NCBI RefSeq assembly: GCF_900143565.1
Contig: NZ_FREX01000001.1
Location: 387,068 to 451,067 of the forward strand
Reading direction: 5' to 3'
Length of the DNA stretch: 64,000 bases
DNA from: Pseudovibrio sp. Alg231-02
GTDB lineage: Bacteria; Pseudomonadota; Alphaproteobacteria; Rhizobiales; Stappiaceae
In this document: positions 1-64,000 of the stretch, in pieces
Layout: the number at the start of each line of letters is the position of its first letter
Numbering within the stretch: the stretch's first letter is position 1
The notes under the pieces: generated by a model
Told to the model about the DNA's origin: nothing
The model's database searches: none
The model's input: the letters and a program-made list of their open reading frames with translations, nothing else
Position numbers and translations under genes: made by a program

Positions 1-475
1 AGCAGGTCAAGGAACTTGAGGCTCCCGTGATCCAGCAATCCTGTCATGGCCAAGGTTCCTTAAGATGCGTTGAGGGCGTACACTTCATCACCTATCCTGA
101 ACATCGCCCTTGTTGTCAACACACCATACTGTTAGTTGCAGAGTTTCAGTTGTGGCCGCAGTTAGCGATATTCACAAATGTCCGTTATTGGTCACGCGCA
201 ACGTGTCAGGAATGGCTAGAATATCGGGCCAACACCGGTCATTCGAGCAGTTCCATCTAGGGTTGAGGTAGTCCTCTTGCAAAATGTTTTTGGTGCTTTT
301 GTGTGTAGTCTTTAGCTACGTCTCTTAGATGCATGTATCACTGGTGGATGTATGAAAAACGAGCAAAGGGGATGATGTTGCTCTTGTTTTGTCAAGTTAT
401 TCCGCTTTTGCTTTATGCCTCAATCTGGTGCATATATCTGGAATCCTAAGAGCTGTTTTATTGGTTGAGACAAGT
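1..475. other. Left-edge region with no recognised gene
   Basis: A reading frame on + is open from the left edge to a stop at 258-260, but its translation (Cys/His-rich, no family I recognise) does not look like a conserved protein. Its stretch TATTGGTCACG (186-196) recurs at 6452-6462 in another gene-poor stretch, which suggests an intergenic repeat rather than coding sequence. The remaining 200 bases are AT-rich and must hold the promoter of the downstream TetR gene. No copy of the operator seen at 5.2-6.1 kb is present here. Confidence 0.4.
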
Positions 476-1027
476 ATGCCCCGCTATCAAAAGCTTGATA
501 AGAATGAACTTCTGAATGCTGCTGAGAGAGTTATTCAAAAACAGGGAGCTCACGCGCTCTCAATTGGGTCAGTTGCAGCAGAAGCTGAGGTGTCGCGAGG
601 AGGTATTCAATCCAATTTCGGGTCACGTGCACAGTTGATTGATGCGTTGTTTGTGCGATGGGATGAGGACTTGGAGCGCTACAAAAGAGAAGTTCGTTCT
701 CGTTGCAACAATCGTATGAGCGAACTGAATGTTTTCCTCGCAGCCACCCGATTGCAGCACCAACATCAGCCCGAGCAAATGTCCGCAATGATGATATTGA
801 CGATGCAAACGCACGAGCAGCTCCTAGCATCTCATATCTGGATGGAAGATAAACTGAAACTTGCAGATGCTGAAGTTGGCGACAAGCGGCAAAATCGGTT
901 ACGTCTGCTTGTGAATGAAGCAATGATAATTATGCACTCGATGCAATTGGCTCCGCTCTCAGATGAGAAATGGGCAGAGGTTTGGGAAGATCTGGATGGG
1001 GCGTTTGACGGTAACACCCCATCCTGA
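476..1027 (+). CDS. TetR/AcrR-family transcriptional regulator
   Basis: Predicted one-component repressor of 183 aa. The N-terminal DNA-binding domain is clear: a helix-turn-helix at about residues 27-50, with the typical TetR sequence order Ser-Ile-x-x-Val-Ala-x-x-Ala-x-Val-Ser-x-Gly ending in an aromatic-Gly-Ser turn. The rest is a helical ligand/dimerisation domain that cannot be matched to a known effector. I chose ATG 476 because the TetR homology begins just after it; an upstream TTG at 389 would add 29 poorly conserved residues. The gene is convergent with the RND permease (stops 5 bases apart). It is the natural candidate to bind the four near-identical palindromes at 5270, 5518, 5823 and 6074 upstream of the pump genes. 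That link is inference; the ligand is unknown. Confidence 0.85.
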   Translation: MPRYQKLDKNELLNAAERVIQKQGAHALSIGSVAAEAEVSRGGIQSNFGSRAQLIDALFVRWDEDLERYKREVRSRCNNRMSELNVFLAATRLQHQHQPEQMSAMMILTMQTHEQLLASHIWMEDKLKLADAEVGDKRQNRLRLLVNEAMIIMHSMQLAPLSDEKWAEVWEDLDGAFDGNTPS

Positions 1028-1032
1028 ATGGC

Positions 1033-4000
1033 CTAGATAGCTGGAAGTTCATCCATCTCGATACTTGGTTCTGTTGCTTTTTTCGGGGCGAACAGGAGAT
1101 AGATGTAGGGCAGTGTTATCAGTGTGAACATTGTCCCGATGAGCATACCGGCAACCAGAATGATCCCGATGCTGTTGCGGGCTTCGGCTCCGGGGCCACT
1201 CACCAGCACCAGCGGGAAGTGTCCGAACACAGTTGCGCAGGTGGTCATCATGACCGGGCGCAGTCTGGTCTTTGCAGACTCGATGATAGCAGTTGTATTA
1301 TCCTTGCCCTCTTCCACAAGCACATTGGCGAACTCAACAATCAGAATTGCATTCTTCGCCACCAACCCAACGAGCGTGATGACGCCAATCTGGGAGTAGA
1401 TGTTCACGGAGGTGAACCCCAAAAACGTGAAGACAAGCGCTGCCGACAAAGCCAGTGGGGCTGAGCCCACAACAACAATGAGCGGTGTTCTGAAGCTGTT
1501 GAACTGAACACTCAGTGCCAGATAGACAACTGCAATTGATGCCAGAAGAACATACATCAGGCTGTTGCCTTCCTGCTTGATTTGCCGAGAGATACCCGCA
1601 TGATCGAGCGTATAGCTGGCAGGCAGAATTTCTCTGGCCTTGTCTTCCAGGAATTCCAGCGCCTGTGCGTTGGTGATGCCCGGGACAACTGATCCCAGAA
1701 TCCTGAAGGATCGCTGCTGATTGAACTTGCCCAGAGAACGCGGTGCGGCTTTGACCTCGATAGACGCAATAGAAGACAACGGAATATAGGTGTTGTCTGG
1801 CACCTTGATTTGCAGATTCATGATCTGGTCAGGGGTATCCCTTGCTTCCTTGCTCACCATGGGTACAACAACATAGGCCTTGCCATCGGCATCAAACCGG
1901 TTGAGATATTGCTCTGATAACATGAAAGACAGCTGGTCGCTGACATCTTTTGACGTAAGACCAAGATCAGCAATTCTGGTATGATCAAGCTTCAGATGTA
2001 CGAGTGGCCGGTCAATCTTCAGATCGGTATCGGCATACATAAACATGCCACTCATATAGGCTGCCTCAACCAATGCATATCCGTGGTTTAGCATCTCCTC
2101 ATAGGTTTCAGGGCCAGTTACCACCAGCTCCACATCGAACTGCCCAGCAGTTGGCAGTGATGGGGTCAGGAGCGGCAAAACGCGCAGTCCTGCTACCTCT
2201 GAGAACCGATAATACAGCTCAGGCATCATCTCCTGAGCACTCTGCTCCCGCTCGAAGAAGTCGATGAGTGTGATACCACCAAAACCACTGCTGGCTGTCA
2301 GTATCTGCCAGACGTTTTCACCTCCTTCAATGCTTTGGGATGCCTTGATTGCCGGTTTTATGTTGTCAACAACAGCACTGAGGGTTCCACCTGGAGGCGC
2401 TTCAACGATGAAGTTGATACTTCCCTGGTCTTCTATGGGTGCCAGCTCTTTGGCTGAGAACATGTAGAACGGCACAATCAAGAGCGCAAAAACAAAACTG
2501 AATGTCAGTATTTGGGCACGCCAACCCAGCATCTTCAAAAGAAGATTGCCATAGGCGTGACTGGCGCGCTGAAAGAGTGAGCTGATGGAGGCGGCAAACC
2601 GAGTTTCCTTGCCGCGACCACTTGCAACGTGTGCGCTCATGATCGGGGACAGCGTGACCGCGAACATACCGGAAATGAGCACCGCAGCAGCCATGGTGAA
2701 CGCAAATTCCCGGAACAGGCTGCCAGACAGCCCGGACACAAATCCGATGGGCAGAAACACGCTGGCAAGCGTAAAGCACATTGCGATGACAGGTGAAAAC
2801 AGCTCCTTTGAACTTTGCAGTGCCGCCTGAAACTTTGACAGGCCTGCCTGTCGATGGCGCGTGACATTTTCAACCACGACAATCGCGTCATCAACCACAA
2901 GGCCCACAGACAGTACGATTGCCAGAATGGTGAGAATGTTCAAGGTAAACCCAAGTAGGTTCATGACGGCAACCGCGCCAAGCAATGAAATTGGAATAGC
3001 AGAGAGCGGCACCAGTGCAGCTCTGAATGAGCCCATCAGGATGAGCACAACAAAGCCAACCAGAACAACAGTTTCACCAAGGGTTTTGACGATTTCAAAC
3101 AGCGAGTCACGCATTGCAAGCGTACCATCGAATGCAATGTCGACCTTCAAGCCGTGAGGGAAACCAGCGTTCAGTTCCTCCAGCTGTTCATAAAGTGCAT
3201 CGCCAATGGCAATCTCATTTGCTCCCGGAAGCGGCCAAACGGAAAGGAAAACACGCTCCTCAATATTGGAACGGGCATCAACAACGCCGGGCCGCTCACC
3301 AAGTTCAACAACTGCAATGTCTTTAAGCTTGAGCGTATAACCGCCAAGGTCCTTTATGGCTAGGTTCTCAAACTCACTGGCCAATTTGAGATTTGAGTTA
3401 GCGATGATGTTAAGGCGCAGCATATCACCTTCCACATCACCAATGGCGGCAACCACGTTGTTGGCAGCAAGAGCTGCAACCAGATCACTGGAAGACAGAT
3501 TGTATCCGGCCAAACGGGCCTGATTGATCCATATTCTCAGAGCTGGTTCTCGGCCTCCTTCAATCTTAACCCGCTGAACATCTTTGATTGATGACAGAAC
3601 CGGGATGACGTTTCGGGACAGATAGTCGGTTATCTCAAAACGATCCCAATACTGTGAGGAAACATCAAGATAGAAGGATGCAAAAGGGCGATCAGCCCGC
3701 AAGAGCGAGATGACTGGTTCTTCTGCATTTGCAGGCAGTTCTGAGCGAACCTGATTGAGGTTTGCTGTGAGTTCTGACAGGGCAACAGTACGATCTTCAT
3801 TAATTTTAAGCCAGGCTGTAACGGTACTTTGTCCAGCGATGGTTTTGGAATCTACATAATCAACGCCCGGTACACTCATGGCGGCGCGTTCGATTGGTTC
3901 TGTTACAAACCCCTGAACAACATTTGCCGCAAGGCCGGTGTAGCGGGTGGTGATTTCGATTGCAGAGCTTTCAATAACCGGGAACAGCACAACTGGTAAC

Positions 4001-4083
4001 CGTAAAGCTGAAGCGAGTCCAAGCAGAACACACAACAGCGAGATCACGATTGAAAGGACTGGTTTGCGAACAAAAATTTCCAC
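1033..4083 (-). CDS. RND efflux permease (HAE-1/AcrB-like), pump 1
   Basis: Inner-membrane proton-driven exporter of 1016 aa, the normal RND length. It has the internal duplication of this family: TM1 right after the start, a periplasmic porter domain, a TM2-6 block, TM7, a second porter domain and a TM8-12 block. The TM4 Asp pair (VVDDAIVVVEN, near residue 400) and the TM10 Lys (LVAKNAILIVEF) of the proton relay are both present. The start is GTG 4083, preceded by AGGAG at 6 bases spacing; the frame is open upstream to 4209 but that part lies inside the MFP gene. The gene starts 16 bp after the stop of the adaptor gene, so the two form an operon. Substrate unknown; no outer-membrane TolC partner is adjacent. 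Confidence 0.93.
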   Translation of the reverse strand: MEIFVRKPVLSIVISLLCVLLGLASALRLPVVLFPVIESSAIEITTRYTGLAANVVQGFVTEPIERAAMSVPGVDYVDSKTIAGQSTVTAWLKINEDRTVALSELTANLNQVRSELPANAEEPVISLLRADRPFASFYLDVSSQYWDRFEITDYLSRNVIPVLSSIKDVQRVKIEGGREPALRIWINQARLAGYNLSSSDLVAALAANNVVAAIGDVEGDMLRLNIIANSNLKLASEFENLAIKDLGGYTLKLKDIAVVELGERPGVVDARSNIEERVFLSVWPLPGANEIAIGDALYEQLEELNAGFPHGLKVDIAFDGTLAMRDSLFEIVKTLGETVVLVGFVVLILMGSFRAALVPLSAIPISLLGAVAVMNLLGFTLNILTILAIVLSVGLVVDDAIVVVENVTRHRQAGLSKFQAALQSSKELFSPVIAMCFTLASVFLPIGFVSGLSGSLFREFAFTMAAAVLISGMFAVTLSPIMSAHVASGRGKETRFAASISSLFQRASHAYGNLLLKMLGWRAQILTFSFVFALLIVPFYMFSAKELAPIEDQGSINFIVEAPPGGTLSAVVDNIKPAIKASQSIEGGENVWQILTASSGFGGITLIDFFEREQSAQEMMPELYYRFSEVAGLRVLPLLTPSLPTAGQFDVELVVTGPETYEEMLNHGYALVEAAYMSGMFMYADTDLKIDRPLVHLKLDHTRIADLGLTSKDVSDQLSFMLSEQYLNRFDADGKAYVVVPMVSKEARDTPDQIMNLQIKVPDNTYIPLSSIASIEVKAAPRSLGKFNQQRSFRILGSVVPGITNAQALEFLEDKAREILPASYTLDHAGISRQIKQEGNSLMYVLLASIAVVYLALSVQFNSFRTPLIVVVGSAPLALSAALVFTFLGFTSVNIYSQIGVITLVGLVAKNAILIVEFANVLVEEGKDNTTAIIESAKTRLRPVMMTTCATVFGHFPLVLVSGPGAEARNSIGIILVAGMLIGTMFTLITLPYIYLLFAPKKATEPSIEMDELPAI

Positions 4084-4099
4084 GAAGCACTCCTGGGAG

Positions 4100-5212
4100 T
4101 TATTGGTAGGTTGCAGATGAGATCTGCTGCGGAGTGTCCGAAGGGGACGACAGGTAAACAAGAACGCCCGGTGCCAGCTTGAAGGCCCCGTTTGTTGCAA
4201 CCAGCTCATTTGATGTAAGCCCCTGATCTACCAGAACGCTCTCACCTAGATAAAACAGGTGGCTGACATCACGCCGTTCTGCACGATAGGCTCCCTCCTG
4301 CTCATCAGGATGCAGGATATACACAAACTGGCCGTAGCCATCTGTCTGCACGGCGGTGACAGGAAGGGACAGGTAGTCTTTATCCCGAGCAACGGGAACC
4401 ATCAGTTCAACAAAGGCGCCATGGGCCATGCCCAAATGTTGCGCGAAGACTTCTGCGCGATGAGTTCTTGTTCTTGTCGTAGTGGAGATAGTGGCATCAC
4501 GATGTATGATGGTCGCAGTGATCTGCTTACCTTTCTGTCCGATCACAGTTACACCTGCTCCAGCGCCAAGTTCCATGTGATGCTGAGGCAGCTTGAAATC
4601 CACCCAAACACGATCGGTTTGTCCAACAATCTGTGTGATCAGTTCATTGGCTCCAAGGATCTGTCCCAGTGACAAAGTGCTGGTGTTGGTTTTTCCGGCA
4701 AATGGGGCACGAATAGTCTTTTTCTGGATCCGACTTTTTATCTGAGCCACCTGAGCCTTTGCCGTTTCCAGCAAAGCCTGGGCATTGTCCAATGTACTTT
4801 GACTACCGCTTCCGGTGGAGCGCAGCTTTTTGGCTCTTTCAAACTTTATTGCAGCCAGTTTCTCATCTGCTTCAGTTGCAGCAAGCTGTGCGATTTCCTC
4901 TGAAACATCCATCTGTACAAGGAGCTGATCTTCTGCAACAGGATCTCCGGGTTGAAACCCAAGCTGCACAATGCGGCCGGAGATCTCTGTTCTGAGCTCA
5001 ACCTGCTCAGGGGCGATAACTTCGCCAATAACCTGAATTTGGGGAGCGTACTTGACGGTTTTGGGAGAAAACGCTTCTGTTGTCTCGGTGTGTTCGGGGA
5101 TCAAAGCGGCCTGGGCGATGGCCTCTGAAACCTGGGTGAACTTGACGTAACCAAGTCCTCCAATGACACCAGTGATAGCTAGTAATGCGATAAACCAGCG
5201 AACAACTACCAT
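4100..5212 (-). CDS. RND periplasmic adaptor (membrane fusion protein), pump 1
   Basis: 370-aa HlyD/AcrA-family adaptor linking the RND permease to an outer-membrane channel. An N-terminal hydrophobic anchor (about residues 5-25) precedes a split lipoyl domain (halves around QPGDPVAEDQLLVQMD and KKTIRAPFAGK), a short Glu/Ala/Lys-rich coiled-coil hairpin, and beta-barrel and membrane-proximal domains. There is no lipobox Cys, so it is membrane-anchored rather than a lipoprotein. The ATG at 5212 follows a GA-rich ribosome site. Two palindromic operators (5270-5285 and 5518-5541) lie within 330 bp upstream, fitting TetR control. A truncated copy of its 5' end sits at 5644-5775. Confidence 0.9.
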   Translation of the reverse strand: MVVVRWFIALLAITGVIGGLGYVKFTQVSEAIAQAALIPEHTETTEAFSPKTVKYAPQIQVIGEVIAPEQVELRTEISGRIVQLGFQPGDPVAEDQLLVQMDVSEEIAQLAATEADEKLAAIKFERAKKLRSTGSGSQSTLDNAQALLETAKAQVAQIKSRIQKKTIRAPFAGKTNTSTLSLGQILGANELITQIVGQTDRVWVDFKLPQHHMELGAGAGVTVIGQKGKQITATIIHRDATISTTTRTRTHRAEVFAQHLGMAHGAFVELMVPVARDKDYLSLPVTAVQTDGYGQFVYILHPDEQEGAYRAERRDVSHLFYLGESVLVDQGLTSNELVATNGAFKLAPGVLVYLSSPSDTPQQISSATYQ

Positions 5213-5269
5213 CTTTCTCTCTTTCTCAATGCTGTCTTGCGAATGAGCGAAATGAAGTGAAATGAAGTG

Positions 5270-5285
5270 AAATACAAATGTATTT
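5270..5285. promoter_or_regulatory. TetR-type operator, copy 1
   Basis: A perfect inverted repeat, AAATACA-2 nt-TGTATTT, lies 58 bp upstream of the pump-1 adaptor ATG. The same half-sites recur at 5518, 5823 and 6074. The position and symmetry fit a binding site for the TetR protein encoded at 476-1027 (inference). Confidence 0.7.
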
Positions 5286-5517
5286 ATTATTTCGGCGCAA
5301 TCGGTTTTCTTAATTTCAGCTCAATTTTCCGCTTATTGCGCTGCCTGCTGGCACCTTGCCAATCAGGTCTTGTGGGATGCGTCACCTCCAGTGTTGGGGG
5401 TGGAGGTGACGCAAGTTACCTGGATCAAGTTTGCAGTGTATCGTTCTCCAAGTTAGCTGCTGTAGCGAAACGCGATTGGAGCGCGATAACGCTTTTTCCT
5501 TGCAAGCTAACTTAATC

Positions 5518-5541
5518 TTATAAATACAACTGTATTTATAA
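5518..5541. promoter_or_regulatory. TetR-type operator, copy 2 (24-bp perfect palindrome)
   Basis: This is the longest of the four sites: 11-bp arms around a 2-bp centre, with the core AAATACA-AC-TGTATTT extended by TTAT/ATAA. It lies about 310 bp upstream of the adaptor ATG and 233 bp from copy 1, the same arrangement as copies 3 and 4. Paired sites at this distance could allow looping or could flank a promoter; that part is inference. Confidence 0.7.
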
Positions 5542-5643
5542 GCAAGAAATTTTTTATAGCTATTTTTTAGGGGTAGACCCTTTGCCATCATCAAGAGATT
5601 GAATTAATTGCGATTTTCCCATAAGGAGGCGAATGCTCGTAAC

Positions 5644-5775
5644 TTAATGCGACAGGAATAATGGAATGAGATAGTCCGAAATTACCTCAGCATTCTGAGC
5701 TAGCTTGAGAAGGCAAATTCCTCCAATAGCACCAATGCTAGCAAGTACTGTGACAAACCAACGATCAACCAACAT
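5644..5775 (-). pseudogene. Truncated duplicate of the RND adaptor 5' end
   Basis: A 43-codon frame whose product starts like the intact adaptor: MLVDRWFVTVLASIGAIGG against MVVVRWFIALLAITGVIGG. It stays alignable through the membrane anchor to a shared Leu-Ile-Pro, then ends after five unrelated residues. The ribosome-site region (CATCTTTCTCTC on the + strand) and about 320 bp of upstream DNA are also duplicated, including both operators. It is best read as the remnant of a tandem duplication of the pump promoter plus gene start. A functional 43-aa single-pass peptide under the same operator cannot be excluded. Confidence 0.8.
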
Positions 5776-5822
5776 CTTTCTCTCCCTCTCAATAGTAACT
5801 TGTGAATGAGCGAAATGAAGTG

Positions 5823-5838
5823 AAATACGACTGTATTT
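5823..5838. promoter_or_regulatory. TetR-type operator, copy 3
   Basis: AAATACG-AC-TGTATTT has one mismatch from the symmetric consensus. It sits 48 bp upstream of the truncated adaptor copy, in the position equivalent to copy 1, inside a duplicated stretch that also shares the sequence GAATGAGCGAAATGAAGTGA. Confidence 0.65.
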
Positions 5839-6073
5839 ATTATTTCGGTGCAATTCAGTCCTTTGGCTTCCTGTTCCAATGTGTGCTTTCAGTGTCGCCC
5901 ATGGCAACTTATCAACCAGAACAGGTGGACTACGCCACTTCCAATGTTGGTATGGAGGCATACGCAAAATAACTGGATCACTTTTTGCAAAAAAATAGTT
6001 CTCCTAGTTAGCTGCAGTAGCGGAACGCGATTGGAACACAACAACGCTAGCATTTTATGAGCTGCCTCAGATT

Positions 6074-6093
6074 ATAAATACAATTGTATTTAT
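6074..6093. promoter_or_regulatory. TetR-type operator, copy 4
   Basis: A 20-bp perfect palindrome with core AAATACA-AT-TGTATTT, equivalent to copy 2 in the duplicated promoter. Its retention as a perfect palindrome in a diverged duplicate hints that it is still bound. Confidence 0.65.
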
Positions 6094-6563
6094 TTACAAG
6101 ATTTTTTCCTAGTTAGATATATGAGCAATTGTTGTAAATATTCAGGTAGCAAAACCAAATCGCTAAAATATCACGCATTCTCTGTCAGGCGATTGCAGTG
6201 CGTAACTTCGTGCGGTGTAGTTTCGTTTGCTTGATAGCCAGCACAAGCTAGAAAGACACAAATATAGTGAATTCTGCAGTCTGCCCCTTTGCGGCAAACT
6301 AAAAGAAACCAACTTGAAGTTGAACCCTCATTCTTGTTGAGGTTGGTCGAATATCGCGGCAATGATCACTCAGTAACAGGCTGACCAAAATCGACCTCTG
6401 GTTGAAGTCACGAGCAGGCTAGAGGCACTTAGAATTGGGGTGAATGGCCGGTATTGGTCACGTTGGGTAATTCTAGATCGCACATAAGAGCTACTGAAGA
6501 AGCCTTTGGGTGAAGGTATCTCAACCCATGTTGGAAGCGATCGAAGGTCCGGCTTTAGCCCTA
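6094..6563. other. Gene-free stretch between the pump duplicate and the integrase remnant
   Basis: No frame here has protein-like composition, an RBS or recognisable homology. The only noteworthy feature is the sequence CCGGTATTGGTCACG at 6448-6462, which nearly matches 181-196. Confidence 0.4.
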
Positions 6564-7710
6564 TCAGAGTGAAACTTTATTTTTTCGCATCAATGCTACT
6601 ACAATCTCTGCCTTGTCTCTATGTCGCGCGCTATCGAGGTGCTCATAGTGTCGCCGCGTTGTCGTTAAGTCAGAATGCCCTAAGATATCCACGATATCAG
6701 CCAGATCAACCCCACTCAAACGCAGATGAGATCCAACGGTGCGGCGCAGGTCATGGACTTTCAAGTCAGAAATGCCAGCCTTCTTGCACACATCATTATA
6801 TGCACCATAGAGAGTTTGCTCATTTACGGCTGTGTTCTCCTTACCAAAAGAGGCAAAAACATAATCACAGCTTTTTACCGGAGGGATACTTTTCAGGTGA
6901 TCGACCACTTCTTGAGCAAGTCGAAATGTCTTCTCCCCAGTCTTCGCTGGCTGTGACACCGCCCCCATTTCCAAGTCAAGCTGGTCCCAGCGCAGACTGA
7001 GCATCTCTTACTTTCTTCGGCCAGTCATCAGAAGATAACGTAGAGCATGGAGACCCATGATCCAATGCCGCCCACCGGCCTGAACCTCTTCCAGCCCATT
7101 CCAATACTTGCTCAGCTCCTTAGAACTCATAAACCGTGTTCGCGGCTTACGAGGATTCCTCGTTACGTAGAGCCGAGGATTAGCAAACGAAAGAGGGAGC
7201 AAACCCTGGGAGATTGACCAGTTGATTATTACCTGGCTTGTGATCGCTGCAGTATTTGCTGCGATCGGGCCATGCTTCTCAGAAAGCAGCCCAAACTTCA
7301 TGCGACACCTATCGACCGTCAACGCTGCCGGGCTTAAGTTGTGCCAGTCCTTAAATTTGTTTTTCCAATCAGATTTGTACTTTGCCAGGGTAGTGTCTGC
7401 GACCTCCCCCTCTCTGCGCTTGAAGTAAATCTGAGCAAGCTCATCCAGGGTCTCGATATGTATTAACCCCTCGCGCATAGCGTTTTTTCATTTTGCGCAC
7501 TTTCTCACGCGCTTCATCAACACTGAGTTCTGGGAAATACCCCAGCGTCTCATACAGGCGCTGACCTGCAACTTTGACGTAAACCGAAAAGGTTTTTTTC
7601 TTTGCGCCAACTGTGACGAGCAGCCCCTCCTCTACGGAGTCGGAGAGCCGGATACGTTTGCCTTCATACTTAAAATTTTTGAGATCTGAATTGGTGAGCC
7701 GCGTTGCCAT
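6564..7710 (-). pseudogene. Tyrosine recombinase / P4-type integrase, disrupted
   Basis: A phage/island integrase of about 380 codons, now broken. The N-terminal piece (7441-7710) has the DUF4102-like arm-binding domain: TRLTNSDLKNF, then YVKVAGQRLYETLGYFPELS and DEAREKVRK. Near 7450-7478 the frame shifts to the core-binding piece (to 7011). An in-frame TAA at 7008-7010 then interrupts the catalytic domain in the conserved box TGRRK-stop-EMLSLRW. The last part (6564-7004) keeps HDLRRT, LGHSDLTTTRRHY and the nucleophilic Tyr. Arg, His, Arg, His and Tyr are therefore all still legible, so the decay is recent. No tRNA or clear attachment site adjoins it, so the island it mobilised has been lost or reduced. 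Confidence 0.85.
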
Positions 7711-7861
7711 GGAGATGCCTTAAATCACACACCCCTATATGAACACGAAAAATAAATCATACGCTAGTCATATGACCATTAAAACTTGCGGCATTTCGAT
7801 ATAACTCGAAATAACCGCAAGCCATTGAAATTAAAAGAAGAGATAACTTAGTGTAAACCCA

Positions 7862-9692
<1,831 letters not shown>

Positions 9693-11093
9693 ATGCCGCA
9701 CCGCCTCCGCATGACGACTGTGATCGTTGGCATGACGCTTTTGCTGGTGCAGCTGGACGCCACAGTGCTTGGAGTTGCGATCCCCACTATCGCCCGCGAC
9801 CTGAAAATCAATCCACTTTCGTTGCATATGACCATATCGCTCTATCAGCTCACATTGGCGGTGTTTATTCCCATTTCAGGCTGGGCAGCTGACCGCTTCG
9901 GCTCAAAACGATTGTTCGTTGGTGCAGCGCTCCTGTTTATGAGCATGTCGGTGGCTTGCGCCCTTTCAGGCAATCTGACCCATCTTTTGATTGCCCGGGC
10001 AATTCAGGGGTTTGCCGGAGCCTTTTTGATGCCGATTGGACGCCTGACAGTCATCCGCATGGCAGGCACGAAGAACCTTGTGCAAGCGATGGTTTGGGTC
10101 GTCACGCCCGCTGCATTCGGAATTGCCTTTGGCCCCTTTCTGGGCGGCATCATTGTGCACTACCTCAATTGGCGCTGGATCTTTTTGATCAATGTGCCGG
10201 TTTGCATTGCCGTTGGCGCAATGAGCAGCTTTTATTTTCGCGATTACAGGCGGAAGAACAAAGTGCCCTTCGATTTTCCGGGGTTCATTCTGCTCGGAAG
10301 TACTGCCGCATCACTCCTGGCTGGGATTGCTAGTCTAACGAAGATCACGGGCGATGCATTTATTCCCCTTGGCCTTTTTGCGGCAAGTTTATCATTCGCC
10401 CTGATCTTTATTTGGCATGCGCGGCGTGCTCTCCATCCAGTGATTGACCTGAAGCTCTTCGCAAATCTCAGCTACCGTGTCTCGACCTATGCAGCTGTCC
10501 CATTGCGCATCGGCGTCGCTTCCTTTGCGTTTGTGATGCCACTCATCCTGCAAATCCCTATGGGCTTAGATAGCTTGACAACCGGCCTTCTCATGGGGGC
10601 TGCTGCCATCGGTGCCCTGCTTTCACGCGTGGTCGCTCACCGATTGATCAAAACATTCGGCTTTCGCGGCGTCCTGCTGCCCTGCACTATTGTTCTTTCC
10701 GTTTTAACGCTGGCTGTGGGCTTTGTCTGGCTTACCAAGTCACTTGCAGCAGTCACGCTCCTCATCCTGCTCACAGGCTTCACACGAAGCCTTGTGTTCA
10801 CATCTGCTAACACAGCAAGCTATGCAGATCTGACCAGATGTCTTGTTAATCAGGGTGTGAGCTTTGCAGGGCTGGTTCAGCAACTGTCCATTTCACTGGC
10901 GGTTGGTTTTGCTGCAGCCATTTTGCATGTTCGGCAGAATATCACAGAGGAGCCTATGCTCACCGGGCCTGATTTTATCTGGCTTTCCGTTTGCACTGGT
11001 CTGTTTGCATTGCTGCCTGTTCTGTTTTTCTGGTTTCTACCCGTCAATCTTGGAAAGAACAAAGTGGATGAACAGGCACATTTGCATCATTAA
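9693..11093 (+). CDS. MFS exporter, DHA2 (EmrB/QacA) family
   Basis: 466-aa drug:H+ antiporter-like membrane protein. TM1 carries the DHA2 signature LVQLDATVLGVAIPTIARDL, followed by the loop motif GWAADRFGSKR between TM2 and TM3 and GxxxGPxxGG-like residues in TM5 (FGIAFGPFLGG). Many hydrophobic segments continue to the C-terminus. The start is taken at ATG 9693; GTG 9666 or ATG 9711 are possible. There is no adjacent EmrA-type adaptor, so it probably acts alone in the inner membrane. Substrate unknown. Confidence 0.85.
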   Translation: MPHRLRMTTVIVGMTLLLVQLDATVLGVAIPTIARDLKINPLSLHMTISLYQLTLAVFIPISGWAADRFGSKRLFVGAALLFMSMSVACALSGNLTHLLIARAIQGFAGAFLMPIGRLTVIRMAGTKNLVQAMVWVVTPAAFGIAFGPFLGGIIVHYLNWRWIFLINVPVCIAVGAMSSFYFRDYRRKNKVPFDFPGFILLGSTAASLLAGIASLTKITGDAFIPLGLFAASLSFALIFIWHARRALHPVIDLKLFANLSYRVSTYAAVPLRIGVASFAFVMPLILQIPMGLDSLTTGLLMGAAAIGALLSRVVAHRLIKTFGFRGVLLPCTIVLSVLTLAVGFVWLTKSLAAVTLLILLTGFTRSLVFTSANTASYADLTRCLVNQGVSFAGLVQQLSISLAVGFAAAILHVRQNITEEPMLTGPDFIWLSVCTGLFALLPVLFFWFLPVNLGKNKVDEQAHLHH

Positions 11094-11094
11094 A

Positions 11095-11118
11095 AAAGGC
11101 TGGTCGAAACCAGCCTTT
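11095..11118. terminator. Bidirectional terminator between the MFS gene and rlmE
   Basis: A 10-bp stem (AAAGGCTGGT/ACCAGCCTTT) with a CGAA loop between two convergent genes. The A/T-rich flanks serve either strand. Confidence 0.8.
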
Positions 11119-11125
11119 CTGAAAA

Positions 11126-11827
11126 CTATTTAGACCCTCTGTAGCCCTTGGCGAGAATGAACATCTCAGGGCTACCTTTGCGGCTCGCTGGTGGTTTGAT
11201 ATGCACCACCGACTTAAATTCCTTCTTCAGATCCTGAAGCAGCTTTGCCTCAGCGCCTCCAGCGAATACCTTAGACAGGAATGCGCCGCCTTCGTTCAGG
11301 TTCTGACGAGCAAAATCGATCGCGATCTCGAACAAATAAGTCGTACGCAGGTGGTCTGTTTGACGATGACCTGTTGTCGGCGCCGCCATGTCTGACATCA
11401 CCAAATCGGGACGATGCCCGCCGAGCGCTTTCATCAACTCATCAGGAGCATCATCATCGAGAAAGTCTTTTTGAAGGATCACAACACCCGGGATCGGTTC
11501 AACTTCAAGATAATCAATCCCGACCACCAGTGGCTCATCATCCATAGAGCCGACAATTGGCGCAGTTAGCTGTGACCAGCCACCCGGGGCACACCCCAGA
11601 TCGACCACACGCATACCCGGCTTCAGGATTTCATGCTTTTCATTGATCTCGATCAGCTTGTAGGCCGCCCTGGAGCGATAGCCATCGACCTTGGCACGGC
11701 GGACGTACGGATCGTTCAGCTGGCGTTGTAGCCAGAGCGTTGAAGAGTTGGACCGTTTACGCGCAGTTTTCACGCGCTGAAACATGCCCCGGTCACCTGA
11801 TCCACGACCACTTGAGTTGCCGCTCAT
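11126..11827 (-). CDS. rlmE: 23S rRNA (uridine-2552-2'-O)-methyltransferase RlmE/FtsJ
   Basis: Methylates U2552 in the A-loop of 23S rRNA late in 50S assembly, using SAM. The 233-aa protein has a basic N-terminus, the SAM motif [13 protein letters not shown] (about 74-86) and the K-D-K-E tetrad: Lys57 in RSRAAYKL, Asp146 in SDMAAP, Lys186 in LSKVFAG, Glu221 near the C-terminus. Its ATG overlaps the stop of the upstream ppx-like gene (ATGA, 11824-11827), so the two are translationally coupled. This ppx-rlmE pairing is common in alphaproteobacteria. Confidence 0.96.
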
Positions 11828-13389
11828 CTGTTATATTCCTTTCTAGGGGTGCGCCGGCGCTTATGGTTGGAGTTGCTCCAGACTTTGTCTGCAGCCATCA
11901 TCTCCATCAAAATACCTTCTCGCAGTCCTCTGTCAGCAACACGTAAACGCTGACAAGGCCATCTGCGGCGTATTCCTTCCAAAATTGCGCAACCTGCTAG
12001 CACCAAATCGGCTCGGTCCTCACCAATACAAGGGTTTTCTACCCGTTCTTGATAGGACATATTCAAAAGCTGGTTAATCATGGCTGAAACATCTTCCTGT
12101 TCCATCCATGCTCCATCAACGCGGCGGCGGTCATAGCGCTTAAGACCCAAGTGGACCCCGGCCAATGTGGTCACCGTCCCGGATGTTCCCAGCATATGGA
12201 CATTTCCGCGCTCTATAGCACGGGAGAGTTCATTGCCAAGAGGGAAATTCTCCAATCTCTGCGAGACATCATCAACCATGGCTTCAAAAACATCTGACGT
12301 AACGTGCACGCCGCCGTGCCTTTCCGCCAGATTTACGACGCCCAGAGGTAGAGATGTCCATGTTCTGACAAAGCGCGTCAGAGCATACCCACGCGCACCA
12401 TATCTGTTGCGCAGATCGAGCCAGACAATCTCAGAGGACCCACCCCCAATATCGAAAAGCAGAACACCGTCAGCCTCAGGATCGACCAGAGAAACACACC
12501 CTGCAACGGCTAAGCGTGCCTCAGTCTCCTGACTGACAATCTCAAGCTCCAGCCCTGCCTCTTTCTTTGCGCGGCTGACAAACTCCTCACCATTTTCAGC
12601 TGCCCGACAGGCCTCGGTCGCAATGAGCCGAGCCCGCTGAACGCCGCGCTCGGAAATCTTTTGCTGACAAACCTGCAAGGCCTCAATGGCTCGTGAAATG
12701 GCGTCATCGGAGAGTTTCCGGTTACGCCCGACACCCTCCCCCAAGCGTACAATCTTGGAGTAGGCATCGACAACGCGAAACCCGCGCTGCTCTGGTCTGG
12801 CAATCAACAAACGACAATTATTGGTGCCCAGATCCAAAGCTGCGTAGAGCTCCTGAGACCCTGTCGCCTGATGCCTGTGGCGCGAAGGAAAACGATGCGT
12901 CCCATCACCACGCGTATCCGCATGATGATGGCGTCGGTTTGCATCATTTTCGCGAGATCTGTAGCCTTGAGAAGGACGCGGAGATTGTTGCTCTACAGGC
13001 CCTGACTGTCTGGCCTGCGCTGACCCATGCGTTTTGGCCTCCTCCTTAGGTGCAGGAGCAGGTTGTATAACTTCTACTGATGTGCCACCCGGATCAATAT
13101 TGACAACGGGCGCATGTAGTTTCTGGTTTAGGAGCGCACGTCTTTCTGCCCGATTAGGCTTTGCGCGACGTGCTTTCCTCTGCCGCTTGGCGCCTTCAGG
13201 ACGAGAACTGCCGGCCTCTTCCGCAATCCCAGCAGAATGACCAGCTTCAGCGCGGTGCAAAGACGCATTTTTGGCGTCACCACCCTGGCGCTTTCTATGG
13301 CGTTGCTTCCGTCTGCCCTTTTTCGAGCTTCCCGGGACGCCGGGCGTTCTCGCTCCATCCGAAGAGGACCGCTCACCCGTTTTCTTCAA
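11824..13389 (-). CDS. Ppx/GppA family phosphatase with long basic N-terminal extension
   Basis: Exopolyphosphatase / pppGpp phosphohydrolase family, 521 aa. The ASKHA-fold catalytic domain starts only at about residue 182 ([18 protein letters not shown]) and continues through [12 protein letters not shown] and [14 protein letters not shown] to the end. The first ~180 residues are low-complexity and rich in Arg, Lys, Ser, His and Gly, so probably disordered and possibly polyanion-binding. The longest frame starts at a TTG (13389) with AAAGG upstream. No internal ATG occurs before the catalytic domain, so the start is uncertain. The stop overlaps rlmE by 4 bp. Confidence 0.88.
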
Positions 13390-13811
13390 GTGCTATGCCT
13401 TTGTGCAGTCCTTGAGGCATCTAAATGCGATCTGGACTGAAGTCATTTTAAGTTGGCAACATTGTAACAGTTTCATGGCAAACAGCAATCGCCCCATTTG
13501 AATGGTACAGTCCTAAATTTAAACGAATTCTCTCAAATTGCAGGAAACTCCAGAGGCTTACAAATCGGCTCGCCGGTGGTCGGAGTTGATACAGCCGTGC
13601 CATAACCAGAGCACATTTGCGCATAAACACGCAGAGCCATGCCCTTATTCACAAGAGAAGGGCGTGAAATCCGCTTAGCCCACTGATTTTGTTAAAACTC
13701 ACGAGAACCAAGTTGACAAGGTCCGGTCCGAACACTAAAAGCCCTCTCACCGACGAATTGAGCGACTTGCTTCATTTTGTTGGTTGGCAGTAGCTAACGT
13801 GCTGTTATTGC
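13390..13811. other. Region between ppx and the tRNA-Gln pair
   Basis: No established gene. A 35-codon frame on - (13533-13640) encodes a peptide with two Cys and the segment STPTTGEPICKPLEF. It has no convincing RBS, so I do not call it. The region must hold the promoter of ppx-rlmE and of the tRNA genes. Confidence 0.35.
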
Positions 13812-13885
13812 TGGGGATTAGTTTAATGGTAGAACAGCGGACTCTGACTCCGTCGGTCCTGGTTCGAGTCCAGGATCCCCAGCCA
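13812..13885 (+). tRNA. tRNA-Gln(CTG), copy 1
   Basis: A 74-nt cloverleaf: acceptor TGGGGAT pairs with ATCCCCA, the D arm holds AATGGTA, the anticodon stem GCGGA/TCCGT encloses CTCTGAC (anticodon CTG), and the T loop is TTCGAGT. Discriminator G and encoded CCA are present. An identical gene follows 59 bp downstream. Confidence 0.97.
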
Positions 13886-13944
13886 ATTACTCACGTATTA
13901 AAAGCTTCAACTGCCAGGTAGGGAACACTTCCCTCCTGTTCTGC

Positions 13945-14018
13945 TGGGGATTAGTTTAATGGTAGAACAGCGGACTCTGACTCCGTCGGTCCTGGTTCGA
14001 GTCCAGGATCCCCAGCCA
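13945..14018 (+). tRNA. tRNA-Gln(CTG), copy 2
   Basis: Identical over all 74 nt to the gene at 13812-13885. The preceding bases (CTG just before the acceptor) are also shared, as expected for a tandem duplication. Both are probably co-transcribed. Confidence 0.97.
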
Positions 14019-14138
14019 TTTTCTTCCATACATCATATCTAAACAGATTGCCTGAGTGGCTCTCATATTCCGCTAATTGACGGCTTTGTGTCCCTCAAGA
14101 ACACTGCTTGCGTCTTCAACGCTTGCAGAGGCCCTGTC

Positions 14139-14870
14139 ATGCCCTTTTCTCCCAAACGGATTGCCGTTTTTGGTGCCAGCGGCGCGATTGGCTCTGCTTT
14201 TGTCAATGAATGCCTTGATCGCTATCACACGGCGACTGTGTTTTGTTTTGCCCGTTCTTTAGAGCGCATCCCAGTCCATGAGCGTGTTGAAAGTCGAACT
14301 TTCTCATTAGAGGATCCAGAAGGGCTCAATGCCAGTGCAGATGCAATTAAAGCAGCTGGTGGGCTTGATCTGATTTTCGTGGCCACGGGGCAGCTTCACA
14401 GCACCACCACGAAACCTGAAAAAACTATCCGCGCCCTCACCTCCGCCGGAATGGAAGAAACATATTGCACGAACACGATCTTACCAGCGATGATCATGAA
14501 GTACTTTCTGCCACTGTTACCCAAGCACAAGAGGGCTGTTTTCGCAGCCATATCAGCGCGCGTTGGCAGCATTTCTGATAATTATCTTGGGGGATGGTAT
14601 TCATACCGGGCCTCAAAAGCAGCCCTTAACATGCTCATTAGATGCGCTGCGATTGAGATGCAGCGCACGCATCAAAGCTCGGTCATTATTGGTGTGCATC
14701 CGGGCACGGTGGATAGCTCCCTATCAAAACCGTTTCAACGCGGCATTCAAGAAAGCCAGTTGATGCAGCCAAAGCAGTCCGCTGCAATGTTGCTGGAGTT
14801 GATCAGTAAGGTGGATCAGTCCCAAACCGGTAAATGCCTGGCCTATGACGGGACTGAAATTGCACCCTGA
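14139..14870 (+). CDS. Short-chain dehydrogenase/reductase (C-factor-like)
   Basis: 243-aa Rossmann-fold oxidoreductase. It has the nucleotide motif FGASGAIG (residues 11-18), a Ser at about 139 and the catalytic YRASK (Tyr156, Lys160). The downstream PGTVDSSLSKPF segment is typical of the CsgA/C-factor and YciK-like SDR branch. The start at ATG 14139 follows GAGG at 8 bases; GTG 14088 would add 17 non-conserved residues. It is convergent with the DUF2817 gene. The substrate cannot be predicted. Confidence 0.85.
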   Translation: MPFSPKRIAVFGASGAIGSAFVNECLDRYHTATVFCFARSLERIPVHERVESRTFSLEDPEGLNASADAIKAAGGLDLIFVATGQLHSTTTKPEKTIRALTSAGMEETYCTNTILPAMIMKYFLPLLPKHKRAVFAAISARVGSISDNYLGGWYSYRASKAALNMLIRCAAIEMQRTHQSSVIIGVHPGTVDSSLSKPFQRGIQESQLMQPKQSAAMLLELISKVDQSQTGKCLAYDGTEIAP

Positions 14871-14877
14871 GCGGTCA

Positions 14878-15909
14878 TTAAGCGTCGACAATAGCTTTCA
14901 GAACGTATTGTTCAAAAACATCGCGGCTTTGCGTCAGAAGTGCTTCACACCACTCTTGTGTATCAACAAAGAGCGCGTCCTTGAGCTCCTGCCTGATTTC
15001 GGCGGCCAGCTCTGGGGCGACAGTGTCCCGATTGCGTTTCAGCCAGTTGTCTCGGCGATGAGCGTCCAGCACTTGTTCAAATGGGACTGCGCCAAACTCC
15101 AGGATCAGCTTGGTTGGTGGGACCACCAGATCCAAACTGTCCAAAGTATCGCACATGAAACCACCAATGAGGCTCCACTCCGCCTCTTCACCCGGCTTTG
15201 AACTGAGGTCCATCACCTCACAGAAGCCGCAGGGACCAACACCAGTGTGCAGATCAATGATCGTTGCACGCTTTGCGCCTTGTCCGTAACAGACAATGAC
15301 CTGCTTCAGGGTTTTGGTGGACCAGGAGGTTTCCTCCCCACCATAGAACAGACCCATTGGGACCGTGTACTGCCCCTTCAGCACTTTTTGCGTCAGAGCG
15401 CCGGCACCGTTCTTTTCCGTATAAGCTTTGATTGCGATATTGGCAGTCTGCCACTCCTCGCCCGTGATCTGCGGCGTACAAATGGCGGTGTGCAGCTCCT
15501 CATAGTCCGGGTTTTGAGGGAGGTCTCCATCAAAACTAATGGAGTTGCGGTTGTTGTCTACGTTGTTCTCATCTGTCCGCGTGAAAATCGCGCAGCCAGC
15601 TGGGTTGACTGCATGCACCCAGACCACTTTTGTATTGTCTGGCAGCTGCTCCAGATAGCGCTGCATTAAGTCCAGCTGAATTCCAGAGCCTGCTGTGAGT
15701 TCCGTTCCATGCACGCCAGAGGTGATGAACACCACATGCTCACTGTCTGGTTTGCCTTGCAATGCAACAGTCATCTGCACAGGCCCCTCCTCACTCTTGA
15801 AGGTTGGGTGCGGGATGATCTCTGTCTCAAATCCAAGTCGACTGGCCAGGTCCATGAAACGCTGTTGAGCTTGGAAATAGTCCTCAGAGAAAATGGGATT
15901 TGCAGGCAT
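14878..15909 (-). CDS. DUF2817 (M14/AspA-like) zinc carboxypeptidase-family protein
   Basis: 343-aa member of the DUF2817 branch of zinc carboxypeptidase / succinylglutamate desuccinylase-like hydrolases. Visible ligands are HGTE (His67, Glu70) and His221 in IDLHTGVG, with the substrate-binding region NPAGCAIFTRTDENNVDNNRN between them. There is no signal peptide, so it is cytosolic. The biological substrate of the family is not established to my knowledge. It stands alone, convergent with the SDR gene and divergent from the nucleoside hydrolase. Confidence 0.85.
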   Translation of the reverse strand: MPANPIFSEDYFQAQQRFMDLASRLGFETEIIPHPTFKSEEGPVQMTVALQGKPDSEHVVFITSGVHGTELTAGSGIQLDLMQRYLEQLPDNTKVVWVHAVNPAGCAIFTRTDENNVDNNRNSISFDGDLPQNPDYEELHTAICTPQITGEEWQTANIAIKAYTEKNGAGALTQKVLKGQYTVPMGLFYGGEETSWSTKTLKQVIVCYGQGAKRATIIDLHTGVGPCGFCEVMDLSSKPGEEAEWSLIGGFMCDTLDSLDLVVPPTKLILEFGAVPFEQVLDAHRRDNWLKRNRDTVAPELAAEIRQELKDALFVDTQEWCEALLTQSRDVFEQYVLKAIVDA

Positions 15910-16125
15910 TGTGTACTCTTCAAATAACGGGATGAAGCTGTGATATATCGGCGGTTACATTACACACCTAATTGACCCGGAAAGAATAATCTAGTCTGTT
16001 GTTCCTTATCTCTTTTTTCTCGCATCACATGCAAGTTTTCAATCAATTGCGATGATGCGTCTTCAGATCAGGCTGCCGCTGCGCACCCATAGAGTTAGCA
16101 GCGATCAGCTTCCCGGGAGCGAATA

Positions 16126-17082
16126 ATGAAAAGAAAACTGATACTAGATGTGGACACGGGCACGGATGATGCTGTTGCCATTATGCTGGCTGCTTTGCAT
16201 GAAGATCTTGACCTGATTGGCGTAACCACTGTGAACGGGAATGCCGAGCTGCATTATTGCACAGATAATTCCTTGCGTGTTCTCGACTATATCGGCAAGC
16301 CTGAGATTCCGGTTTACGCTGGTTGTCACAAGCCTCTGGTACGAAATGACTTTCCAACTCCCCGCACCAAAAACGATCTGACCGAGAAGATCCACGGCAA
16401 GCATCTTCCTCTGCCGGAAACTGCTTTAAAAGCACAAAAGCAGCATGCTGTTGAGTATCTGGTAGAGACTTACCGCAGTGCGACTGATCCAATCACGCTG
16501 GTTCCGGTTGCGCCACTCACCAACATTGCCGCAGCGCTGGCTGTTGAGCCGAAGTTGGTGGACCTCATTCCTGAAGTCGTGATCATGGGCGGTGGTCATG
16601 ATGTTGGCAATGTGACCCCTGCTGCGGAATTCAACATCTGGGCTGACCCAGAGGCTGCTTATGCAGTCTTTAATGCTGGCTTTGAAAAGCTGACCATGGT
16701 GCCGCTGGATGCAACACACAAAGCGCTGGTGACAGCAACACAATGCCGCCAGTTTGATGAGCTGGGCACGCCTGCTGGTAAGGCAATGGCGGCTTGTACA
16801 GGCCATCGCATTGGCATTCACGACAAGATCCAGAAGATGGATGTTGAGCACAGCGCCCCAGTGCATGATGCGCTTTGTATCGCGCACCTCATTCAGCCAG
16901 ACGTAATTACGCTGGGAGAGTTCCCGGTCGACATTGAAACACAGGGTGCGCTGACTGTTGGGCGTACAATTGTTGACAAGAACCACCGCGGCACCAAACA
17001 AGCCAATTGCAAAGTGGCCTTTGACGCGAATGCGGCACTCTTCGTGGACATCATGATGAAGACATTCGCCAGCAATAAGTAA
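16126..17082 (+). CDS. Nucleoside hydrolase (IUNH family)
   Basis: Hydrolyses the N-glycosidic bond of ribonucleosides for base salvage. The 318-aa protein opens with the calcium-binding signature DVDTGTDDAVAIML (residues 8-21) and keeps the VPLDATHKAL region and the late Asp/His box (HDALCIAHLI). Substrate preference (uridine/cytidine or inosine-type) cannot be decided by eye. ATG 16126 follows GGGAG at 6 bases. A terminator hairpin lies just downstream. Confidence 0.93.
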   Translation: MKRKLILDVDTGTDDAVAIMLAALHEDLDLIGVTTVNGNAELHYCTDNSLRVLDYIGKPEIPVYAGCHKPLVRNDFPTPRTKNDLTEKIHGKHLPLPETALKAQKQHAVEYLVETYRSATDPITLVPVAPLTNIAAALAVEPKLVDLIPEVVIMGGGHDVGNVTPAAEFNIWADPEAAYAVFNAGFEKLTMVPLDATHKALVTATQCRQFDELGTPAGKAMAACTGHRIGIHDKIQKMDVEHSAPVHDALCIAHLIQPDVITLGEFPVDIETQGALTVGRTIVDKNHRGTKQANCKVAFDANAALFVDIMMKTFASNK

Positions 17083-17091
17083 GATTAGAAC

Positions 17092-17122
17092 GCGCCGAGA
17101 GCATTGGGCTGTCGGCGCTTTT
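17092..17122 (+). terminator. Terminator of the nucleoside hydrolase gene
   Basis: A 7-bp stem GCGCCGA/TCGGCGC followed by TTTT, 10 bp after the stop codon. Confidence 0.75.
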
Positions 17123-17129
17123 AAGCACC

Positions 17130-17480
17130 TTACTTTGTGAATGCCATTTGATTGGCATTGCCGAGCATCCAGCGCGACCCGAACTTATCAATTGCAACGC
17201 AGCTTGCAGATGCTTCAGATCCGAACATCAAGCATTTCACTTTGACTGCGGTCGCCAGCTGTCGGCGTAAAGAGTAATGACTTTCTGCAGGCCACATCAG
17301 ACCAACGCGAATAATCCCATGTTGGTGATAGATATTGAGCTGGCGTTTATCGACAACTTCCGCTCGTCCACTCACTTCTGTCAATTGCTGTATGCCCAAG
17401 GCATTACCGAGTGAGACTGATATCAGCATTGTCGACAGACCTGTCAGTATCACCATCAAAAACTTAAGTGAGCGCATCAT
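17130..17480 (-). CDS. Exported protein with a degenerate thermonuclease-like core
   Basis: About 116 aa from the ATG pair at 17480/17477, with an N-terminal signal peptide (RSLKFLMVILTGLSTMLIS...). The mature part reads GRAEVVDKRQLNIYHQHGIIRVGLMWPAES. This follows the staphylococcal-nuclease pattern G-x-A-x-V-V-D-G-D-T-L-x-I...I-R-L-x-G-I-D-A-P-E, but the catalytic Asp/Thr and Arg positions are changed. It is therefore probably a catalytically dead SNase-like periplasmic protein; this is a by-eye inference. The longer frame begins at 17510. Confidence 0.6.
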   Translation of the reverse strand: MMRSLKFLMVILTGLSTMLISVSLGNALGIQQLTEVSGRAEVVDKRQLNIYHQHGIIRVGLMWPAESHYSLRRQLATAVKVKCLMFGSEASASCVAIDKFGSRWMLGNANQMAFTK

Positions 17481-17725
17481 TTCTCTCCGTGGTCGCACCT
17501 TTAATTCCATTAGGGAAAATCAAAGCATACCACGATCAAAGCGCACTCAATGCGCTTTATTGCATTTTTGTGACAATTGAGGGGTATTGTGGACTTCAGT
17601 GATCTGATGCTGTGCAATCAAATGGCTCATGCCTTCAATTTTATCGTTTGGTTTTGAGGGGAAATCAGATCTTTGGACTATAATTCGCTCTGCAATTTGC
17701 ATCTGAAAGGCTGGGGATAGATTAG

Positions 17726-18073
17726 ATGCTTCGTTCTAGTGTTCATCAACTGTTTGACGAGCTGGTCTCCTGCGAGCAATTTCTTGATAATTGCGGAGAG
17801 CTTATGTGGCGCGACAAGCTTCGCCAGACCCGTGTCGTTGACGCCGCCGGTAATGAGGCGCTCGATCTGGATTTGCTGCTCTCCTACTTTTCTCAAAGTG
17901 AAGCGTTCTTTGAGTTGGAGCTGTCGCAAGATCTCGGCCACCGTGTGAGTGAGACGACCGAGCCGGGCGCAAACTCCCACCTGGTCACACTGCGGCTGGA
18001 CATCTTTTATCTTGCGCAGAAATGCCGAGATGAAGGCAATGCAAGTATTGTTATCATCTCGGCTTGTCCTTAA
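17726..18073 (+). CDS. Hypothetical protein, 115 aa
   Basis: An acidic soluble protein with no signal peptide or membrane segment. It has a GGGGATAG stretch 8-13 bases before the ATG and ends 6 bp before the convergent RND permease. The pattern of hydrophobic residues (LRQTRVVDAAGNEALDLDLLLSYF, SHLVTLRLDIFYLAQK) looks like a small alpha/beta fold, but I recognise no family. Confidence 0.55.
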   Translation: MLRSSVHQLFDELVSCEQFLDNCGELMWRDKLRQTRVVDAAGNEALDLDLLLSYFSQSEAFFELELSQDLGHRVSETTEPGANSHLVTLRLDIFYLAQKCRDEGNASIVIISACP

Positions 18074-18079
18074 CTGCAA

Positions 18080-21000
18080 CTATTCTGCTGGCGTATTCGT
18101 GGTGCCCAGCGCTTTATCAAGCTCACTGTGCAGCTTCTCTTCACTGGCTTTACGGGGCTTCGTAAAGCGCATCAGCAGCAAGTAGGCGGCTGGTGTCACG
18201 AAGAGTGTGGAGAGTGTTGCAAAGCCTAAACCACCAACGATTACCCATCCCATCTCAATGCGCGCTTCTGCCCCTGCACCAAAGGCCATGACCAGTGGCA
18301 CACCGCCGAGGACCGTCGAGACCACAGTCATGACAACTGGGCGGAAGCGGATGAGGCATGCATCATGGATCGCTTCAAAGACTGAACGCCCTTCCTCCCT
18401 CAAAGTATTGGCAAACTCGACAATGAGAATGCCGTTCTTGGCCATCAAACCAACGAGCAAGATGATACCGATCTGGGAGTAGACGTTGATGGAGCCCCCT
18501 GTCAGGCCGATAGAGATAATTGCTGCTGAAATGCCAAAGGGCACTGTGCAGAGAATGACAAAGGCGCTCATAAAGCTTTCAAACTGCGCAGCGAGCACAA
18601 GGAAAACCACCAGGATCGCAAAGAGGAAGGTCATGTAGACGTTGGACGTGGTTTTCTCCAAAACCGCTGCTTCACTCAAAAGCGTGACGTTGGTGCCTTC
18701 CGGCAAAACCTCCTCGGCAACTTCCTTCATGTCGGAGATTGCCTGAGCAAGGTCATAGCCGTCATTGATGGAGATGGTGACGGGGACTGCTCTTTGCTGC
18801 TCTTCGCGCGTCAAGCTTGGTGCTACAGCCTCTTCTTCAATAGAAACAATAGAAGACATTGGCAGCATGGTGCCGTCTTTGCTCTTGATGAAGATATTTT
18901 CCAAATCACGGGTAGAGCGCAATGGCAGACCACCTGCTTCCATGACCATTGGAATGCCGTCATCTTCTACAAAGAGGTCCGCTACTGACGAGCCATCGAG
19001 CAGCATGCGCAGATTGGAGGCGATCCGGTCGGAAGACAGTCCCAGATCATTTGCGCGTTCTCTATCTACACTCACCAGCAGTTGCGGCTGTGTCGTCTCA
19101 TAGGACACGGAAGCAAAGCCAACTTTGTCACCGTAACGGGCCTGCATCTCCGAGACGATATCATCTGCATTTTCAGCCAATTCGTCATAATTGGTGCCGG
19201 TTACGGCAAAGCGAAGTCCTTGCCCAGCGCCGCGAATTCCGATTGTATTGGGTTGAGCAACACGCACCTTCAGGCCGGGAATTTTAGCGGTCTTGCGTTG
19301 TAGTTCGTTGACAATTTCCTGCTGACTGCGATCTCGCTCTGCCCAATCTTTCAAAGACATAACAAGGAAGCCGCGATTGATCTGCCCACCCATGCCAACA
19401 AGGCTCATGACGCTTCGAGCCTCGCCATTTTCAACATAGGGCTGAGCGATATATTCCAACTCACTCATCTTGCCCGCGGTGTAGTCTAAACTTGCCCCTT
19501 GAGGTGTCGATGCAATCATGAAGATCACAGACCTGTCTTCTGTTGGGGTGAGCTGTCTTGGCAGTGAGGTATATTGGGATGCTCCCAGAATGACGAAGAG
19601 TGTTGCGGCGCCCAGCAATATGAATGGACGGCGCAATGTCCAATCCAACGTGCTGGAGTACCAACGCTCAATGGCGGTCCCCATATTGGAAATCACAGTC
19701 CAGGTCGCAGAGGGTTTGTGCGTGTCCTCATAGTTTTTCGTTCGCAGCAGACGGGAAGCCATCATCGGTGCAAGTGTCAGCGCAACGAAGGACGACAGCA
19801 TCACGCTGATTGCAAGCACGAAACCGAATTCAGAGAAGAGTTTGCCGACACTGCCCGGGAGGAATGAGATTGGTATAAACACAGCAGCCAGCGTGGCCGT
19901 TGTGGTGATGACTGCAAAGAAGACCTCTCGCGTACCAAGTATGGCAGCAGCCCGCGGTCCCTGCCCTTTATGAACGCGCTTGGAGATATTCTCCAGAACC
20001 ACAATTGCATCATCAACCACCATACCGGTTGCCAGCAGAAGGGCCAGAAGCGTCAACACGTTTGCGGAAAAGCCCGCCAGCCAGATGCCGACCAAAGCCC
20101 CAATCAAGGCAACAGGAACAGTAACAGCTGGAATAAGCGTGACGCGAATGGAGCCGAGGAACAGCAGCATCACACCAATGACAATGCTGGTGGACAGGAA
20201 CAGCGAGAACACGACTTCCTTGATCGCGCCACCAATGAACGTTGCATCATCACTGCTGACGTTGACTTCAACATCCTTTGGAAGCTGGTCCTTCATGCGC
20301 TCAATTTCAGCGCGGACGTTGTTGGAGATGTCGATGGTGTTTGAGTTTGCCGAGCGAATGATACCCATGCCAACAGCACGTTTGCCATTGTAAAACGCAC
20401 CAGAGGATGCTCGTTCCGGCCCATAGCTCACAAACGCGATATCGCGAATTCTGGTGGTGTCGTTGAGCTTGACCATACCGATCTGTTCGGCAGTTTTCAC
20501 GTCAGAGTTTGCGCGAACAAAGAGCTCCTGATCGCCCGTTTCCAGCGATCCGCCGGAGGTATCGAGCGCAAGCTCTTCCAAAACAGAGCGCAGATTATCA
20601 GGTGTCAGGCCTCGAGATGACATTGCCTGCACGTTGATCGCGATTTTGAAGACAGGCGTTTGAGAGCCATACAGATCCACGCTGGCGACACCTGGTACAG
20701 ACGTGATGCGGTCAACGATCTCGTCATCCACAAACTTGCTCAGTTCTTCGATGCGCATTTCATCAGAAGTTACAACAACGCGCATGACAGGATCGGCATC
20801 TGCGTCTGCCTTCACCACAACGGGAGTATCAGCATCTTCTGGCAGATTACGCCCCGCTCCGCTCACAGCATCGCGGATATCATTGGCAGCTTCACTGACG
20901 TCGACACCATCATTGAACTCAACGGTAATTCGGCTGCGACCATATTTTGAATTGGATGAAATGGATTCGATGCCTGCGGTGCGGGAAATCGCTTTTTCAA

Positions 21001-21238
21001 GCACACTGGTTATCTCGGCATCCGTAACTTCTGGCGGCGCACCGGAGTATGTGGTCGTGACCGTTACAACGGGCCGGTCCACATTTGGCATTTCGCGCAC
21101 TTCAACGCCAAGTAATGCCGCAATACCGGCCACGATAATAAGAAGGTTCAGGGTAATTGCCAGAACCGGGCGCCGTACACACAAGGCATACAATCCGCTC
21201 AGGTGACTTTCCCGTGTCGATTTTTTGTCGGTTGTCAT
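18080..21238 (-). CDS. RND efflux permease (HAE-1), pump 2
   Basis: 1052-aa inner-membrane RND transporter. TM1 follows a ~20-residue cytoplasmic start. The TM4 motif MVVDDAIVVLEN carries the Asp pair and TM10 has LMAKNGILIVEF with the relay Lys. The porter domains contain the usual GVASVDLYG and LRSTRDLENIF-type segments. It starts 23 bp after the adaptor gene, forming an operon. The sequence is distinct from pumps 1 and 3, so this is not a recent duplicate. No regulator is adjacent. Substrate unknown. Confidence 0.93.
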   Translation of the reverse strand: MTTDKKSTRESHLSGLYALCVRRPVLAITLNLLIIVAGIAALLGVEVREMPNVDRPVVTVTTTYSGAPPEVTDAEITSVLEKAISRTAGIESISSNSKYGRSRITVEFNDGVDVSEAANDIRDAVSGAGRNLPEDADTPVVVKADADADPVMRVVVTSDEMRIEELSKFVDDEIVDRITSVPGVASVDLYGSQTPVFKIAINVQAMSSRGLTPDNLRSVLEELALDTSGGSLETGDQELFVRANSDVKTAEQIGMVKLNDTTRIRDIAFVSYGPERASSGAFYNGKRAVGMGIIRSANSNTIDISNNVRAEIERMKDQLPKDVEVNVSSDDATFIGGAIKEVVFSLFLSTSIVIGVMLLFLGSIRVTLIPAVTVPVALIGALVGIWLAGFSANVLTLLALLLATGMVVDDAIVVLENISKRVHKGQGPRAAAILGTREVFFAVITTTATLAAVFIPISFLPGSVGKLFSEFGFVLAISVMLSSFVALTLAPMMASRLLRTKNYEDTHKPSATWTVISNMGTAIERWYSSTLDWTLRRPFILLGAATLFVILGASQYTSLPRQLTPTEDRSVIFMIASTPQGASLDYTAGKMSELEYIAQPYVENGEARSVMSLVGMGGQINRGFLVMSLKDWAERDRSQQEIVNELQRKTAKIPGLKVRVAQPNTIGIRGAGQGLRFAVTGTNYDELAENADDIVSEMQARYGDKVGFASVSYETTQPQLLVSVDRERANDLGLSSDRIASNLRMLLDGSSVADLFVEDDGIPMVMEAGGLPLRSTRDLENIFIKSKDGTMLPMSSIVSIEEEAVAPSLTREEQQRAVPVTISINDGYDLAQAISDMKEVAEEVLPEGTNVTLLSEAAVLEKTTSNVYMTFLFAILVVFLVLAAQFESFMSAFVILCTVPFGISAAIISIGLTGGSINVYSQIGIILLVGLMAKNGILIVEFANTLREEGRSVFEAIHDACLIRFRPVVMTVVSTVLGGVPLVMAFGAGAEARIEMGWVIVGGLGFATLSTLFVTPAAYLLLMRFTKPRKASEEKLHSELDKALGTTNTPAE

Positions 21239-21261
21239 AAAAACACCTTCGGGTCAGTCAT

Positions 21262-22641
21262 TCAGGAGTTGGATTGCGTCGTGCCATCAGGCGATATTCC
21301 AGATTGGGAACCAGAGCTTTTTACTGGTTCCCCCTTATCGGTTTGGCCTGTGTCCGGCTTATTCTTGCCTTGTCCAAGTCCCTTCCCTTTGCCTTTTACC
21401 CCAGCTTTATCACTGGGTGTCTGTGTCTCACTTACGAGTGGCGCGGCTGGCTCATCGGGGCTGGTCAGCGTAAAACCCGGCTCGGCCTGAAGCGTCACTT
21501 TTGTTCCCGGACGCAAGTCACGCACTGATTCCGTGATGACGATATCGCCCGGCTCTACCTCGCCTTCAATCAATACGCGATCAGCGCTGCGCTCAATAAC
21601 GGTTACGTCGGCTCGCAGAGCTTCACCATTTTCAGCAAGCCAGACATGCGGGCCGGACCGATCCCATTTGAGCGCGATGGACGGGACGGATGGCCATTCA
21701 TCCCCTTCCAACTGGACGCGAGCATCGAATGCGATCCCGGATCTCAGAAGATCGTCAGGATTTGCCACTGTTGCCTGTACTTTCAATGTACGGGATTCGG
21801 AATTGACGCGATTTTCCAGAGCCGTTAGCTCACCGCTGAATGTATGCCCCGGCATGGCTTCTGTGCGCAGTTCTACAGAATCCCCGCGTTTGACCTTGTT
21901 GGCAAACCGTTCTGGGACGACAAATTCCACCAGAATGCTTGAGCGATCATCCAGACCTGTGATGCGGGAAGACTGGGTTACGTAGTCGCCAATTTCGACA
22001 TCCATGATGCCCAGAATCCCTTCAAATGGCGCTCTCACCAGTCTCCGATCAAGATCGATACTGGCTTTGTCCAGATCCAGTCGGGCCTGATTTGTTGCCA
22101 GCAAAGCGTTTTGCATCTGGACTGTCGAAATGGTCTGCGAAGACATCAGCTTTTCATAGCGTTCAACCTGCTCTTCAGCATCTTTAAGCGCAAGCTTGGC
22201 GCGGTTGACCGCCAGTTTCTCTTCTGCATCATCCAGACGCAGCACAACATCACCTGTAGAGACGCGCGTCCCTGCCTTGAAAGGCAGCTCCTGAATACGT
22301 CCAGAGCTTTCCGGGTAGAGATCTGTCATCTTGGCAGCACGGCCTGTACCAATTGCGCGGACAAATGTATCGGTTACGCCTGTGGTCACATTACGGGCGC
22401 GAGCCAGAATTTCCTGATTGCCGCCACCGCCACGTTTTCCGCCGTCACGCTTGCCCTGCTGTTTGTTGCCGGAGCCCTTCACGACGACATCTGCCGTCTC
22501 AGTTGGCCAAAGCGTTAGTCCAACGGAAGCGAACAAGGGGACAGGCTTGGAGAACAGAACCGGCTTGCCGATATATAAACCTGCAATACCAACTACGACG
22601 GCGATCAGACCAACTTTTACAGCCTGTCTAGAACGGGACAT
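21262..22641 (-). CDS. RND periplasmic adaptor (MFP), pump 2, with Pro/Lys-rich tail
   Basis: 459 aa, longer than usual. After an N-terminal membrane anchor (about residues 10-26) there is a Gly/Lys-rich stretch (GNKQQGKRDGGKRGGGG), then the lipoyl, coiled-coil, beta-barrel and membrane-proximal domains. The last ~65 residues form a low-complexity charged tail (GVKGKGKGLGQGKNKPDTGQ) ending in SNS. Both extensions are likely disordered periplasmic linkers. Together with the downstream permease it forms the second pump of the window. Confidence 0.88.
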   Translation of the reverse strand: MSRSRQAVKVGLIAVVVGIAGLYIGKPVLFSKPVPLFASVGLTLWPTETADVVVKGSGNKQQGKRDGGKRGGGGNQEILARARNVTTGVTDTFVRAIGTGRAAKMTDLYPESSGRIQELPFKAGTRVSTGDVVLRLDDAEEKLAVNRAKLALKDAEEQVERYEKLMSSQTISTVQMQNALLATNQARLDLDKASIDLDRRLVRAPFEGILGIMDVEIGDYVTQSSRITGLDDRSSILVEFVVPERFANKVKRGDSVELRTEAMPGHTFSGELTALENRVNSESRTLKVQATVANPDDLLRSGIAFDARVQLEGDEWPSVPSIALKWDRSGPHVWLAENGEALRADVTVIERSADRVLIEGEVEPGDIVITESVRDLRPGTKVTLQAEPGFTLTSPDEPAAPLVSETQTPSDKAGVKGKGKGLGQGKNKPDTGQTDKGEPVKSSGSQSGISPDGTTQSNS

Positions 22642-22947
22642 TAACAGCCAACTCCTACCAGAATTTGCAGTACTTACGGCTATTCAGGCTCACTGGATCA
22701 ATGAGGAGCCTCTTGGCGATTCAAGCACGCTTGAAAGAACACATTAGTTGAGAGTGTTTTACATTGCTTTTGTGAGACATGTGCATTTTGAAGTTTGTAA
22801 AAACGTAATGACATTGTCTGAACCGGCGTTTTGCTACAGTTCGTTACACTTTCCTTGGTCTGCCCCGCGCGTTTTCCAGAGGCAGATGCACAAAAGGCCT
22901 GACAGTGATATCAGGCCTTTCAGTCATTTTCGCGATGCTACATTTAG
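22642..22947. other. Spacer between pump 2 and the L,D-transpeptidase
   Basis: This AT-rich region should contain the pump-2 promoter. It includes the transpeptidase terminator at 22893-22920. I see no gene and no copy of the pump-1 operator. Confidence 0.4.
22893..22920 (-). terminator. Terminator of the L,D-transpeptidase gene
   Basis: A 10-bp stem (AAAGGCCTGA/TCAGGCCTTT) with an 8-nt loop, 28 bp past the stop codon; a T-run follows on the minus strand. Confidence 0.8.
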
Positions 22948-23682
22948 CTAAACGCTGAGTGGTTCCACCGGGTTACCTGCCGGACGCACCACAACGCGTG
23001 ATCCATCTGGCACGCGATTGTACAGGTCAATCACGTCCTGGTTGAGCAGGCGGATACAGCCACTTGAGACGTTTTTGCCGATTGACCAGTGCTCGTTGGT
23101 TCCGTGCAGGCGGTACAACGTGTCTTTGCCGTTCTGGAACAGATAAAGCGCACGGGCGCCCAGCGGGTTTTCAATACCCGGCGCCATGCCATGGCGGAAC
23201 TCTTCAAGTTCTGGCTGACGTGCGATCATCTCTGCTGGCGGCGTCCATTTTGGCCACTGACGTTTGTACTGGATGACAGCGTCGCCGTTCCAGCTAAAGC
23301 CAGCACGACCTACACCGACACCATAGCGCATGGCAGTGCCATCACCGCGCACCAGATAAAGGAAGCGGTTGGATGGGTCGACAACAAGTGTGCCGCCAAC
23401 TTCCGGACCGGTGTAGTTCACCACCTGACGGAGGTACTTACCGTCTGGGATCTGGCTGAGATTGACTGCAGGGATGGGGAATTTTTCTTCCGGCATCGGG
23501 CCATAAACAGCCTTGTAGTACGGATCCTGGCGAAGGTCGGCCACAGTCTTGCGTTTTGGAGCACCGGTTGTCTGACAGCCTGCCAAAGCGAGAGCTGCTG
23601 TTCCGATTACAAAACCACGTCTGGACAAACTACCTTTGTTACAATGCCTCGCCTTCTCGGCAGTTGTACTTAAAAAGCTCAT
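22948..23682 (-). CDS. L,D-transpeptidase (ErfK/YkuD family), Tat/lipoprotein signal
   Basis: Cell-envelope enzyme forming 3-3 peptidoglycan crosslinks or attaching proteins to peptidoglycan. From ATG 23682 the protein has 244 aa. Its N-terminus carries SRRGFVIGTAALALAGC, which combines a twin-Arg motif with a lipobox, so it may be a Tat-exported lipoprotein. The YkuD domain ends in HGTNEHWSIG...SSGCIRL, with His193 and nucleophilic Cys209. AGGGTG precedes the chosen ATG; the upstream frame to 23805 is not protein-like. Confidence 0.92.
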   Translation of the reverse strand: MSFLSTTAEKARHCNKGSLSRRGFVIGTAALALAGCQTTGAPKRKTVADLRQDPYYKAVYGPMPEEKFPIPAVNLSQIPDGKYLRQVVNYTGPEVGGTLVVDPSNRFLYLVRGDGTAMRYGVGVGRAGFSWNGDAVIQYKRQWPKWTPPAEMIARQPELEEFRHGMAPGIENPLGARALYLFQNGKDTLYRLHGTNEHWSIGKNVSSGCIRLLNQDVIDLYNRVPDGSRVVVRPAGNPVEPLSV

Positions 23683-23996
23683 GGTCACCCTATTATTGTT
23701 CCTTAAGTTAGATTGCCGAGCATGCTGCAAAAAACATTTCGCACAGTCGATTTGCGTTTCTAACTTGTCTCTATCAATAACTAATTGAGGAAGACAGATG
23801 GTCACGACAATTTGAACCTATGCACAATTCACTATGTGGATTCAAAGGGTGCGACCAACAAGGCTTTAAAGGGTGTGTCTGGCCTGCAAATGGCTGGATT
23901 GCGGCCAGTTCAAGAACAAGATGGCTTTTCTACAGATGTTGAAAAAACCTCCCTCACCTGAGGCGAGAGAGGCAAAGGCTTCAGTTTTTGAAGCGG

Positions 23997-24902
23997 TTAG
24001 GGCTTGTGGTGTTCGTGCCAATGGCGGGCAATATCGATCCGGCGCGGCACCCAGACATCCTGCTTTTGGGAGATATAATCCAAGAAACGGGCAAGAGCTG
24101 CTGTTCTGCCGGGGCGTCCGGCAAGGCGGCAATGCAAGCCGATGGACATCATTTTGGCCGCTCCGTCTTCCCCTTCCGCGTATAGCGTGTCGAAGCTATC
24201 TTTCAGGTAGGTAAAGAATTGGTCACCGCTGTTAAAGCCCTGCGGTGTTGCAAACCGCATATCATTGGCATCCAGCGTGTAAGGGATGATCAAGTGCGGG
24301 CCATTGGGGCCTTCAACCCAATAAGGCAGATCGTCTGCATAGCTGTCTGAGCTGTAAAGAAAGCCCCCCTCTTCCATAACCATCTGCAGTGTGTTGACGG
24401 AGCTTCTGCCCGTGTACCAGCCATATGGGCGCTCTCCGGTCGTCTCTTTGTGGATTTTGATCGCCTGCTGGAGATGCCAGCGCTCTTCATCAGCGGAGAA
24501 ATCTTTGTACTCGATCCATTTGAGGCCGTGAGATGCAATCTCCCAGTCAGCCTCTTTCATGGCCTCAACCACTTCAGGATTTCGCTCCAGTGCCGTGGCA
24601 ACGCCATAGCACGTTACCGGAAGCTCATGTTTGCGGAACAAACGCCACAGACGCCAGAAGCCAGCACGCGAGCCGTACTCATACATTGACTCCATATTCA
24701 TGTGCCGCTGGTTCAGCCAGGTTTGAGCGCCAACAATCTCAGAAAGGAAAGCTTCAGACCCCGCATCTCCATGAAGGATGTTGTTCTCGCCGCCTTCTTC
24801 GTAATTGATGACAAACTGAACCGCGATTTTCGCATTGCCTGGCCAGTTAGGGTTCGGCGTGTTCCGGCCATACCCAATCATGTCGCGTGCATAATCCATC
24901 AT
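23997..24902 (-). CDS. puuE: Polysaccharide-deacetylase-fold allantoinase PuuE
   Basis: Cofactor-independent allantoinase (allantoin to allantoate) of the NodB/CE4 fold, cytosolic, in purine/ureide catabolism. The 301-aa protein shows the family's typical DMIGYGRNTPNPNWPG start and the NYEEGGE, YEYGSRAGFWR and YTGRSSVNT segments. It also has DSYADDLPYW and the late SIGLHCRLAGRPGR box. The start is the first of two ATGs (24902/24899) after AAAGG. No other urate or ureide genes are beside it here, so the substrate assignment rests on family resemblance alone. Confidence 0.85.
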   Translation of the reverse strand: MMDYARDMIGYGRNTPNPNWPGNAKIAVQFVINYEEGGENNILHGDAGSEAFLSEIVGAQTWLNQRHMNMESMYEYGSRAGFWRLWRLFRKHELPVTCYGVATALERNPEVVEAMKEADWEIASHGLKWIEYKDFSADEERWHLQQAIKIHKETTGERPYGWYTGRSSVNTLQMVMEEGGFLYSSDSYADDLPYWVEGPNGPHLIIPYTLDANDMRFATPQGFNSGDQFFTYLKDSFDTLYAEGEDGAAKMMSIGLHCRLAGRPGRTAALARFLDYISQKQDVWVPRRIDIARHWHEHHKP

Positions 24903-25320
24903 GAAATACCTTTTTGAAGTTTGTTGGCAACACTTCACCTCAAAACAGCAAGACAAGACAAGTAGGTTTGTGCAGAATTCCAATGCACAACTCCTCCTAA
25001 GCTCACAAAAAATGGCTCAACTTGTGATGGCGGACACATTCTTTTGTAGAAATCTTATTAAATTTGAAGGGTAACCATTGAAATTTTGAGCACGAGAACA
25101 ATCTGAACCCTATGTAGCGCGACCGGGACATCCTGTTACATTTCTACATTTGACAGTGATTAAAGCTTTCAGTAAAAAGTTTCACATATATCTAGTCGAT
25201 ATATATCGAACGTGACCAGACTTTAGCTCTAATCGATTTTAAGTCTTTTAAGTTCAGTAAGTTATTCGACCTCACACCTATATGAGGTCTCTTTTAACAC
25301 TCAGTGCGATGTGGTGGGGA
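24903..25320. promoter_or_regulatory. Divergent control region puuE / padR with a palindromic operator
   Basis: Contains the symmetric block at 25186-25209: the 14-bp perfect palindrome TCGATATATATCGA (25196-25209), overlapping ATATATC-5 nt-GATATAT (25186-25204). TA-rich dyads of this size are what PadR-type winged-helix dimers bind. It lies about 110 bp before the PadR start, so autoregulation of the padR-MFP-RND operon is likely (inference). Confidence 0.55.
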
Positions 25321-25869
25321 ATGAGCACACGTAAATTTTGTCTTGCCATATTATCCAGCGGGGATGCTACTGGATATGAAATTCGCAAGACTGCGCAAGA
25401 AGGGCATTTCAGTCATTTCATTGAAGCCAGTTACGGATCAATTTATCCGTCGCTTGCCAAGATGGAACAGGACGGTCTTGTGACGTGGCGCGAAGAAATT
25501 TCACCAGGCAAACCTTCTCGGAAAATCTATTCTATTACACAGGCAGGTCGTGACGCTTTTGTACAAGAGCTGTCTGAGACCCCTGTCGAGGATTTGTTCA
25601 GATCCCCGTTTCTTCTGCTTGCTCTTTATAGCCGCTGGGTTGGTGGCGAGTTTATTTCCAAGGAGATTGACCGCCGTATTGAGCATCTGGAGCTCAAAAT
25701 CGGGGGCATGACCCACGAACTTGAGATTTGTGAGGATCCTGCAAGTGCGTGGACACTGGAATACGGCATTACCACACTGAGTGCTTCCCTTAATTACATG
25801 AAAATGAACCGAAGCAAGCTTGAGCGCATCGCCAGCGAGCGTGTCTCCCACGCTCAAGCAGCTGAATAA
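25321..25869 (+). CDS. PadR-family transcriptional regulator
   Basis: 182 aa. The winged-helix domain fills the first ~90 residues: LAILSSGDATGYEIRK, then GSIYPSLAKMEQDGLV with the wing GKPSRKIYSITQAGRDAF, which is the standard PadR order. A C-terminal helical domain (Vir_AT-II-like) follows. The start is uncertain among ATG 25321 (preferred by family alignment), ATG 25309 and ATG 25282. It is followed 25 bp later by the adaptor of pump 3, so it is almost certainly the local repressor of that pump. Confidence 0.88.
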   Translation: MSTRKFCLAILSSGDATGYEIRKTAQEGHFSHFIEASYGSIYPSLAKMEQDGLVTWREEISPGKPSRKIYSITQAGRDAFVQELSETPVEDLFRSPFLLLALYSRWVGGEFISKEIDRRIEHLELKIGGMTHELEICEDPASAWTLEYGITTLSASLNYMKMNRSKLERIASERVSHAQAAE

Positions 25870-25894
25870 TCGCCTAGAACCGGCGGAGAGAAAA

Positions 25895-26998
25895 ATGGCA
25901 ATTCGATTTTCACATGTTCTGGCTTTGGGGCTTACAGCCGGAATCGGTATCTGGATGGCGACCGGCACAACCGTGGTTATGGGTCAGGGGACGGGCGAAG
26001 GTTCGACTCCACCACCAGCAGAAAGAGTGAAAGCTCTCGGCTCTGTTCCCTTTGCCGTAAAAGTGCAGACCCTTGAAGCGACTGTACGAACTCCATTTTT
26101 GGAAATGCGCGGACGGACGCAGGCTGATACGCGTGTTGAAGTGCATTCGGAAACTGCTGGTGTGGTGCGTACACGCCCTGCAACGGAAGGCATGTTCGTT
26201 CGTAAAGGTGATTTGCTCTGTTCCCTTGATCGCGGCGCACGTGAAGCACGCGTTCTTCAGGCCAATGCAGCTCTGGCTCAGGCCAATATTGATTTTGAAG
26301 CTGCCAGCAAGCTGAACAACAGAGGCTTTTCTGCTGCGAACCGTGTGATCGCGCTTAAAGCGACAAGCGACGCGGCCAAAGCCCAGTTGCAGGAAGCTGA
26401 ACTTGAGCTGGAACGTACTGCAATCCGCGCCCCTATTGACGGGATCATCGAGACACCACTGACAGAAGTGGGCGCGATGCTGGCTGTTGGCAACGTTTGC
26501 GCGACAATTATGGCACCGGACCCAATGCTTGCAATCGGCGCTGTTTCAGAATCCAACATTCAGGCTGTAAAGATTGGCCAGACCGCTGTTGTAAATCTGG
26601 TGACCGGTCAAACCGTTGAAGGCAAAGTGAGCCACATTGCGAGCTCCGCCAATCCGGACACACGTACTTTCCACGTGGAAGTTGAACTGCCTAACTCTGA
26701 TTTTGATTTGAGGGACGGTGTTACGACCAGCACTCAGCTGCAACTTGCCAATGAGAAAGCACACTTTGTATCGCCGGGCATTTTGACCCTTGCTGACAAT
26801 GGGGATATTGGCCTGCGCGGCGTTGGTGCAGACAACAAGGTCATTTTCTATCCTGTTGAGATGATCGGCGGAGACACAAAGGGCGTCTGGCTCAAGGGCC
26901 TGCCAGAAAAAGTGACCGTTATTACTGTTGGTCAGGACTTCGTTAAAGAAGGCCGCGTTGTTCATCCCGTTTTTGAAACCGCGGAGGTTTCACAATGA
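25895..26998 (+). CDS. RND periplasmic adaptor (MFP), pump 3
   Basis: 367-aa AcrA/MexH-like adaptor. It has an N-terminal signal/anchor (FSHVLALGLTAGIGIWMA), then lipoyl halves around EGMFVRKGDLLCSLDR and LERTAIRAPIDGIIE, a short coiled-coil and a beta-barrel (VNLVTGQTVEGKVSHIASS). ATG 25895 follows GGAGAG. The stop overlaps the permease start (ATGA, 26995-26998), so translation is coupled. Confidence 0.9.
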   Translation: MAIRFSHVLALGLTAGIGIWMATGTTVVMGQGTGEGSTPPPAERVKALGSVPFAVKVQTLEATVRTPFLEMRGRTQADTRVEVHSETAGVVRTRPATEGMFVRKGDLLCSLDRGAREARVLQANAALAQANIDFEAASKLNNRGFSAANRVIALKATSDAAKAQLQEAELELERTAIRAPIDGIIETPLTEVGAMLAVGNVCATIMAPDPMLAIGAVSESNIQAVKIGQTAVVNLVTGQTVEGKVSHIASSANPDTRTFHVEVELPNSDFDLRDGVTTSTQLQLANEKAHFVSPGILTLADNGDIGLRGVGADNKVIFYPVEMIGGDTKGVWLKGLPEKVTVITVGQDFVKEGRVVHPVFETAEVSQ

Positions 26999-29900
26999 TA
27001 TCCATGCTGGAAGGGGTGCTCCAACGCCCCAAAACAGTTTTTGTGATGATGCTCTTCATGGTGATCGCAGGCATTATGTCCTACATCGCGATTCCCAAAG
27101 AAGCTGCGCCTGATATTGACGTTCCTTTCTTTTATGTTTCTGTCAGCCAGTCCGGTATTTCTCCAGAAGACGGAACCCGCCTGATAGGTCAACCGATGGA
27201 GACTGAACTCCGCGGTCTTGAAGGTTTGAAGGAGATCACAACGATCGCCGCCGAAGGGCATGTGGGCATTTTGTTGGAGTTCGACATTAATGTCGACAAA
27301 GACAAAGCGCTGACGGACGTTCGTGAAAAGGTTGACACGGCGAAGACCAAGATCCCTGAGGACGCCAAAGAACCGACTGTCAGCACCCACAATATGGCGC
27401 TTCAGCCGACCATGACCATCGCCCTTTCCGGTGATGTTCCTGCCCGCACGCTTTACCGTCTTGCTGACCGGCTAAAAGACGAGATCGAGTCCATTGCGTC
27501 GGTGAAAGAGGTTGAGCTGACTGGCCAGCGTGATGAGTTGCTGGAAGTGATCATTGATACGCTTAAGATGGAAAGCTACTCCATCAGCCAGAGCGAGCTA
27601 ATCAATGCACTTCGGCTGAACAACCAGCTGATTGCTGCAGGCTTTATTGATGGAGGTGCTGGCCGCTTCAACATCAAAGTGCCGGGTCTGATCCTTGATG
27701 CGGATGATGTGTATTCCTTGCCGGTGAAACAAGCTGGTGAAGGTGTCGTGACACTTGGCGATATCGCTACGATCAAACGTACCTTCAAAGATCCAAGTAC
27801 CTTTACACTTGTGAATGGTCAGCCTGCTGTCTCTCTGGATGTGATCAAACGCATTGGCGAGAACATTATCGAGAACAATGCTGCTGTTCGCACTGTTGTT
27901 GAAAACGTTACTGCAGAGCTGCCAAGTACAGTATCTGTGAGCTATATGCTCGATGTATCAGACAACATTTTTCAGACCCTAAACTCTCTTGAATCTTCCA
28001 TCATGACAGCAATTTTCCTCGTGATGGTTGTTGTTATTGCTGCTCTTGGTTTGCGGTCTGCCATCTTGGTTGGTTTGGCTATTCCAACAAGCTTTATGTT
28101 GGGCTTCCTGACACTCACGACCATCGGTATGACCGTGAACACCATGGTGATGTTCGGCCTGGTGCTGACTGTTGGTATGCTGGTTGACGGTGCGATTGTG
28201 ATGGTGGAGTACGCAGACCGTAAGGCAGCTGAAGGTATGCCTCCACGGGATGCTTACATCCGTGCTGCCAAGCTGATGTTCTGGCCGATCGTCTCTTCCA
28301 CGGCAACAACGCTGGCGGCTTTTCTACCAATGTTGCTGTGGCCGGGCGTACCAGGCGAGTTTATGAGCTACTTGCCAATCATGGTGATCATCGTTCTGTC
28401 TGGCTCTTTGCTGACGGCCATGGTGTTCCTGCCCGTGACAGGTGGTATTTTGGCCGCTGTCTTTGCGTTTATGAGCAAGTATGGCGAGCATCTTCTGGCT
28501 CTTATCGTTGCTGTAGGGCTGGCTGCCGTCGTCTCCAGCCTGACACCAATCGTTGCGGTCCTTGGTCCTGCATCAAAACTGCTTGGGGCCGTTATCGTCA
28601 TCATTGCTTATTTGCCGTTGATGAAGATGTTCAAACCAATCCTCAACTATTCTCGTGCGCGTGCTGAGCGCCGGAAAACGGAAGAGTTGGCAGCCGCAAA
28701 AGTGTTCTCCGGACATGGTCCGTTTGACACATCAAAGCTGCGCGGTATTACGCGTGCCTATATTGCCGTTCTGGAGTTTTTGGTTCGCAAGTGGTGGGCC
28801 GGCATGCTGGCGATCGTCGCTATGCTGGTTCTTTGTGGCAGCATCTTTATGACCTTTATGAGCAACAATGCCGGCACAGAGTTCTTCGTGGATGAAGAGC
28901 CTGAGCAGGGTAAGTTTTATGTGACCGCGCGCGGCAACATGTCTGCTCTTGAGGCTCTTGAACTGGTTCGGGACGTTGACAGCATCATTCTGGCTGAGCC
29001 GGGCATTGAAAATGTCGTAACCCGCGCCTTCCCTGTTGGTGTGCGTGGTGGCGGTGGCAACAACGCTCCTGCGGATCTGATTGGCTCTATCGACATTGAG
29101 TTTGCTGACTTCTGTTGCCGCCCGTCGGCAAAGGAAATCTTTAACAGCGTTCGTGAGAAAACATCTCTGCTTCCGGGTATCAAGGTTGAGTCCCGGCAGG
29201 TTGAGGGCGGTCCTCCAACTGGTAAAGACATCCAGTTGCAGATCAACTCAAACAACTATGAAGCAGCTGTCGCAGCAGCAGACCGCGTTCGCAATCACAT
29301 TGACACTGTTGATGGTTTGCGTGATCAGGAAGACAGCCGTCCGCTACCGGGCATTGACTGGGAACTGACCATCAATCGCGAAAAAGCGGCTCGTTATAAA
29401 GCTGATATCGCAGCTGTAGGCGCTATGGTTCAGCTTGTAACCAACGGTGTTCTGATTGGTGACTATCGCCCGTCTGACTCGGAGGATGAAGTGGACATTC
29501 GTGTTCGTCTTCCTCAGAACGAGCGGACTTTGGACAAGTTTGATGAGCTGCGTCTTCGTACTCAGCTGGGTCAGATTCCCCTCTCCAACTTTGTGGAGCG
29601 GACACCGAAGCAGAAGGTTTCCAGCATTACACGCCGCAATGGCATGTTCTCTCTGGACGTTAAAGCTGGCGTTGATAAAGACCGCTTCCTCGTGACTGAG
29701 AAAGAGGCAGAGATTCAGGAATGGATCGATGCTCAGCAATGGCCGGAGGGTGTGTTCATCAAGTTCCGCGGGGCGAATGAAGAGCAAGCCAAGTCTCAGG
29801 CCTTCCTGATGAAGGCAATGATTGGTGCGCTGTTCCTGATGTTCATCATTCTGCTGACCCAGTACAACAGCTTCTACCAGAGCTTCCTGACGCTCTCGAC

Positions 29901-30474
29901 TGTAGTGATGAGTGTGTTTGGTGTGCTGCTTGGTATGTTGGTGACGGGGCAGAAGTTCTCAATCATCATGACCGGTACGGGTATTGTGGCGCTGGCAGGT
30001 ATCGTGGTGAACAACGCGATCGTGCTTATTGATACCTACAATCGCTTCCGTGAAGATGGGCAGAGCCCGGTAGATGCAGCCCTGCGCACCAGTGCTCAGC
30101 GTGTCCGTCCGGTGATGCTGACCACCATCACCACGATTGCAGGGCTCATTCCAATGGCAACGCAGATCAGCTTTGACTTTGCCAATCAGGTCACGACCTT
30201 TGGCAGCGTCACTGCAAGTTGGTGGGTGCAGCTCTCAACCGCGGTGATCTCCGGCCTGGCGTTCTCAACCATGTTGACGCTGGTTGTGATCCCGATTGCT
30301 CTGGTGATGCCTATGCATCTTGCGAATGGTTATGGGCGGGTTGCAAACAGACGTAAAGGCCAGATGTCTGCAGATCAGTATGCGCTTGCAAATGGCAATC
30401 AGGATCCGAGAGAGCCAACCTTTGGTGATGAGGCTTCTGAAGAGGTCAAGCGGGTTCCTGAAGCCGCTGAGTGA
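26995..30474 (+). CDS. RND efflux permease, pump 3 (atypical proton-relay residues)
   Basis: 1159 aa, longer than AcrB. It has a ~130-residue insertion of extra hydrophobic segments and a linker between TM6 and TM7 (around 28430-28700) and a hydrophilic C-terminal tail. The TM4 segment is MLVDGAIVMVEY (one Asp, Gly in the second position) and the TM10 segment is GIVVNNAIVLID (Asn instead of the relay Lys). It therefore belongs to a branch distinct from AcrB. It still carries the overall duplicated RND layout and porter domains. It is encoded with its PadR regulator and adaptor. Substrate unknown. Confidence 0.9.
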   Translation: MISMLEGVLQRPKTVFVMMLFMVIAGIMSYIAIPKEAAPDIDVPFFYVSVSQSGISPEDGTRLIGQPMETELRGLEGLKEITTIAAEGHVGILLEFDINVDKDKALTDVREKVDTAKTKIPEDAKEPTVSTHNMALQPTMTIALSGDVPARTLYRLADRLKDEIESIASVKEVELTGQRDELLEVIIDTLKMESYSISQSELINALRLNNQLIAAGFIDGGAGRFNIKVPGLILDADDVYSLPVKQAGEGVVTLGDIATIKRTFKDPSTFTLVNGQPAVSLDVIKRIGENIIENNAAVRTVVENVTAELPSTVSVSYMLDVSDNIFQTLNSLESSIMTAIFLVMVVVIAALGLRSAILVGLAIPTSFMLGFLTLTTIGMTVNTMVMFGLVLTVGMLVDGAIVMVEYADRKAAEGMPPRDAYIRAAKLMFWPIVSSTATTLAAFLPMLLWPGVPGEFMSYLPIMVIIVLSGSLLTAMVFLPVTGGILAAVFAFMSKYGEHLLALIVAVGLAAVVSSLTPIVAVLGPASKLLGAVIVIIAYLPLMKMFKPILNYSRARAERRKTEELAAAKVFSGHGPFDTSKLRGITRAYIAVLEFLVRKWWAGMLAIVAMLVLCGSIFMTFMSNNAGTEFFVDEEPEQGKFYVTARGNMSALEALELVRDVDSIILAEPGIENVVTRAFPVGVRGGGGNNAPADLIGSIDIEFADFCCRPSAKEIFNSVREKTSLLPGIKVESRQVEGGPPTGKDIQLQINSNNYEAAVAAADRVRNHIDTVDGLRDQEDSRPLPGIDWELTINREKAARYKADIAAVGAMVQLVTNGVLIGDYRPSDSEDEVDIRVRLPQNERTLDKFDELRLRTQLGQIPLSNFVERTPKQKVSSITRRNGMFSLDVKAGVDKDRFLVTEKEAEIQEWIDAQQWPEGVFIKFRGANEEQAKSQAFLMKAMIGALFLMFIILLTQYNSFYQSFLTLSTVVMSVFGVLLGMLVTGQKFSIIMTGTGIVALAGIVVNNAIVLIDTYNRFREDGQSPVDAALRTSAQRVRPVMLTTITTIAGLIPMATQISFDFANQVTTFGSVTASWWVQLSTAVISGLAFSTMLTLVVIPIALVMPMHLANGYGRVANRRKGQMSADQYALANGNQDPREPTFGDEASEEVKRVPEAAE

Positions 30475-30498
30475 GGCTTTCACTATAACAAACGCGAA

Positions 30499-30523
30499 AG
30501 AGGCTGCTTCGGCAGCCTTTTTT
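30499..30523 (+). terminator. Terminator of the padR-MFP-RND operon
   Basis: A 7-bp stem AGGCTGC/GCAGCCT with a TTCG loop followed by six T, 24 bp after the permease stop. Confidence 0.9.
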
Positions 30524-30627
30524 AATGCCTGCTATAAGAGCGAACAATGCGCTTGTGTCCCTCAGTCCAGTCTTCGCGTTCTTCGCGCCTAAGTCAGCTT
30601 CCTCTTCCCCACTCGCAGAGCTCACAA

Positions 30628-30657
30628 AAAAGGCCGCGGAATAATCCGCGGCCTTTT
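30628..30657 (-). terminator. Terminator downstream of pssA
   Basis: A 13-bp perfect stem (AAAAGGCCGCGGA/TCCGCGGCCTTTT) with an ATAA loop, 22 bp after the pssA stop. It is symmetric enough to work on either strand. Confidence 0.88.
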
Positions 30658-30679
30658 AAAATCAGATAGCAGAGCACAG

Positions 30680-31627
30680 CTACTCGCTACTTTTTTCCTT
30701 GTCCTGCTTGGGATCAAGGACGCCAGCTTTCGCAATGTCTTCGAGGCTGACTTTCAAAGACGTCTTGTCTTCAGAAACACTTTCCTCTTCGATCTCGGTG
30801 GTCACTACATCACAATCGGCGTGACTGCCCTTGCCGTTCACACAGTGGATCTTATAGGAGCGCCATGCGAATGGGATGGAGATGAGATAGCCGGAGCTGA
30901 TCACGGTCAGGCACTCGAACGGATAGCTTGCACCAAGTGCAATGATACCGACAGCGACAACAAACAGCGGTAAAACCCATTCGCGTCGAATGTGGGTGCC
31001 GATCTGTTTGCCGGAGAACGTTGGCAACTGACTGACCATCAGGAGGCCGACGAACATGGTGTAGAGCGCAACCGGCAGAGCCAGCTCGTTCCAATGTGGC
31101 ACGCCCAAACGTTCCAGATAAATCGGTAGCAGAACTGTCAGCGCGCCTGCTGGAGCGGGAACTCCGGTGAAGAACTTGCTGGCCCACTTTGGTTTGTTCG
31201 GGTCATCTAGTGCCACATTAAACCGCGCCAGTCGCAATGCCATGCAGATGGAGAACAGCAGAGAGGCGATCCAGCCGAGGGAGCTGGCATCTTCCAGCAT
31301 CCATGCGTAAAGGATAATCCCTGGGGCAACACCAAAGTTCACGAAGTCGGCGAGCGAATCCAGCTCAGCGCCAAACTTGGTGGACCCTTTGAGCATGCGT
31401 GCGACACGTCCGTCCAGAGCATCCAGAATGGCGGCGAGGAAGATGGCGGCAATCGCCATATCCCACCTGTCTTCCATGGCCATGCGAATGGCTGTCAGGC
31501 CGGAACATAGCGCCAGCAAGGTGACGACGTTTGGTAAAACAATACGAAGCGGAATACGCTTGCGCGTTGACCCTTTCGCATTGGTGGTTTGACCTCCCGG
31601 TTCATAGGGAGGAAATGGATTTGACAC
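30680..31627 (-). CDS. pssA: CDP-diacylglycerol-serine O-phosphatidyltransferase
   Basis: Makes phosphatidylserine from CDP-diacylglycerol and serine in the inner membrane. The 315-aa protein carries the CDP-alcohol phosphotransferase signature D-G-x2-A-R-x8-G-x3-D-x3-D at residues 72-94, within several membrane segments. The C-terminal ~50 residues are hydrophilic and acidic. It lies 11 bp after psd, so the two genes form a compact PE-synthesis operon; PssA product is the Psd substrate. Confidence 0.95.
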   Translation of the reverse strand: MSNPFPPYEPGGQTTNAKGSTRKRIPLRIVLPNVVTLLALCSGLTAIRMAMEDRWDMAIAAIFLAAILDALDGRVARMLKGSTKFGAELDSLADFVNFGVAPGIILYAWMLEDASSLGWIASLLFSICMALRLARFNVALDDPNKPKWASKFFTGVPAPAGALTVLLPIYLERLGVPHWNELALPVALYTMFVGLLMVSQLPTFSGKQIGTHIRREWVLPLFVVAVGIIALGASYPFECLTVISSGYLISIPFAWRSYKIHCVNGKGSHADCDVVTTEIEEESVSEDKTSLKVSLEDIAKAGVLDPKQDKEKSSE

Positions 31628-31638
31628 GCTATACTACC

Positions 31639-32340
31639 TTAAGAAACGCGGGCAACGATGTCGCCTGCTTCTTCATCTTTCAGATTTGCCAGAATACTCT
31701 CACCAGCAATCATGGTCTGGCCAAGGGCAACTTGTGGCTTTGTCCCCTGAGGCAGGTAAACATCAAGACGGGATCCAAAGCGGATCAGACCGAAGCGATC
31801 ACCTGCAGAAATGTTTTCGCCTTCTTTTACGAAGCACACAATACGGCGTGCTACGAGGCCAGCGATTTGCACAACGCCGATGCGGGCATTGTCGTTTTCA
31901 ATGATCAGGCCATTGCGCTCATTGTGCTCACTTGCCTTGTCCAGTTCCGCATTCAGGAACTTTCCGGCCTTGTAAGCCACACGCGTGATGCGGCCTGCCA
32001 TTGGCGCACGGTTTACGTGACAGTTAAAGACGTTCATGAAGATGCACACACGCATCATCGGCTGATCGCCCAGATCCAGCTCCCGTGGCGGGATAACAGA
32101 CCCCATCAGGCACACAATTCCGTCTGCGGGGGAAACAATCAGGCCGTCTTTAACGGGAGTGACGCGCGGCGGATCGCGGAAGAAGTAACAGACCCATCCA
32201 GTCAGGAAAAGGCCGATCCAGAAAAGGGGCGACCAGAACCATCCCAAAATGATGGTCAGGACAGCTGCAATGGCGATAAACGGGTAGCCTTCTTTATGAA
32301 TAGGAACCAGTGTCTTGGAAATGCTGTCCGCCAAAGACAT
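31639..32340 (-). CDS. psd: Phosphatidylserine decarboxylase proenzyme (short, archaeal-type)
   Basis: Decarboxylates phosphatidylserine to phosphatidylethanolamine. It is a pyruvoyl enzyme that self-cleaves. The 233-aa protein has a membrane-associated N-terminus (two hydrophobic stretches within residues 20-55) and the late motif [12 protein letters not shown]. Cleavage between Gly189 and Ser190 there would generate the pyruvoyl alpha chain. ATG 32340 has GGTGG at 5 bases; a GTG three codons upstream is possible. It is first in the psd-pssA operon. Confidence 0.95.
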
Positions 32341-32361
32341 CTTTACCACCTTTGCTAGAGT

Positions 32362-32386
32362 GAGGGGTTCAGCTATTGAACCCCTC
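32362..32386. terminator. Hairpin between the ABC exporter gene and psd
   Basis: A 10-bp perfect stem GAGGGGTTCA/TGAACCCCTC with a 5-nt loop. It is placed past the end of the Atm1-like gene and 21 bp before the psd start. It lacks a T-run, so it may be a terminator or a leader hairpin of psd. Confidence 0.5.
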
Positions 32387-32496
32387 AGACGTTAAGTTTC
32401 TGCTCATAGAGCAACTCAGAGAGAACTGTGCAAGCAACTCTAGCTTATTTAAACAGAGATTCCCCTGATTGCGCGCGGAGCAATCACTTGAACCCA

Positions 32497-34437
32497 CTAT
32501 TTCTTATCAGTTATGCCCTCAATTAGGCTTTCCTCAGCACTTTTGCCCCTGGAAATGAAACCCTGATCATCTTCACGCATCTGCGCAAGACGCGCTTCCG
32601 CTTCACTGACTTCACGCTGGCGGCTCCACATGGACGCGTAGAGGCCGTCATTTGCCATCAGTTCAGCATGCGTCCCCTGCTCAACCGCTTCACCTGCTTT
32701 CAGAACGAGGATTTGATCTGCGTTCACCACGGTGGAGAGACGGTGGGCGATGACAAGCGTGGTCCGGTCTTTGGAGACAATATCCAGAGCCGACTGAATT
32801 TCCTGCTCCGTGTGCGTATCCAATGCCGAGGTTGCTTCATCAAGAATGAGGATCGGCGGGCTTTTCAGGATGGTCCTTGCAATCGCGACGCGCTGCTTTT
32901 CACCGCCTGAGAGCTTCAGGCCACGTTCGCCCACTTCACTTTCATAGCCATGTGGCAGAGCTTCGATGAAGTGATCGATCTGAGCCAGTCTTGCTGCCTC
33001 TTTCACTTCTTCCTCTGATGCCCCTACGCGGCCATAGCCGATGTTGTAGGCGATGTTGTCGTTGAACAGAACCGTATCCTGAGGAACCATGCCAATGTGA
33101 TCGCGCAGGGACTTCTGCGTCACTTCGCGGACATCCTTGCCATCAATGGTGATGCGGCCCGAGGTGACATCATAGAAACGGAACAGCAGACGGGAAATCG
33201 TGGACTTGCCTGCCCCAGATGGACCAACAATCGCGATGGTGCTGCCTGCAGGCACTTCGAAGTTCACGCCTTTCAGGATCGGGCGCTCTTCGTCGTAGTG
33301 GAAGTGCACGTCCTCGAACTTGATGGTGGCTTCTTTGACCTTCAGGTTCTCCGCAAGTGGCTGATCCTGAATTTCAGGTTCTACGGCTAGTACGGAGAAC
33401 ATGGCTTCCAGATCAGCAATGCCCTGACGGATTTCGCGATAGATGAAGCCAATGAAGTTGAGCGGAACCGACAGCTGCATGAGCAGCGCGTTGATCATGA
33501 CGAAGTCACCGATGGTCTGCTCACCGCGCTGAATTGCCATGGCGGACATAACCATACATGTGGTCATACCTGCACCGAGGATCAGCGCCTGCCCGAAGTT
33601 GAGCCAGGAGAGCGAGGTCCATGTTTTGATTGCAGCGCGCTCATACCCGCGCATTGCTTTATCAAAACGACCACGTTCCATTTCCTCGTTGCCGAAATAC
33701 TTGACGGTTTCGAAGTTCAGGAGGCTGTCAACGGACTTGCTGTTTGCATCATTGTCCGCGTTGTTCATGTCACGGCGGATCTGGATACGCTTATCGGAGG
33801 CGACGACTGTATAGTAGACGTAGGCAAAGACCGTTGCGCCGACGACCAGGACATACCAGAGGCCAAACTGGAACCAGATTACAACAGCCATCATCGCAAA
33901 TTCGACGACAGTCGGGATACCGCTCAGGATCGTGAAACGAACGATGCCTTCAATCCCCTTCACTCCGCGATCGATCACACGGGTCAGGCCACCAGTGCGG
34001 CGTGACAGGTGGTAGCGGAGAGACAGCGCGTGAAGGTGCTGGAAGGTTAGATTGGCGAGTTCGCGAACGGCGTGGAGGCCAACGCTTGAAAAGATCGCGT
34101 CACGGATCTGGTTAAACCCGACAGCCATTGTTCTGGCGACATTATAGGCCAGGACCAACATGATTGGCGCGACAAGAATTGGCGGCAACCATTTTGGCAA
34201 AACGCTGGCGTCAGTCAGGGCATCGGTTGCCCATGCATAAAGATAGGGTGCGAAAACGGTAATAATTTTTGCGACAATCAACGCCGCGAGGGCCAGAACG
34301 ACACGCTTTTTAAGCTCCGGCCTTGCGTCTGGCCACATGTAAACCCAAAGAGTTTTCAGTGAACGAAGCAAGCCTTTATCGTCTGCATCCAAAGCAGGGG
34401 CGGATTTTGCCTGCTGTTTTTTGCTTGTTGCAGTCAT
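32497..34437 (-). CDS. Atm1/ABCB7-type ABC exporter
   Basis: 646-aa half-transporter with six TM segments and one nucleotide-binding domain. The NBD has Walker A GPSGAGKST, signature LSGGEKQRVA, Walker B ILILDEATSALD and the H-loop IAHRLST. The TM domain carries NFETVKYFGNE, the hallmark of the Atm1/HMT1 group, which exports glutathione-linked sulfur or metal conjugates. ATG 34437 (MTATSKK) follows AAGG; the frame is open upstream to 34503 but is not conserved there. It is probably a homodimer in the inner membrane. Confidence 0.93.
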   Translation of the reverse strand: MTATSKKQQAKSAPALDADDKGLLRSLKTLWVYMWPDARPELKKRVVLALAALIVAKIITVFAPYLYAWATDALTDASVLPKWLPPILVAPIMLVLAYNVARTMAVGFNQIRDAIFSSVGLHAVRELANLTFQHLHALSLRYHLSRRTGGLTRVIDRGVKGIEGIVRFTILSGIPTVVEFAMMAVVIWFQFGLWYVLVVGATVFAYVYYTVVASDKRIQIRRDMNNADNDANSKSVDSLLNFETVKYFGNEEMERGRFDKAMRGYERAAIKTWTSLSWLNFGQALILGAGMTTCMVMSAMAIQRGEQTIGDFVMINALLMQLSVPLNFIGFIYREIRQGIADLEAMFSVLAVEPEIQDQPLAENLKVKEATIKFEDVHFHYDEERPILKGVNFEVPAGSTIAIVGPSGAGKSTISRLLFRFYDVTSGRITIDGKDVREVTQKSLRDHIGMVPQDTVLFNDNIAYNIGYGRVGASEEEVKEAARLAQIDHFIEALPHGYESEVGERGLKLSGGEKQRVAIARTILKSPPILILDEATSALDTHTEQEIQSALDIVSKDRTTLVIAHRLSTVVNADQILVLKAGEAVEQGTHAELMANDGLYASMWSRQREVSEAEARLAQMREDDQGFISRGKSAEESLIEGITDKK

Positions 34438-34581
34438 GCTAGTGCCTTGTTGCCCGGCGCGCTTCTTAAAACGCAGAAGCGGTTGGCGAATTTGGAATGT
34501 CATATCAGAAGAGCAATGATCCAGAACGCGTTCATTGCCATCAGATTGGAGAGAGTCTTTCGCCCTCTTTTGGAGCGCACC

Positions 34582-34612
34582 CTTATCCGAAAACCGGAAC
34601 CACTTTTCGGGA
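34582..34612. repeat. Rhizobiales-type intergenic repeat, copy 1
   Basis: CTTATCCGAAAACCGGAACC followed by ACTTTTCGGGA; the arms CCGAAAA and TTTTCGG can pair. A second copy with two mismatches lies at 45365-45395. Short palindromic sequences of this type are widespread between genes in Rhizobiales. Confidence 0.75.
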
Positions 34613-34638
34613 GTACGCAGTAGGATCGCAAACCAGAG

Positions 34639-34667
34639 AAAGCGCTGGATTGCTCATCCAGCGCTTT
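34639..34667 (-). terminator. Hairpin downstream of the LysM gene
   Basis: A 12-bp perfect stem (AAAGCGCTGGAT/ATCCAGCGCTTT) with a 5-nt loop, 64 bp after the LysM stop. It is a likely terminator for that gene. Confidence 0.65.
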
Positions 34668-34730
34668 CCTAAAGATCAATCTGGAAAGCTTTCTCTTCTT
34701 AAATAGGACGTTCGAAGAGAAGAATCCAGA

Positions 34731-36179
34731 TCAGTTATTAATTGTTTTCCAATTCAGGTCAGCCACAGGCAACATAAACACCTGTCCCGGGAAGATCATA
34801 TCCGGATTTTGGATCTGCTGACTGTTGGCCTGATAGATGGTGGTGTAGCGTGTGCCTTTGCCATAGAGACGACGGGAAATGGTCCAAAGGTTATCGCCGC
34901 GGCGGATGATAACGTTCGGCAACTCGCCAATGCCAACGGTTGCAGAGGCTCCTTTTGAACCAGACCCTTCCGCAACAAGGCGAACCGGGATCATGGCAAC
35001 GTCATTCTCACCTTTGGTGAAGACAACCTGTGCGCGGGCTTCCACTTTACCGTTGGTGTTTTCGACTTTGTCAGCTCTGACTTCCACATTGCCAGCAGGG
35101 ATTGTTTTTTCAGCTTCCACAAGCCAGCGACCTTCGGTGCCTGCCTGCGCTTCGCCAACAAACTCTTCGCCTACATAAACACGAACTTGCGCGCCAGGCT
35201 CACTTTCGCCAGCAACGAAGACCTTGCCCTTCTCAGTTTCAACGGCTTTGACAGTCAGCTGCGGCTCTTCAGTTACCGCTGCAACCGGTGCTGCAGGTGT
35301 CTCAACAGGTGCCGGAGTTTGCGCTCCGACTTCAACAGGCGCGTCAGCGGTCTGTGTGGCAGCTTCTGGAGCTGGTGCAGATGTTGTATTTACAGGTGCA
35401 GGCGTCTCAGTGACGGCAACTTCAGTATTTGCAGATGCTTGTGCTGGTGTTTCAGCCGCGGCATTAACCGGAGCTGGTGCTTCTTCCTTTGCGCCAGGGG
35501 TCTGTGCAGCTGCAACGTCAGCAGGGGCAGTCGTTTCAGGTGAATCTGCATTCGCTGTTGCAACGGGCTCTGCAGTCACAGGTGTTTCTGGCAGCTGGAG
35601 AATTTTCGATGGCGCGTCTGGTTCATTCAGAACAACCAGAACCTCACCGCTTTCGTCTTCAGGCACAGACACTGCGATGTGTTGCTGCGAGCCGCTCTTT
35701 TCCTGAGTTTCCTGATTGGTCGCTTCAAGGCTGACATCGTGGTCGCCCGGTTTCAGCGGTCTTTCCAGAACAATTGCAAATTCACCGCTGTTGTTCGCAA
35801 TGCCTTTGCCGACCACATCCCCGTTGGAGATGAGTGCAACAATGGAACCAGCTTCAGCACGGCCAGCGACAACGGCATCGCCTGACGGCTCAACGCGCAT
35901 CACATCAAAACTTGGAACATTGTCGGTGGTAACAGCGGCGGTATCCAGCTGAGTGGTCACTTCAGGGGCTTTGCCAGCTTCTGCCTTGCCCGTCTGAGTG
36001 CCCGACGAGTTGAGCTGTACTTTGCCATTTGCAGCAGCCTCCAGCTTTGCAACAGCCTTTTCAGCTTCTACAACAACCGAAGTATCTTCCTTGCTCAGGT
36101 AGTACGCCCCCGCACCGATTGCGCCTGCAGCAACAGCTACAGCAACTGTCAGCAACCAGTTCATCCCCGATTTCGACAT
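34731..36179 (-). CDS. LysM-domain envelope protein with long Ala/Pro/Glu-rich linker
   Basis: 482 aa. An N-terminal hydrophobic anchor (LLTVAVAVAAGAIGAGAYYL) is followed by a Big/Ig-like repeat region (SGDAVVAGRAEAGSIVALISNG). Next comes a ~130-residue low-complexity linker of Ala, Pro, Thr, Glu and Val. A second Ig-like unit follows (FVAGESEPGAQVRVYVGEEF). The C-terminal LysM domain reads IRRGDNLWTISRRLYGKGTRYTTIY and binds peptidoglycan. This architecture is common in alphaproteobacteria. ATG 36179 starts MSKSG; the frame to 36227 is less likely. Confidence 0.88.
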   Translation of the reverse strand: MSKSGMNWLLTVAVAVAAGAIGAGAYYLSKEDTSVVVEAEKAVAKLEAAANGKVQLNSSGTQTGKAEAGKAPEVTTQLDTAAVTTDNVPSFDVMRVEPSGDAVVAGRAEAGSIVALISNGDVVGKGIANNSGEFAIVLERPLKPGDHDVSLEATNQETQEKSGSQQHIAVSVPEDESGEVLVVLNEPDAPSKILQLPETPVTAEPVATANADSPETTAPADVAAAQTPGAKEEAPAPVNAAAETPAQASANTEVAVTETPAPVNTTSAPAPEAATQTADAPVEVGAQTPAPVETPAAPVAAVTEEPQLTVKAVETEKGKVFVAGESEPGAQVRVYVGEEFVGEAQAGTEGRWLVEAEKTIPAGNVEVRADKVENTNGKVEARAQVVFTKGENDVAMIPVRLVAEGSGSKGASATVGIGELPNVIIRRGDNLWTISRRLYGKGTRYTTIYQANSQQIQNPDMIFPGQVFMLPVADLNWKTINN

Positions 36180-36445
36180 GGTTCTCAATTGCTCCTCAAG
36201 CAGACCATAGTTCACTCGACATGGCATGCTTTGACATTATATCAGATTGTCCGGATATCAGTTTATCCGGCTGTCTCTTTTCCTTAGCTCTAGGCAAAAA
36301 GGACAGACTTTAATCGTGTTTGTTATACATGTTTAACCCGAGGGGCAAGGTGCACCATGTCAGGCAAGTTGCGCATATGGTGAAGTTAACCTCATTTTAC
36401 GAGCCTTGCTTGACGTTCCCCCTAGCCTAATGCGACAGAATACCT

Positions 36446-37036
36446 ATGAAAACCTTGAAAAGCATCTGCGTATATTGCGGCTCCAATGCTGGAAGTCAGC
36501 CACTGTTTGAAAAAGCGGCGATTCAGCTTGGTGAATTATTAGCCCGTGAAGGGATTCGACTCGTTTATGGTGGCGGATCCATTGGACTTATGGGAGCTGT
36601 TGCGAAAACTGTTCTTGAAAATGGCGGAGAAGTCACCGGCGTCATTCCGAAGTTCCTGATGGAACGAGAGGTGATGCTGGAAGACGCTCATGAGCTGATC
36701 GTTACTCAGGACATGCATGAGCGCAAACGCACCATGTTTGAAAAAGCTGATGCGTTTATCGCACTGCCTGGTGGGATCGGCACTCTTGAGGAACTTGTGG
36801 AGATGCTGACCTGGGCTCAGCTTGGTCGCCATGACAAACCCATGCTGCTTCTCAACCTTGACCAGTTCTGGACGCCTCTGGTGGAATTGCTCGACCACAT
36901 GCGTAGTCTTGGCTTTATTCGCCCGGACAGCGACATCACCTACGAGATCACCGAGGACGTTGCTCAAAGCGTCGATATCCTTTGCAAAGCCATTGAGGGC
37001 TGCAAAGTTGAACATCCTGATTTGAAGGATATGTAA
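36446..37036 (+). CDS. LOG family protein (cytokinin riboside phosphoribohydrolase-like)
   Basis: 196-aa cytosolic Rossmann-fold protein. It shows CVYCGSNAG, GGGSIGLMG and the catalytic PGGIGTLEELVEMLTW motif, including the Arg in ERKRTMFEKADAF. Family members release the base from nucleoside 5'-monophosphates (AMP or N6-modified AMP). The physiological substrate in bacteria of this kind is uncertain. It is monocistronic, with a strong terminator. Confidence 0.92.
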   Translation: MKTLKSICVYCGSNAGSQPLFEKAAIQLGELLAREGIRLVYGGGSIGLMGAVAKTVLENGGEVTGVIPKFLMEREVMLEDAHELIVTQDMHERKRTMFEKADAFIALPGGIGTLEELVEMLTWAQLGRHDKPMLLLNLDQFWTPLVELLDHMRSLGFIRPDSDITYEITEDVAQSVDILCKAIEGCKVEHPDLKDM

Positions 37037-37037
37037 C

Positions 37038-37070
37038 AAAAAGGCCGCTGAGTATTCAGCGGCCTTTTTT
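37038..37070. terminator. Bidirectional terminator between the LOG gene and rarD
   Basis: A 14-bp stem AAAAAGGCCGCTGA paired with TCAGCGGCCTTTTT, loop GTAT, between convergent stops. Confidence 0.92.
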
Positions 37071-37090
37071 AATTGCGGTCTATTTTACAG

Positions 37091-38032
37091 TTACGCCAGC
37101 TTCGCAACGCGGCGTCTTGCTATCACACCGTCGACCGAGAAGATGACGAGTGAGAACCAGATCATTCCAAACGCAAACAAGCCCTCAATCGACAGTTCTT
37201 CACCAAACAGCCATATGGCGCTGAGGAAGTGGATGGATGGCGCTATGTATTGCAAGAAGCCAATGTAAATCATAGGCAAGCGGCGCGCTGAAAAGGCGAA
37301 AACCACCAATGGGACTGCTGTGATCACACCTGTGAACAGCAGCAGAGACAAGAACCACGGGTGCTCCACCGGAATTGCTGGATAGATGCCACCGGTGCCA
37401 GCCTGCGCGAAGTACCAGATGCCGACAAGTGCAAATGGCAGGACGAGCAGGACTTCCACCAACTGGCCAGCAACGGCGCTTACAGGTGCTTGCTTGCGCA
37501 CATAGCCGTAGAGCGCAAAGCTGAGGGCCAACACAACAGACACCCACGGCAGTTCACCCACCTCAAAGGTTTTGTAGAGCACGGCAAAGATGGTGATCGC
37601 CAGCGCTGCAAGCTGCGCTTTGGACAGACGTTCGGACAATAGCACAACACCCAGGCCTACGCTGACGAGCGGATTGATGAAGTAGCCGAGGCTGGCATCC
37701 AGCACCCTGCCCGTTTCTACCGACCAGATAAAGATGGTCCAGTTGATACTGATGACTGAGGCCGACACCAGAAGGTATCGCAGACGCGAGAAATCACAGA
37801 AGATCGCAAGGATCTCCTTGCGCAGTTTGCTCATGACCAGAAAGGCGCCAAGAAACAGCACGGAGCCAATCACGCGATAACAGATCACGATGATCGCCGG
37901 CATGTCTGCTGTGAGCTTATAGTACATGGGAGCAAAGCCCCACATGAGATAAGCAGATACTGCTGCTATCAGTCCAGCCTTGAACGCTTCTGGCGTGCTT
38001 AGCGGATCAGCAGCGGACGCTGACTGGCTCAT
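37091..38032 (-). CDS. rarD: EamA-family transporter RarD
   Basis: 313-aa inner-membrane protein of the drug/metabolite transporter superfamily with ten predicted TM segments. The start of the RarD core, LIAAVSAYLMWGFAPMYYKL, and the middle segment SLGYFINPLVSVGLGV match RarD. RarD was named for chloramphenicol sensitivity in E. coli, but its substrate is not known. It lies downstream of cimA on the same strand, separated by a terminator-like hairpin. Confidence 0.9.
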   Translation of the reverse strand: MSQSASAADPLSTPEAFKAGLIAAVSAYLMWGFAPMYYKLTADMPAIIVICYRVIGSVLFLGAFLVMSKLRKEILAIFCDFSRLRYLLVSASVISINWTIFIWSVETGRVLDASLGYFINPLVSVGLGVVLLSERLSKAQLAALAITIFAVLYKTFEVGELPWVSVVLALSFALYGYVRKQAPVSAVAGQLVEVLLVLPFALVGIWYFAQAGTGGIYPAIPVEHPWFLSLLLFTGVITAVPLVVFAFSARRLPMIYIGFLQYIAPSIHFLSAIWLFGEELSIEGLFAFGMIWFSLVIFSVDGVIARRRVAKLA

Positions 38033-38082
38033 TCAACCCTCATATTACAACGTAAACAGGCGCCAGAGATCCTGACGCCAGT

Positions 38083-38118
38083 TAAAAAAGGAAGGCGTGG
38101 CCGCGCATCCGCGACCAC
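38083..38118 (-). terminator. Terminator of cimA
   Basis: On the minus strand a 9-bp stem (GTGGTCGCG/CGCGGCCAC, one G-T pair, loop GATG) is followed by GCCTTCCTTTTTT, 38 bp after the cimA stop. Confidence 0.75.
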
Positions 38119-38155
38119 AAATCGTTTCGTGCTCAAAAGCCTTTGGCAGCCTTTA

Positions 38156-39760
38156 TCAGGCTGTTTCCAGCTCATTCGCTTTGAAAATGCAATAACGAAC
38201 GGAATCGACCAGGGCCTGGAAGGATGCATCTACGATGTTTTCAGAGACGCCGACTGTGAACCAGCGCTTGCCGGTTTTCTTGTTCTGGCTTTCTATGAGA
38301 ACACGTGTGATCGCGCTGGTGCCACCGTTCAATATTCGCACTTTATAATCTATCAGCTCAAGGTCAGCTATCAGGCTTTGGTATTTGCCAAGGTCCTTGC
38401 GCAGCGACAGGTCGAGCGCGTTGACCGGACCATTCCCTTCAGCCACCGACATAAACGTCTCGCCGTCCACTTCCACTTTCACAACCGCTTCGGAGACCGT
38501 GACACGCTCACCCAACGCGTTGTAGCGGCGCTCGACACCGGTGCGGAAGGACAGGACATCGAAGTAATCCGGCACGGAATGTAAGCGTCGGCGGGCGAGC
38601 AGCTCGAAGGAGGCATCTGCGGCTTCATAGGCAAAGCCCTGCGCTTCCAGTTCTTTCACCTCTGTCAGCAGACGATCAAGACGCGGATCGGCTTTGTCAG
38701 CTTCAACGCCAAGGCGTTTCAGTTCATTAAGCAGGTTGGACTTTCCAGCCTGATCGGAGACAAGCACACGGCGTTGGTTGCCGACCATTTCTGGTGGGAT
38801 GTGCTCGTAAGTATCCGGGTTCTTGAGGATGGCAGAGGCGTGGATACCTGCTTTGGTGGCGAAGGCGTTGGCACCGACATAAGGAGCGTGGACGTTGGAA
38901 GATCGATTCAAGATCTCGTCAAAACTCCTTGATATTGCAGTCAATTCTGTCAGGTCTTCAACAACAATGCCAAGTTCGACCAGATCACGATACGGCTTTT
39001 TCAGCAACATGTTCGGGATCAGGGTGATCATATTGGCGTTGCCGCAACGCTCGCCGATGCCGTTGAGCGTACCCTGCATCTGACGGACGCCAGCGACGAC
39101 AGCGGCCAGTGTGTTTGCTACTGCATGGCCGGTGTCATCATGGGCGTGGATGCCCAGATTGCTGCCGGGCACCACTTGCATCACTGCATTGACGATCTGC
39201 GTGACTTCGTGTGGAAGCGTGCCACCATTGGTGTCGCACAGAACCACCCAGCGCGCGCCAGCTTCAAAAGCGGTTTGTGCGCAGGCCAGAGCGTAGTCCG
39301 GGTTTGCCTTGTAGCCATCAAAGAAGTGCTCACAGTCGATCATGGCTTCTTTGCCAGCGGCAACGGAGGCTTTGACCGTATCTGCGATGCTTTCCAGATT
39401 TTCCTCGTTGGTGCACTTCAGCGCAACATCAACGTGGTAGTCCCAGCTTTTTGCCACATAACATGTGGCGTCTGCAGCCGACTGGAGGACCATTTGAACG
39501 CCGGGGTCATTGCTGACAGAGCGCCCAGCGCGTTTGGTCATACCAAAAGCAGTGAAGGTCGCTTTCTTTGTTCTTTTTTCGGAGAAGAACTGTGTATCTG
39601 TTGGGTTCGCGCCCGGGTAGCCGCCTTCAATGTAGTCGACGCCCAGTCTCTCCAATAAGTCGGTAATGGCAATTTTTTCGTCCACGGAGAAATCAATGCC
39701 GGAGGTCTGAGCCCCATCGCGCAATGTCGTGTCGAAAAGATACAGACGCTCTTTCGTCAT
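38156..39760 (-). CDS. cimA: (R)-citramalate synthase
   Basis: Condenses pyruvate and acetyl-CoA to citramalate, the threonine-independent entry to isoleucine synthesis. The 534-aa protein has the HMGL-like TIM barrel with FDTTLRDGAQTSGIDFS at the start, the metal-binding HAHDDTGHA and NGIGERCGNAN. A C-terminal LeuA dimer/regulatory domain (about 390-534) suggests feedback control by isoleucine. Its length and the C-terminal domain fit the CimA branch better than LeuA, and no leu genes are adjacent. Its 212-bp leader is rich in hairpins. Confidence 0.92.
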   Translation of the reverse strand: MTKERLYLFDTTLRDGAQTSGIDFSVDEKIAITDLLERLGVDYIEGGYPGANPTDTQFFSEKRTKKATFTAFGMTKRAGRSVSNDPGVQMVLQSAADATCYVAKSWDYHVDVALKCTNEENLESIADTVKASVAAGKEAMIDCEHFFDGYKANPDYALACAQTAFEAGARWVVLCDTNGGTLPHEVTQIVNAVMQVVPGSNLGIHAHDDTGHAVANTLAAVVAGVRQMQGTLNGIGERCGNANMITLIPNMLLKKPYRDLVELGIVVEDLTELTAISRSFDEILNRSSNVHAPYVGANAFATKAGIHASAILKNPDTYEHIPPEMVGNQRRVLVSDQAGKSNLLNELKRLGVEADKADPRLDRLLTEVKELEAQGFAYEAADASFELLARRRLHSVPDYFDVLSFRTGVERRYNALGERVTVSEAVVKVEVDGETFMSVAEGNGPVNALDLSLRKDLGKYQSLIADLELIDYKVRILNGGTSAITRVLIESQNKKTGKRWFTVGVSENIVDASFQALVDSVRYCIFKANELETA

Positions 39761-39972
39761 AGTATGCCTACCCTGCTTATTGTCCTGAGTTCACCCTCAG
39801 GCTCCCCTCATGTGACGGAGGTTTCCCTTTGTCTCCGTAGGATTTCTCAAGGCACGTACTTCGGGCGCCTTGAGAAAACTTAGCAAGCCTAACGGGTTAT
39901 CCCGAATAGAACCATGGAGCAGACTTCAAGTTTCCTTGTGGTATCTGCGTAGTCCATGGCTCTGAAACCTCG
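39761..39972 (-). promoter_or_regulatory. Structured leader between cysS and cimA
   Basis: Read toward cimA there are three successive hairpins. The first is TTTCTCAAGGC/GCCTTGAGAAA (39867-39877 with 39843-39853). The second is ACGGAG/CTCCGT near 39815-39840. The third is CCTGAG/CTCAGG just before the RBS. A 22-codon frame (39957 to 39889) with Val, Leu and Ile codons near its end precedes them. This resembles an attenuator, but no T-run follows any stem. The first hairpin could instead be the cysS terminator. Confidence 0.35.
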
Positions 39973-41424
39973 TTAAGCGCAGGACCAGGTGGTCTCAATT
40001 TCACCTGTTTCCTTGTTTTTCATGTCTTTAAGCACAATGCCGTCGGCTGCCAGCTCATCGCGGATGCGGTCGCTTTCAGCAAAGTCTTTCGCCTTGCGGG
40101 CATCCAGACGTTTTGCAATCAGCTCTTCCACTTTGGCCTTCAGCTCCGGAGAGGCATCTGCTTCAGCTTTTTCTTCTTCCTGTGCTTTGGAAAATGATTC
40201 AAGATCAAAGCCCAAGAACTTGATAGAATTAGCTAATTTCTGCGCAGCGTCTGCATCTCCCCCGCGTGCATCGCGGGCCAGTTTGTGAAGAGCGGCAAAG
40301 GCACGTGGCGTGTTCAGATCGTCTTTCAGGCCTTCCAGAACACCTTCATCCAGTGCGCCATTTTCCTGTGCTGTGACACCGTGCTTCTTCATCAGCTCAA
40401 TCCAGCGGGTGAGCTGCTTTTCGCCTTCTGCCAGACTTTTGAATGTAAAGTCAATTGGCTGGCGGTACTGGGTTTGAAGCAGAGCATAACGGATGGCCTG
40501 ACCAGACCATTTGCGTCCATCGCCTTCTTCCGTGTCCAGCAGCTGATGAACGGTGAAGAAGTTGCCCAAAGACTTGGACATCTTCTCGCCTTCCACCTGC
40601 AGGAAGCCGTTGTGCATCCACACATTTGCCATGGCATGGGTGCCGTGAGCACATCTGGATTGTGCAATCTCGTTTTCATGATGCGGGAACGTCAGATCGA
40701 CACCGCCGCCATGAATATCAAAGACCTTGCCCAAATGCTTTTCAGACATTGCGGAACATTCGATGTGCCATCCCGGACGACCTGGTGTTTTAATGCCACA
40801 TGGGCTTTCCCACCCCGGCTCTTCCGCTTTGGATGGCTTCCAGAGCACAAAGTCGGTCGGGTCTTTTTTGTAGGACGCGACTTCCACACGCGCACCGGCG
40901 ATCATCTCGTCCAGTGTACGGTTGGAGAGTTTGCCGTACTCGGGCATGCTTGGCACATTGAAGAGGACATGCTCGTCCGCGACATAGGCATGGCCTTTGT
41001 CGACGAGTGTCTCAATCATTGCTTTCATCTCTTCGATGTGGTCGGTTGCCCGCGGCTCAATATCCGGCGCTTGTGCCCCCAGCGCAGCCATGTCCTCATG
41101 GTACTGGCCAGCGGTTTTTTCGGTCAGCTCACGAATGGAAATACCTTCGTTTGCTGCGCGCTCGTTGATTTTGTCGTCCACGTCTGTGATGTTTCGCACA
41201 TATGTGACATGCTCTTTGCCATAGAGTTGACGCAGCAATCTGGCCAAAACGTCAAAAACTACGACTGGGCGCGCATTACCAATATGGGCGTAGTCATAAA
41301 CGGTGGGACCACACACATACATGCGCACGTTGGACGCATCCATTGGCACAAAAGCTTCTTTTGTGCGTGTCAAAGTATTGGTGAGCAGAAGTCCCTTGCC
41401 GCCCTGGGCTGTGTCTGCGCTCAT
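39973..41424 (-). CDS. cysS: Cysteine-tRNA ligase
   Basis: Class I aminoacyl-tRNA synthetase charging tRNA-Cys, 483 aa. It has the HIGH-type motif HIGN (residues 47-50), zinc ligands including Cys38 ([15 protein letters not shown]), the Cys in [14 protein letters not shown] and HHENE, and KMSKS at 281-285. The C-terminal anticodon-binding part carries the [20 protein letters not shown] segment. It lies upstream of cimA on the same strand. Confidence 0.97.
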
Positions 41425-41702
41425 AATGGTTCGTCTCCTGGCCAGCTGGCCGGGCGTTCATCTCACGCAGAATCAAGGCAGGATAGAACGGCCACAGCCA
41501 GCGTTGTCGCTAGCTGCAAATAATGATGGTGCAAGAAGAAGTGTGCATCGCCGTTTTCATATGTTGCTTTTCGCTGATTGTTGCTTACAGGTCAAGTCTT
41601 AGTCTCACCAGATCACCCACATTTCTAACTAAGTTAAATACAAAATTTCTACCCGAAGATGCAATTCTAAGGGAAAGCCAAGAAAAAACAGGGAAGTAAA
41701 AC

Positions 41703-43583
41703 GTGTCTCACAAGAGTATCTGTGCCACCGTTCTCGCTGCAAGTCTGATTGGAATGAGTTCACCTTCAAATGCGACAGGCAACGCGACCTCCTCTGTGAA
41801 CCCGATAGATCCGCTGAGCTTTAATGAGACTGCGGCCTCATCACCAACCGACACGCCTTCCCCAGAAGACCTTGTGTTACCTGATATTGATCCCTTGGTC
41901 TTGCCAGAAAGCGAGCTGCAAACTCCAGATCTCACAGGTCCTGCCGGACAGGTTCTCGATCCAACTCTTTCAGAGCTGTCTGAGTTGGAGCAAACCATCC
42001 GGGACCTGATCTTTTCTGAAGACGAGATCAAGAGCGCAGGTTTCAGTTCGCGGCAAGTGGATGCTTTGGCAGAGGCTTACTCCTTACGCAACTTCCGCCC
42101 TGTCTGGTTTGAAGACCAGTCTCTGACACCGCTTGCCAACCGTTTGATTGACGAGATTCGCAAGGCCCCAACCCATGGGCTTGATCCGCAAGCCTATGGT
42201 GTTCGGCAGCTGGCCTCGATTCTGGATGTGATGGAAGCGTCCAATGCTACAGCTACTTTGCGTGAGATCGCTGTTGTTGAACTGCAGCTGACCCGCGTTT
42301 TTGCCAGTTATGGCGCTCACCTTGCTGGCGGCGTTGTGCGCCCAACCAAGGTGCTGAAGAATGTTTTCATCACCCCGCAGGTTCCAGAGCTGAATGACAT
42401 GCTCACTCAGCTGGAAGAAACGCGGTCCGTAGAGCAGTTATTCGCAAGCCTAGAACCTGAGGCTCCGTCCTACGATCTTTTGAAAGACCAGCTGACCCGT
42501 TATAACGACGCCCTCACCTCTGATTATCCTGTCTACATTGAAGACGGACCAAGCATTCGGCCCGGTGACACAGGTGCGCGCATCTCGCAGCTGGAGAAAC
42601 GGCTGCAAGCAGAGGGCTATGCACCCTATTATTCCGGATACTCCGGAACGAGCGAGCAAGACGTGGCACCGGCCTATTACAATGATGACATGGTCGCGCT
42701 CGTGAAAAGCTTTCAAAAGCGTCATGGTCTGAGTGTGGATGGGGTTGTTGGCAAGAAGACCCGGGCAGCATTGAATGCCTCACTCGCAGAGCGCCGCGAT
42801 CAGATCCTTGTTAATCTGGAACGTATGCGCTGGGATGACCCACTTCCGTCTGGCCGCTATGTGAAAGTCAACGTGGCAGAACAGATTGTGCGGGTGATGG
42901 AAGGCACGGACGTGCTTTATGAGACCCGCACGGTGGTGGGCAAGCCTCGCCATGCCACGCCTTTGTTCTCCGACACCTTTGAGTATGCAGAGATCAACCC
43001 GACCTGGGGGGTGCCATGGTCCATTGCCACCAACGAGTACCTACCTAAGCTGCGCAAGAACGCGTCTGCCTTGTCTGGCAGCGGGATCAATGTTTACAAA
43101 AATGGCCGCCGGGTCGATCCGACGGCAATCAACTGGAATGCGGTCAGCAAACGCAGGTTCGGGTATCAGCTCCGCCAGAAGGCTGGGCGGAAAAACGCTC
43201 TGGGGGCTGTGAAGTACATGTTCCCAAACAAGCATAATATCTATCTGCACGACACACCGTCCAAGCGCTTGTTTAACAAGGATCAGCGTGCGTTCAGCCA
43301 TGGCTGCATCCGGGTGCAGGATCCATTTACATTCGGGGAAGTGCTGCTTTCCGGTTCTGGCCACAGCCGCGCTAAGATGGAAAAGCTGCGCGCCCGGGGC
43401 AAGACTGTTCGCCTGAAGCTGAAAGAGACCGTGCCCGTGCATCTGCGCTACTACACCGCTTTTGCTGGTGATGATGGGGAACTTCAGTTCCGGGAAGACA
43501 TCTACAAGCAGGACAAAGCGATTCTGGAGGCTCTGCTCACCTCGCAAGATGCATTCAAGATAAAGATGGCCTCAACCTACTGA
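41703..43583 (+). CDS. YcbB-type L,D-transpeptidase (large)
   Basis: 626-aa exported enzyme of the LdtD/YcbB class making 3-3 crosslinks. An N-terminal signal peptide (CATVLAASLIGMSS) is followed by a ~70-residue Pro/Ser/Leu-rich acidic linker. Next come the YcbB scaffold domain, a peptidoglycan-binding domain (VKSFQKRHGLSVDGVVGKKTRAAL) and the YkuD catalytic domain with HDTPSKRLF and SHGCIRV, nucleophile Cys535. It starts with GTG 41703 after GGGAAG. This is the second L,D-transpeptidase in the window, with a different architecture from the one at 22.9 kb. Confidence 0.93.
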   Translation: MSHKSICATVLAASLIGMSSPSNATGNATSSVNPIDPLSFNETAASSPTDTPSPEDLVLPDIDPLVLPESELQTPDLTGPAGQVLDPTLSELSELEQTIRDLIFSEDEIKSAGFSSRQVDALAEAYSLRNFRPVWFEDQSLTPLANRLIDEIRKAPTHGLDPQAYGVRQLASILDVMEASNATATLREIAVVELQLTRVFASYGAHLAGGVVRPTKVLKNVFITPQVPELNDMLTQLEETRSVEQLFASLEPEAPSYDLLKDQLTRYNDALTSDYPVYIEDGPSIRPGDTGARISQLEKRLQAEGYAPYYSGYSGTSEQDVAPAYYNDDMVALVKSFQKRHGLSVDGVVGKKTRAALNASLAERRDQILVNLERMRWDDPLPSGRYVKVNVAEQIVRVMEGTDVLYETRTVVGKPRHATPLFSDTFEYAEINPTWGVPWSIATNEYLPKLRKNASALSGSGINVYKNGRRVDPTAINWNAVSKRRFGYQLRQKAGRKNALGAVKYMFPNKHNIYLHDTPSKRLFNKDQRAFSHGCIRVQDPFTFGEVLLSGSGHSRAKMEKLRARGKTVRLKLKETVPVHLRYYTAFAGDDGELQFREDIYKQDKAILEALLTSQDAFKIKMASTY

Positions 43584-43708
43584 CCTGACAAATATGCGCA
43601 AATTGCCACGTCCCTTATCAGGGATATGGTTAATAGTGCATATTTGAATTAGCTGTGCTAATATATCCCCAATAGAACTGCATTTCATAATTCAAACGGG
43701 GGTTGATT

Positions 43709-43804
43709 ATGCTGAAGCAGGCTATGGGTGCAATGATTGTGGCAAGTGCTATCTCAAGCCCGATCATTTTCCTTGCGGTTTACCTGTTTATGAACTCTGC
43801 GTGA
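43709..43804 (+). CDS. Small membrane peptide, 31 aa
   Basis: An ATG at 43709 preceded by ACGGGGG (about 7 bases) opens a 31-codon frame. Its product is a short polar start followed by one long hydrophobic stretch (AMIVASAISSPIIFLAVYLF) and a short polar end: a single-pass membrane peptide. A strong terminator follows 57 bp after the stop. A start signal, a TM segment and its own terminator together make this a likely real, independently transcribed small gene. Function unknown. Confidence 0.65.
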   Translation: MLKQAMGAMIVASAISSPIIFLAVYLFMNSA

Positions 43805-43861
43805 GTTCAAAGCCATCTCTTCAGATGGTGCTGACAAAACTGAGAGTTCCCAAAAATCTAA

Positions 43862-43886
43862 GGGCAGCGCTTGGCGCTGCCTTTTT
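43862..43886 (+). terminator. Terminator of the 31-aa membrane peptide gene
   Basis: An 8-bp stem GGCAGCGC/GCGCTGCC with a TTG loop, followed by five T. Confidence 0.9.
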
Positions 43887-44115
43887 CTTTGCGTGAATCT
43901 TACTCATCTAAAAGAGTTAAATCGGCAAGCTGGTCGTTTTGTGTTTTTGGCAAGGTGATGTTGGGATGACGGTGGCGGTTCTGTGGGGTGGTTTGGATGC
44001 ATCTCATTAAAATTTTTGCTTGCATAAAACTGCCCATGTTAGGATCCGGTGTCTTTAACTTGTTTAGCATTGATGCCTGAATCTATTCATGTCGCAAAGG
44101 TTATGTAGAAATATA

Positions 44116-44659
44116 ATGTTTCGTTATTTTATATCCGCACTCTTAGCAGTAGTGAGTTTGAGTCAAGCATATGCCGATGATGAGAGTGTGCGTTTATCTA
44201 AAGTTCGGGAAATTATCTACGCAAATACAAAGGTAACTGCTCATCTAAAACTGATTAATTTGCATTTTGAAGACTACATTCATTTTGGCTCCACTCCGAA
44301 GGAATTAGAAGATTTTTTTATATTCGTGAGCAATCTCCATGTGGTCGATGTATTTTCTGGTTTCCCTAAAGAGCACGCTAATTTTATTATAGAGTTTTCT
44401 GAAAATGATGCGTGTCAGTTATCATTAGAAAGTTATAAAGCATCACTGCTTTTACCGAGACAAAACTCGACCGATGAAAATGCAAAATGCAAAATGCATT
44501 AAAAATAGCTACTTATATATTACGGGGATTACAGAGTTTTTGGATGGAAACTACTCAGAACTCAAACTGGCTCTGTCAATTAAATCACATTGTAACGAGA
44601 TAAGTTCAAGCCCTAAAACTGTCATTGCCTGCATAGAAGATCAATTGAGTAAATTTTAA
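44116..44659 (+). pseudogene. AT-rich exported-protein gene split by a heptanucleotide repeat
   Basis: The first frame (ATG 44116, MFRYFISALLAVVSLSQAYADD, a clear Sec signal peptide with Ala-x-Ala) stops at 44502. The second frame runs on to a stop at 44657-44659. They meet at three direct copies of AAAATGC (44477-44497). Removing one copy gives an uninterrupted reading (...DENAKCIKNSYLYI...) of about 178 aa. The gene may thus be off by repeat slippage (phase variation) or simply broken. I recognise no family. Base composition is clearly more AT-rich than the flanking genes, suggesting foreign origin. Confidence 0.6.
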
Positions 44660-44862
44660 TGGCTCTCCGCGCAGGGTGTATATTCTGGACAGATGGATGG
44701 CGTGTGTTCGTTGGCATAGGTGATGCGAAGACGCAAAACTCGGTGGCTATTGTCTCTCTATTGGCGAGACAGACGTCTTCTTTCGTCATGCCAGTCAAAG
44801 CAAGCCACCTCTTTGCATCACACATTGTTTGGGAAGGATGACGACCTAGGGTGATACCCGAC
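44660..44862. other. Intergenic stretch with a common repeat-like motif
   Basis: Short frames occur on both strands, but the sequence TTTCGTCATGCCAGTCAAAG resembles the dispersed CGTCATGCC-type intergenic repeats of many proteobacteria. Such repeats produce spurious VMPxKA-type translations. I call no gene here. Confidence 0.4.
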
Positions 44863-45268
44863 AAAACTTATCCCCCTCCCCCAAAAGCTGCCTTACTCTG
44901 TGTCTCGTGCCCACGCATTCGGGCAGGAATGGACCGTCCATTTCGCGGCGTGGGTGGGGTTGGGCTGCTGGTACGAGGTAACGTATCGTGTCAGGAGGTC
45001 CGGTGAAGCGCCATACCCTATTGAGACCACAGTGGTATTAGGGAGTTTGGGGTCGTTCCGGAGGGCGTCCGGTGGTGGCAGGAAACTGCCAATGACAGGG
45101 AAACCTGTCACTGGTACAGAGATGTGCCGGTGACACGGGAACGTGTCATTCACGTCTGTCCGAGAGGGAGCCCGCGTGTTCATGATAAAAGGCCCGGGCG
45201 AGGCGAACAGCCAATGCCGAAGAAACATTATTTACAAGTAGCGCAGGCAAAGCCTGTTCGCCTTGCTC
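44863..45268 (+). ncRNA. Candidate structured RNA element, copy A
   Basis: About 406 nt without a credible protein but packed with inverted repeats. Four adjacent hairpins occur between 45077 and 45148: GGCAG-GAAA-CTGCC; TGACAGG-GAAA-CCTGTCA; CTGGTAC/GTGCCGG with two G-T pairs; TGACACG-GGAA-CGTGTCA. Three of them carry GNRA loops. A long-range 13-bp stem joins 45198-45210 to 45254-45266. The boundaries are set by homology to a second copy at 62305-62753 (minus), which starts with the same AAAACTTATCCCCCT. Whether it is transcribed, and its class, are unknown; a DNA-level mobile repeat is the alternative. Confidence 0.5.
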
Positions 45269-45299
45269 CACCCGTATAAACGGGATCCTCAAACACAAA

Positions 45300-45323
45300 C
45301 ACCGCCGGGATTGCCCAGCGGTG
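45300..45323. terminator. Hairpin between element A and creA
   Basis: CACCGC pairs with GCGGTG across a 12-nt loop. On the minus strand it is followed by GTTTGTGTTTG, so it can serve as the creA terminator. It also lies 31 nt past the end of element A. Confidence 0.5.
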
Positions 45324-45364
45324 CTCAAAGTGCTTGAGGCGCAGATGTCAAATCTACGCGTATT

Positions 45365-45395
45365 CTTATCCGAAAACCGGAGCCACTTTTCAGGA
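45365..45395. repeat. Rhizobiales-type intergenic repeat, copy 2
   Basis: Matches the repeat at 34582-34612 at all but two positions (A to G and G to A). Confidence 0.75.
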
Positions 45396-45402
45396 ACAGG
45401 CT

Positions 45403-45948
45403 TTAGTCATCCAGATAGTCAGCACACTTTTCCGGAACCTGATCGCCCCACGGCATGATCGGCACGGTAGACGTAGAGTTCTTCGGGCTGCCTTCTACGA
45501 GCTTGTCGGAGTAGACCAAATAGACCAGCACGTTCCGCTTTGCATCACAGCCACGGACAATGCGCATTTTTTTGAAGAACAGGGAGCGGCTCTGGCGGTA
45601 GACTTCGTCGCCTTGCTCAAACTTGCTTTTGAACTTGATGGGGCCAACCTGACGGCAGGCCAACGAGACATCTGAGGTTTCTTCCTCCAGTCCGAGCCAT
45701 CCGGAGAAGCCGCCTTTTTCAGGCACTGTGAAGTGACAGGCGACGCCCTCGACTTCCGGGTCATCCAGTGCATAGGTCGCCAGCTTATGGTCCGGGCTCA
45801 GGAACTTCCAGACGGTTGACTTCTTGAAGATCAGATCCGGCTCCTGTGCCTGTGCAGCGGTGCCAAGCATCCCCAGCATCACTCCAAGGACCAGTGTCAC
45901 GGTGCTCGCCATTTTCAGGACTGATTTTCCAAGCGCAGAGATCTGCAC
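45403..45948 (-). CDS. creA: CreA family protein
   Basis: 181-aa exported protein of the CreA family, whose molecular function is not established. An N-terminal signal peptide ends at AAQAQ. The mature part carries the family's core: DDPEVEGVACHF, the central DVSLACRQVGPI, SLFFKKMRIVRGCDAKRNVLVYLVYSDKL and the late MPWG. Four Cys could form disulfides in the periplasm. It is monocistronic. Confidence 0.93.
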   Translation of the reverse strand: MQISALGKSVLKMASTVTLVLGVMLGMLGTAAQAQEPDLIFKKSTVWKFLSPDHKLATYALDDPEVEGVACHFTVPEKGGFSGWLGLEEETSDVSLACRQVGPIKFKSKFEQGDEVYRQSRSLFFKKMRIVRGCDAKRNVLVYLVYSDKLVEGSPKNSTSTVPIMPWGDQVPEKCADYLDD

Positions 45949-46131
45949 GGCTCCCCTCCATTTTCAAAAGAACAAATCAAATCACTCCCGATATAGGAGG
46001 TTTTTTGGCAACTACCAGCAAGGGAACCAGAGAATTTTGTAAAACCTACCGGAATCCGTTGGTTTCGCCCCAATAAGGCCATAGAATAGCTTATCTCTAA
46101 GATTTCTCTGAGGAAACCAGTATTGCGGGCT

Positions 46132-47184
46132 ATGACCATTTCCAGACTCCCTTTCGCGCACTCATGCGCAGCCGTGGCTCTTGCCCTTGGCGCCTCCCTT
46201 ATTTGGACCGGTAGTGCGTTTGCACGCCCTCAGGTGTGCGACAGGCTTGAGACGGAGTTTATCGAGCTTTCTGAACAGGTCGAAAGCAATGGCAGCTCCA
46301 ACAGCTGGCAAACGGCCTATGAAGAGCAGCTGGTTCATATCCGCAATGTGCAGTCCCAGATGTCCAACTTCGGCTGTGATGGCTCTTTTGGCCCTGCGCA
46401 GTGCCAGCAACTGAGCTCTTCTTTGCAGCAGATGAATGAGAACCTGACCTATCTGGACAGTCAGAGACAGCAGGAACTCTATTCCAGCGTGCTGCAGGAC
46501 CGGCTTACTGAAGTGAAGCAGGCGCTGGTTGATCTTAATTGTTCTGATCGTTCAGATCAGCAAGTCCAGCCGTTGACGCCGGCACAGACCAATCAGCCTT
46601 TGCAGCTGGAGCCACGTTCGACCGCCGGTTTCTCCTCCGGTGGTCAGCAGTATGCGACCATGTGTGTGCGCAAGTGTGATGGCTACTACTTCCCGATCAA
46701 TCCGAATTCCAGTGCAGAAGATCTGACGGAAGATGGAGAGATTTGTCAGGCGCTGTGTCCAAGTCAGGACACCGAGCTTTATGTCTTCCAGGTTCCTCAG
46801 GAAACACCTGCCCAGATGCGCTCTTTGTCTGGTGCGCCTTATACGTCCCTTGCCAATGCCTATCTGTTCAGACAGCAGAACAACCCGGCTTGTTCGTGTG
46901 ATGCAGCAGGTGGTCAGCCTGGCAATCTGGAGCCGTCACCTGCGATCCCACCTCTGGAGCAGGCCCTTCCGGGTAATCAACTGGAAGATCTGACACCGGG
47001 CGCAACAGCGACCTACCCTGCTATTCCGAACCAGAGTGAGCTGCGTCAGACCGTAAACGCAACAGAGGCCCAGAGTGATATCTCCGAGCCTCCGCTTGTT
47101 CAGAAGAAGTTTGTGCCGCGCGAGGTTGAACCCCGCACAGGCCCTATCAGGAAAGTCGGTCCAAAGTTTTTTCCCGACCAATAA
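46132..47184 (+). CDS. DUF2865 domain protein, exported
   Basis: 350 aa with a Sec signal peptide ending near SAFARP. A Gln-rich helical region follows (residues ~40-140), then the Cys-rich DUF2865 core: [33 protein letters not shown] and an ACSCD box. The C-terminus is a Pro/Glu-rich tail. The family is alphaproteobacterial with unknown function. Its last 38 bp overlap the 3' end of gltX on the opposite strand. ATG 46132 is preferred over the TTG three codons upstream. Confidence 0.85.
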
Positions 47185-48511
47185 GCGGTAGCATGTTCTT
47201 CAGGTCTGGACCGTGTGCCAGACCTGTAATTGCCTTGCGCAGTGGCATGAACAGGCCTTTGCCTTTTCGGCCAGTTTCAGCTTTGACGGCTTTGGTCCAC
47301 TCGCCCCATGTTTCCTCGGTCCATGGCTCTTGCGGAAGCAGAGCTGTGGCCTGAGTGATGAAGTCCTTGTCTTCCTCGGCAATGTCTGGCGTGGCGGACC
47401 CAACGATCAGCTCCCACCATTTTTTCGCATCGCTTACGGTGGAGCAGTTTTCTTTAACCGCAGTCCAGAACGCTTCATCACCCTCAACGCCGTCAGCTTT
47501 CAGGCGGTCTGCAACATCAGCAAAGCTCATGGCATGGACGAGTTTTGCAGTCAGGTGGCCCACATCTTCCGGGTCAAACTTTGCAGCAGACTTGGAGATG
47601 CCGGAGAAGTCGAGCATGTCTGCCAGAGCTTCCATGGTTGGAGCAGGTTCAACTGCGTGGCTGGTGCCTGTCAGCACTGCGAGAGAGCAGACTGCCATTG
47701 GCTCATAGCCTTCTTCCCGCAGCGAGCGGATAGACAGGGCGCCAGAGCGTTTGGAGAGCCCCTCACCAGATGCAGTGGTCAGCAGGTTGTGATGACCAAA
47801 CTCAGGAACTTGTGCCCCCAGTGCCTGGAATATGGCAATCTGTACACCGGTGTTGGCAATGTGGTCTTCACCGCGAATGACATGGGTGATGCCCATATCC
47901 GCGTCATCCACGATGGATGGCAGCGTATAAAGGTAGGTGCCGTCCGCGCGGATCAGCACCGGATCAGACAAAGAGGCAAGATCAACGGTCTGACGACCGC
48001 GGATCACATCATCCCAATGCACGTCTGTTCTGACAGTGGAGAACGCATCGCCTTCTGCGTGGTTTGGCAGTTTGAAGCGCCAGTGTGGTTTGCGGCCTTC
48101 TGCTTCATATGCAGCAATCTGCTCATCGGTGAGCTTCAGGCCCGCACGGTCATAAACAGGAGGACGGCCCAGAGCGCGCGCACGGTTACGGCGGCGTTCC
48201 AGCTCTTCCGGCGTCTCGTAGCATGGGTAAAGGAGGCCTGCATCTTTCAGCTTGGCAGCTGCTGCATCATACAATGCAAAACGCTCGGATTGTTTTTCCA
48301 CGCGATCAGGGTTGATACCCAGCCACTTCAAGTCTTCAGCAATACCAACTGCATACTCTTCTTTAGAGCGTTGCACGTCAGTATCGTCATAGCGCAGAAC
48401 GAAATTGCCGCCCTGCTTCTTAGCAAAGAGATAGTTGAAAAGCGCCGGGCGCACATTGCCGATATGGATGTGACCAGTCGGAGATGGCGCGAAGCGAACA
48501 GTAACACTCAT
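47147..48511 (-). CDS. gltX: Glutamate-tRNA ligase
   Basis: Class I synthetase, 454 aa. It has [20 protein letters not shown] (HIGH motif), RYDDTD and the KMSKS-equivalent LSKRSGALS. The C-terminal helical anticodon domain continues to the stop. Many alphaproteobacteria carry two GluRS paralogues, one specialised for tRNA-Gln (then amidated by GatCAB); the RYDDTD variant suggests this may be the second type, which is inference. Convergent with the DUF2865 gene, overlapping 38 bp. Confidence 0.94.
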
Positions 48512-48642
48512 GGCTGAGCCTTCTCATCAATAAACAAGTTTGACACTCGGGTATCGCGTTGGCCGGTACGGGTCAACCAGCCAATCTCCGATACCTACGG
48601 AATATCTCGGGTTTTAAGTTCAGTTACCGGCTTTTGCTGAAT

Positions 48643-49863
48643 TCAAGCTGGAGAGCGCACAAGCATCAATTGAGGTTTTACAGCAAACAGAACCAAGCCG
48701 AGACCGAAGCAATAGAGGCTGGAAAATGCAAACTGGGTGTCCAGCTCTATACCGTTATCCAGCAGGATGCCCATGAGACCTGGAGCGAGTGCAGAAGCGA
48801 AGACCATCAGCGCAGAGTAGATTGCACGAATAGAACCCAGATGAGCTGTTCCATAAAGCTCGGCCAGAACAGCAGAGGCAATCGCCCCCCAGGAGCCAAC
48901 GGTTATGGCGAGGATGATCATCGCAATTGGCACAAAGTACTCTTCGCCGCCAAAGGCAAACACGAGCACACTCACACCAAGAGGAATAACAGAAAGCGGG
49001 AGCAATGAGACGGCAGAGAAACGGTCAATCAACATACCAGCAGTCATAGAGAACACAGCACCAGCCGCTGCATAGAGTGGCAGATAGGACGGGATCACAG
49101 TCCGTGCCCAGCCCTTTGCTTCCATGAAGTGGACCTGATGGAACATGAGGCCCGTGACAAGAAACGGTACAGCGAGCACGGCTGTCATAACCACCCAGAA
49201 CCGCCAGTCTGACATCACCTGCTTTCTGGTCCAGCTCACAGCAGGGCCATTTGAGCCTGAAGACTCAAGCGGGTTTTCCGGTGTCCGGTCCTTCTTGAGG
49301 GTCAGATAAGCCAGAGGAAGGAAGACGACGAGAAGCGTTATGCCCGCAGCGGACCAGAGATCCCGCCATGAGAATGCGACCATGAGCGAGACAGCGGCCA
49401 ATGGCAAAAGCGCTTCGCCTGCCATGTTGCCAAAGGACGCAAGGCTGAGAGCCTTCCCTCTGGAGCCATGAAACCAGCGCGACATGGCTGTCTGCGAAGT
49501 ATGGGGGAGCATGCCCTGCCCGAACAGGCGTAGGCCATAGAGGCAAATTGCAAGTAATATGATGGAGTTATGCCAGCTCATTAAGAAACTGAATCCGGCA
49601 AGAATAATAATTGCAGCACACCCGACGACCACAGGGCGATAAAAATCGACTATCCTGCCCAAATAGATAAGCGTTGCAGCACTTGCCAGTGTCGCAAACA
49701 TGTAAATTGAGCCGAAATCACCGTGAGAGAGGCTATAGGTCTCACGGATCTGGGAGGAAAATTGCGCGATGAAGAAGGTTTGACCAAAGCTGGAGCCAAA
49801 CCCGAGCAGAAACCCGCCCGCGACCCAGCGCAGGTTGCGCTGGAGAAATTGGAAGAAAGTCAT
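48643..49863 (-). CDS. MFS transporter (monocarboxylate/oxalate-formate-like)
   Basis: 406-aa inner-membrane protein with 12 predicted TM segments. TM1-TM2 carry GGFLLGFGSSFGQTFFIAQFS, the loop has LGRIVDFYRP, and the TM4/5 region has SQTAMSRWFHGSRGKALSLASFGNMAGEALLP. This last segment, with Trp-Phe and Arg-Gly-Lys-Ala, is typical of the oxalate/formate and monocarboxylate groups. The substrate cannot be predicted. It lies downstream of nadE, separated by hairpins. Confidence 0.87.
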   Translation of the reverse strand: MTFFQFLQRNLRWVAGGFLLGFGSSFGQTFFIAQFSSQIRETYSLSHGDFGSIYMFATLASAATLIYLGRIVDFYRPVVVGCAAIIILAGFSFLMSWHNSIILLAICLYGLRLFGQGMLPHTSQTAMSRWFHGSRGKALSLASFGNMAGEALLPLAAVSLMVAFSWRDLWSAAGITLLVVFLPLAYLTLKKDRTPENPLESSGSNGPAVSWTRKQVMSDWRFWVVMTAVLAVPFLVTGLMFHQVHFMEAKGWARTVIPSYLPLYAAAGAVFSMTAGMLIDRFSAVSLLPLSVIPLGVSVLVFAFGGEEYFVPIAMIILAITVGSWGAIASAVLAELYGTAHLGSIRAIYSALMVFASALAPGLMGILLDNGIELDTQFAFSSLYCFGLGLVLFAVKPQLMLVRSPA

Positions 49864-49894
49864 AGACTTAACCTAAAAAGCGTAGAAAGTGATT

Positions 49895-49918
49895 CAGGCA
49901 AGGCGTGATGCTTGCCTG
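49895..49918 (-). terminator. Hairpin downstream of nadE (distal)
   Basis: An 8-bp stem CAGGCAAG/CTTGCCTG with an 8-nt loop, between nadE and the MFS gene. No T-run. Confidence 0.5.
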
Positions 49919-49941
49919 AGCACCAGAGATCAAGTCTAGAG

Positions 49942-49980
49942 CGCGGCTTGCTTGTTCTTAAAGTAAGATCTCAAGCCGCG
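49942..49980 (-). terminator. Hairpin downstream of nadE (proximal)
   Basis: CGCGGCTTG/CAAGCCGCG (9 bp) encloses a smaller CTTA/TAAG stem. It starts 8 bp after the nadE stop. Confidence 0.6.
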
Positions 49981-49987
49981 TGTGGTT

Positions 49988-51658
49988 CTAGGTTCGATCC
50001 CGGAAACGGTTGGTGATTGGGTAGCGACGATCGCGCCCAAAGTTCTTTAGTGTGATTTTAACACCCGGTGCAGCCTGACGACGCTTGTACTCTGCGATGT
50101 AAAGAAGGTGTTCGACTCGATGGATGGTTTCTACAGAGTGGCCGCGCTTGGCGATCTCGTCAAGGCTCAACTCTTTTTCAACGAGACAATGCAGGATGTC
50201 ATCCAGAACATCGTACTCTGGCAGGCTGTCCTGATCGGTCTGATTTTCACGCAGCTCAGCTGTTGGCGCTTTGACGATGATGTTGTTCGGGATCACCTCA
50301 CCCGCCGGCCCCATCACACCTGCCGGATGGTTTTTGTTGCGCCAGTCAGAGAGACGATAAACCTCGGTCTTATAAAGATCCTTGATCGGGTTGAAGCCGC
50401 CATTCATATCCCCATAAAGGGTGGCGTAGCCGACAGACATTTCTGACTTGTTGCCGGTGGTCACAACCATGGAGCCGAATTTGTTGGATACCGCCATAAG
50501 GATGACACCGCGAGAACGGGACTGAAGGTTTTCCTCGGTGATACCGCTCTCAGTGCCGGCAAATACGCCAGCCAGCGTCTGCTGGAAGCCCTCGACAGGC
50601 TCTGCGATTGGAATGGTATTGTACTTCACCCCAAGTGCATCCGCGCAGGCCTTGGCGTCCTTGATACTTTCCTCGGAGGTGTAGCGATATGGTAGCATGA
50701 TGCAGTGAACACGATCAGCGCCCAGAGCATCAACGGCCATGGCCGCACAGATCGCGCTATCAATACCGCCGGACAGGCCCAGCACCACGCCGGGGAAGCC
50801 GTTCTTGTTTACGTAGTCTTTCAGTCCAAGCACGCAAGCAAGCCAGTCTGCTTCCTGTGTATCTGGCATTGGAACGATGCGAGTTGGTTTTGCGAACCAC
50901 AGACCTTCTGCATCTTTATTGAAGTCGAGGTAATCTGTTTCCTCGGTGAATTGACCGAGTTGCATCACCAATGAGCGATCATGATTGAGGGCAAAGGATG
51001 CGCCGTCAAACACGAGCTCATCCTGACCACCAACCTGATTACAATACACGAGCGGAAGGCCCGTTTCGACAACACGAGAGAGCATGATCTGCATGCGCTC
51101 ATCTATTTTATCGCGGTAGTAAGGAGACCCATTTGGAACCAGCAGGATTTCAGCACCTGTCTCTTCCAGACATTCGCAAACCTCATCGGACCATGTGTCT
51201 TCACAAATCGGAACGCCAAGGCGCACACCACGGAAACTCATCGGACCCGGATTGGGCCCAGCATCAAAGACACGCTTTTCATCGAAAACGCCATAGTTTG
51301 GCAGGTCGACCTTGTAACGCAGGCCCTCAATGTTGCCGTTGTCGAGCAGTGCGACGGCGTTGTAGAGCTTATCCTCTTCGGCCCATGGCAGGCCAACGAG
51401 CAGCGCGGGACCACCATCAGCCGTTTCTTTTGCCAAGCCTTCCAGTTCACGCTTACAGGCAGCTACGAAGGCTGGCTTCAAGACCAGATCCTCTGGCGGA
51501 TAGCCAGCCAGAAACAGTTCAGAATACAAAACCAGATCAGCGCCTTGTTCGGCGGCCAGCTTTCGGTGATGACGCACTTTCTCAGCATTACCGGAGATAT
51601 CACCAAGGCAAGGGTTGGCCTGTACGACGGCCAAACGGAACTGGTCTTTAATCATCAT
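49988..51658 (-). CDS. nadE: Glutamine-dependent NAD+ synthase
   Basis: Last step of NAD synthesis: amidates deamido-NAD using ammonia channelled from glutamine. The 556-aa two-domain protein has an N-terminal nitrilase-fold glutaminase with Glu47, Lys116 and Cys152 (GVPICEDTW). A C-terminal ATP-pyrophosphatase synthetase domain carries the P-loop LSGGIDSAICAA (about 296). Two adjacent ATGs (51658/51655) could start it. It is monocistronic or first of a loose cluster. Confidence 0.96.
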   Translation of the reverse strand: MMIKDQFRLAVVQANPCLGDISGNAEKVRHHRKLAAEQGADLVLYSELFLAGYPPEDLVLKPAFVAACKRELEGLAKETADGGPALLVGLPWAEEDKLYNAVALLDNGNIEGLRYKVDLPNYGVFDEKRVFDAGPNPGPMSFRGVRLGVPICEDTWSDEVCECLEETGAEILLVPNGSPYYRDKIDERMQIMLSRVVETGLPLVYCNQVGGQDELVFDGASFALNHDRSLVMQLGQFTEETDYLDFNKDAEGLWFAKPTRIVPMPDTQEADWLACVLGLKDYVNKNGFPGVVLGLSGGIDSAICAAMAVDALGADRVHCIMLPYRYTSEESIKDAKACADALGVKYNTIPIAEPVEGFQQTLAGVFAGTESGITEENLQSRSRGVILMAVSNKFGSMVVTTGNKSEMSVGYATLYGDMNGGFNPIKDLYKTEVYRLSDWRNKNHPAGVMGPAGEVIPNNIIVKAPTAELRENQTDQDSLPEYDVLDDILHCLVEKELSLDEIAKRGHSVETIHRVEHLLYIAEYKRRQAAPGVKITLKNFGRDRRYPITNRFRDRT

Positions 51659-51809
51659 ATAAACTTCAAAGGCTTTAGTGGATGGAAGGGGTGGCCCTGT
51701 TTGCTTCGAGCTTTAATAGCTTTGGTTCTCGTGTACCGCGTTTTTGTAGCAGAGAAAAGTCGATCCATCACATAGTTGACGGTTGAGGAAAGGATTCACA
51801 GGGTGAAAA

Positions 51810-52334
51810 TCAATCTGACGACTTCTTCTTCACCTGCCCAGAATCTTTCGCCTTTGCCATGAGGTCCAGATGCTGTTGCAGCCTTGTGCCCATTGGCATC
51901 TGTGCCATGTCCCTGGCCTGAATAGGCTCATCCCCCTGCATCACGATGGCCTTCAGGCGATCATACAGAATTGCGGGTGCGATTGGTTTGGCAAGGAAGT
52001 AATTTACGCCAGCATTGCGCGCTGCCACAACAACGGAACGGCGGGAATCAGCCGTAATGACGATTACCGGGGTCTTGGCAATTTCAGAATCTTCGTCCTG
52101 CCTGAGAATACGGAGGAAGTCATTGCCATCAATCGGGTGCATGATCCAGTCGCACAGCACAATATCGGGCCTGCGATCGAGCAGAATTGCGATCGCGTCG
52201 GCCCCGTCGCCTGCTTCGTAGATGGAACGCACGCCAAAGCCGGAGATCATAGTGCGCAAGATGGAACGCATGTAGTTGTTGTCATCCACAATAAGGATTG
52301 AATAGCCAGACAACAAAGAATCGCTCTGAAGCAA
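51810..52334 (-). CDS. Single-domain response regulator (CheY-like)
   Basis: A receiver domain with Asp17-Asp18, phospho-acceptor Asp62 (DIVLCDWIM), Thr in VITAD and Lys116 (FLAKPI), followed by a ~50-residue polar Lys/Ser-rich tail without an output domain. I take the TTG at 52334 because AGGGAG lies 6 bases upstream, giving 174 aa; ATGs at 52400/52397 would add a Cys/Phe-rich segment that is not protein-like. No kinase is adjacent. The tail could mediate partner binding. Confidence 0.82.
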   Translation of the reverse strand: MLQSDSLLSGYSILIVDDNNYMRSILRTMISGFGVRSIYEAGDGADAIAILLDRRPDIVLCDWIMHPIDGNDFLRILRQDEDSEIAKTPVIVITADSRRSVVVAARNAGVNYFLAKPIAPAILYDRLKAIVMQGDEPIQARDMAQMPMGTRLQQHLDLMAKAKDSGQVKKKSSD

Positions 52335-52445
52335 CAAACTCTCCCTGAGGGCGAAAAACCTAGAAAAACATCGAGCAGCGAAAGGCAGGAGGCACATCAT
52401 TCCAATTTTCTATGTGCTTCGCATATAAATATTTATCAAAAAAAG

Positions 52446-52470
52446 AGGGGCTGCACAATGTGCAACCCCT
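52446..52470 (-). terminator. Terminator of the DAHP synthase gene
   Basis: An 11-bp stem with one mismatch (AGGGGTTGCAC/GTGCAGCCCCT on the minus strand) followed by CTTTTTTT, 29 bp after the stop. Confidence 0.88.
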
Positions 52471-52498
52471 GATCATCATATGAATACTCTAGATAGAG

Positions 52499-53869
52499 TT
52501 AAGTGTTCACTGCAAGGCGTGTATCAGATTCTTTTCTGAGGTTCTCTGCGATTTTGAACGCCAGCTCCAGAGCCTGATCCGCATTGAGGCGAGGATCGCA
52601 ATGGGTGTGGTAACGATCACCGAGTTGTTCTGCGGACAATGCGCGTGCACCGCCGGTACATTCGGTTACGTTACGGCCAGTCATTTCGACGTGAACACCA
52701 CCTGCATGAGTGCCTTCAGCGCGGTGAACCGCGAAGAATGCTTCTACTTCACGCAGAATACGCTCGAACGGACGCGTTTTGTATCCGTTTGCAGTGATGG
52801 TATTGCCGTGCATCGGGTCACAGGACCAAACAACTTTCTTACCCTCACGCTCAACAGCGCGTACCATAGCTGGGAGATGTTCGAACACCTTGTCCTGACC
52901 GAAACGGGTGATCAGTGTCAAACGACCAGCTTCGTTTTCAGGGTTCAGAACGTCGATCAGCTTGATCAGCTCTTCAGGATCAAGAGATGGACCACATTTG
53001 AGGCCAATCGGGTTCTTGATGCCACGGAAGAATTCAACATGTGCATGATCCAGCTGACGCGTACGATCACCGATCCAGAGCATATGGCCGGATGTTGCGT
53101 AACATTCGCCAGTGGTGGAATCGATGCGTGTCAGCGCTTCTTCGTAGCCCAGAAGCAATGCTTCGTGACTGGTGAAGAAATCGGTGGAACGCAGCTGTGG
53201 TGTATTGTCGGGATCAACACCGCAAGCACGCATGAAGGAGACGGCGTCGGAAATACGATCTGCCATTTCCTGATAACGGTGTGCCTGCGGGCTGTCTTTT
53301 ACGAAGCCGAGCATCCACTGATGGACGTGATCCAGGTTGGCAAAGCCACCTTGCGCGAACGCACGGATCAGGTTCAACGTCGCAGCAGACTGACGGTAGG
53401 CTTTCACCTGACGCTCAGGGTCCGGAATACGAGAGTCTTCGTTGAACTCGATACCGTTGATGATGTCACCACGGTAGCTTGGCAGTTCAATATCGCCTTT
53501 CTTCTCAATATTAGAAGAACGCGGTTTTGCAAACTGACCAGCAATACGGCCCACTTTTACAACTGGCTGCTGCGCACCATAGGTGAGCGCCACGGCCATT
53601 TGCAGGAATGCTCTAAAAAAGTCGCGAATGTGATCAGCGTGATGCTCTGCAAAGCTCTCCGCACAATCACCACCTTGCAAGAGGAATCCACGCCCCTCGG
53701 CAACATCAGCGAGCTGCGCTTTCAACTTGCGCGCCTCACCTGCAAACACGAGCGGCGGATAAGTTGCTAGGCGACTTTCAACGTCTGCCACTGCTTCCTT
53801 ATCTGGATAGTCCGGTACCTGCACGATCGGTTTTGATCGCCAGGAATCCGGTGTCCATTTGTCCGCCAT
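52499..53869 (-). CDS. 3-deoxy-7-phosphoheptulonate synthase, class II
   Basis: First step of the shikimate pathway (PEP + erythrose 4-phosphate to DAHP). The 456-aa protein is the plant-like class II type: it opens with [10 protein letters not shown] and has [28 protein letters not shown] with the metal-binding Cys, and [14 protein letters not shown]. Later motifs are [38 protein letters not shown] and [12 protein letters not shown]. Class II enzymes are usual in alphaproteobacteria. It is monocistronic. Confidence 0.96.
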
Positions 53870-54221
53870 CTTAAAACTCCATCAATACGGAATGCTGCCA
53901 GCGCGCCCTATGCGCCTCTCTTTGGCAGCGTTAATTCTTTGAGCTGTTCTCATCATGAGACAAAAGCCCAGAAAGGCTTATACACGCAGCCCGTTTATCT
54001 GACTAGGGGGACGTATACGTTGTTTTATCGCTGTAGGTTGAGGATACCTCAAAAAAATCAGGCCCTATGAGAATCCATCAAACCAATCTGCTTTAGAGCT
54101 ACTATGTTCTAATAAATTAGAACTTGATAGACAATTATTTCAAAGCACCCTTCAAGATCGCAGATGAACACTTGTGTAAAGATACATGAAGCGTTCACAC
54201 TCGCGAACCATGAACCTAATT
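53870..54221. other. Spacer between DAHP synthase and the GGCT-like gene
   Basis: About 350 bp, AT-rich. It must hold the DAHP synthase promoter. I see no gene, hairpin with T-run or strong operator. Confidence 0.35.
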
Positions 54222-54848
54222 TCAGCGATTTAAATATTGAGCATTCACAGATTTCAGCAGATCGTCAATCGTTGCCGCAAGTTCTTTGGACAGAACAATA
54301 GCACGCGGATAAAACGGCTCTGTGCGATCATTTAGGATTGGTACACGATCCCAGCCGTCCGTGGTTTCCATGAAGTGCAACAATCCTTCATGCCCCCACA
54401 GGCGATGGAATCCAGCCATGACGCAGTCAACATAACTTTGCAGGATTGGGTGCTCGTCATTGCCCCAGTGCGCGTACTGATCCTGCACCTGATAAAGGAA
54501 CGTGTCTGATGGCATCTGCCTGCCACAATCGGGCACGAAACTATCATCACTGAGGGATTTGCGGTTATAATGCCATTCACGTTTATCCAGCGCAGGCAGG
54601 TTTGCTTTTGTATCAAGCACCATCGCACCACGAATGACAGAGCCCTCTTCACGACGAACACCCAATGCGCAGACACCAACGCCTGACATGCGGCCATTGC
54701 CTTCTTTGCCTTTGGAGCAACCACGCCATTCCCGCTTCCAGCCACTCAGCTGTCCAGCAACCACAGTCGTGCCTGCGGGCAAAGTTTCTTCATTTACGAG
54801 TGAGCCATAACCAAAATAGCAAATCTGGTCCTGTGTGAGGTCAGTCAC
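54222..54848 (-). CDS. Gamma-glutamylcyclotransferase-like protein
   Basis: 208 aa. The N-terminal YFGYGSLVN is the substrate-loop signature of the GGCT/BtrG fold, and the rest (VLDTKANLPALDKREWHYNRKSL, YVDCVMAGF) keeps the catalytic-Glu region (LDKRE). It could cleave gamma-glutamyl amines or act on another small substrate. The start is GTG 54848 with AGGA at 6 bases; a TTG at 54863 is possible. It is on the same strand as gor, a glutathione enzyme, but a terminator separates them. Confidence 0.75.
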   Translation of the reverse strand: MTDLTQDQICYFGYGSLVNEETLPAGTTVVAGQLSGWKREWRGCSKGKEGNGRMSGVGVCALGVRREEGSVIRGAMVLDTKANLPALDKREWHYNRKSLSDDSFVPDCGRQMPSDTFLYQVQDQYAHWGNDEHPILQSYVDCVMAGFHRLWGHEGLLHFMETTDGWDRVPILNDRTEPFYPRAIVLSKELAATIDDLLKSVNAQYLNR

Positions 54849-54899
54849 GAGTATTCCTATCAAAACGAGAAAGATGCCCTGCTCCAGATGCAGGACAAA

Positions 54900-54931
54900 A
54901 AAGAACCGCTAGCAAAGGCCAGCGGTTCTTT
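54900..54931 (-). terminator. Terminator of gor
   Basis: An 11-bp stem AAAGAACCGCT/AGCGGTTCTTT with a 10-nt loop, 17 bp after the gor stop, followed by TTTTTTGTCC on the minus strand. Confidence 0.85.
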
Positions 54932-54947
54932 GGAAGTCAACTAAAGT

Positions 54948-56327
54948 TTAATTCTTGCGGATACGCTCAGATGGTTCGCGCATTGTCACCAATTCTTCTG
55001 CAGCAGTCGGATGCACCGCAATGGTACGGTCGTAGTCCGACTTGGTGGCGCCCATGGACAGGGTCACGCCGATGATCTGGATAAGTTCGCCAGAGTCTGG
55101 ACCCATGATGTGAATGCCGAGGATTTTGTCGGTATCCGCATCCACCAGCATCTTAAGGAACATCTTGCCAGGTTTGCCAGAAAGGGTGTTCTTCATCGGA
55201 CGGAAGGATGAGGAATAGATATCGATGTTGTCGAAGCGCGCCTCAGCTTCTTCCTGCGTCAGACCTGCGGTACCAATCTCAGGCTGAGAGAAGACTGCGG
55301 TCGGGATCATAGAGTGATCGACATGCCACTCCTTGCCACCATAGGTGCTGTCTGCGAAAGCATGGCCTTCACGGATCGCAACTGGCGTCAAGTTGGCACG
55401 GTTCGTGACATCGCCCACAGCAAAGATGCTTGGCACAGAGCTCTGGCTCTGCGGAGTGACGACGATTGCACCTGCTTTGTCGAGTTCAACGCCAGCCTCT
55501 TCGAGACCGAGGCCTGCTGTGTTCGGACGGCGACCGATCGCGTAGAGCACCTGGTCGGCTTCGATTACTTCACCGGCGTGGGTGGTCACTGTCAGACCGC
55601 CCTCATGCTTCTCAATGGATGCAATGGTGGACTTGGTTTTGACGGTGATACCTTTTTCTACCATCTGCTCATGCAGACCAGTACGCACGTCCATATCGAA
55701 ACCGCGCAGGATTTCTTCACCGCGATACAAAAGCGTGGTCTCAGATCCCATGCCGTTGAAGATGCCAGCGAACTCGACGGCGATGTAACCGCCACCGACA
55801 ACGATGGTTCGCTTCGGGAACTCGGAGAGGTGGAACGCCTCATTGGAGGTGATGGTATGCTCGCAACCCACAAGGCCTGCATCAACGTTCGGCGTTGCGC
55901 CAACAGCTACAAGGATACGTTCAGCTGTAATGACTTGATCGGTAGACAGCAAACGAACGGTGTTCGGGCCTTCAATTACCGCGCGGCTGTCATGCAGCTC
56001 AACGCCGGACTTATCCAGGTTGCGGCGATAAATGCCTTCCAGGCGGGTGATTTCCTTGTCTTTATTTTCGACAAGCTTATCAAAATCAAAGGTTGGCGTG
56101 CCGTTCAGGCTCCAGCCATACCCGTCCGCATTTGCGAATTCCTCGGTGAATTTAGATGCATAAACAAAGAGTTTTTTGGGAACACAGCCGCGGATAACGC
56201 AGGTCCCGCCATAGCGAAATTCTTCAGCAATACCGACACGGGCGCCATGGGTTGCTGCGATGCGCGCTGCACGTACGCCGCCAGAACCGGCCCCAATAAC
56301 AAAGAGATCGTAGTCGAAATTAGTCAT
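54948..56327 (-). CDS. gor: Glutathione-disulfide reductase
   Basis: Reduces GSSG with NADPH; cytosolic FAD homodimer. The 459-aa protein opens with the FAD motif VIGAGSGGVRAAR and the redox pair Cys43/Cys48 (GGTCVIRGCVPKKL). A second Rossmann motif (VVGGGYIAVEFAG) and FAVGDVT follow, then the C-terminal HPTAAEE with the catalytic His439-Glu444 pair. ATG 56327 (MTNFDYD) is the conserved start. The frame upstream to 56363 is not conserved. Confidence 0.95.
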   Translation of the reverse strand: MTNFDYDLFVIGAGSGGVRAARIAATHGARVGIAEEFRYGGTCVIRGCVPKKLFVYASKFTEEFANADGYGWSLNGTPTFDFDKLVENKDKEITRLEGIYRRNLDKSGVELHDSRAVIEGPNTVRLLSTDQVITAERILVAVGATPNVDAGLVGCEHTITSNEAFHLSEFPKRTIVVGGGYIAVEFAGIFNGMGSETTLLYRGEEILRGFDMDVRTGLHEQMVEKGITVKTKSTIASIEKHEGGLTVTTHAGEVIEADQVLYAIGRRPNTAGLGLEEAGVELDKAGAIVVTPQSQSSVPSIFAVGDVTNRANLTPVAIREGHAFADSTYGGKEWHVDHSMIPTAVFSQPEIGTAGLTQEEAEARFDNIDIYSSSFRPMKNTLSGKPGKMFLKMLVDADTDKILGIHIMGPDSGELIQIIGVTLSMGATKSDYDRTIAVHPTAAEELVTMREPSERIRKN

Positions 56328-56491
56328 TACAGCCCACTTTCGTTTGCAATAAACCTTATGCAACGACGTTTCGTTACGCTCTAAGGTCTTGTCTTATAAA
56401 AACGTAGGCTCAGATTTGGGCCAGATACGCCCAAATTTCAAGGGGCGTATCTGATCTAACTGTTCATTTTGGATTGCGATTTCGTGATCGC

Positions 56492-57007
56492 TTATTGAGC
56501 AGCCATTTCAGCAAGTTTCTTCCGTGAAATTGCGACCATATCGGTGCTGACTGCATCACTCCACTGCTTTGCAGCACCGATCGTCAATGCAGACAGTGTA
56601 CCGGACAGGTCAGCAAGACGCTTACCGGTGTCGGAGTTGTAGAAGGTTGCGATTTCATTGAGCTGCTCTTCAGAGAAGCGACGAGCCCATACTTCATAAA
56701 TCACACGATCCAGCTCCTGACGGCGCGGGATAAGTTCAACAGCAGCCTCATTCACAGCGATGTCGATCTCAGCGCTCATTGCCGGATTAGAACGAATAAA
56801 CAGGGTACGAGTACGCTCTGCAACATCTGGAAGGATGTTATCGAAGTTCTCGATGGACTTTGTTGCACGAACAGCCGCTTTTGCAGCTTCGATGTGGCTT
56901 TCAGAAATGGAATTGTCCTGAGCCATAACCGGGCTGGAAATCAGCACACCAGCAACAACCAGTGATGCAACACCTGCAATTGCTGCAGACTTGAACTTAG
57001 CGAGCAT
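56492..57007 (-). CDS. DUF2059 domain exported protein
   Basis: 171 aa with a signal peptide (AAIAGVASLVVAGVLISSPVMA). The helical mature part carries the DUF2059 core, notably YEVWARRFSEEQLNEIATFYNSDTGKRLAD, including the FYNS-x-x-G-K pattern. The family function is unknown. It lies between gor and rpiA on the same strand, with about 50 bp to rpiA. Confidence 0.9.
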   Translation of the reverse strand: MLAKFKSAAIAGVASLVVAGVLISSPVMAQDNSISESHIEAAKAAVRATKSIENFDNILPDVAERTRTLFIRSNPAMSAEIDIAVNEAAVELIPRRQELDRVIYEVWARRFSEEQLNEIATFYNSDTGKRLADLSGTLSALTIGAAKQWSDAVSTDMVAISRKKLAEMAAQ

Positions 57008-57061
57008 AAAATGGCTCCCCTATATTTTAATCAGCTGCCCTAAAATGACTGTCGGGACAGC

Positions 57062-57751
57062 TTAAGGTTCCAAGACACGAATTTCATCAGTACCGGCAAC
57101 ATAGGCCCGTACTGCCATATCAATAAACAACCCGTGCTCAACGACACCTGGAATAACCTCCAGGCGTTTTGCCAGTGACTTCGGATTGCTGATTGCCTGT
57201 AGGTGGCAATCAAGAATGTAGTTGCCGTTATCGGTTACAAGTGGCTTTTCCCCTGCCATACGCAGGATCATCTCACCTTGCAGCCCCTCAGCGTCCAGGC
57301 TGTTTTGCATCATCTGGCGAGTGGCCTCAAGTCCGAACGGAACAACCTCCACGGGAAGCGGAAACTTTCCGAGGGTATCAACAATTTTGCTCTCATCAGC
57401 AATCACAAGCATGCTTCCGGAAGCAGCTGCAATAATTTTTTCACGAAGCAGCGCTGCGCCGCCGCCTTTGATAAGGTTCAGCTGCGGATCAATTTCGTCC
57501 GCCCCATCGATAACCAGATCCAGCACTGGCGTTTCATCCAGTGTGGTCAACGGCACTCCAAGCTCGTCGCAAAGAGCTTGGGAATAAGATGAGGCTGGCA
57601 CGCCGATGATCTCAAAGCCATCCTTCACCATCTCTGCCAGAAGGCGGATCAGTTCATTGACTGTTGAACCAGAACCTATCCCCAACTTCATGCCGGGCTT
57701 AACTTCCTTGAGTGCTGCAGCTGCGGCCTGCGCCTTCAAACTCATTGCCAT
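57062..57751 (-). CDS. rpiA: Ribose-5-phosphate isomerase A
   Basis: Interconverts ribose 5-phosphate and ribulose 5-phosphate in the pentose phosphate pathway. The 229-aa protein has the phosphate loop GIGSGSTVNELI, the DGADEIDPQLNLIKGGGAAL active-site box with the catalytic Asp/Glu, and VIADESKIVDTLGKFPLPVEVVPFG. The start is ATG 57751, with ATG 57745 possible. Confidence 0.96.
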   Translation of the reverse strand: MAMSLKAQAAAAALKEVKPGMKLGIGSGSTVNELIRLLAEMVKDGFEIIGVPASSYSQALCDELGVPLTTLDETPVLDLVIDGADEIDPQLNLIKGGGAALLREKIIAAASGSMLVIADESKIVDTLGKFPLPVEVVPFGLEATRQMMQNSLDAEGLQGEMILRMAGEKPLVTDNGNYILDCHLQAISNPKSLAKRLEVIPGVVEHGLFIDMAVRAYVAGTDEIRVLEP

Positions 57752-57989
57752 CTGACTAATTTCTCTTCCCCGGACCCAAAGCTTGTTCGGAAACGTTCAC
57801 AGACAAGAACAATTCTGCCTAGTTATTGCGCTTGGGTCTACTGTGACATAACTCCTGCTGATTACCATGAGGTGTGTGTCCCGCCAAGCAGCAATCCACC
57901 CAACACACTATAGGTTTTCCTCGCAAATTGACTTCACGGTGAATTTCGGTAGTGTGGCGCGGATTTTCTCAACAGAAACGAGCTTAAGT

Positions 57990-58673
57990 ATGACAACACC
58001 AGTTCTGGTTTTCGACCTAGACGGTACTCTCCTGGAGACCATGGGAGACCTCACAGCGTCGATGAATCATGTTTTGGTAGAAGCCGGGTTTGAAGCCATT
58101 GAGCCTGAACGGGTCAGGAAAATGGTCGGGGCAGGCGTGAAAGTGCTGATGAGCCGTGGGCTCGAGGCAAGCAAGATTGAAGTGACAGATGAAGTTCTGG
58201 AACCATTGCTTGCCAAGTTTATTCGCTACTACGAGACTCATATTGCAGATAAGACCCATGCTTTTCCGCAGGCGCTGGAAACAGTTGCACGGCTGAGAGC
58301 TGCTGGCTGGAAAACAGCTATCTGCACAAACAAACTGGAAAAACTGGCTAAACCGCTGGTTCGGGCCATGGACATGGAACACCTGTTTGACGCTGTAGTG
58401 GGCGGAGACACCTTCTCCAAGAACAAGCCGGATGCGATGCCAGTCTTTGGCGCAATCGACATTGCCGGTGGCTCCCGCGCAGGCTCCATTTTCATTGGCG
58501 ATTCCAAGGCTGACATCAGCGCTGCACGTAACGCTGGCCTGCCCGTGATCGCCGTGGATTTCGGTTACACAGACATTCCTGTCCGCGAACTGGGGCCTGA
58601 TGTGGTGATTTCTCACTACAATCAGCTGGAAGCGGCAGTCAAAGAGTTGAGTGCTGAGAACGCACCGACCTAA
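57990..58673 (+). CDS. gph: Phosphoglycolate phosphatase (HAD family)
   Basis: HAD hydrolase of 227 aa. Motif I is VFDLDGTLLE (Asp9, Asp11), motif II is AICTNK, motif III is the Lys in FSKNKPD, and motif IV is FIGDSKADI. A helical cap lies between residues ~20 and 85. The order and length fit Gph, which removes 2-phosphoglycolate arising from DNA repair or oxygenase activity. ATG 57990 is chosen because the HAD motif starts 6 residues later. It is divergent from rpiA. Confidence 0.9.
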   Translation: MTTPVLVFDLDGTLLETMGDLTASMNHVLVEAGFEAIEPERVRKMVGAGVKVLMSRGLEASKIEVTDEVLEPLLAKFIRYYETHIADKTHAFPQALETVARLRAAGWKTAICTNKLEKLAKPLVRAMDMEHLFDAVVGGDTFSKNKPDAMPVFGAIDIAGGSRAGSIFIGDSKADISAARNAGLPVIAVDFGYTDIPVRELGPDVVISHYNQLEAAVKELSAENAPT

Positions 58674-58698
58674 CTCTCTGATATAGATACAAGATACT

Positions 58699-58735
58699 CT
58701 GCCGCCCCTGTTTGTTCAGTGGGCGGCAGATTTGT
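58699..58735 (+). terminator. Terminator of gph
   Basis: A 9-bp stem CTGCCGCCC/GGGCGGCAG with a 13-nt loop followed by ATTTGTTT, 26 bp after the gph stop. Confidence 0.8.
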
Positions 58736-58924
58736 TTACAGCCGCAAATCCGTCTCAATTCCCCCACGTAAATCCCATCAATAAATCACTGCTTGGTTCG
58801 ATTTCTCGCTCAATGCAGTCACATTCCCCTGCGAAACATTCAGTCAATCGGAAAGCTCTGTTTTCCAGTAAATGAACATCAACACGGGAACACTGCGCCA
58901 CATCAGGTGCAGGTCAATGGCTGC

Positions 58925-60199
58925 ATGGTTAAAGCTTCACTCGTTTCGCTGTTTGCGATCATTCTGGCTAGTGCGCTTGCGCAACTGGCGAGCTCTGCTT
59001 TGCTAACAAGCTTGCCGCTTCAGATCGCCAGCATTGGCGGCTCTGCCTCTCAAGCTGGCCTTGTGGCAGGGGCTTACTCTCTTGGCTTCATGGTTGGATG
59101 TATGCGTGGTGTACGCATGATCAACCGGATCGGACACATCAGAGCCTTTGCTGGCGCTGCTGGTTTGACAGCTCTTCTCGTTTTGCTTTTCAAGAACACA
59201 GAGAGCATCATTTTCTGGACTGTACTCCGGTTCTTCATGGGGGCGGCATTTGCGGTTTTGTTTGCCACAGCTGATGCATGGCTGAATGAGTCTATCAAAG
59301 ACGAAGTTCGTGGGCGTATTTTATCTGTGAACTCCATTGTGATTGGTGCAATGGCCATTCTCTCACAGATTTTCGTTGCCAAATTCACCGAGGTTCCATT
59401 GCAAATGCTGGAACTGCTCAGCGCTGTACTGCTTGCAGCTGTTGTATTGCTCTGCATGACCCGCTCTGTGCCACCACGCACATACAAAGCCAAGCGCATT
59501 AAGTTCAAAGAGATTTGGGCTCAGTCTCCTGTGGCTGTGCTGGGCGCTTTTGCTTCCGGTGCTATTGTCACCAGTCTTTTGACCATTGTGCCTTACTCCC
59601 TCTCCAAGGCCGGGGTTGGGGGCAGCACCACAGCTCTTATGATTGCGATGATCTATATTGGCCGCCTGATGTTCCAATGGCCGTTTGGCTCTCTTGCTGA
59701 TCGCATAGACCGCAGATGGCTCATTCTTGGCTCTTCGGCGCTGATCACCGTTATCATGGTTACCTTCCTGATTGCTGATCCGTTCACTGGCTGGAATTCT
59801 GGCTTCCTGCGTAATTATCATCTGCTGAGCATGTTGGGTCTGGTGCTGGTTGTTCTTGGAGGTCTCTCCTTCCCGCTGCAATCCATCTGCGTGGCACACG
59901 CATTTGAACGGAAACCGGAAAGCAGTGTTGCGTTGTCGACCTATCTGCTTTTCATCTGGGCTGCGGGCAGTGTTGCAGGTCCAACACTCATCAGTATCCT
60001 TGCACCAGTACTTGGTTCCAAGACGCCTGATCTCATTTTGATAGGTCTTAGCGGTTCGCTTGCTCTGTTCACTGCGTATCGGCTTTATGTGGCGAAGCTG
60101 TTCTTTGTTCGTCGTTCGTCACGCAAACAACTCCTAAGTGTGAGCAACATGCCTTATGCAAGTTATCACCAAGCTCAACCCTCTGAAAAATATAAGTAA
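58925..60199 (+). CDS. MFS transporter, YcaD-like
   Basis: 424-aa, 12-TM transporter. The first helices and loop read SIGGSASQAGLVAGAYSLGF then RGVRMINRIGHIRAFA. TM4-5 has FFMGAAFAVLFATADAWLNE with the adjacent KDEVRGRILSVNSIV, which is characteristic of the YcaD/'arabinose-efflux-like' MFS group. The C-terminal tail is short and basic. ATG 58925 is chosen; the frame extends to 58793 without membrane-protein character. Substrate unknown. Confidence 0.85.
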   Translation: MVKASLVSLFAIILASALAQLASSALLTSLPLQIASIGGSASQAGLVAGAYSLGFMVGCMRGVRMINRIGHIRAFAGAAGLTALLVLLFKNTESIIFWTVLRFFMGAAFAVLFATADAWLNESIKDEVRGRILSVNSIVIGAMAILSQIFVAKFTEVPLQMLELLSAVLLAAVVLLCMTRSVPPRTYKAKRIKFKEIWAQSPVAVLGAFASGAIVTSLLTIVPYSLSKAGVGGSTTALMIAMIYIGRLMFQWPFGSLADRIDRRWLILGSSALITVIMVTFLIADPFTGWNSGFLRNYHLLSMLGLVLVVLGGLSFPLQSICVAHAFERKPESSVALSTYLLFIWAAGSVAGPTLISILAPVLGSKTPDLILIGLSGSLALFTAYRLYVAKLFFVRRSSRKQLLSVSNMPYASYHQAQPSEKYK

Positions 60200-60338
60200 T
60201 GCGAAGCCTATGGTGTCAACGGGGCCGCCTCCAGCGATATATTTGGAATTCTTTTGGGAAAAGTTTCTTCAGGGGCTTGCGAGAACCCGTCAAAGGCCCT
60301 AAACACCTCCTCACGCCACACGGCGCACCACCCTACGG

Positions 60339-60414
<76 letters not shown>

Positions 60415-60668
60415 TTCCTTCTTATGAAGGCTTTCAGTCTCCCGATTATTCGCGGAGGCTTTTTTATTTTCTTCCGTTGTTTTCCTTGTACATACACTCC
60501 GCCTCCCCATATTGCCCCAGAGGGTTTGGAAACATGTTGTGCCTTGGCGTTTTCGTGGCGCACATCACAACTCTTTGTTTTGAAGCAGAAATTCTTTGAA
60601 AGTCTGAAACAGTTTTTCTAAGATGGGCTTCTGAAATTTGGGCAGCTTTAAAGATCAGGACCACGTCT

Positions 60669-60851
60669 ATGAACCGGATATTTTTATTTATCGGCAAGAC
60701 TTTTGCAGCGTCTGTGATGCTGTTCTTTTTCGTGGTTGTTTTCCAAACCGTGATGTATGGCGGCCCGGCACGTGATGTTGCAGCCTTTATCTCAGGCGCA
60801 GGCGGCGTTTCTTACACTTCTTTTGTCGCGATCCGAAATCGGAACGCCTGA
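60669..60851 (+). CDS. Small membrane protein, 60 aa
   Basis: AGGA lies about 9 bases before ATG 60669. The product has one strong N-terminal membrane helix (FAASVMLFFFVVVFQTVMYG) and a Gly/Ala-rich second half ending in a basic tail. It has no family I recognise. It is convergent with trpB and shares its terminator. Composition and start signal suggest a real gene. Confidence 0.6.
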   Translation: MNRIFLFIGKTFAASVMLFFFVVVFQTVMYGGPARDVAAFISGAGGVSYTSFVAIRNRNA

Positions 60852-60872
60852 TCAAGTCATTCGATCTGTGTT

Positions 60873-60898
60873 AAAAAAGGGAGCCGAAGCCCCCTTCT
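60873..60898. terminator. Bidirectional terminator between the 60-aa gene and trpB
   Basis: The stem AAGGGAGC/GCCCCCTT has one mismatch and a CGAA loop. It is flanked by six A on the left (T-run for trpB) and by TTCTCT on the right. Confidence 0.7.
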
Positions 60899-60907
60899 CT
60901 GTCCTTC

Positions 60908-62125
60908 TTATATCTTCAGATCTTCGCCTATACCGAAGTTGTCGGCGACATAATCCAGATCCTTATCACCACGCCCTGACAGATTGACGAGGATTGTCTC
61001 TCCTGGACACTCCTTGGCGAGTTTCATCGCGTATGCGACTGCGTGAGAGCTTTCCAGTGCAGGAATGATCCCCTCATAACGCGAGAGTGCCCAGAAGGCT
61101 TGCAAAGTCTCATCATCGGTCGCTGAGCTGTAGTGCACCTTACCGATATCATGCAGGTAGGAGTGCTCAGGTCCGACACCTGGGTAGTCCAAACCAGAGG
61201 CAATTGAATGCACTGGCGCGGGGTTGCCTGCTTCATCTTCCAGAACACGGCACTTGAAGCCATGGAGCATGCCCGGCTTGCCGAATGTCATGGTTGCTGC
61301 GTGCTGTCCAAGCTCAGGCCCTTTGCCCATTGGCTCGACACCGTGCAGTTTGACTGACTTATCCTGTATGAAGCCAGAGAAGAGGCCCATGGCGTTTGAG
61401 CCACCACCAACACATGCCACAGCATGGTCTGGCAGATTGCCGGTCATCTCAGTAAACTGCTCACGGGCCTCGATACCCACGATCTGCTGGAAGTCACGCA
61501 CCATACGCGGGAATGGGTGCGGACCTACTACAGAGCCGATTGCGAACAGAGCCTCATCGGCCTGCTCCAGATAGGATGTGAACGCAGAGTCCACTGCCTC
61601 TTTCAGCGTGCGACCGCCGAAACCAACCGGTACGAGCTTTGCGCCCAATAACTGCATGCGGACGACATTTGGATGCTCTTTCTCGATATCCACTTCACCC
61701 ATGTGAATTTCGCAGTCTAGCTCAAAGTAAGCTGCAGCTGTTGCTAAGGCCACGCCGTGCTGACCTGCTCCGGTTTCTGCAATGAGCTTCTTCTTGCCCA
61801 TATGCTTTGCCAGAAGCGCTTCTGCCATGCAGTGATTGAGTTTGTGGGCGCCGGAGTGGTTCAGGTCTTCCCGCTTTAAGTAAATGTTCGCGCCTGAGCC
61901 AATCCGGTTGGACAGGTTGCGTGCATGCGAGATGGGGGTTGGGCGGCCCTGAAAGTGCTTGCGGATGTAGCGCAGCTCATTGATGTAGGATGCATCGCCA
62001 GAGATCTTTTCGTAGGCTTTCGCGATCTCTTCGAACTGAGGCACCAGCTCAGGCGGCAGGAATGCTCCGCCATACTCACCGAAGTAGCCTTCTTTGTTCG
62101 GGAACTCTTTTAAATAATTGTCCAT
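60908..62125 (-). CDS. trpB: Tryptophan synthase beta chain-like, stand-alone
   Basis: PLP enzyme of fold type II, 405 aa (normal TrpB length). PLP Lys95 lies in HSGAHKLNH, Glu117 in [11 protein letters not shown], and the phosphate-binding [10 protein letters not shown] and SGRGDKDLD near the C-terminus are intact. It should condense indole and serine to tryptophan. There is no trpF or trpA beside it (neighbours are a terminator, a 60-aa gene and a non-coding element). The sequence around [18 protein letters not shown] diverges from the usual form. It may be a second, trpA-independent copy that scavenges indole; this is inference. Confidence 0.9.
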
Positions 62126-62304
62126 CAGCTCACGCTCTCCCAGCTCAATATCTATATGTATGGGACTGATGCTACTTTAAGCCGTGCGGGGCAATCCATC
62201 TGGTAATTGGAACTAGTCACTGATTTCTTGGCAGATAAACAAGCACTTAAAGCACCGCATGGCCTTCCATGCAGTGGTGGAACAGAATTCCCGAAAGTCG
62301 GGAT
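62126..62304. other. trpB upstream region
   Basis: Contains the trpB promoter region. Two small hairpins occur: GCATGG-CCTT-CCATGC near 62260, and CCCGA/TCGGG at 62291-62303, the latter directly abutting element B. Confidence 0.4.
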
Positions 62305-62753
62305 GAGCAAGGCGGCAGGCAATACCTGCGCTGTTTGTTAAGTTAGTTTCTTCGGCATTGGCTACACGCCTTGCCCGGGCTTTCTTGGGATGAACAACGT
62401 CGCCTCTTTTGCCTATAAGGTACGATAGTCAGTTTCCTGAAAAGACAGTGGCTTATCCAGTCAGGTTTCCCTGCTCAGACAGTTCCTCCGTCTTTGACAG
62501 ACACATCTGCAAAAGTGGATTTCCCACCGGTACATCTGCATCCGTCACCGCGTGATACCCTATATTCCTGGGTCCTTCCCCTCAAACCATGCGGTCACGT
62601 TTGAAGTTCGGTTCACCGGACCACTGAAAGGTGCGTTACGTCTTCCAACAGCCCAACCCAGCCTACGACACACTGACGGTCGCTCCGCCAGCAGCCCGTT
62701 ACGTAGGCATGCGCTTAGTATGGGCATGGTTTTGAACCAGGGGGATAAGTTTT
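62305..62753 (-). ncRNA. Candidate structured RNA element, copy B
   Basis: About 449 nt, no credible protein, homologous to 44863-45268. Shared blocks in the same order are: AAAACTTATCCCCCT at one end; GGGTTGGGCTG...GTAACG...GGTCCGGTGAA; AGCCAATGCCGAAGAAAC; GCGCAGG...CGCCTTGCTC at the other end. Hairpins with GAAA loops (read on minus) are CAGG-GAAA-CCTG at 62462-62473 and TCAG-GAAA-CTGA at 62429-62440. The closing stem GCAAGGCG/CGCCTTGC (62367-62374 with 62307-62314) encloses GCAGG-5 nt-CCTGC. It is placed just past the terminator of the binding-protein gene. Confidence 0.5.
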
Positions 62754-62772
62754 TGACACACCCGCATACAAA

Positions 62773-62801
62773 AAAAGCCCCGGCACATGGCCGGGGCTTT
62801 T
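62773..62801 (-). terminator. Terminator of the ABC binding-protein gene
   Basis: A perfect GCCCCGGC/GCCGGGGC stem with a 5-nt loop and flanking A4/T4. On the minus strand it ends in a run of seven T, 23 bp past the stop. Confidence 0.92.
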
Positions 62802-62824
62802 CGTATTCCAGAGAGAACTCTGAA

Positions 62825-64000
62825 TTACTTGAGGTCAACGCCGTAGAAGATGTGACCACCGAATGGATCGATCTTGTAGTTTTCAACCTTCACAGAAACT
62901 GGCTCAGAAACAACAGAGTGAGCGATGGTTGCCCATGGAGCTTCACGCTTGAAGACCACCTGTGCCTGCTCATAGAGCTTGGTACGCTCAGCAACGTCTG
63001 CAGTTACTTTTGCTTTCTGGATCAGGTCTTCAAACTCAGCGTTACACCACTGAGCGCGGTTGGAACCACCAACGCCGTCACAGCCGAGAAGAACTGCGAG
63101 GAAGTTGTCCGGGTCACCATTGTCACCAGTCCAGCCTAGAAGAACAGCACCGTCACGGTCCAGCTCTTTAGAGCGCTTCAGGTATTCACCCCACTCGTAG
63201 GAAACGATCTCAACGTCAACACCAACCTTCGCGAAGTCGCCCTGAATAACTTCAGCCATACGACGTGCGTTCGGGTTGTATGGACGCTGAACAGGCATCG
63301 CCCAGATCTTCATCTTAAGATCTTTAACGCCTTCTGCTTCCAGAGCAGCTTTTGCAGCAACCGGATCATATTTATCATCCTGAAGGTCTGCATTGTAAGA
63401 CCAGATGGTCGGTGGAATTGGGTTGGAAGCAACTTTACCAGCACCCTGGAACACTGCACCCAAAATAGCCTGCTTGTTGACAGCCATGTTCAGCGCTTTA
63501 CGCACCTTTGGATTGTCGTAAGGAGCCTGCTGAGTGTTGTATGCCAGGTAACCAACGTTCAGGCCTTCCTGCTGCATGAGGTTGATCGATGGATCATCCT
63601 TCATTGCTGCAATGTCAGCTGGGTTTGGATAAGGCATTACGTGACATTCGCCAGCTTTCAGCTTCTGATAGCGCACGGATGCATCAGGAGTGATCGCGAA
63701 TACCAGATTGTCGATTGGTGCTTTGCCAGCCCAGTAATCCGGGTTTGCTTTATAGCGGATCAACGCATCTTTCTGATAACCAACCAGCTGGAATGGGCCG
63801 GTGCCAACAGGGTTCTGATCGAATGCATCCTGATTGTCCATCATCTTCTCTGCGTATTCAGCAGAGTGAATGGAAGCAAAATCCATCGCAAGGTTTGCGA
63901 TCATTGGAGCTTCTGGACGGGTCAGAACGAACTTCACAGTGTAGTCGTCTACCTTCACGATCTCTTTGATGAGATCAGGCATGGACATTGCGTTGAAGTA
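62825..64000 (-). CDS. ABC transporter substrate-binding protein, DppA-like (partial)
   Basis: The C-terminal ~390 residues of a family-5 solute-binding protein (peptide/nickel type); the frame is open at the right edge, so the start and signal peptide lie outside. Visible family segments are YFNAMSMPDLI, VDDYTVKFVLTRPEAPMIANLA, NPVGTGPFQLVGYQKD, ANPDYWAGKAPIDNLVFAITPD, VGYLAYNTQQAPYDNPKVRKALNMAVNK, and LGWTGDNGDPDNFL with two Cys downstream. They match periplasmic dipeptide-binding protein DppA. Permease genes are not in the window. A strong terminator follows, so this is the last gene of its transcript. Confidence 0.93.
   Translation of the reverse strand, partial: YFNAMSMPDLIKEIVKVDDYTVKFVLTRPEAPMIANLAMDFASIHSAEYAEKMMDNQDAFDQNPVGTGPFQLVGYQKDALIRYKANPDYWAGKAPIDNLVFAITPDASVRYQKLKAGECHVMPYPNPADIAAMKDDPSINLMQQEGLNVGYLAYNTQQAPYDNPKVRKALNMAVNKQAILGAVFQGAGKVASNPIPPTIWSYNADLQDDKYDPVAAKAALEAEGVKDLKMKIWAMPVQRPYNPNARRMAEVIQGDFAKVGVDVEIVSYEWGEYLKRSKELDRDGAVLLGWTGDNGDPDNFLAVLLGCDGVGGSNRAQWCNAEFEDLIQKAKVTADVAERTKLYEQAQVVFKREAPWATIAHSVVSEPVSVKVENYKIDPFGGHIFYGVDLK

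Follow-up and report, generated by a model that had tools for sequence, protein, structure and literature searches.

A multicopy structured RNA family of Pseudovibrio and related bacteria with a DnaA-box-like upstream motif that recurs at gafY-like genes and GTA clusters

The window analysed here, a stretch of 64,000 nucleotides from Pseudovibrio sp. Alg231-02 (contig NZ_FREX01000001.1, positions 387,068 to 451,067), contains two related non-coding stretches at 44863–45268 on the forward strand (copy 1) and 62305–62753 on the reverse strand (copy 2). Both were found where the first-pass annotation had placed them, sharing the blocks that it had described in the order it had given, and both belong to a multicopy structured RNA family. 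Copy 1 opens with the DnaA-box-like motif AAAACTTATCCCCCT (44863–44877, +), a putative promoter element and proposed GafY box at about –40, whose core recurs in 90 of 91 family copies (see below). It is followed by CTTACT (44892–44897, +), which from its sequence reads as a –10-like hexamer and is the counterpart of CATACT or TATACT in other copies. The 5′ RNA domain (44907–45008, +) comprises helices P1, P2 and P3 with the loops ACCGT and GTAACG and matched the 5′-domain model R2 with 85.9 bits (E = 2.6e-15). It leads into a group-specific middle, delimited by alignment, with tandem GNRA-type hairpins (45009–45191, +; fold z –5.05 for body plus tail), and then into the 3′ RNA domain (45192–45268, +), a long hairpin with conserved GCCGAAGAAAC...GCGCAGGC that matched the 3′-domain model R3 with 86.3 bits (E = 2.4e-13). 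Two short closing hairpins, CCCGTATAAACGGG and CACCGCCGGG...CCCAGCGGTG (45271–45337, +; inverted repeat I5), carry the tail motif of the family and likely mark the transcript end.

Copy 2 has the same parts on the reverse strand, namely AAAACTTATCCCCCT (62739–62753), the –10-like hexamer CATACT, again a sequence reading (62717–62722), the 5′ domain (62611–62710; R2, 87.1 bits, E = 1.5e-15), the group-specific middle (62381–62610; fold z –3.81 for body plus tail), the 3′ domain (62305–62380; R3, 79.2 bits, E = 4.3e-12) and the closing hairpins CCCGACTTTCGGG and CACTGCATGG...CCATGCGGTG (62240–62302; inverted repeat I2). The sense-strand matches of the family models in the window were exactly these two copies; owing to the palindromic nature of its stem, R3 also matched weakly at two antisense sites. 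The previously assigned extent of 406–449 nt stops short of the full unit, which extends about 65–70 nt beyond CGCCTTGCTC and, with two further hairpins, reaches about 45337 and 62240. The middles of the two copies look diverged because the copies are members of two different sequence groups.

The elements had been described as a pair, a view that did not hold: BLAST of one copy against the 5.96-Mb genome of the strain revealed 24 distinct full copies, counted as distinct places in the genome, in three sequence groups of 15, 6 and 3 copies. A degenerate 3′-domain pattern, searched in one genome per species across 84,980 species, returned 72 stretches, all titled Pseudovibrio. Five of these, in which the 5′ domain was cut or not found, were dropped; the other 67 and the 24 own copies made up a survey set of 91, whose bodies fell into five groups at 30% distance (52, 20, 12, 6 and 1 copies), three of them represented in the own genome. 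With the 3′-domain model, the family was detected in 14 of 16 Pseudovibrio genomes and, at E up to 0.1, in 32 of the 87 genomes of the bacterial family, covering four of seven genera; two of the 32 are weak (G059 and G090, E about 0.07). Match numbers varied widely between genomes (up to 32 or 36 per genome) and are not copy numbers, since model R1 also matches the antisense strand. Outside Pseudovibrio there were one to four matches per genome, antisense ones possibly included. An order-wide search of 397 genomes under strict filters matched eight genomes, six of them in the home family. G195, a genome of another family (34.8 bits), was rejected, as no 3′ domain was detected at E up to 1, though a GTA was present. 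G254, from a second bacterial family, was kept as tentative; it holds diverged RNA in two places, one of them cut by a contig end, with 5′ domains at 34.6 and 32.6 bits and one 3′ domain at 22.7 bits. Searches of phages, plasmids and viral contigs did not find the RNA.

Throughout the family the promoter motif is followed, after a variable spacer, by the –10-like hexamer; the 5′ domain (about 100 nt), the variable middle (about 135–240 nt) and the 3′ domain (75–80 nt) come next, and two short closing hairpins end the unit. The 5′ domain consists of an 8-bp stem (P1), a hairpin with a loop that is mostly ACCGN or AGCGA and is closed by GG-CC (P2), and a hairpin with the loop GUAACG (P3), while the 3′ domain forms a single long interrupted hairpin around GCCGAAGAMWC and GCGCAGGC. 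With a loose pattern allowing up to two substitutions, the closing hairpin motif was found after the 3′ domain in all 91 copies. In the 5′ domain, 27 diverse sequences supported 31 pairs with 92.4% of cells paired, and 24 of the 31 pairs had changed on both sides; the covariation score of 0.519 compared with 0.254 in shuffles (0/500) and at most 0.199 in slid registers. These 27 sequences were given for the model, L219 and L225 having been removed as aligned one column off; L212, L215, L218, L223, L224 and 13 own copies were left out. Covariation in the 3′ domain was weaker than in the 5′ domain (47 sequences; 0.245 versus 0.165, 0/500), and an alternative pairing of AGGC with GCCU fits there nearly as well as the chosen one. 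For the three copies that were folded, fold z values lay between –3.8 and –5.1. The family is thus a structured RNA whose base pairs have been kept by compensatory change, and its structure is under selection.

No conserved reading frame was found in the six frames, each of which left the body free of stops in at most two of the 91 copies, so that the earlier statement that no protein is encoded held and the family does not consist of fragments of a protein gene. Searched with Rfam 15 at curated scores, the whole window gave three tRNAs only, and when both copies and eight related loci were searched permissively, nothing came near a gathering score; the Rfam scan that the first-pass annotation had proposed thus returned no credible match. 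The best hits inside the RNA, both discarded, were ncS011 within copy 1 (45104–45232; 16.2 bits against a gathering score of 48) and snoTBR5 within copy 2 (12.9 bits against 44). GlmY and BASRCI408, matched near copy 1, lay outside the RNA body and far below their gathering scores, and the hits at copy 2 were mostly terminator-like (62718–62850) and likewise outside the body. By these searches the RNA stands outside every Rfam 15 family, GOLLD, ROOL, HEARO and OLE included, and is a new class of large structured bacterial RNAs. The first-pass annotation had left the choice between an unrecognised structured RNA and a repeat family, with the absence of further homologues and of covarying pairs counting against both; the many homologues, the strong covariation, the negative Rfam result and the lack of a reading frame support a structured RNA.

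The 15-mer AAAACTTATCCCCCT had been taken as one end of the shared element. It is indeed identical in both window copies, but it has the character of promoter DNA upstream of the RNA, from which a poorly conserved spacer separates it. Its core preceded the RNA body in 90 of 91 copies (at most two mismatches), the remaining copy being more degenerate, and the distance from motif to body was 39 nt in 29, 40 nt in 53 and 41 nt in 8 of the 91. Sixteen loci were available outside Pseudovibrio, of which L217 and L226 were dropped for a missing 5′ part. TTATCCMC stood at 37–38 nt in 11 of the 14 left, and the remaining three deviated from it at one or two positions; in eight of the 14, TATACT followed without a mismatch. 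The motif often reads TTATCCACG outside Pseudovibrio; the consensus of the DnaA box is TTATCCACA. In a comparison of ten own copies, chosen from the 15 that make up the largest group, identity reached 93% in the box and 92% in the body, with 51% in the spacer, 63% in the –10 region and 25–34% in the further-upstream flank. Judged by its sequence and placement, the 15-mer is a DnaA-box-like promoter element, fixed 37–41 nt upstream of the RNA body. The two copies of G254 (L294 and L300) have about 100 nt of upstream sequence in common, which contains no DnaA-like box; perhaps they use another type of promoter.

In the own genome, the strict motif AMWCTTATYCCCC, which replaced an earlier, too strict pattern with four matches, gave 25 exact matches, while its reversed control gave none. 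RNA copies account for 21 of the matches, and another precedes a GafY-like gene. The remaining ones lie before a RepA-like gene, within a RepB-like gene or in a repetitive stretch; we take the two genes to encode a RepA/ParA-like protein of plasmid replication and a RepB-like protein. The match upstream of the presumed RepA/ParA-like gene belongs to L167:2-1159 (–).

The GafY-like gene preceded by a strict match encodes a 147-aa protein with a DnaA helix-turn-helix domain (PF08299, Bac_DnaA_C). A MucR-type gene lies before it and a gene for a DUF6456 protein (PF20057) after it, and about 11 kb away is a cluster encoding terminase, portal, capsid and GTA_TIM proteins. GafZ is, we assume, a DUF6456 protein, and the two adjacent genes have the make-up of gafY-gafZ. 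In Caulobacter, GafY was formerly called HdaB and GafYZ activate the GTA (PMC9632790), GafY acting on its own operon and contacting RpoD (PMC9632790; PMC11150451). GTAs in Pseudovibrio are reported in PMC12424307 and PMC3806328. At 30 fetched loci, drawn from the 59 genomes with the protein, the 260 nt preceding the matched stretch of the GafY-like gene contained the motif in 26 cases, against one on the other strand and 0.23 expected from shuffles; the exact motif was absent from the other four upstream regions, and the motif-bearing loci include genomes in which no RNA was detected. Two further TTATYCCCC boxes are situated between the mucR-type and gafY-like genes of the own genome (G000:C8:709557-709578, L268).

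At the GTA cluster, the motif was located on the opposite strand and 12.0–13.2 kb upstream of GTA_TIM, both in the own genome and in 10 of the 16 other regions fetched, of which five come from Pseudovibrio and five from other genera (G076, G061, G017, G102 and G072). Four of the other six had no motif there (G006, G022, G020 and G019), G069 had one at 10.0 kb and G003 is cut by a contig end. At the own site the motif is followed by TTGACA and TAGGGT, and a palindrome, ACAGCG-CAC-CGCTGT, overlaps and follows TTGACA; it resembles the Caulobacter GafZ element between –35 and –10 as described in PMC11150451. No RNA copies were found in the own GTA cluster. The own genome contains three GTA_TIM matches (G000:C8:685636, C3:9888 and C24:3733) and hence at least two GTA-like clusters; of the three matches, only the first is near gafYZ.

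GafY-like protein and GTA_TIM were each present in 59 of the 87 genomes of the family, and these were the same 59. All 32 RNA-bearing genomes possess both, and the 28 genomes without them lack the RNA (Fisher p = 1.2e-7, phylogeny ignored). For the largest other genus (45 genomes), the count was 16 with RNA and GTA, none with RNA only, one with GTA only and 28 with neither (p = 2.6e-11, again ignoring phylogeny); presence and absence in this genus may reflect few independent losses. The 28 genomes missing both markers all come from one genus. Elsewhere in the order, in a second bacterial family, the RNA was found in one of five genomes, G254, which is also the sole one of the five with a GTA marker and which we count, tentatively and on its sequence matches, as an independent case of co-occurrence. 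The RNA was not detected in 27 of the 59 GTA genomes, including two of Pseudovibrio (G001 and G013), so it is either not needed for every GTA or too diverged there to be detected. The role proposed for the motif and the link to GTAs go beyond the first-pass annotation.

We consider it probable that each element is a non-coding RNA gene with its own promoter, made together with the GTA under GafY and acting in trans, the family being a multicopy RNA of the GafY/GTA regulon. Its product would be a structured, non-coding RNA of about 400–450 nt. The TTATCCMC box would replace a –35 element and be bound by GafY, which would recruit the main sigma factor to the TATACT-type –10; transcripts would end at the conserved closing hairpin. 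The RNAs would be made together with the GTA in GTA-producing cells, with many molecules per programme, and, acting in trans and in abundance, might provide that programme with a structural RNA or an RNP component, as is suspected for GOLLD and ROOL. The motif at the gafY-like gene and the GTA cluster matches the pattern published for GafY, which acts at its own, GTA and distant promoters (PMC9632790); the accessible parts of this account and of PMC11150451 mention no non-coding RNA among its targets. Here the box is placed at about –40, whereas the Caulobacter GafY element lies at –123 to –113 and carries ACTATG, with no obvious match to TTATCCMC (PMC11150451). By their own account, the Caulobacter authors could not predict a motif for GafYZ (PMC9632790).

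Several observations speak against this reading. The RNA is undetected in 27 of the 59 GTA genomes; the motif is absent from its usual place in six of the 16 GTA regions, one of them cut short, from the RNA promoter of the distant G254 and, as an exact copy, from four of the 30 gafY upstream regions; where it occurs at the GTA cluster, it stands on the opposite strand at a greater distance from the promoter; the Caulobacter ACTATG element does not obviously match it; and it is also similar to the DnaA box. This last similarity opens the way to a structured RNA under DnaA, with a role in replication or the cell cycle and no functional link to the GTA, gafY simply having DnaA-type boxes. Such control would fit the closeness of TTATCCACG to the DnaA consensus and the exact match upstream of the presumed RepA/ParA-like gene. 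We nevertheless regard it as unlikely, because DnaA is presumably present in all genomes, yet the RNA was not found in the 28 without GTA and GafY, and in the second bacterial family it occurs only together with a GTA.

The dispersal of 24 copies between unrelated upstream flanks (25–34% identity in the ten compared), with the transcription unit as the common part, and the widely differing match numbers among genomes could also reflect a selfish SINE-like or MITE-like element that uses the GTA activator as a promoter signal, spreads by copying or GTA-borne recombination and has no host function. However, 22 of the 24 own copies share collinear flanking sequence, 300 nt or longer and on at least one side, with an RNA-bearing locus in another Pseudovibrio. 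The match lies downstream in 19 and upstream in 15 of them, and in 12 a single partner locus matches both flanks; such sharing between species is evidence against recent mobility. Neither window copy has the terminal inverted repeats that might be expected of a known IS or MITE. The compensatory changes, and a box that stays fixed from genus to genus, indicate selection over a long time, and the number of matches outside Pseudovibrio is low. On these sequence comparisons the mobile-element alternative is weakened, and we think it quite improbable. A 31-member upstream group from a first flank comparison was discarded as at least partly due to genomic repeats beside some copies, and a stricter comparison replaced it; repeats of the GTCATCCCGG...CCGGGATGACA type lie beside several RNA copies, upstream of the own L013 and L014 and of L135 and L161. 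A 5′ leader or antitermination element that acts in cis on the downstream gene would be in keeping with the role of GafZ as an antiterminator in Caulobacter (PMC11150451), but it is very improbable: by mechanical ORF calls, the next downstream gene of the 91 copies is on the same strand in 43, opposite in 46 and uncalled in 2, which argues that the RNA is not a leader, and the closing hairpin follows the 3′ domain in every copy, if by a loose pattern. The upstream gene is co-oriented in 66, opposed in 21 and uncalled in 4 of the 91 copies by the same calls; the RNA tends to sit behind genes.

The closest analogues of the RNA, in setting and not in sequence, are GOLLD and ROOL. These RNAs, which accompany phages, assemble to form RNA cages (PMC12286853). 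Like them, the present RNA is large, heavily structured, non-coding and tied to phage or phage-like genes; at about 400–450 nt it is smaller than one ROOL (about 660 nt) and many GOLLDs (>800 nt), and it has no Rfam match. Unlike them, it occurs as dispersed single-gene copies with both ends conserved and a variable middle. The packaging RNA (pRNA) of phi29 serves the DNA-packaging motor of that phage. It differs from the present RNA, with which it was compared through Rfam only, in size and copy number. Among the matches listed from the literature on GTAs, GafA/GafY and Pseudovibrio, including the available parts of PMC4287350, PMC9426580, PMC11089165 and PMC10688885, we found no report of this RNA or of a GTA-linked RNA gene.

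A more far-reaching version of our proposal, which we put forward tentatively and consider possible but doubtful, is that the family represents the first RNA component of a GTA programme: an ornate RNA under GafY, encoded about two dozen times over in certain species, that would have a structural or packaging role in the particles or form a cage-like RNA in the producer cell as it lyses. TTATCCMC would then be the missing GafY site, and it provides a concrete candidate for GafY binding. An ornate RNA alongside phage-derived machinery would add a setting to the phages of GOLLD and ROOL and bears on what such RNAs do. GTAs have been studied as protein particles; an RNA family that keeps company with GTAs and carries the motif of the activator gene offers an RNA for GTA biology to test.
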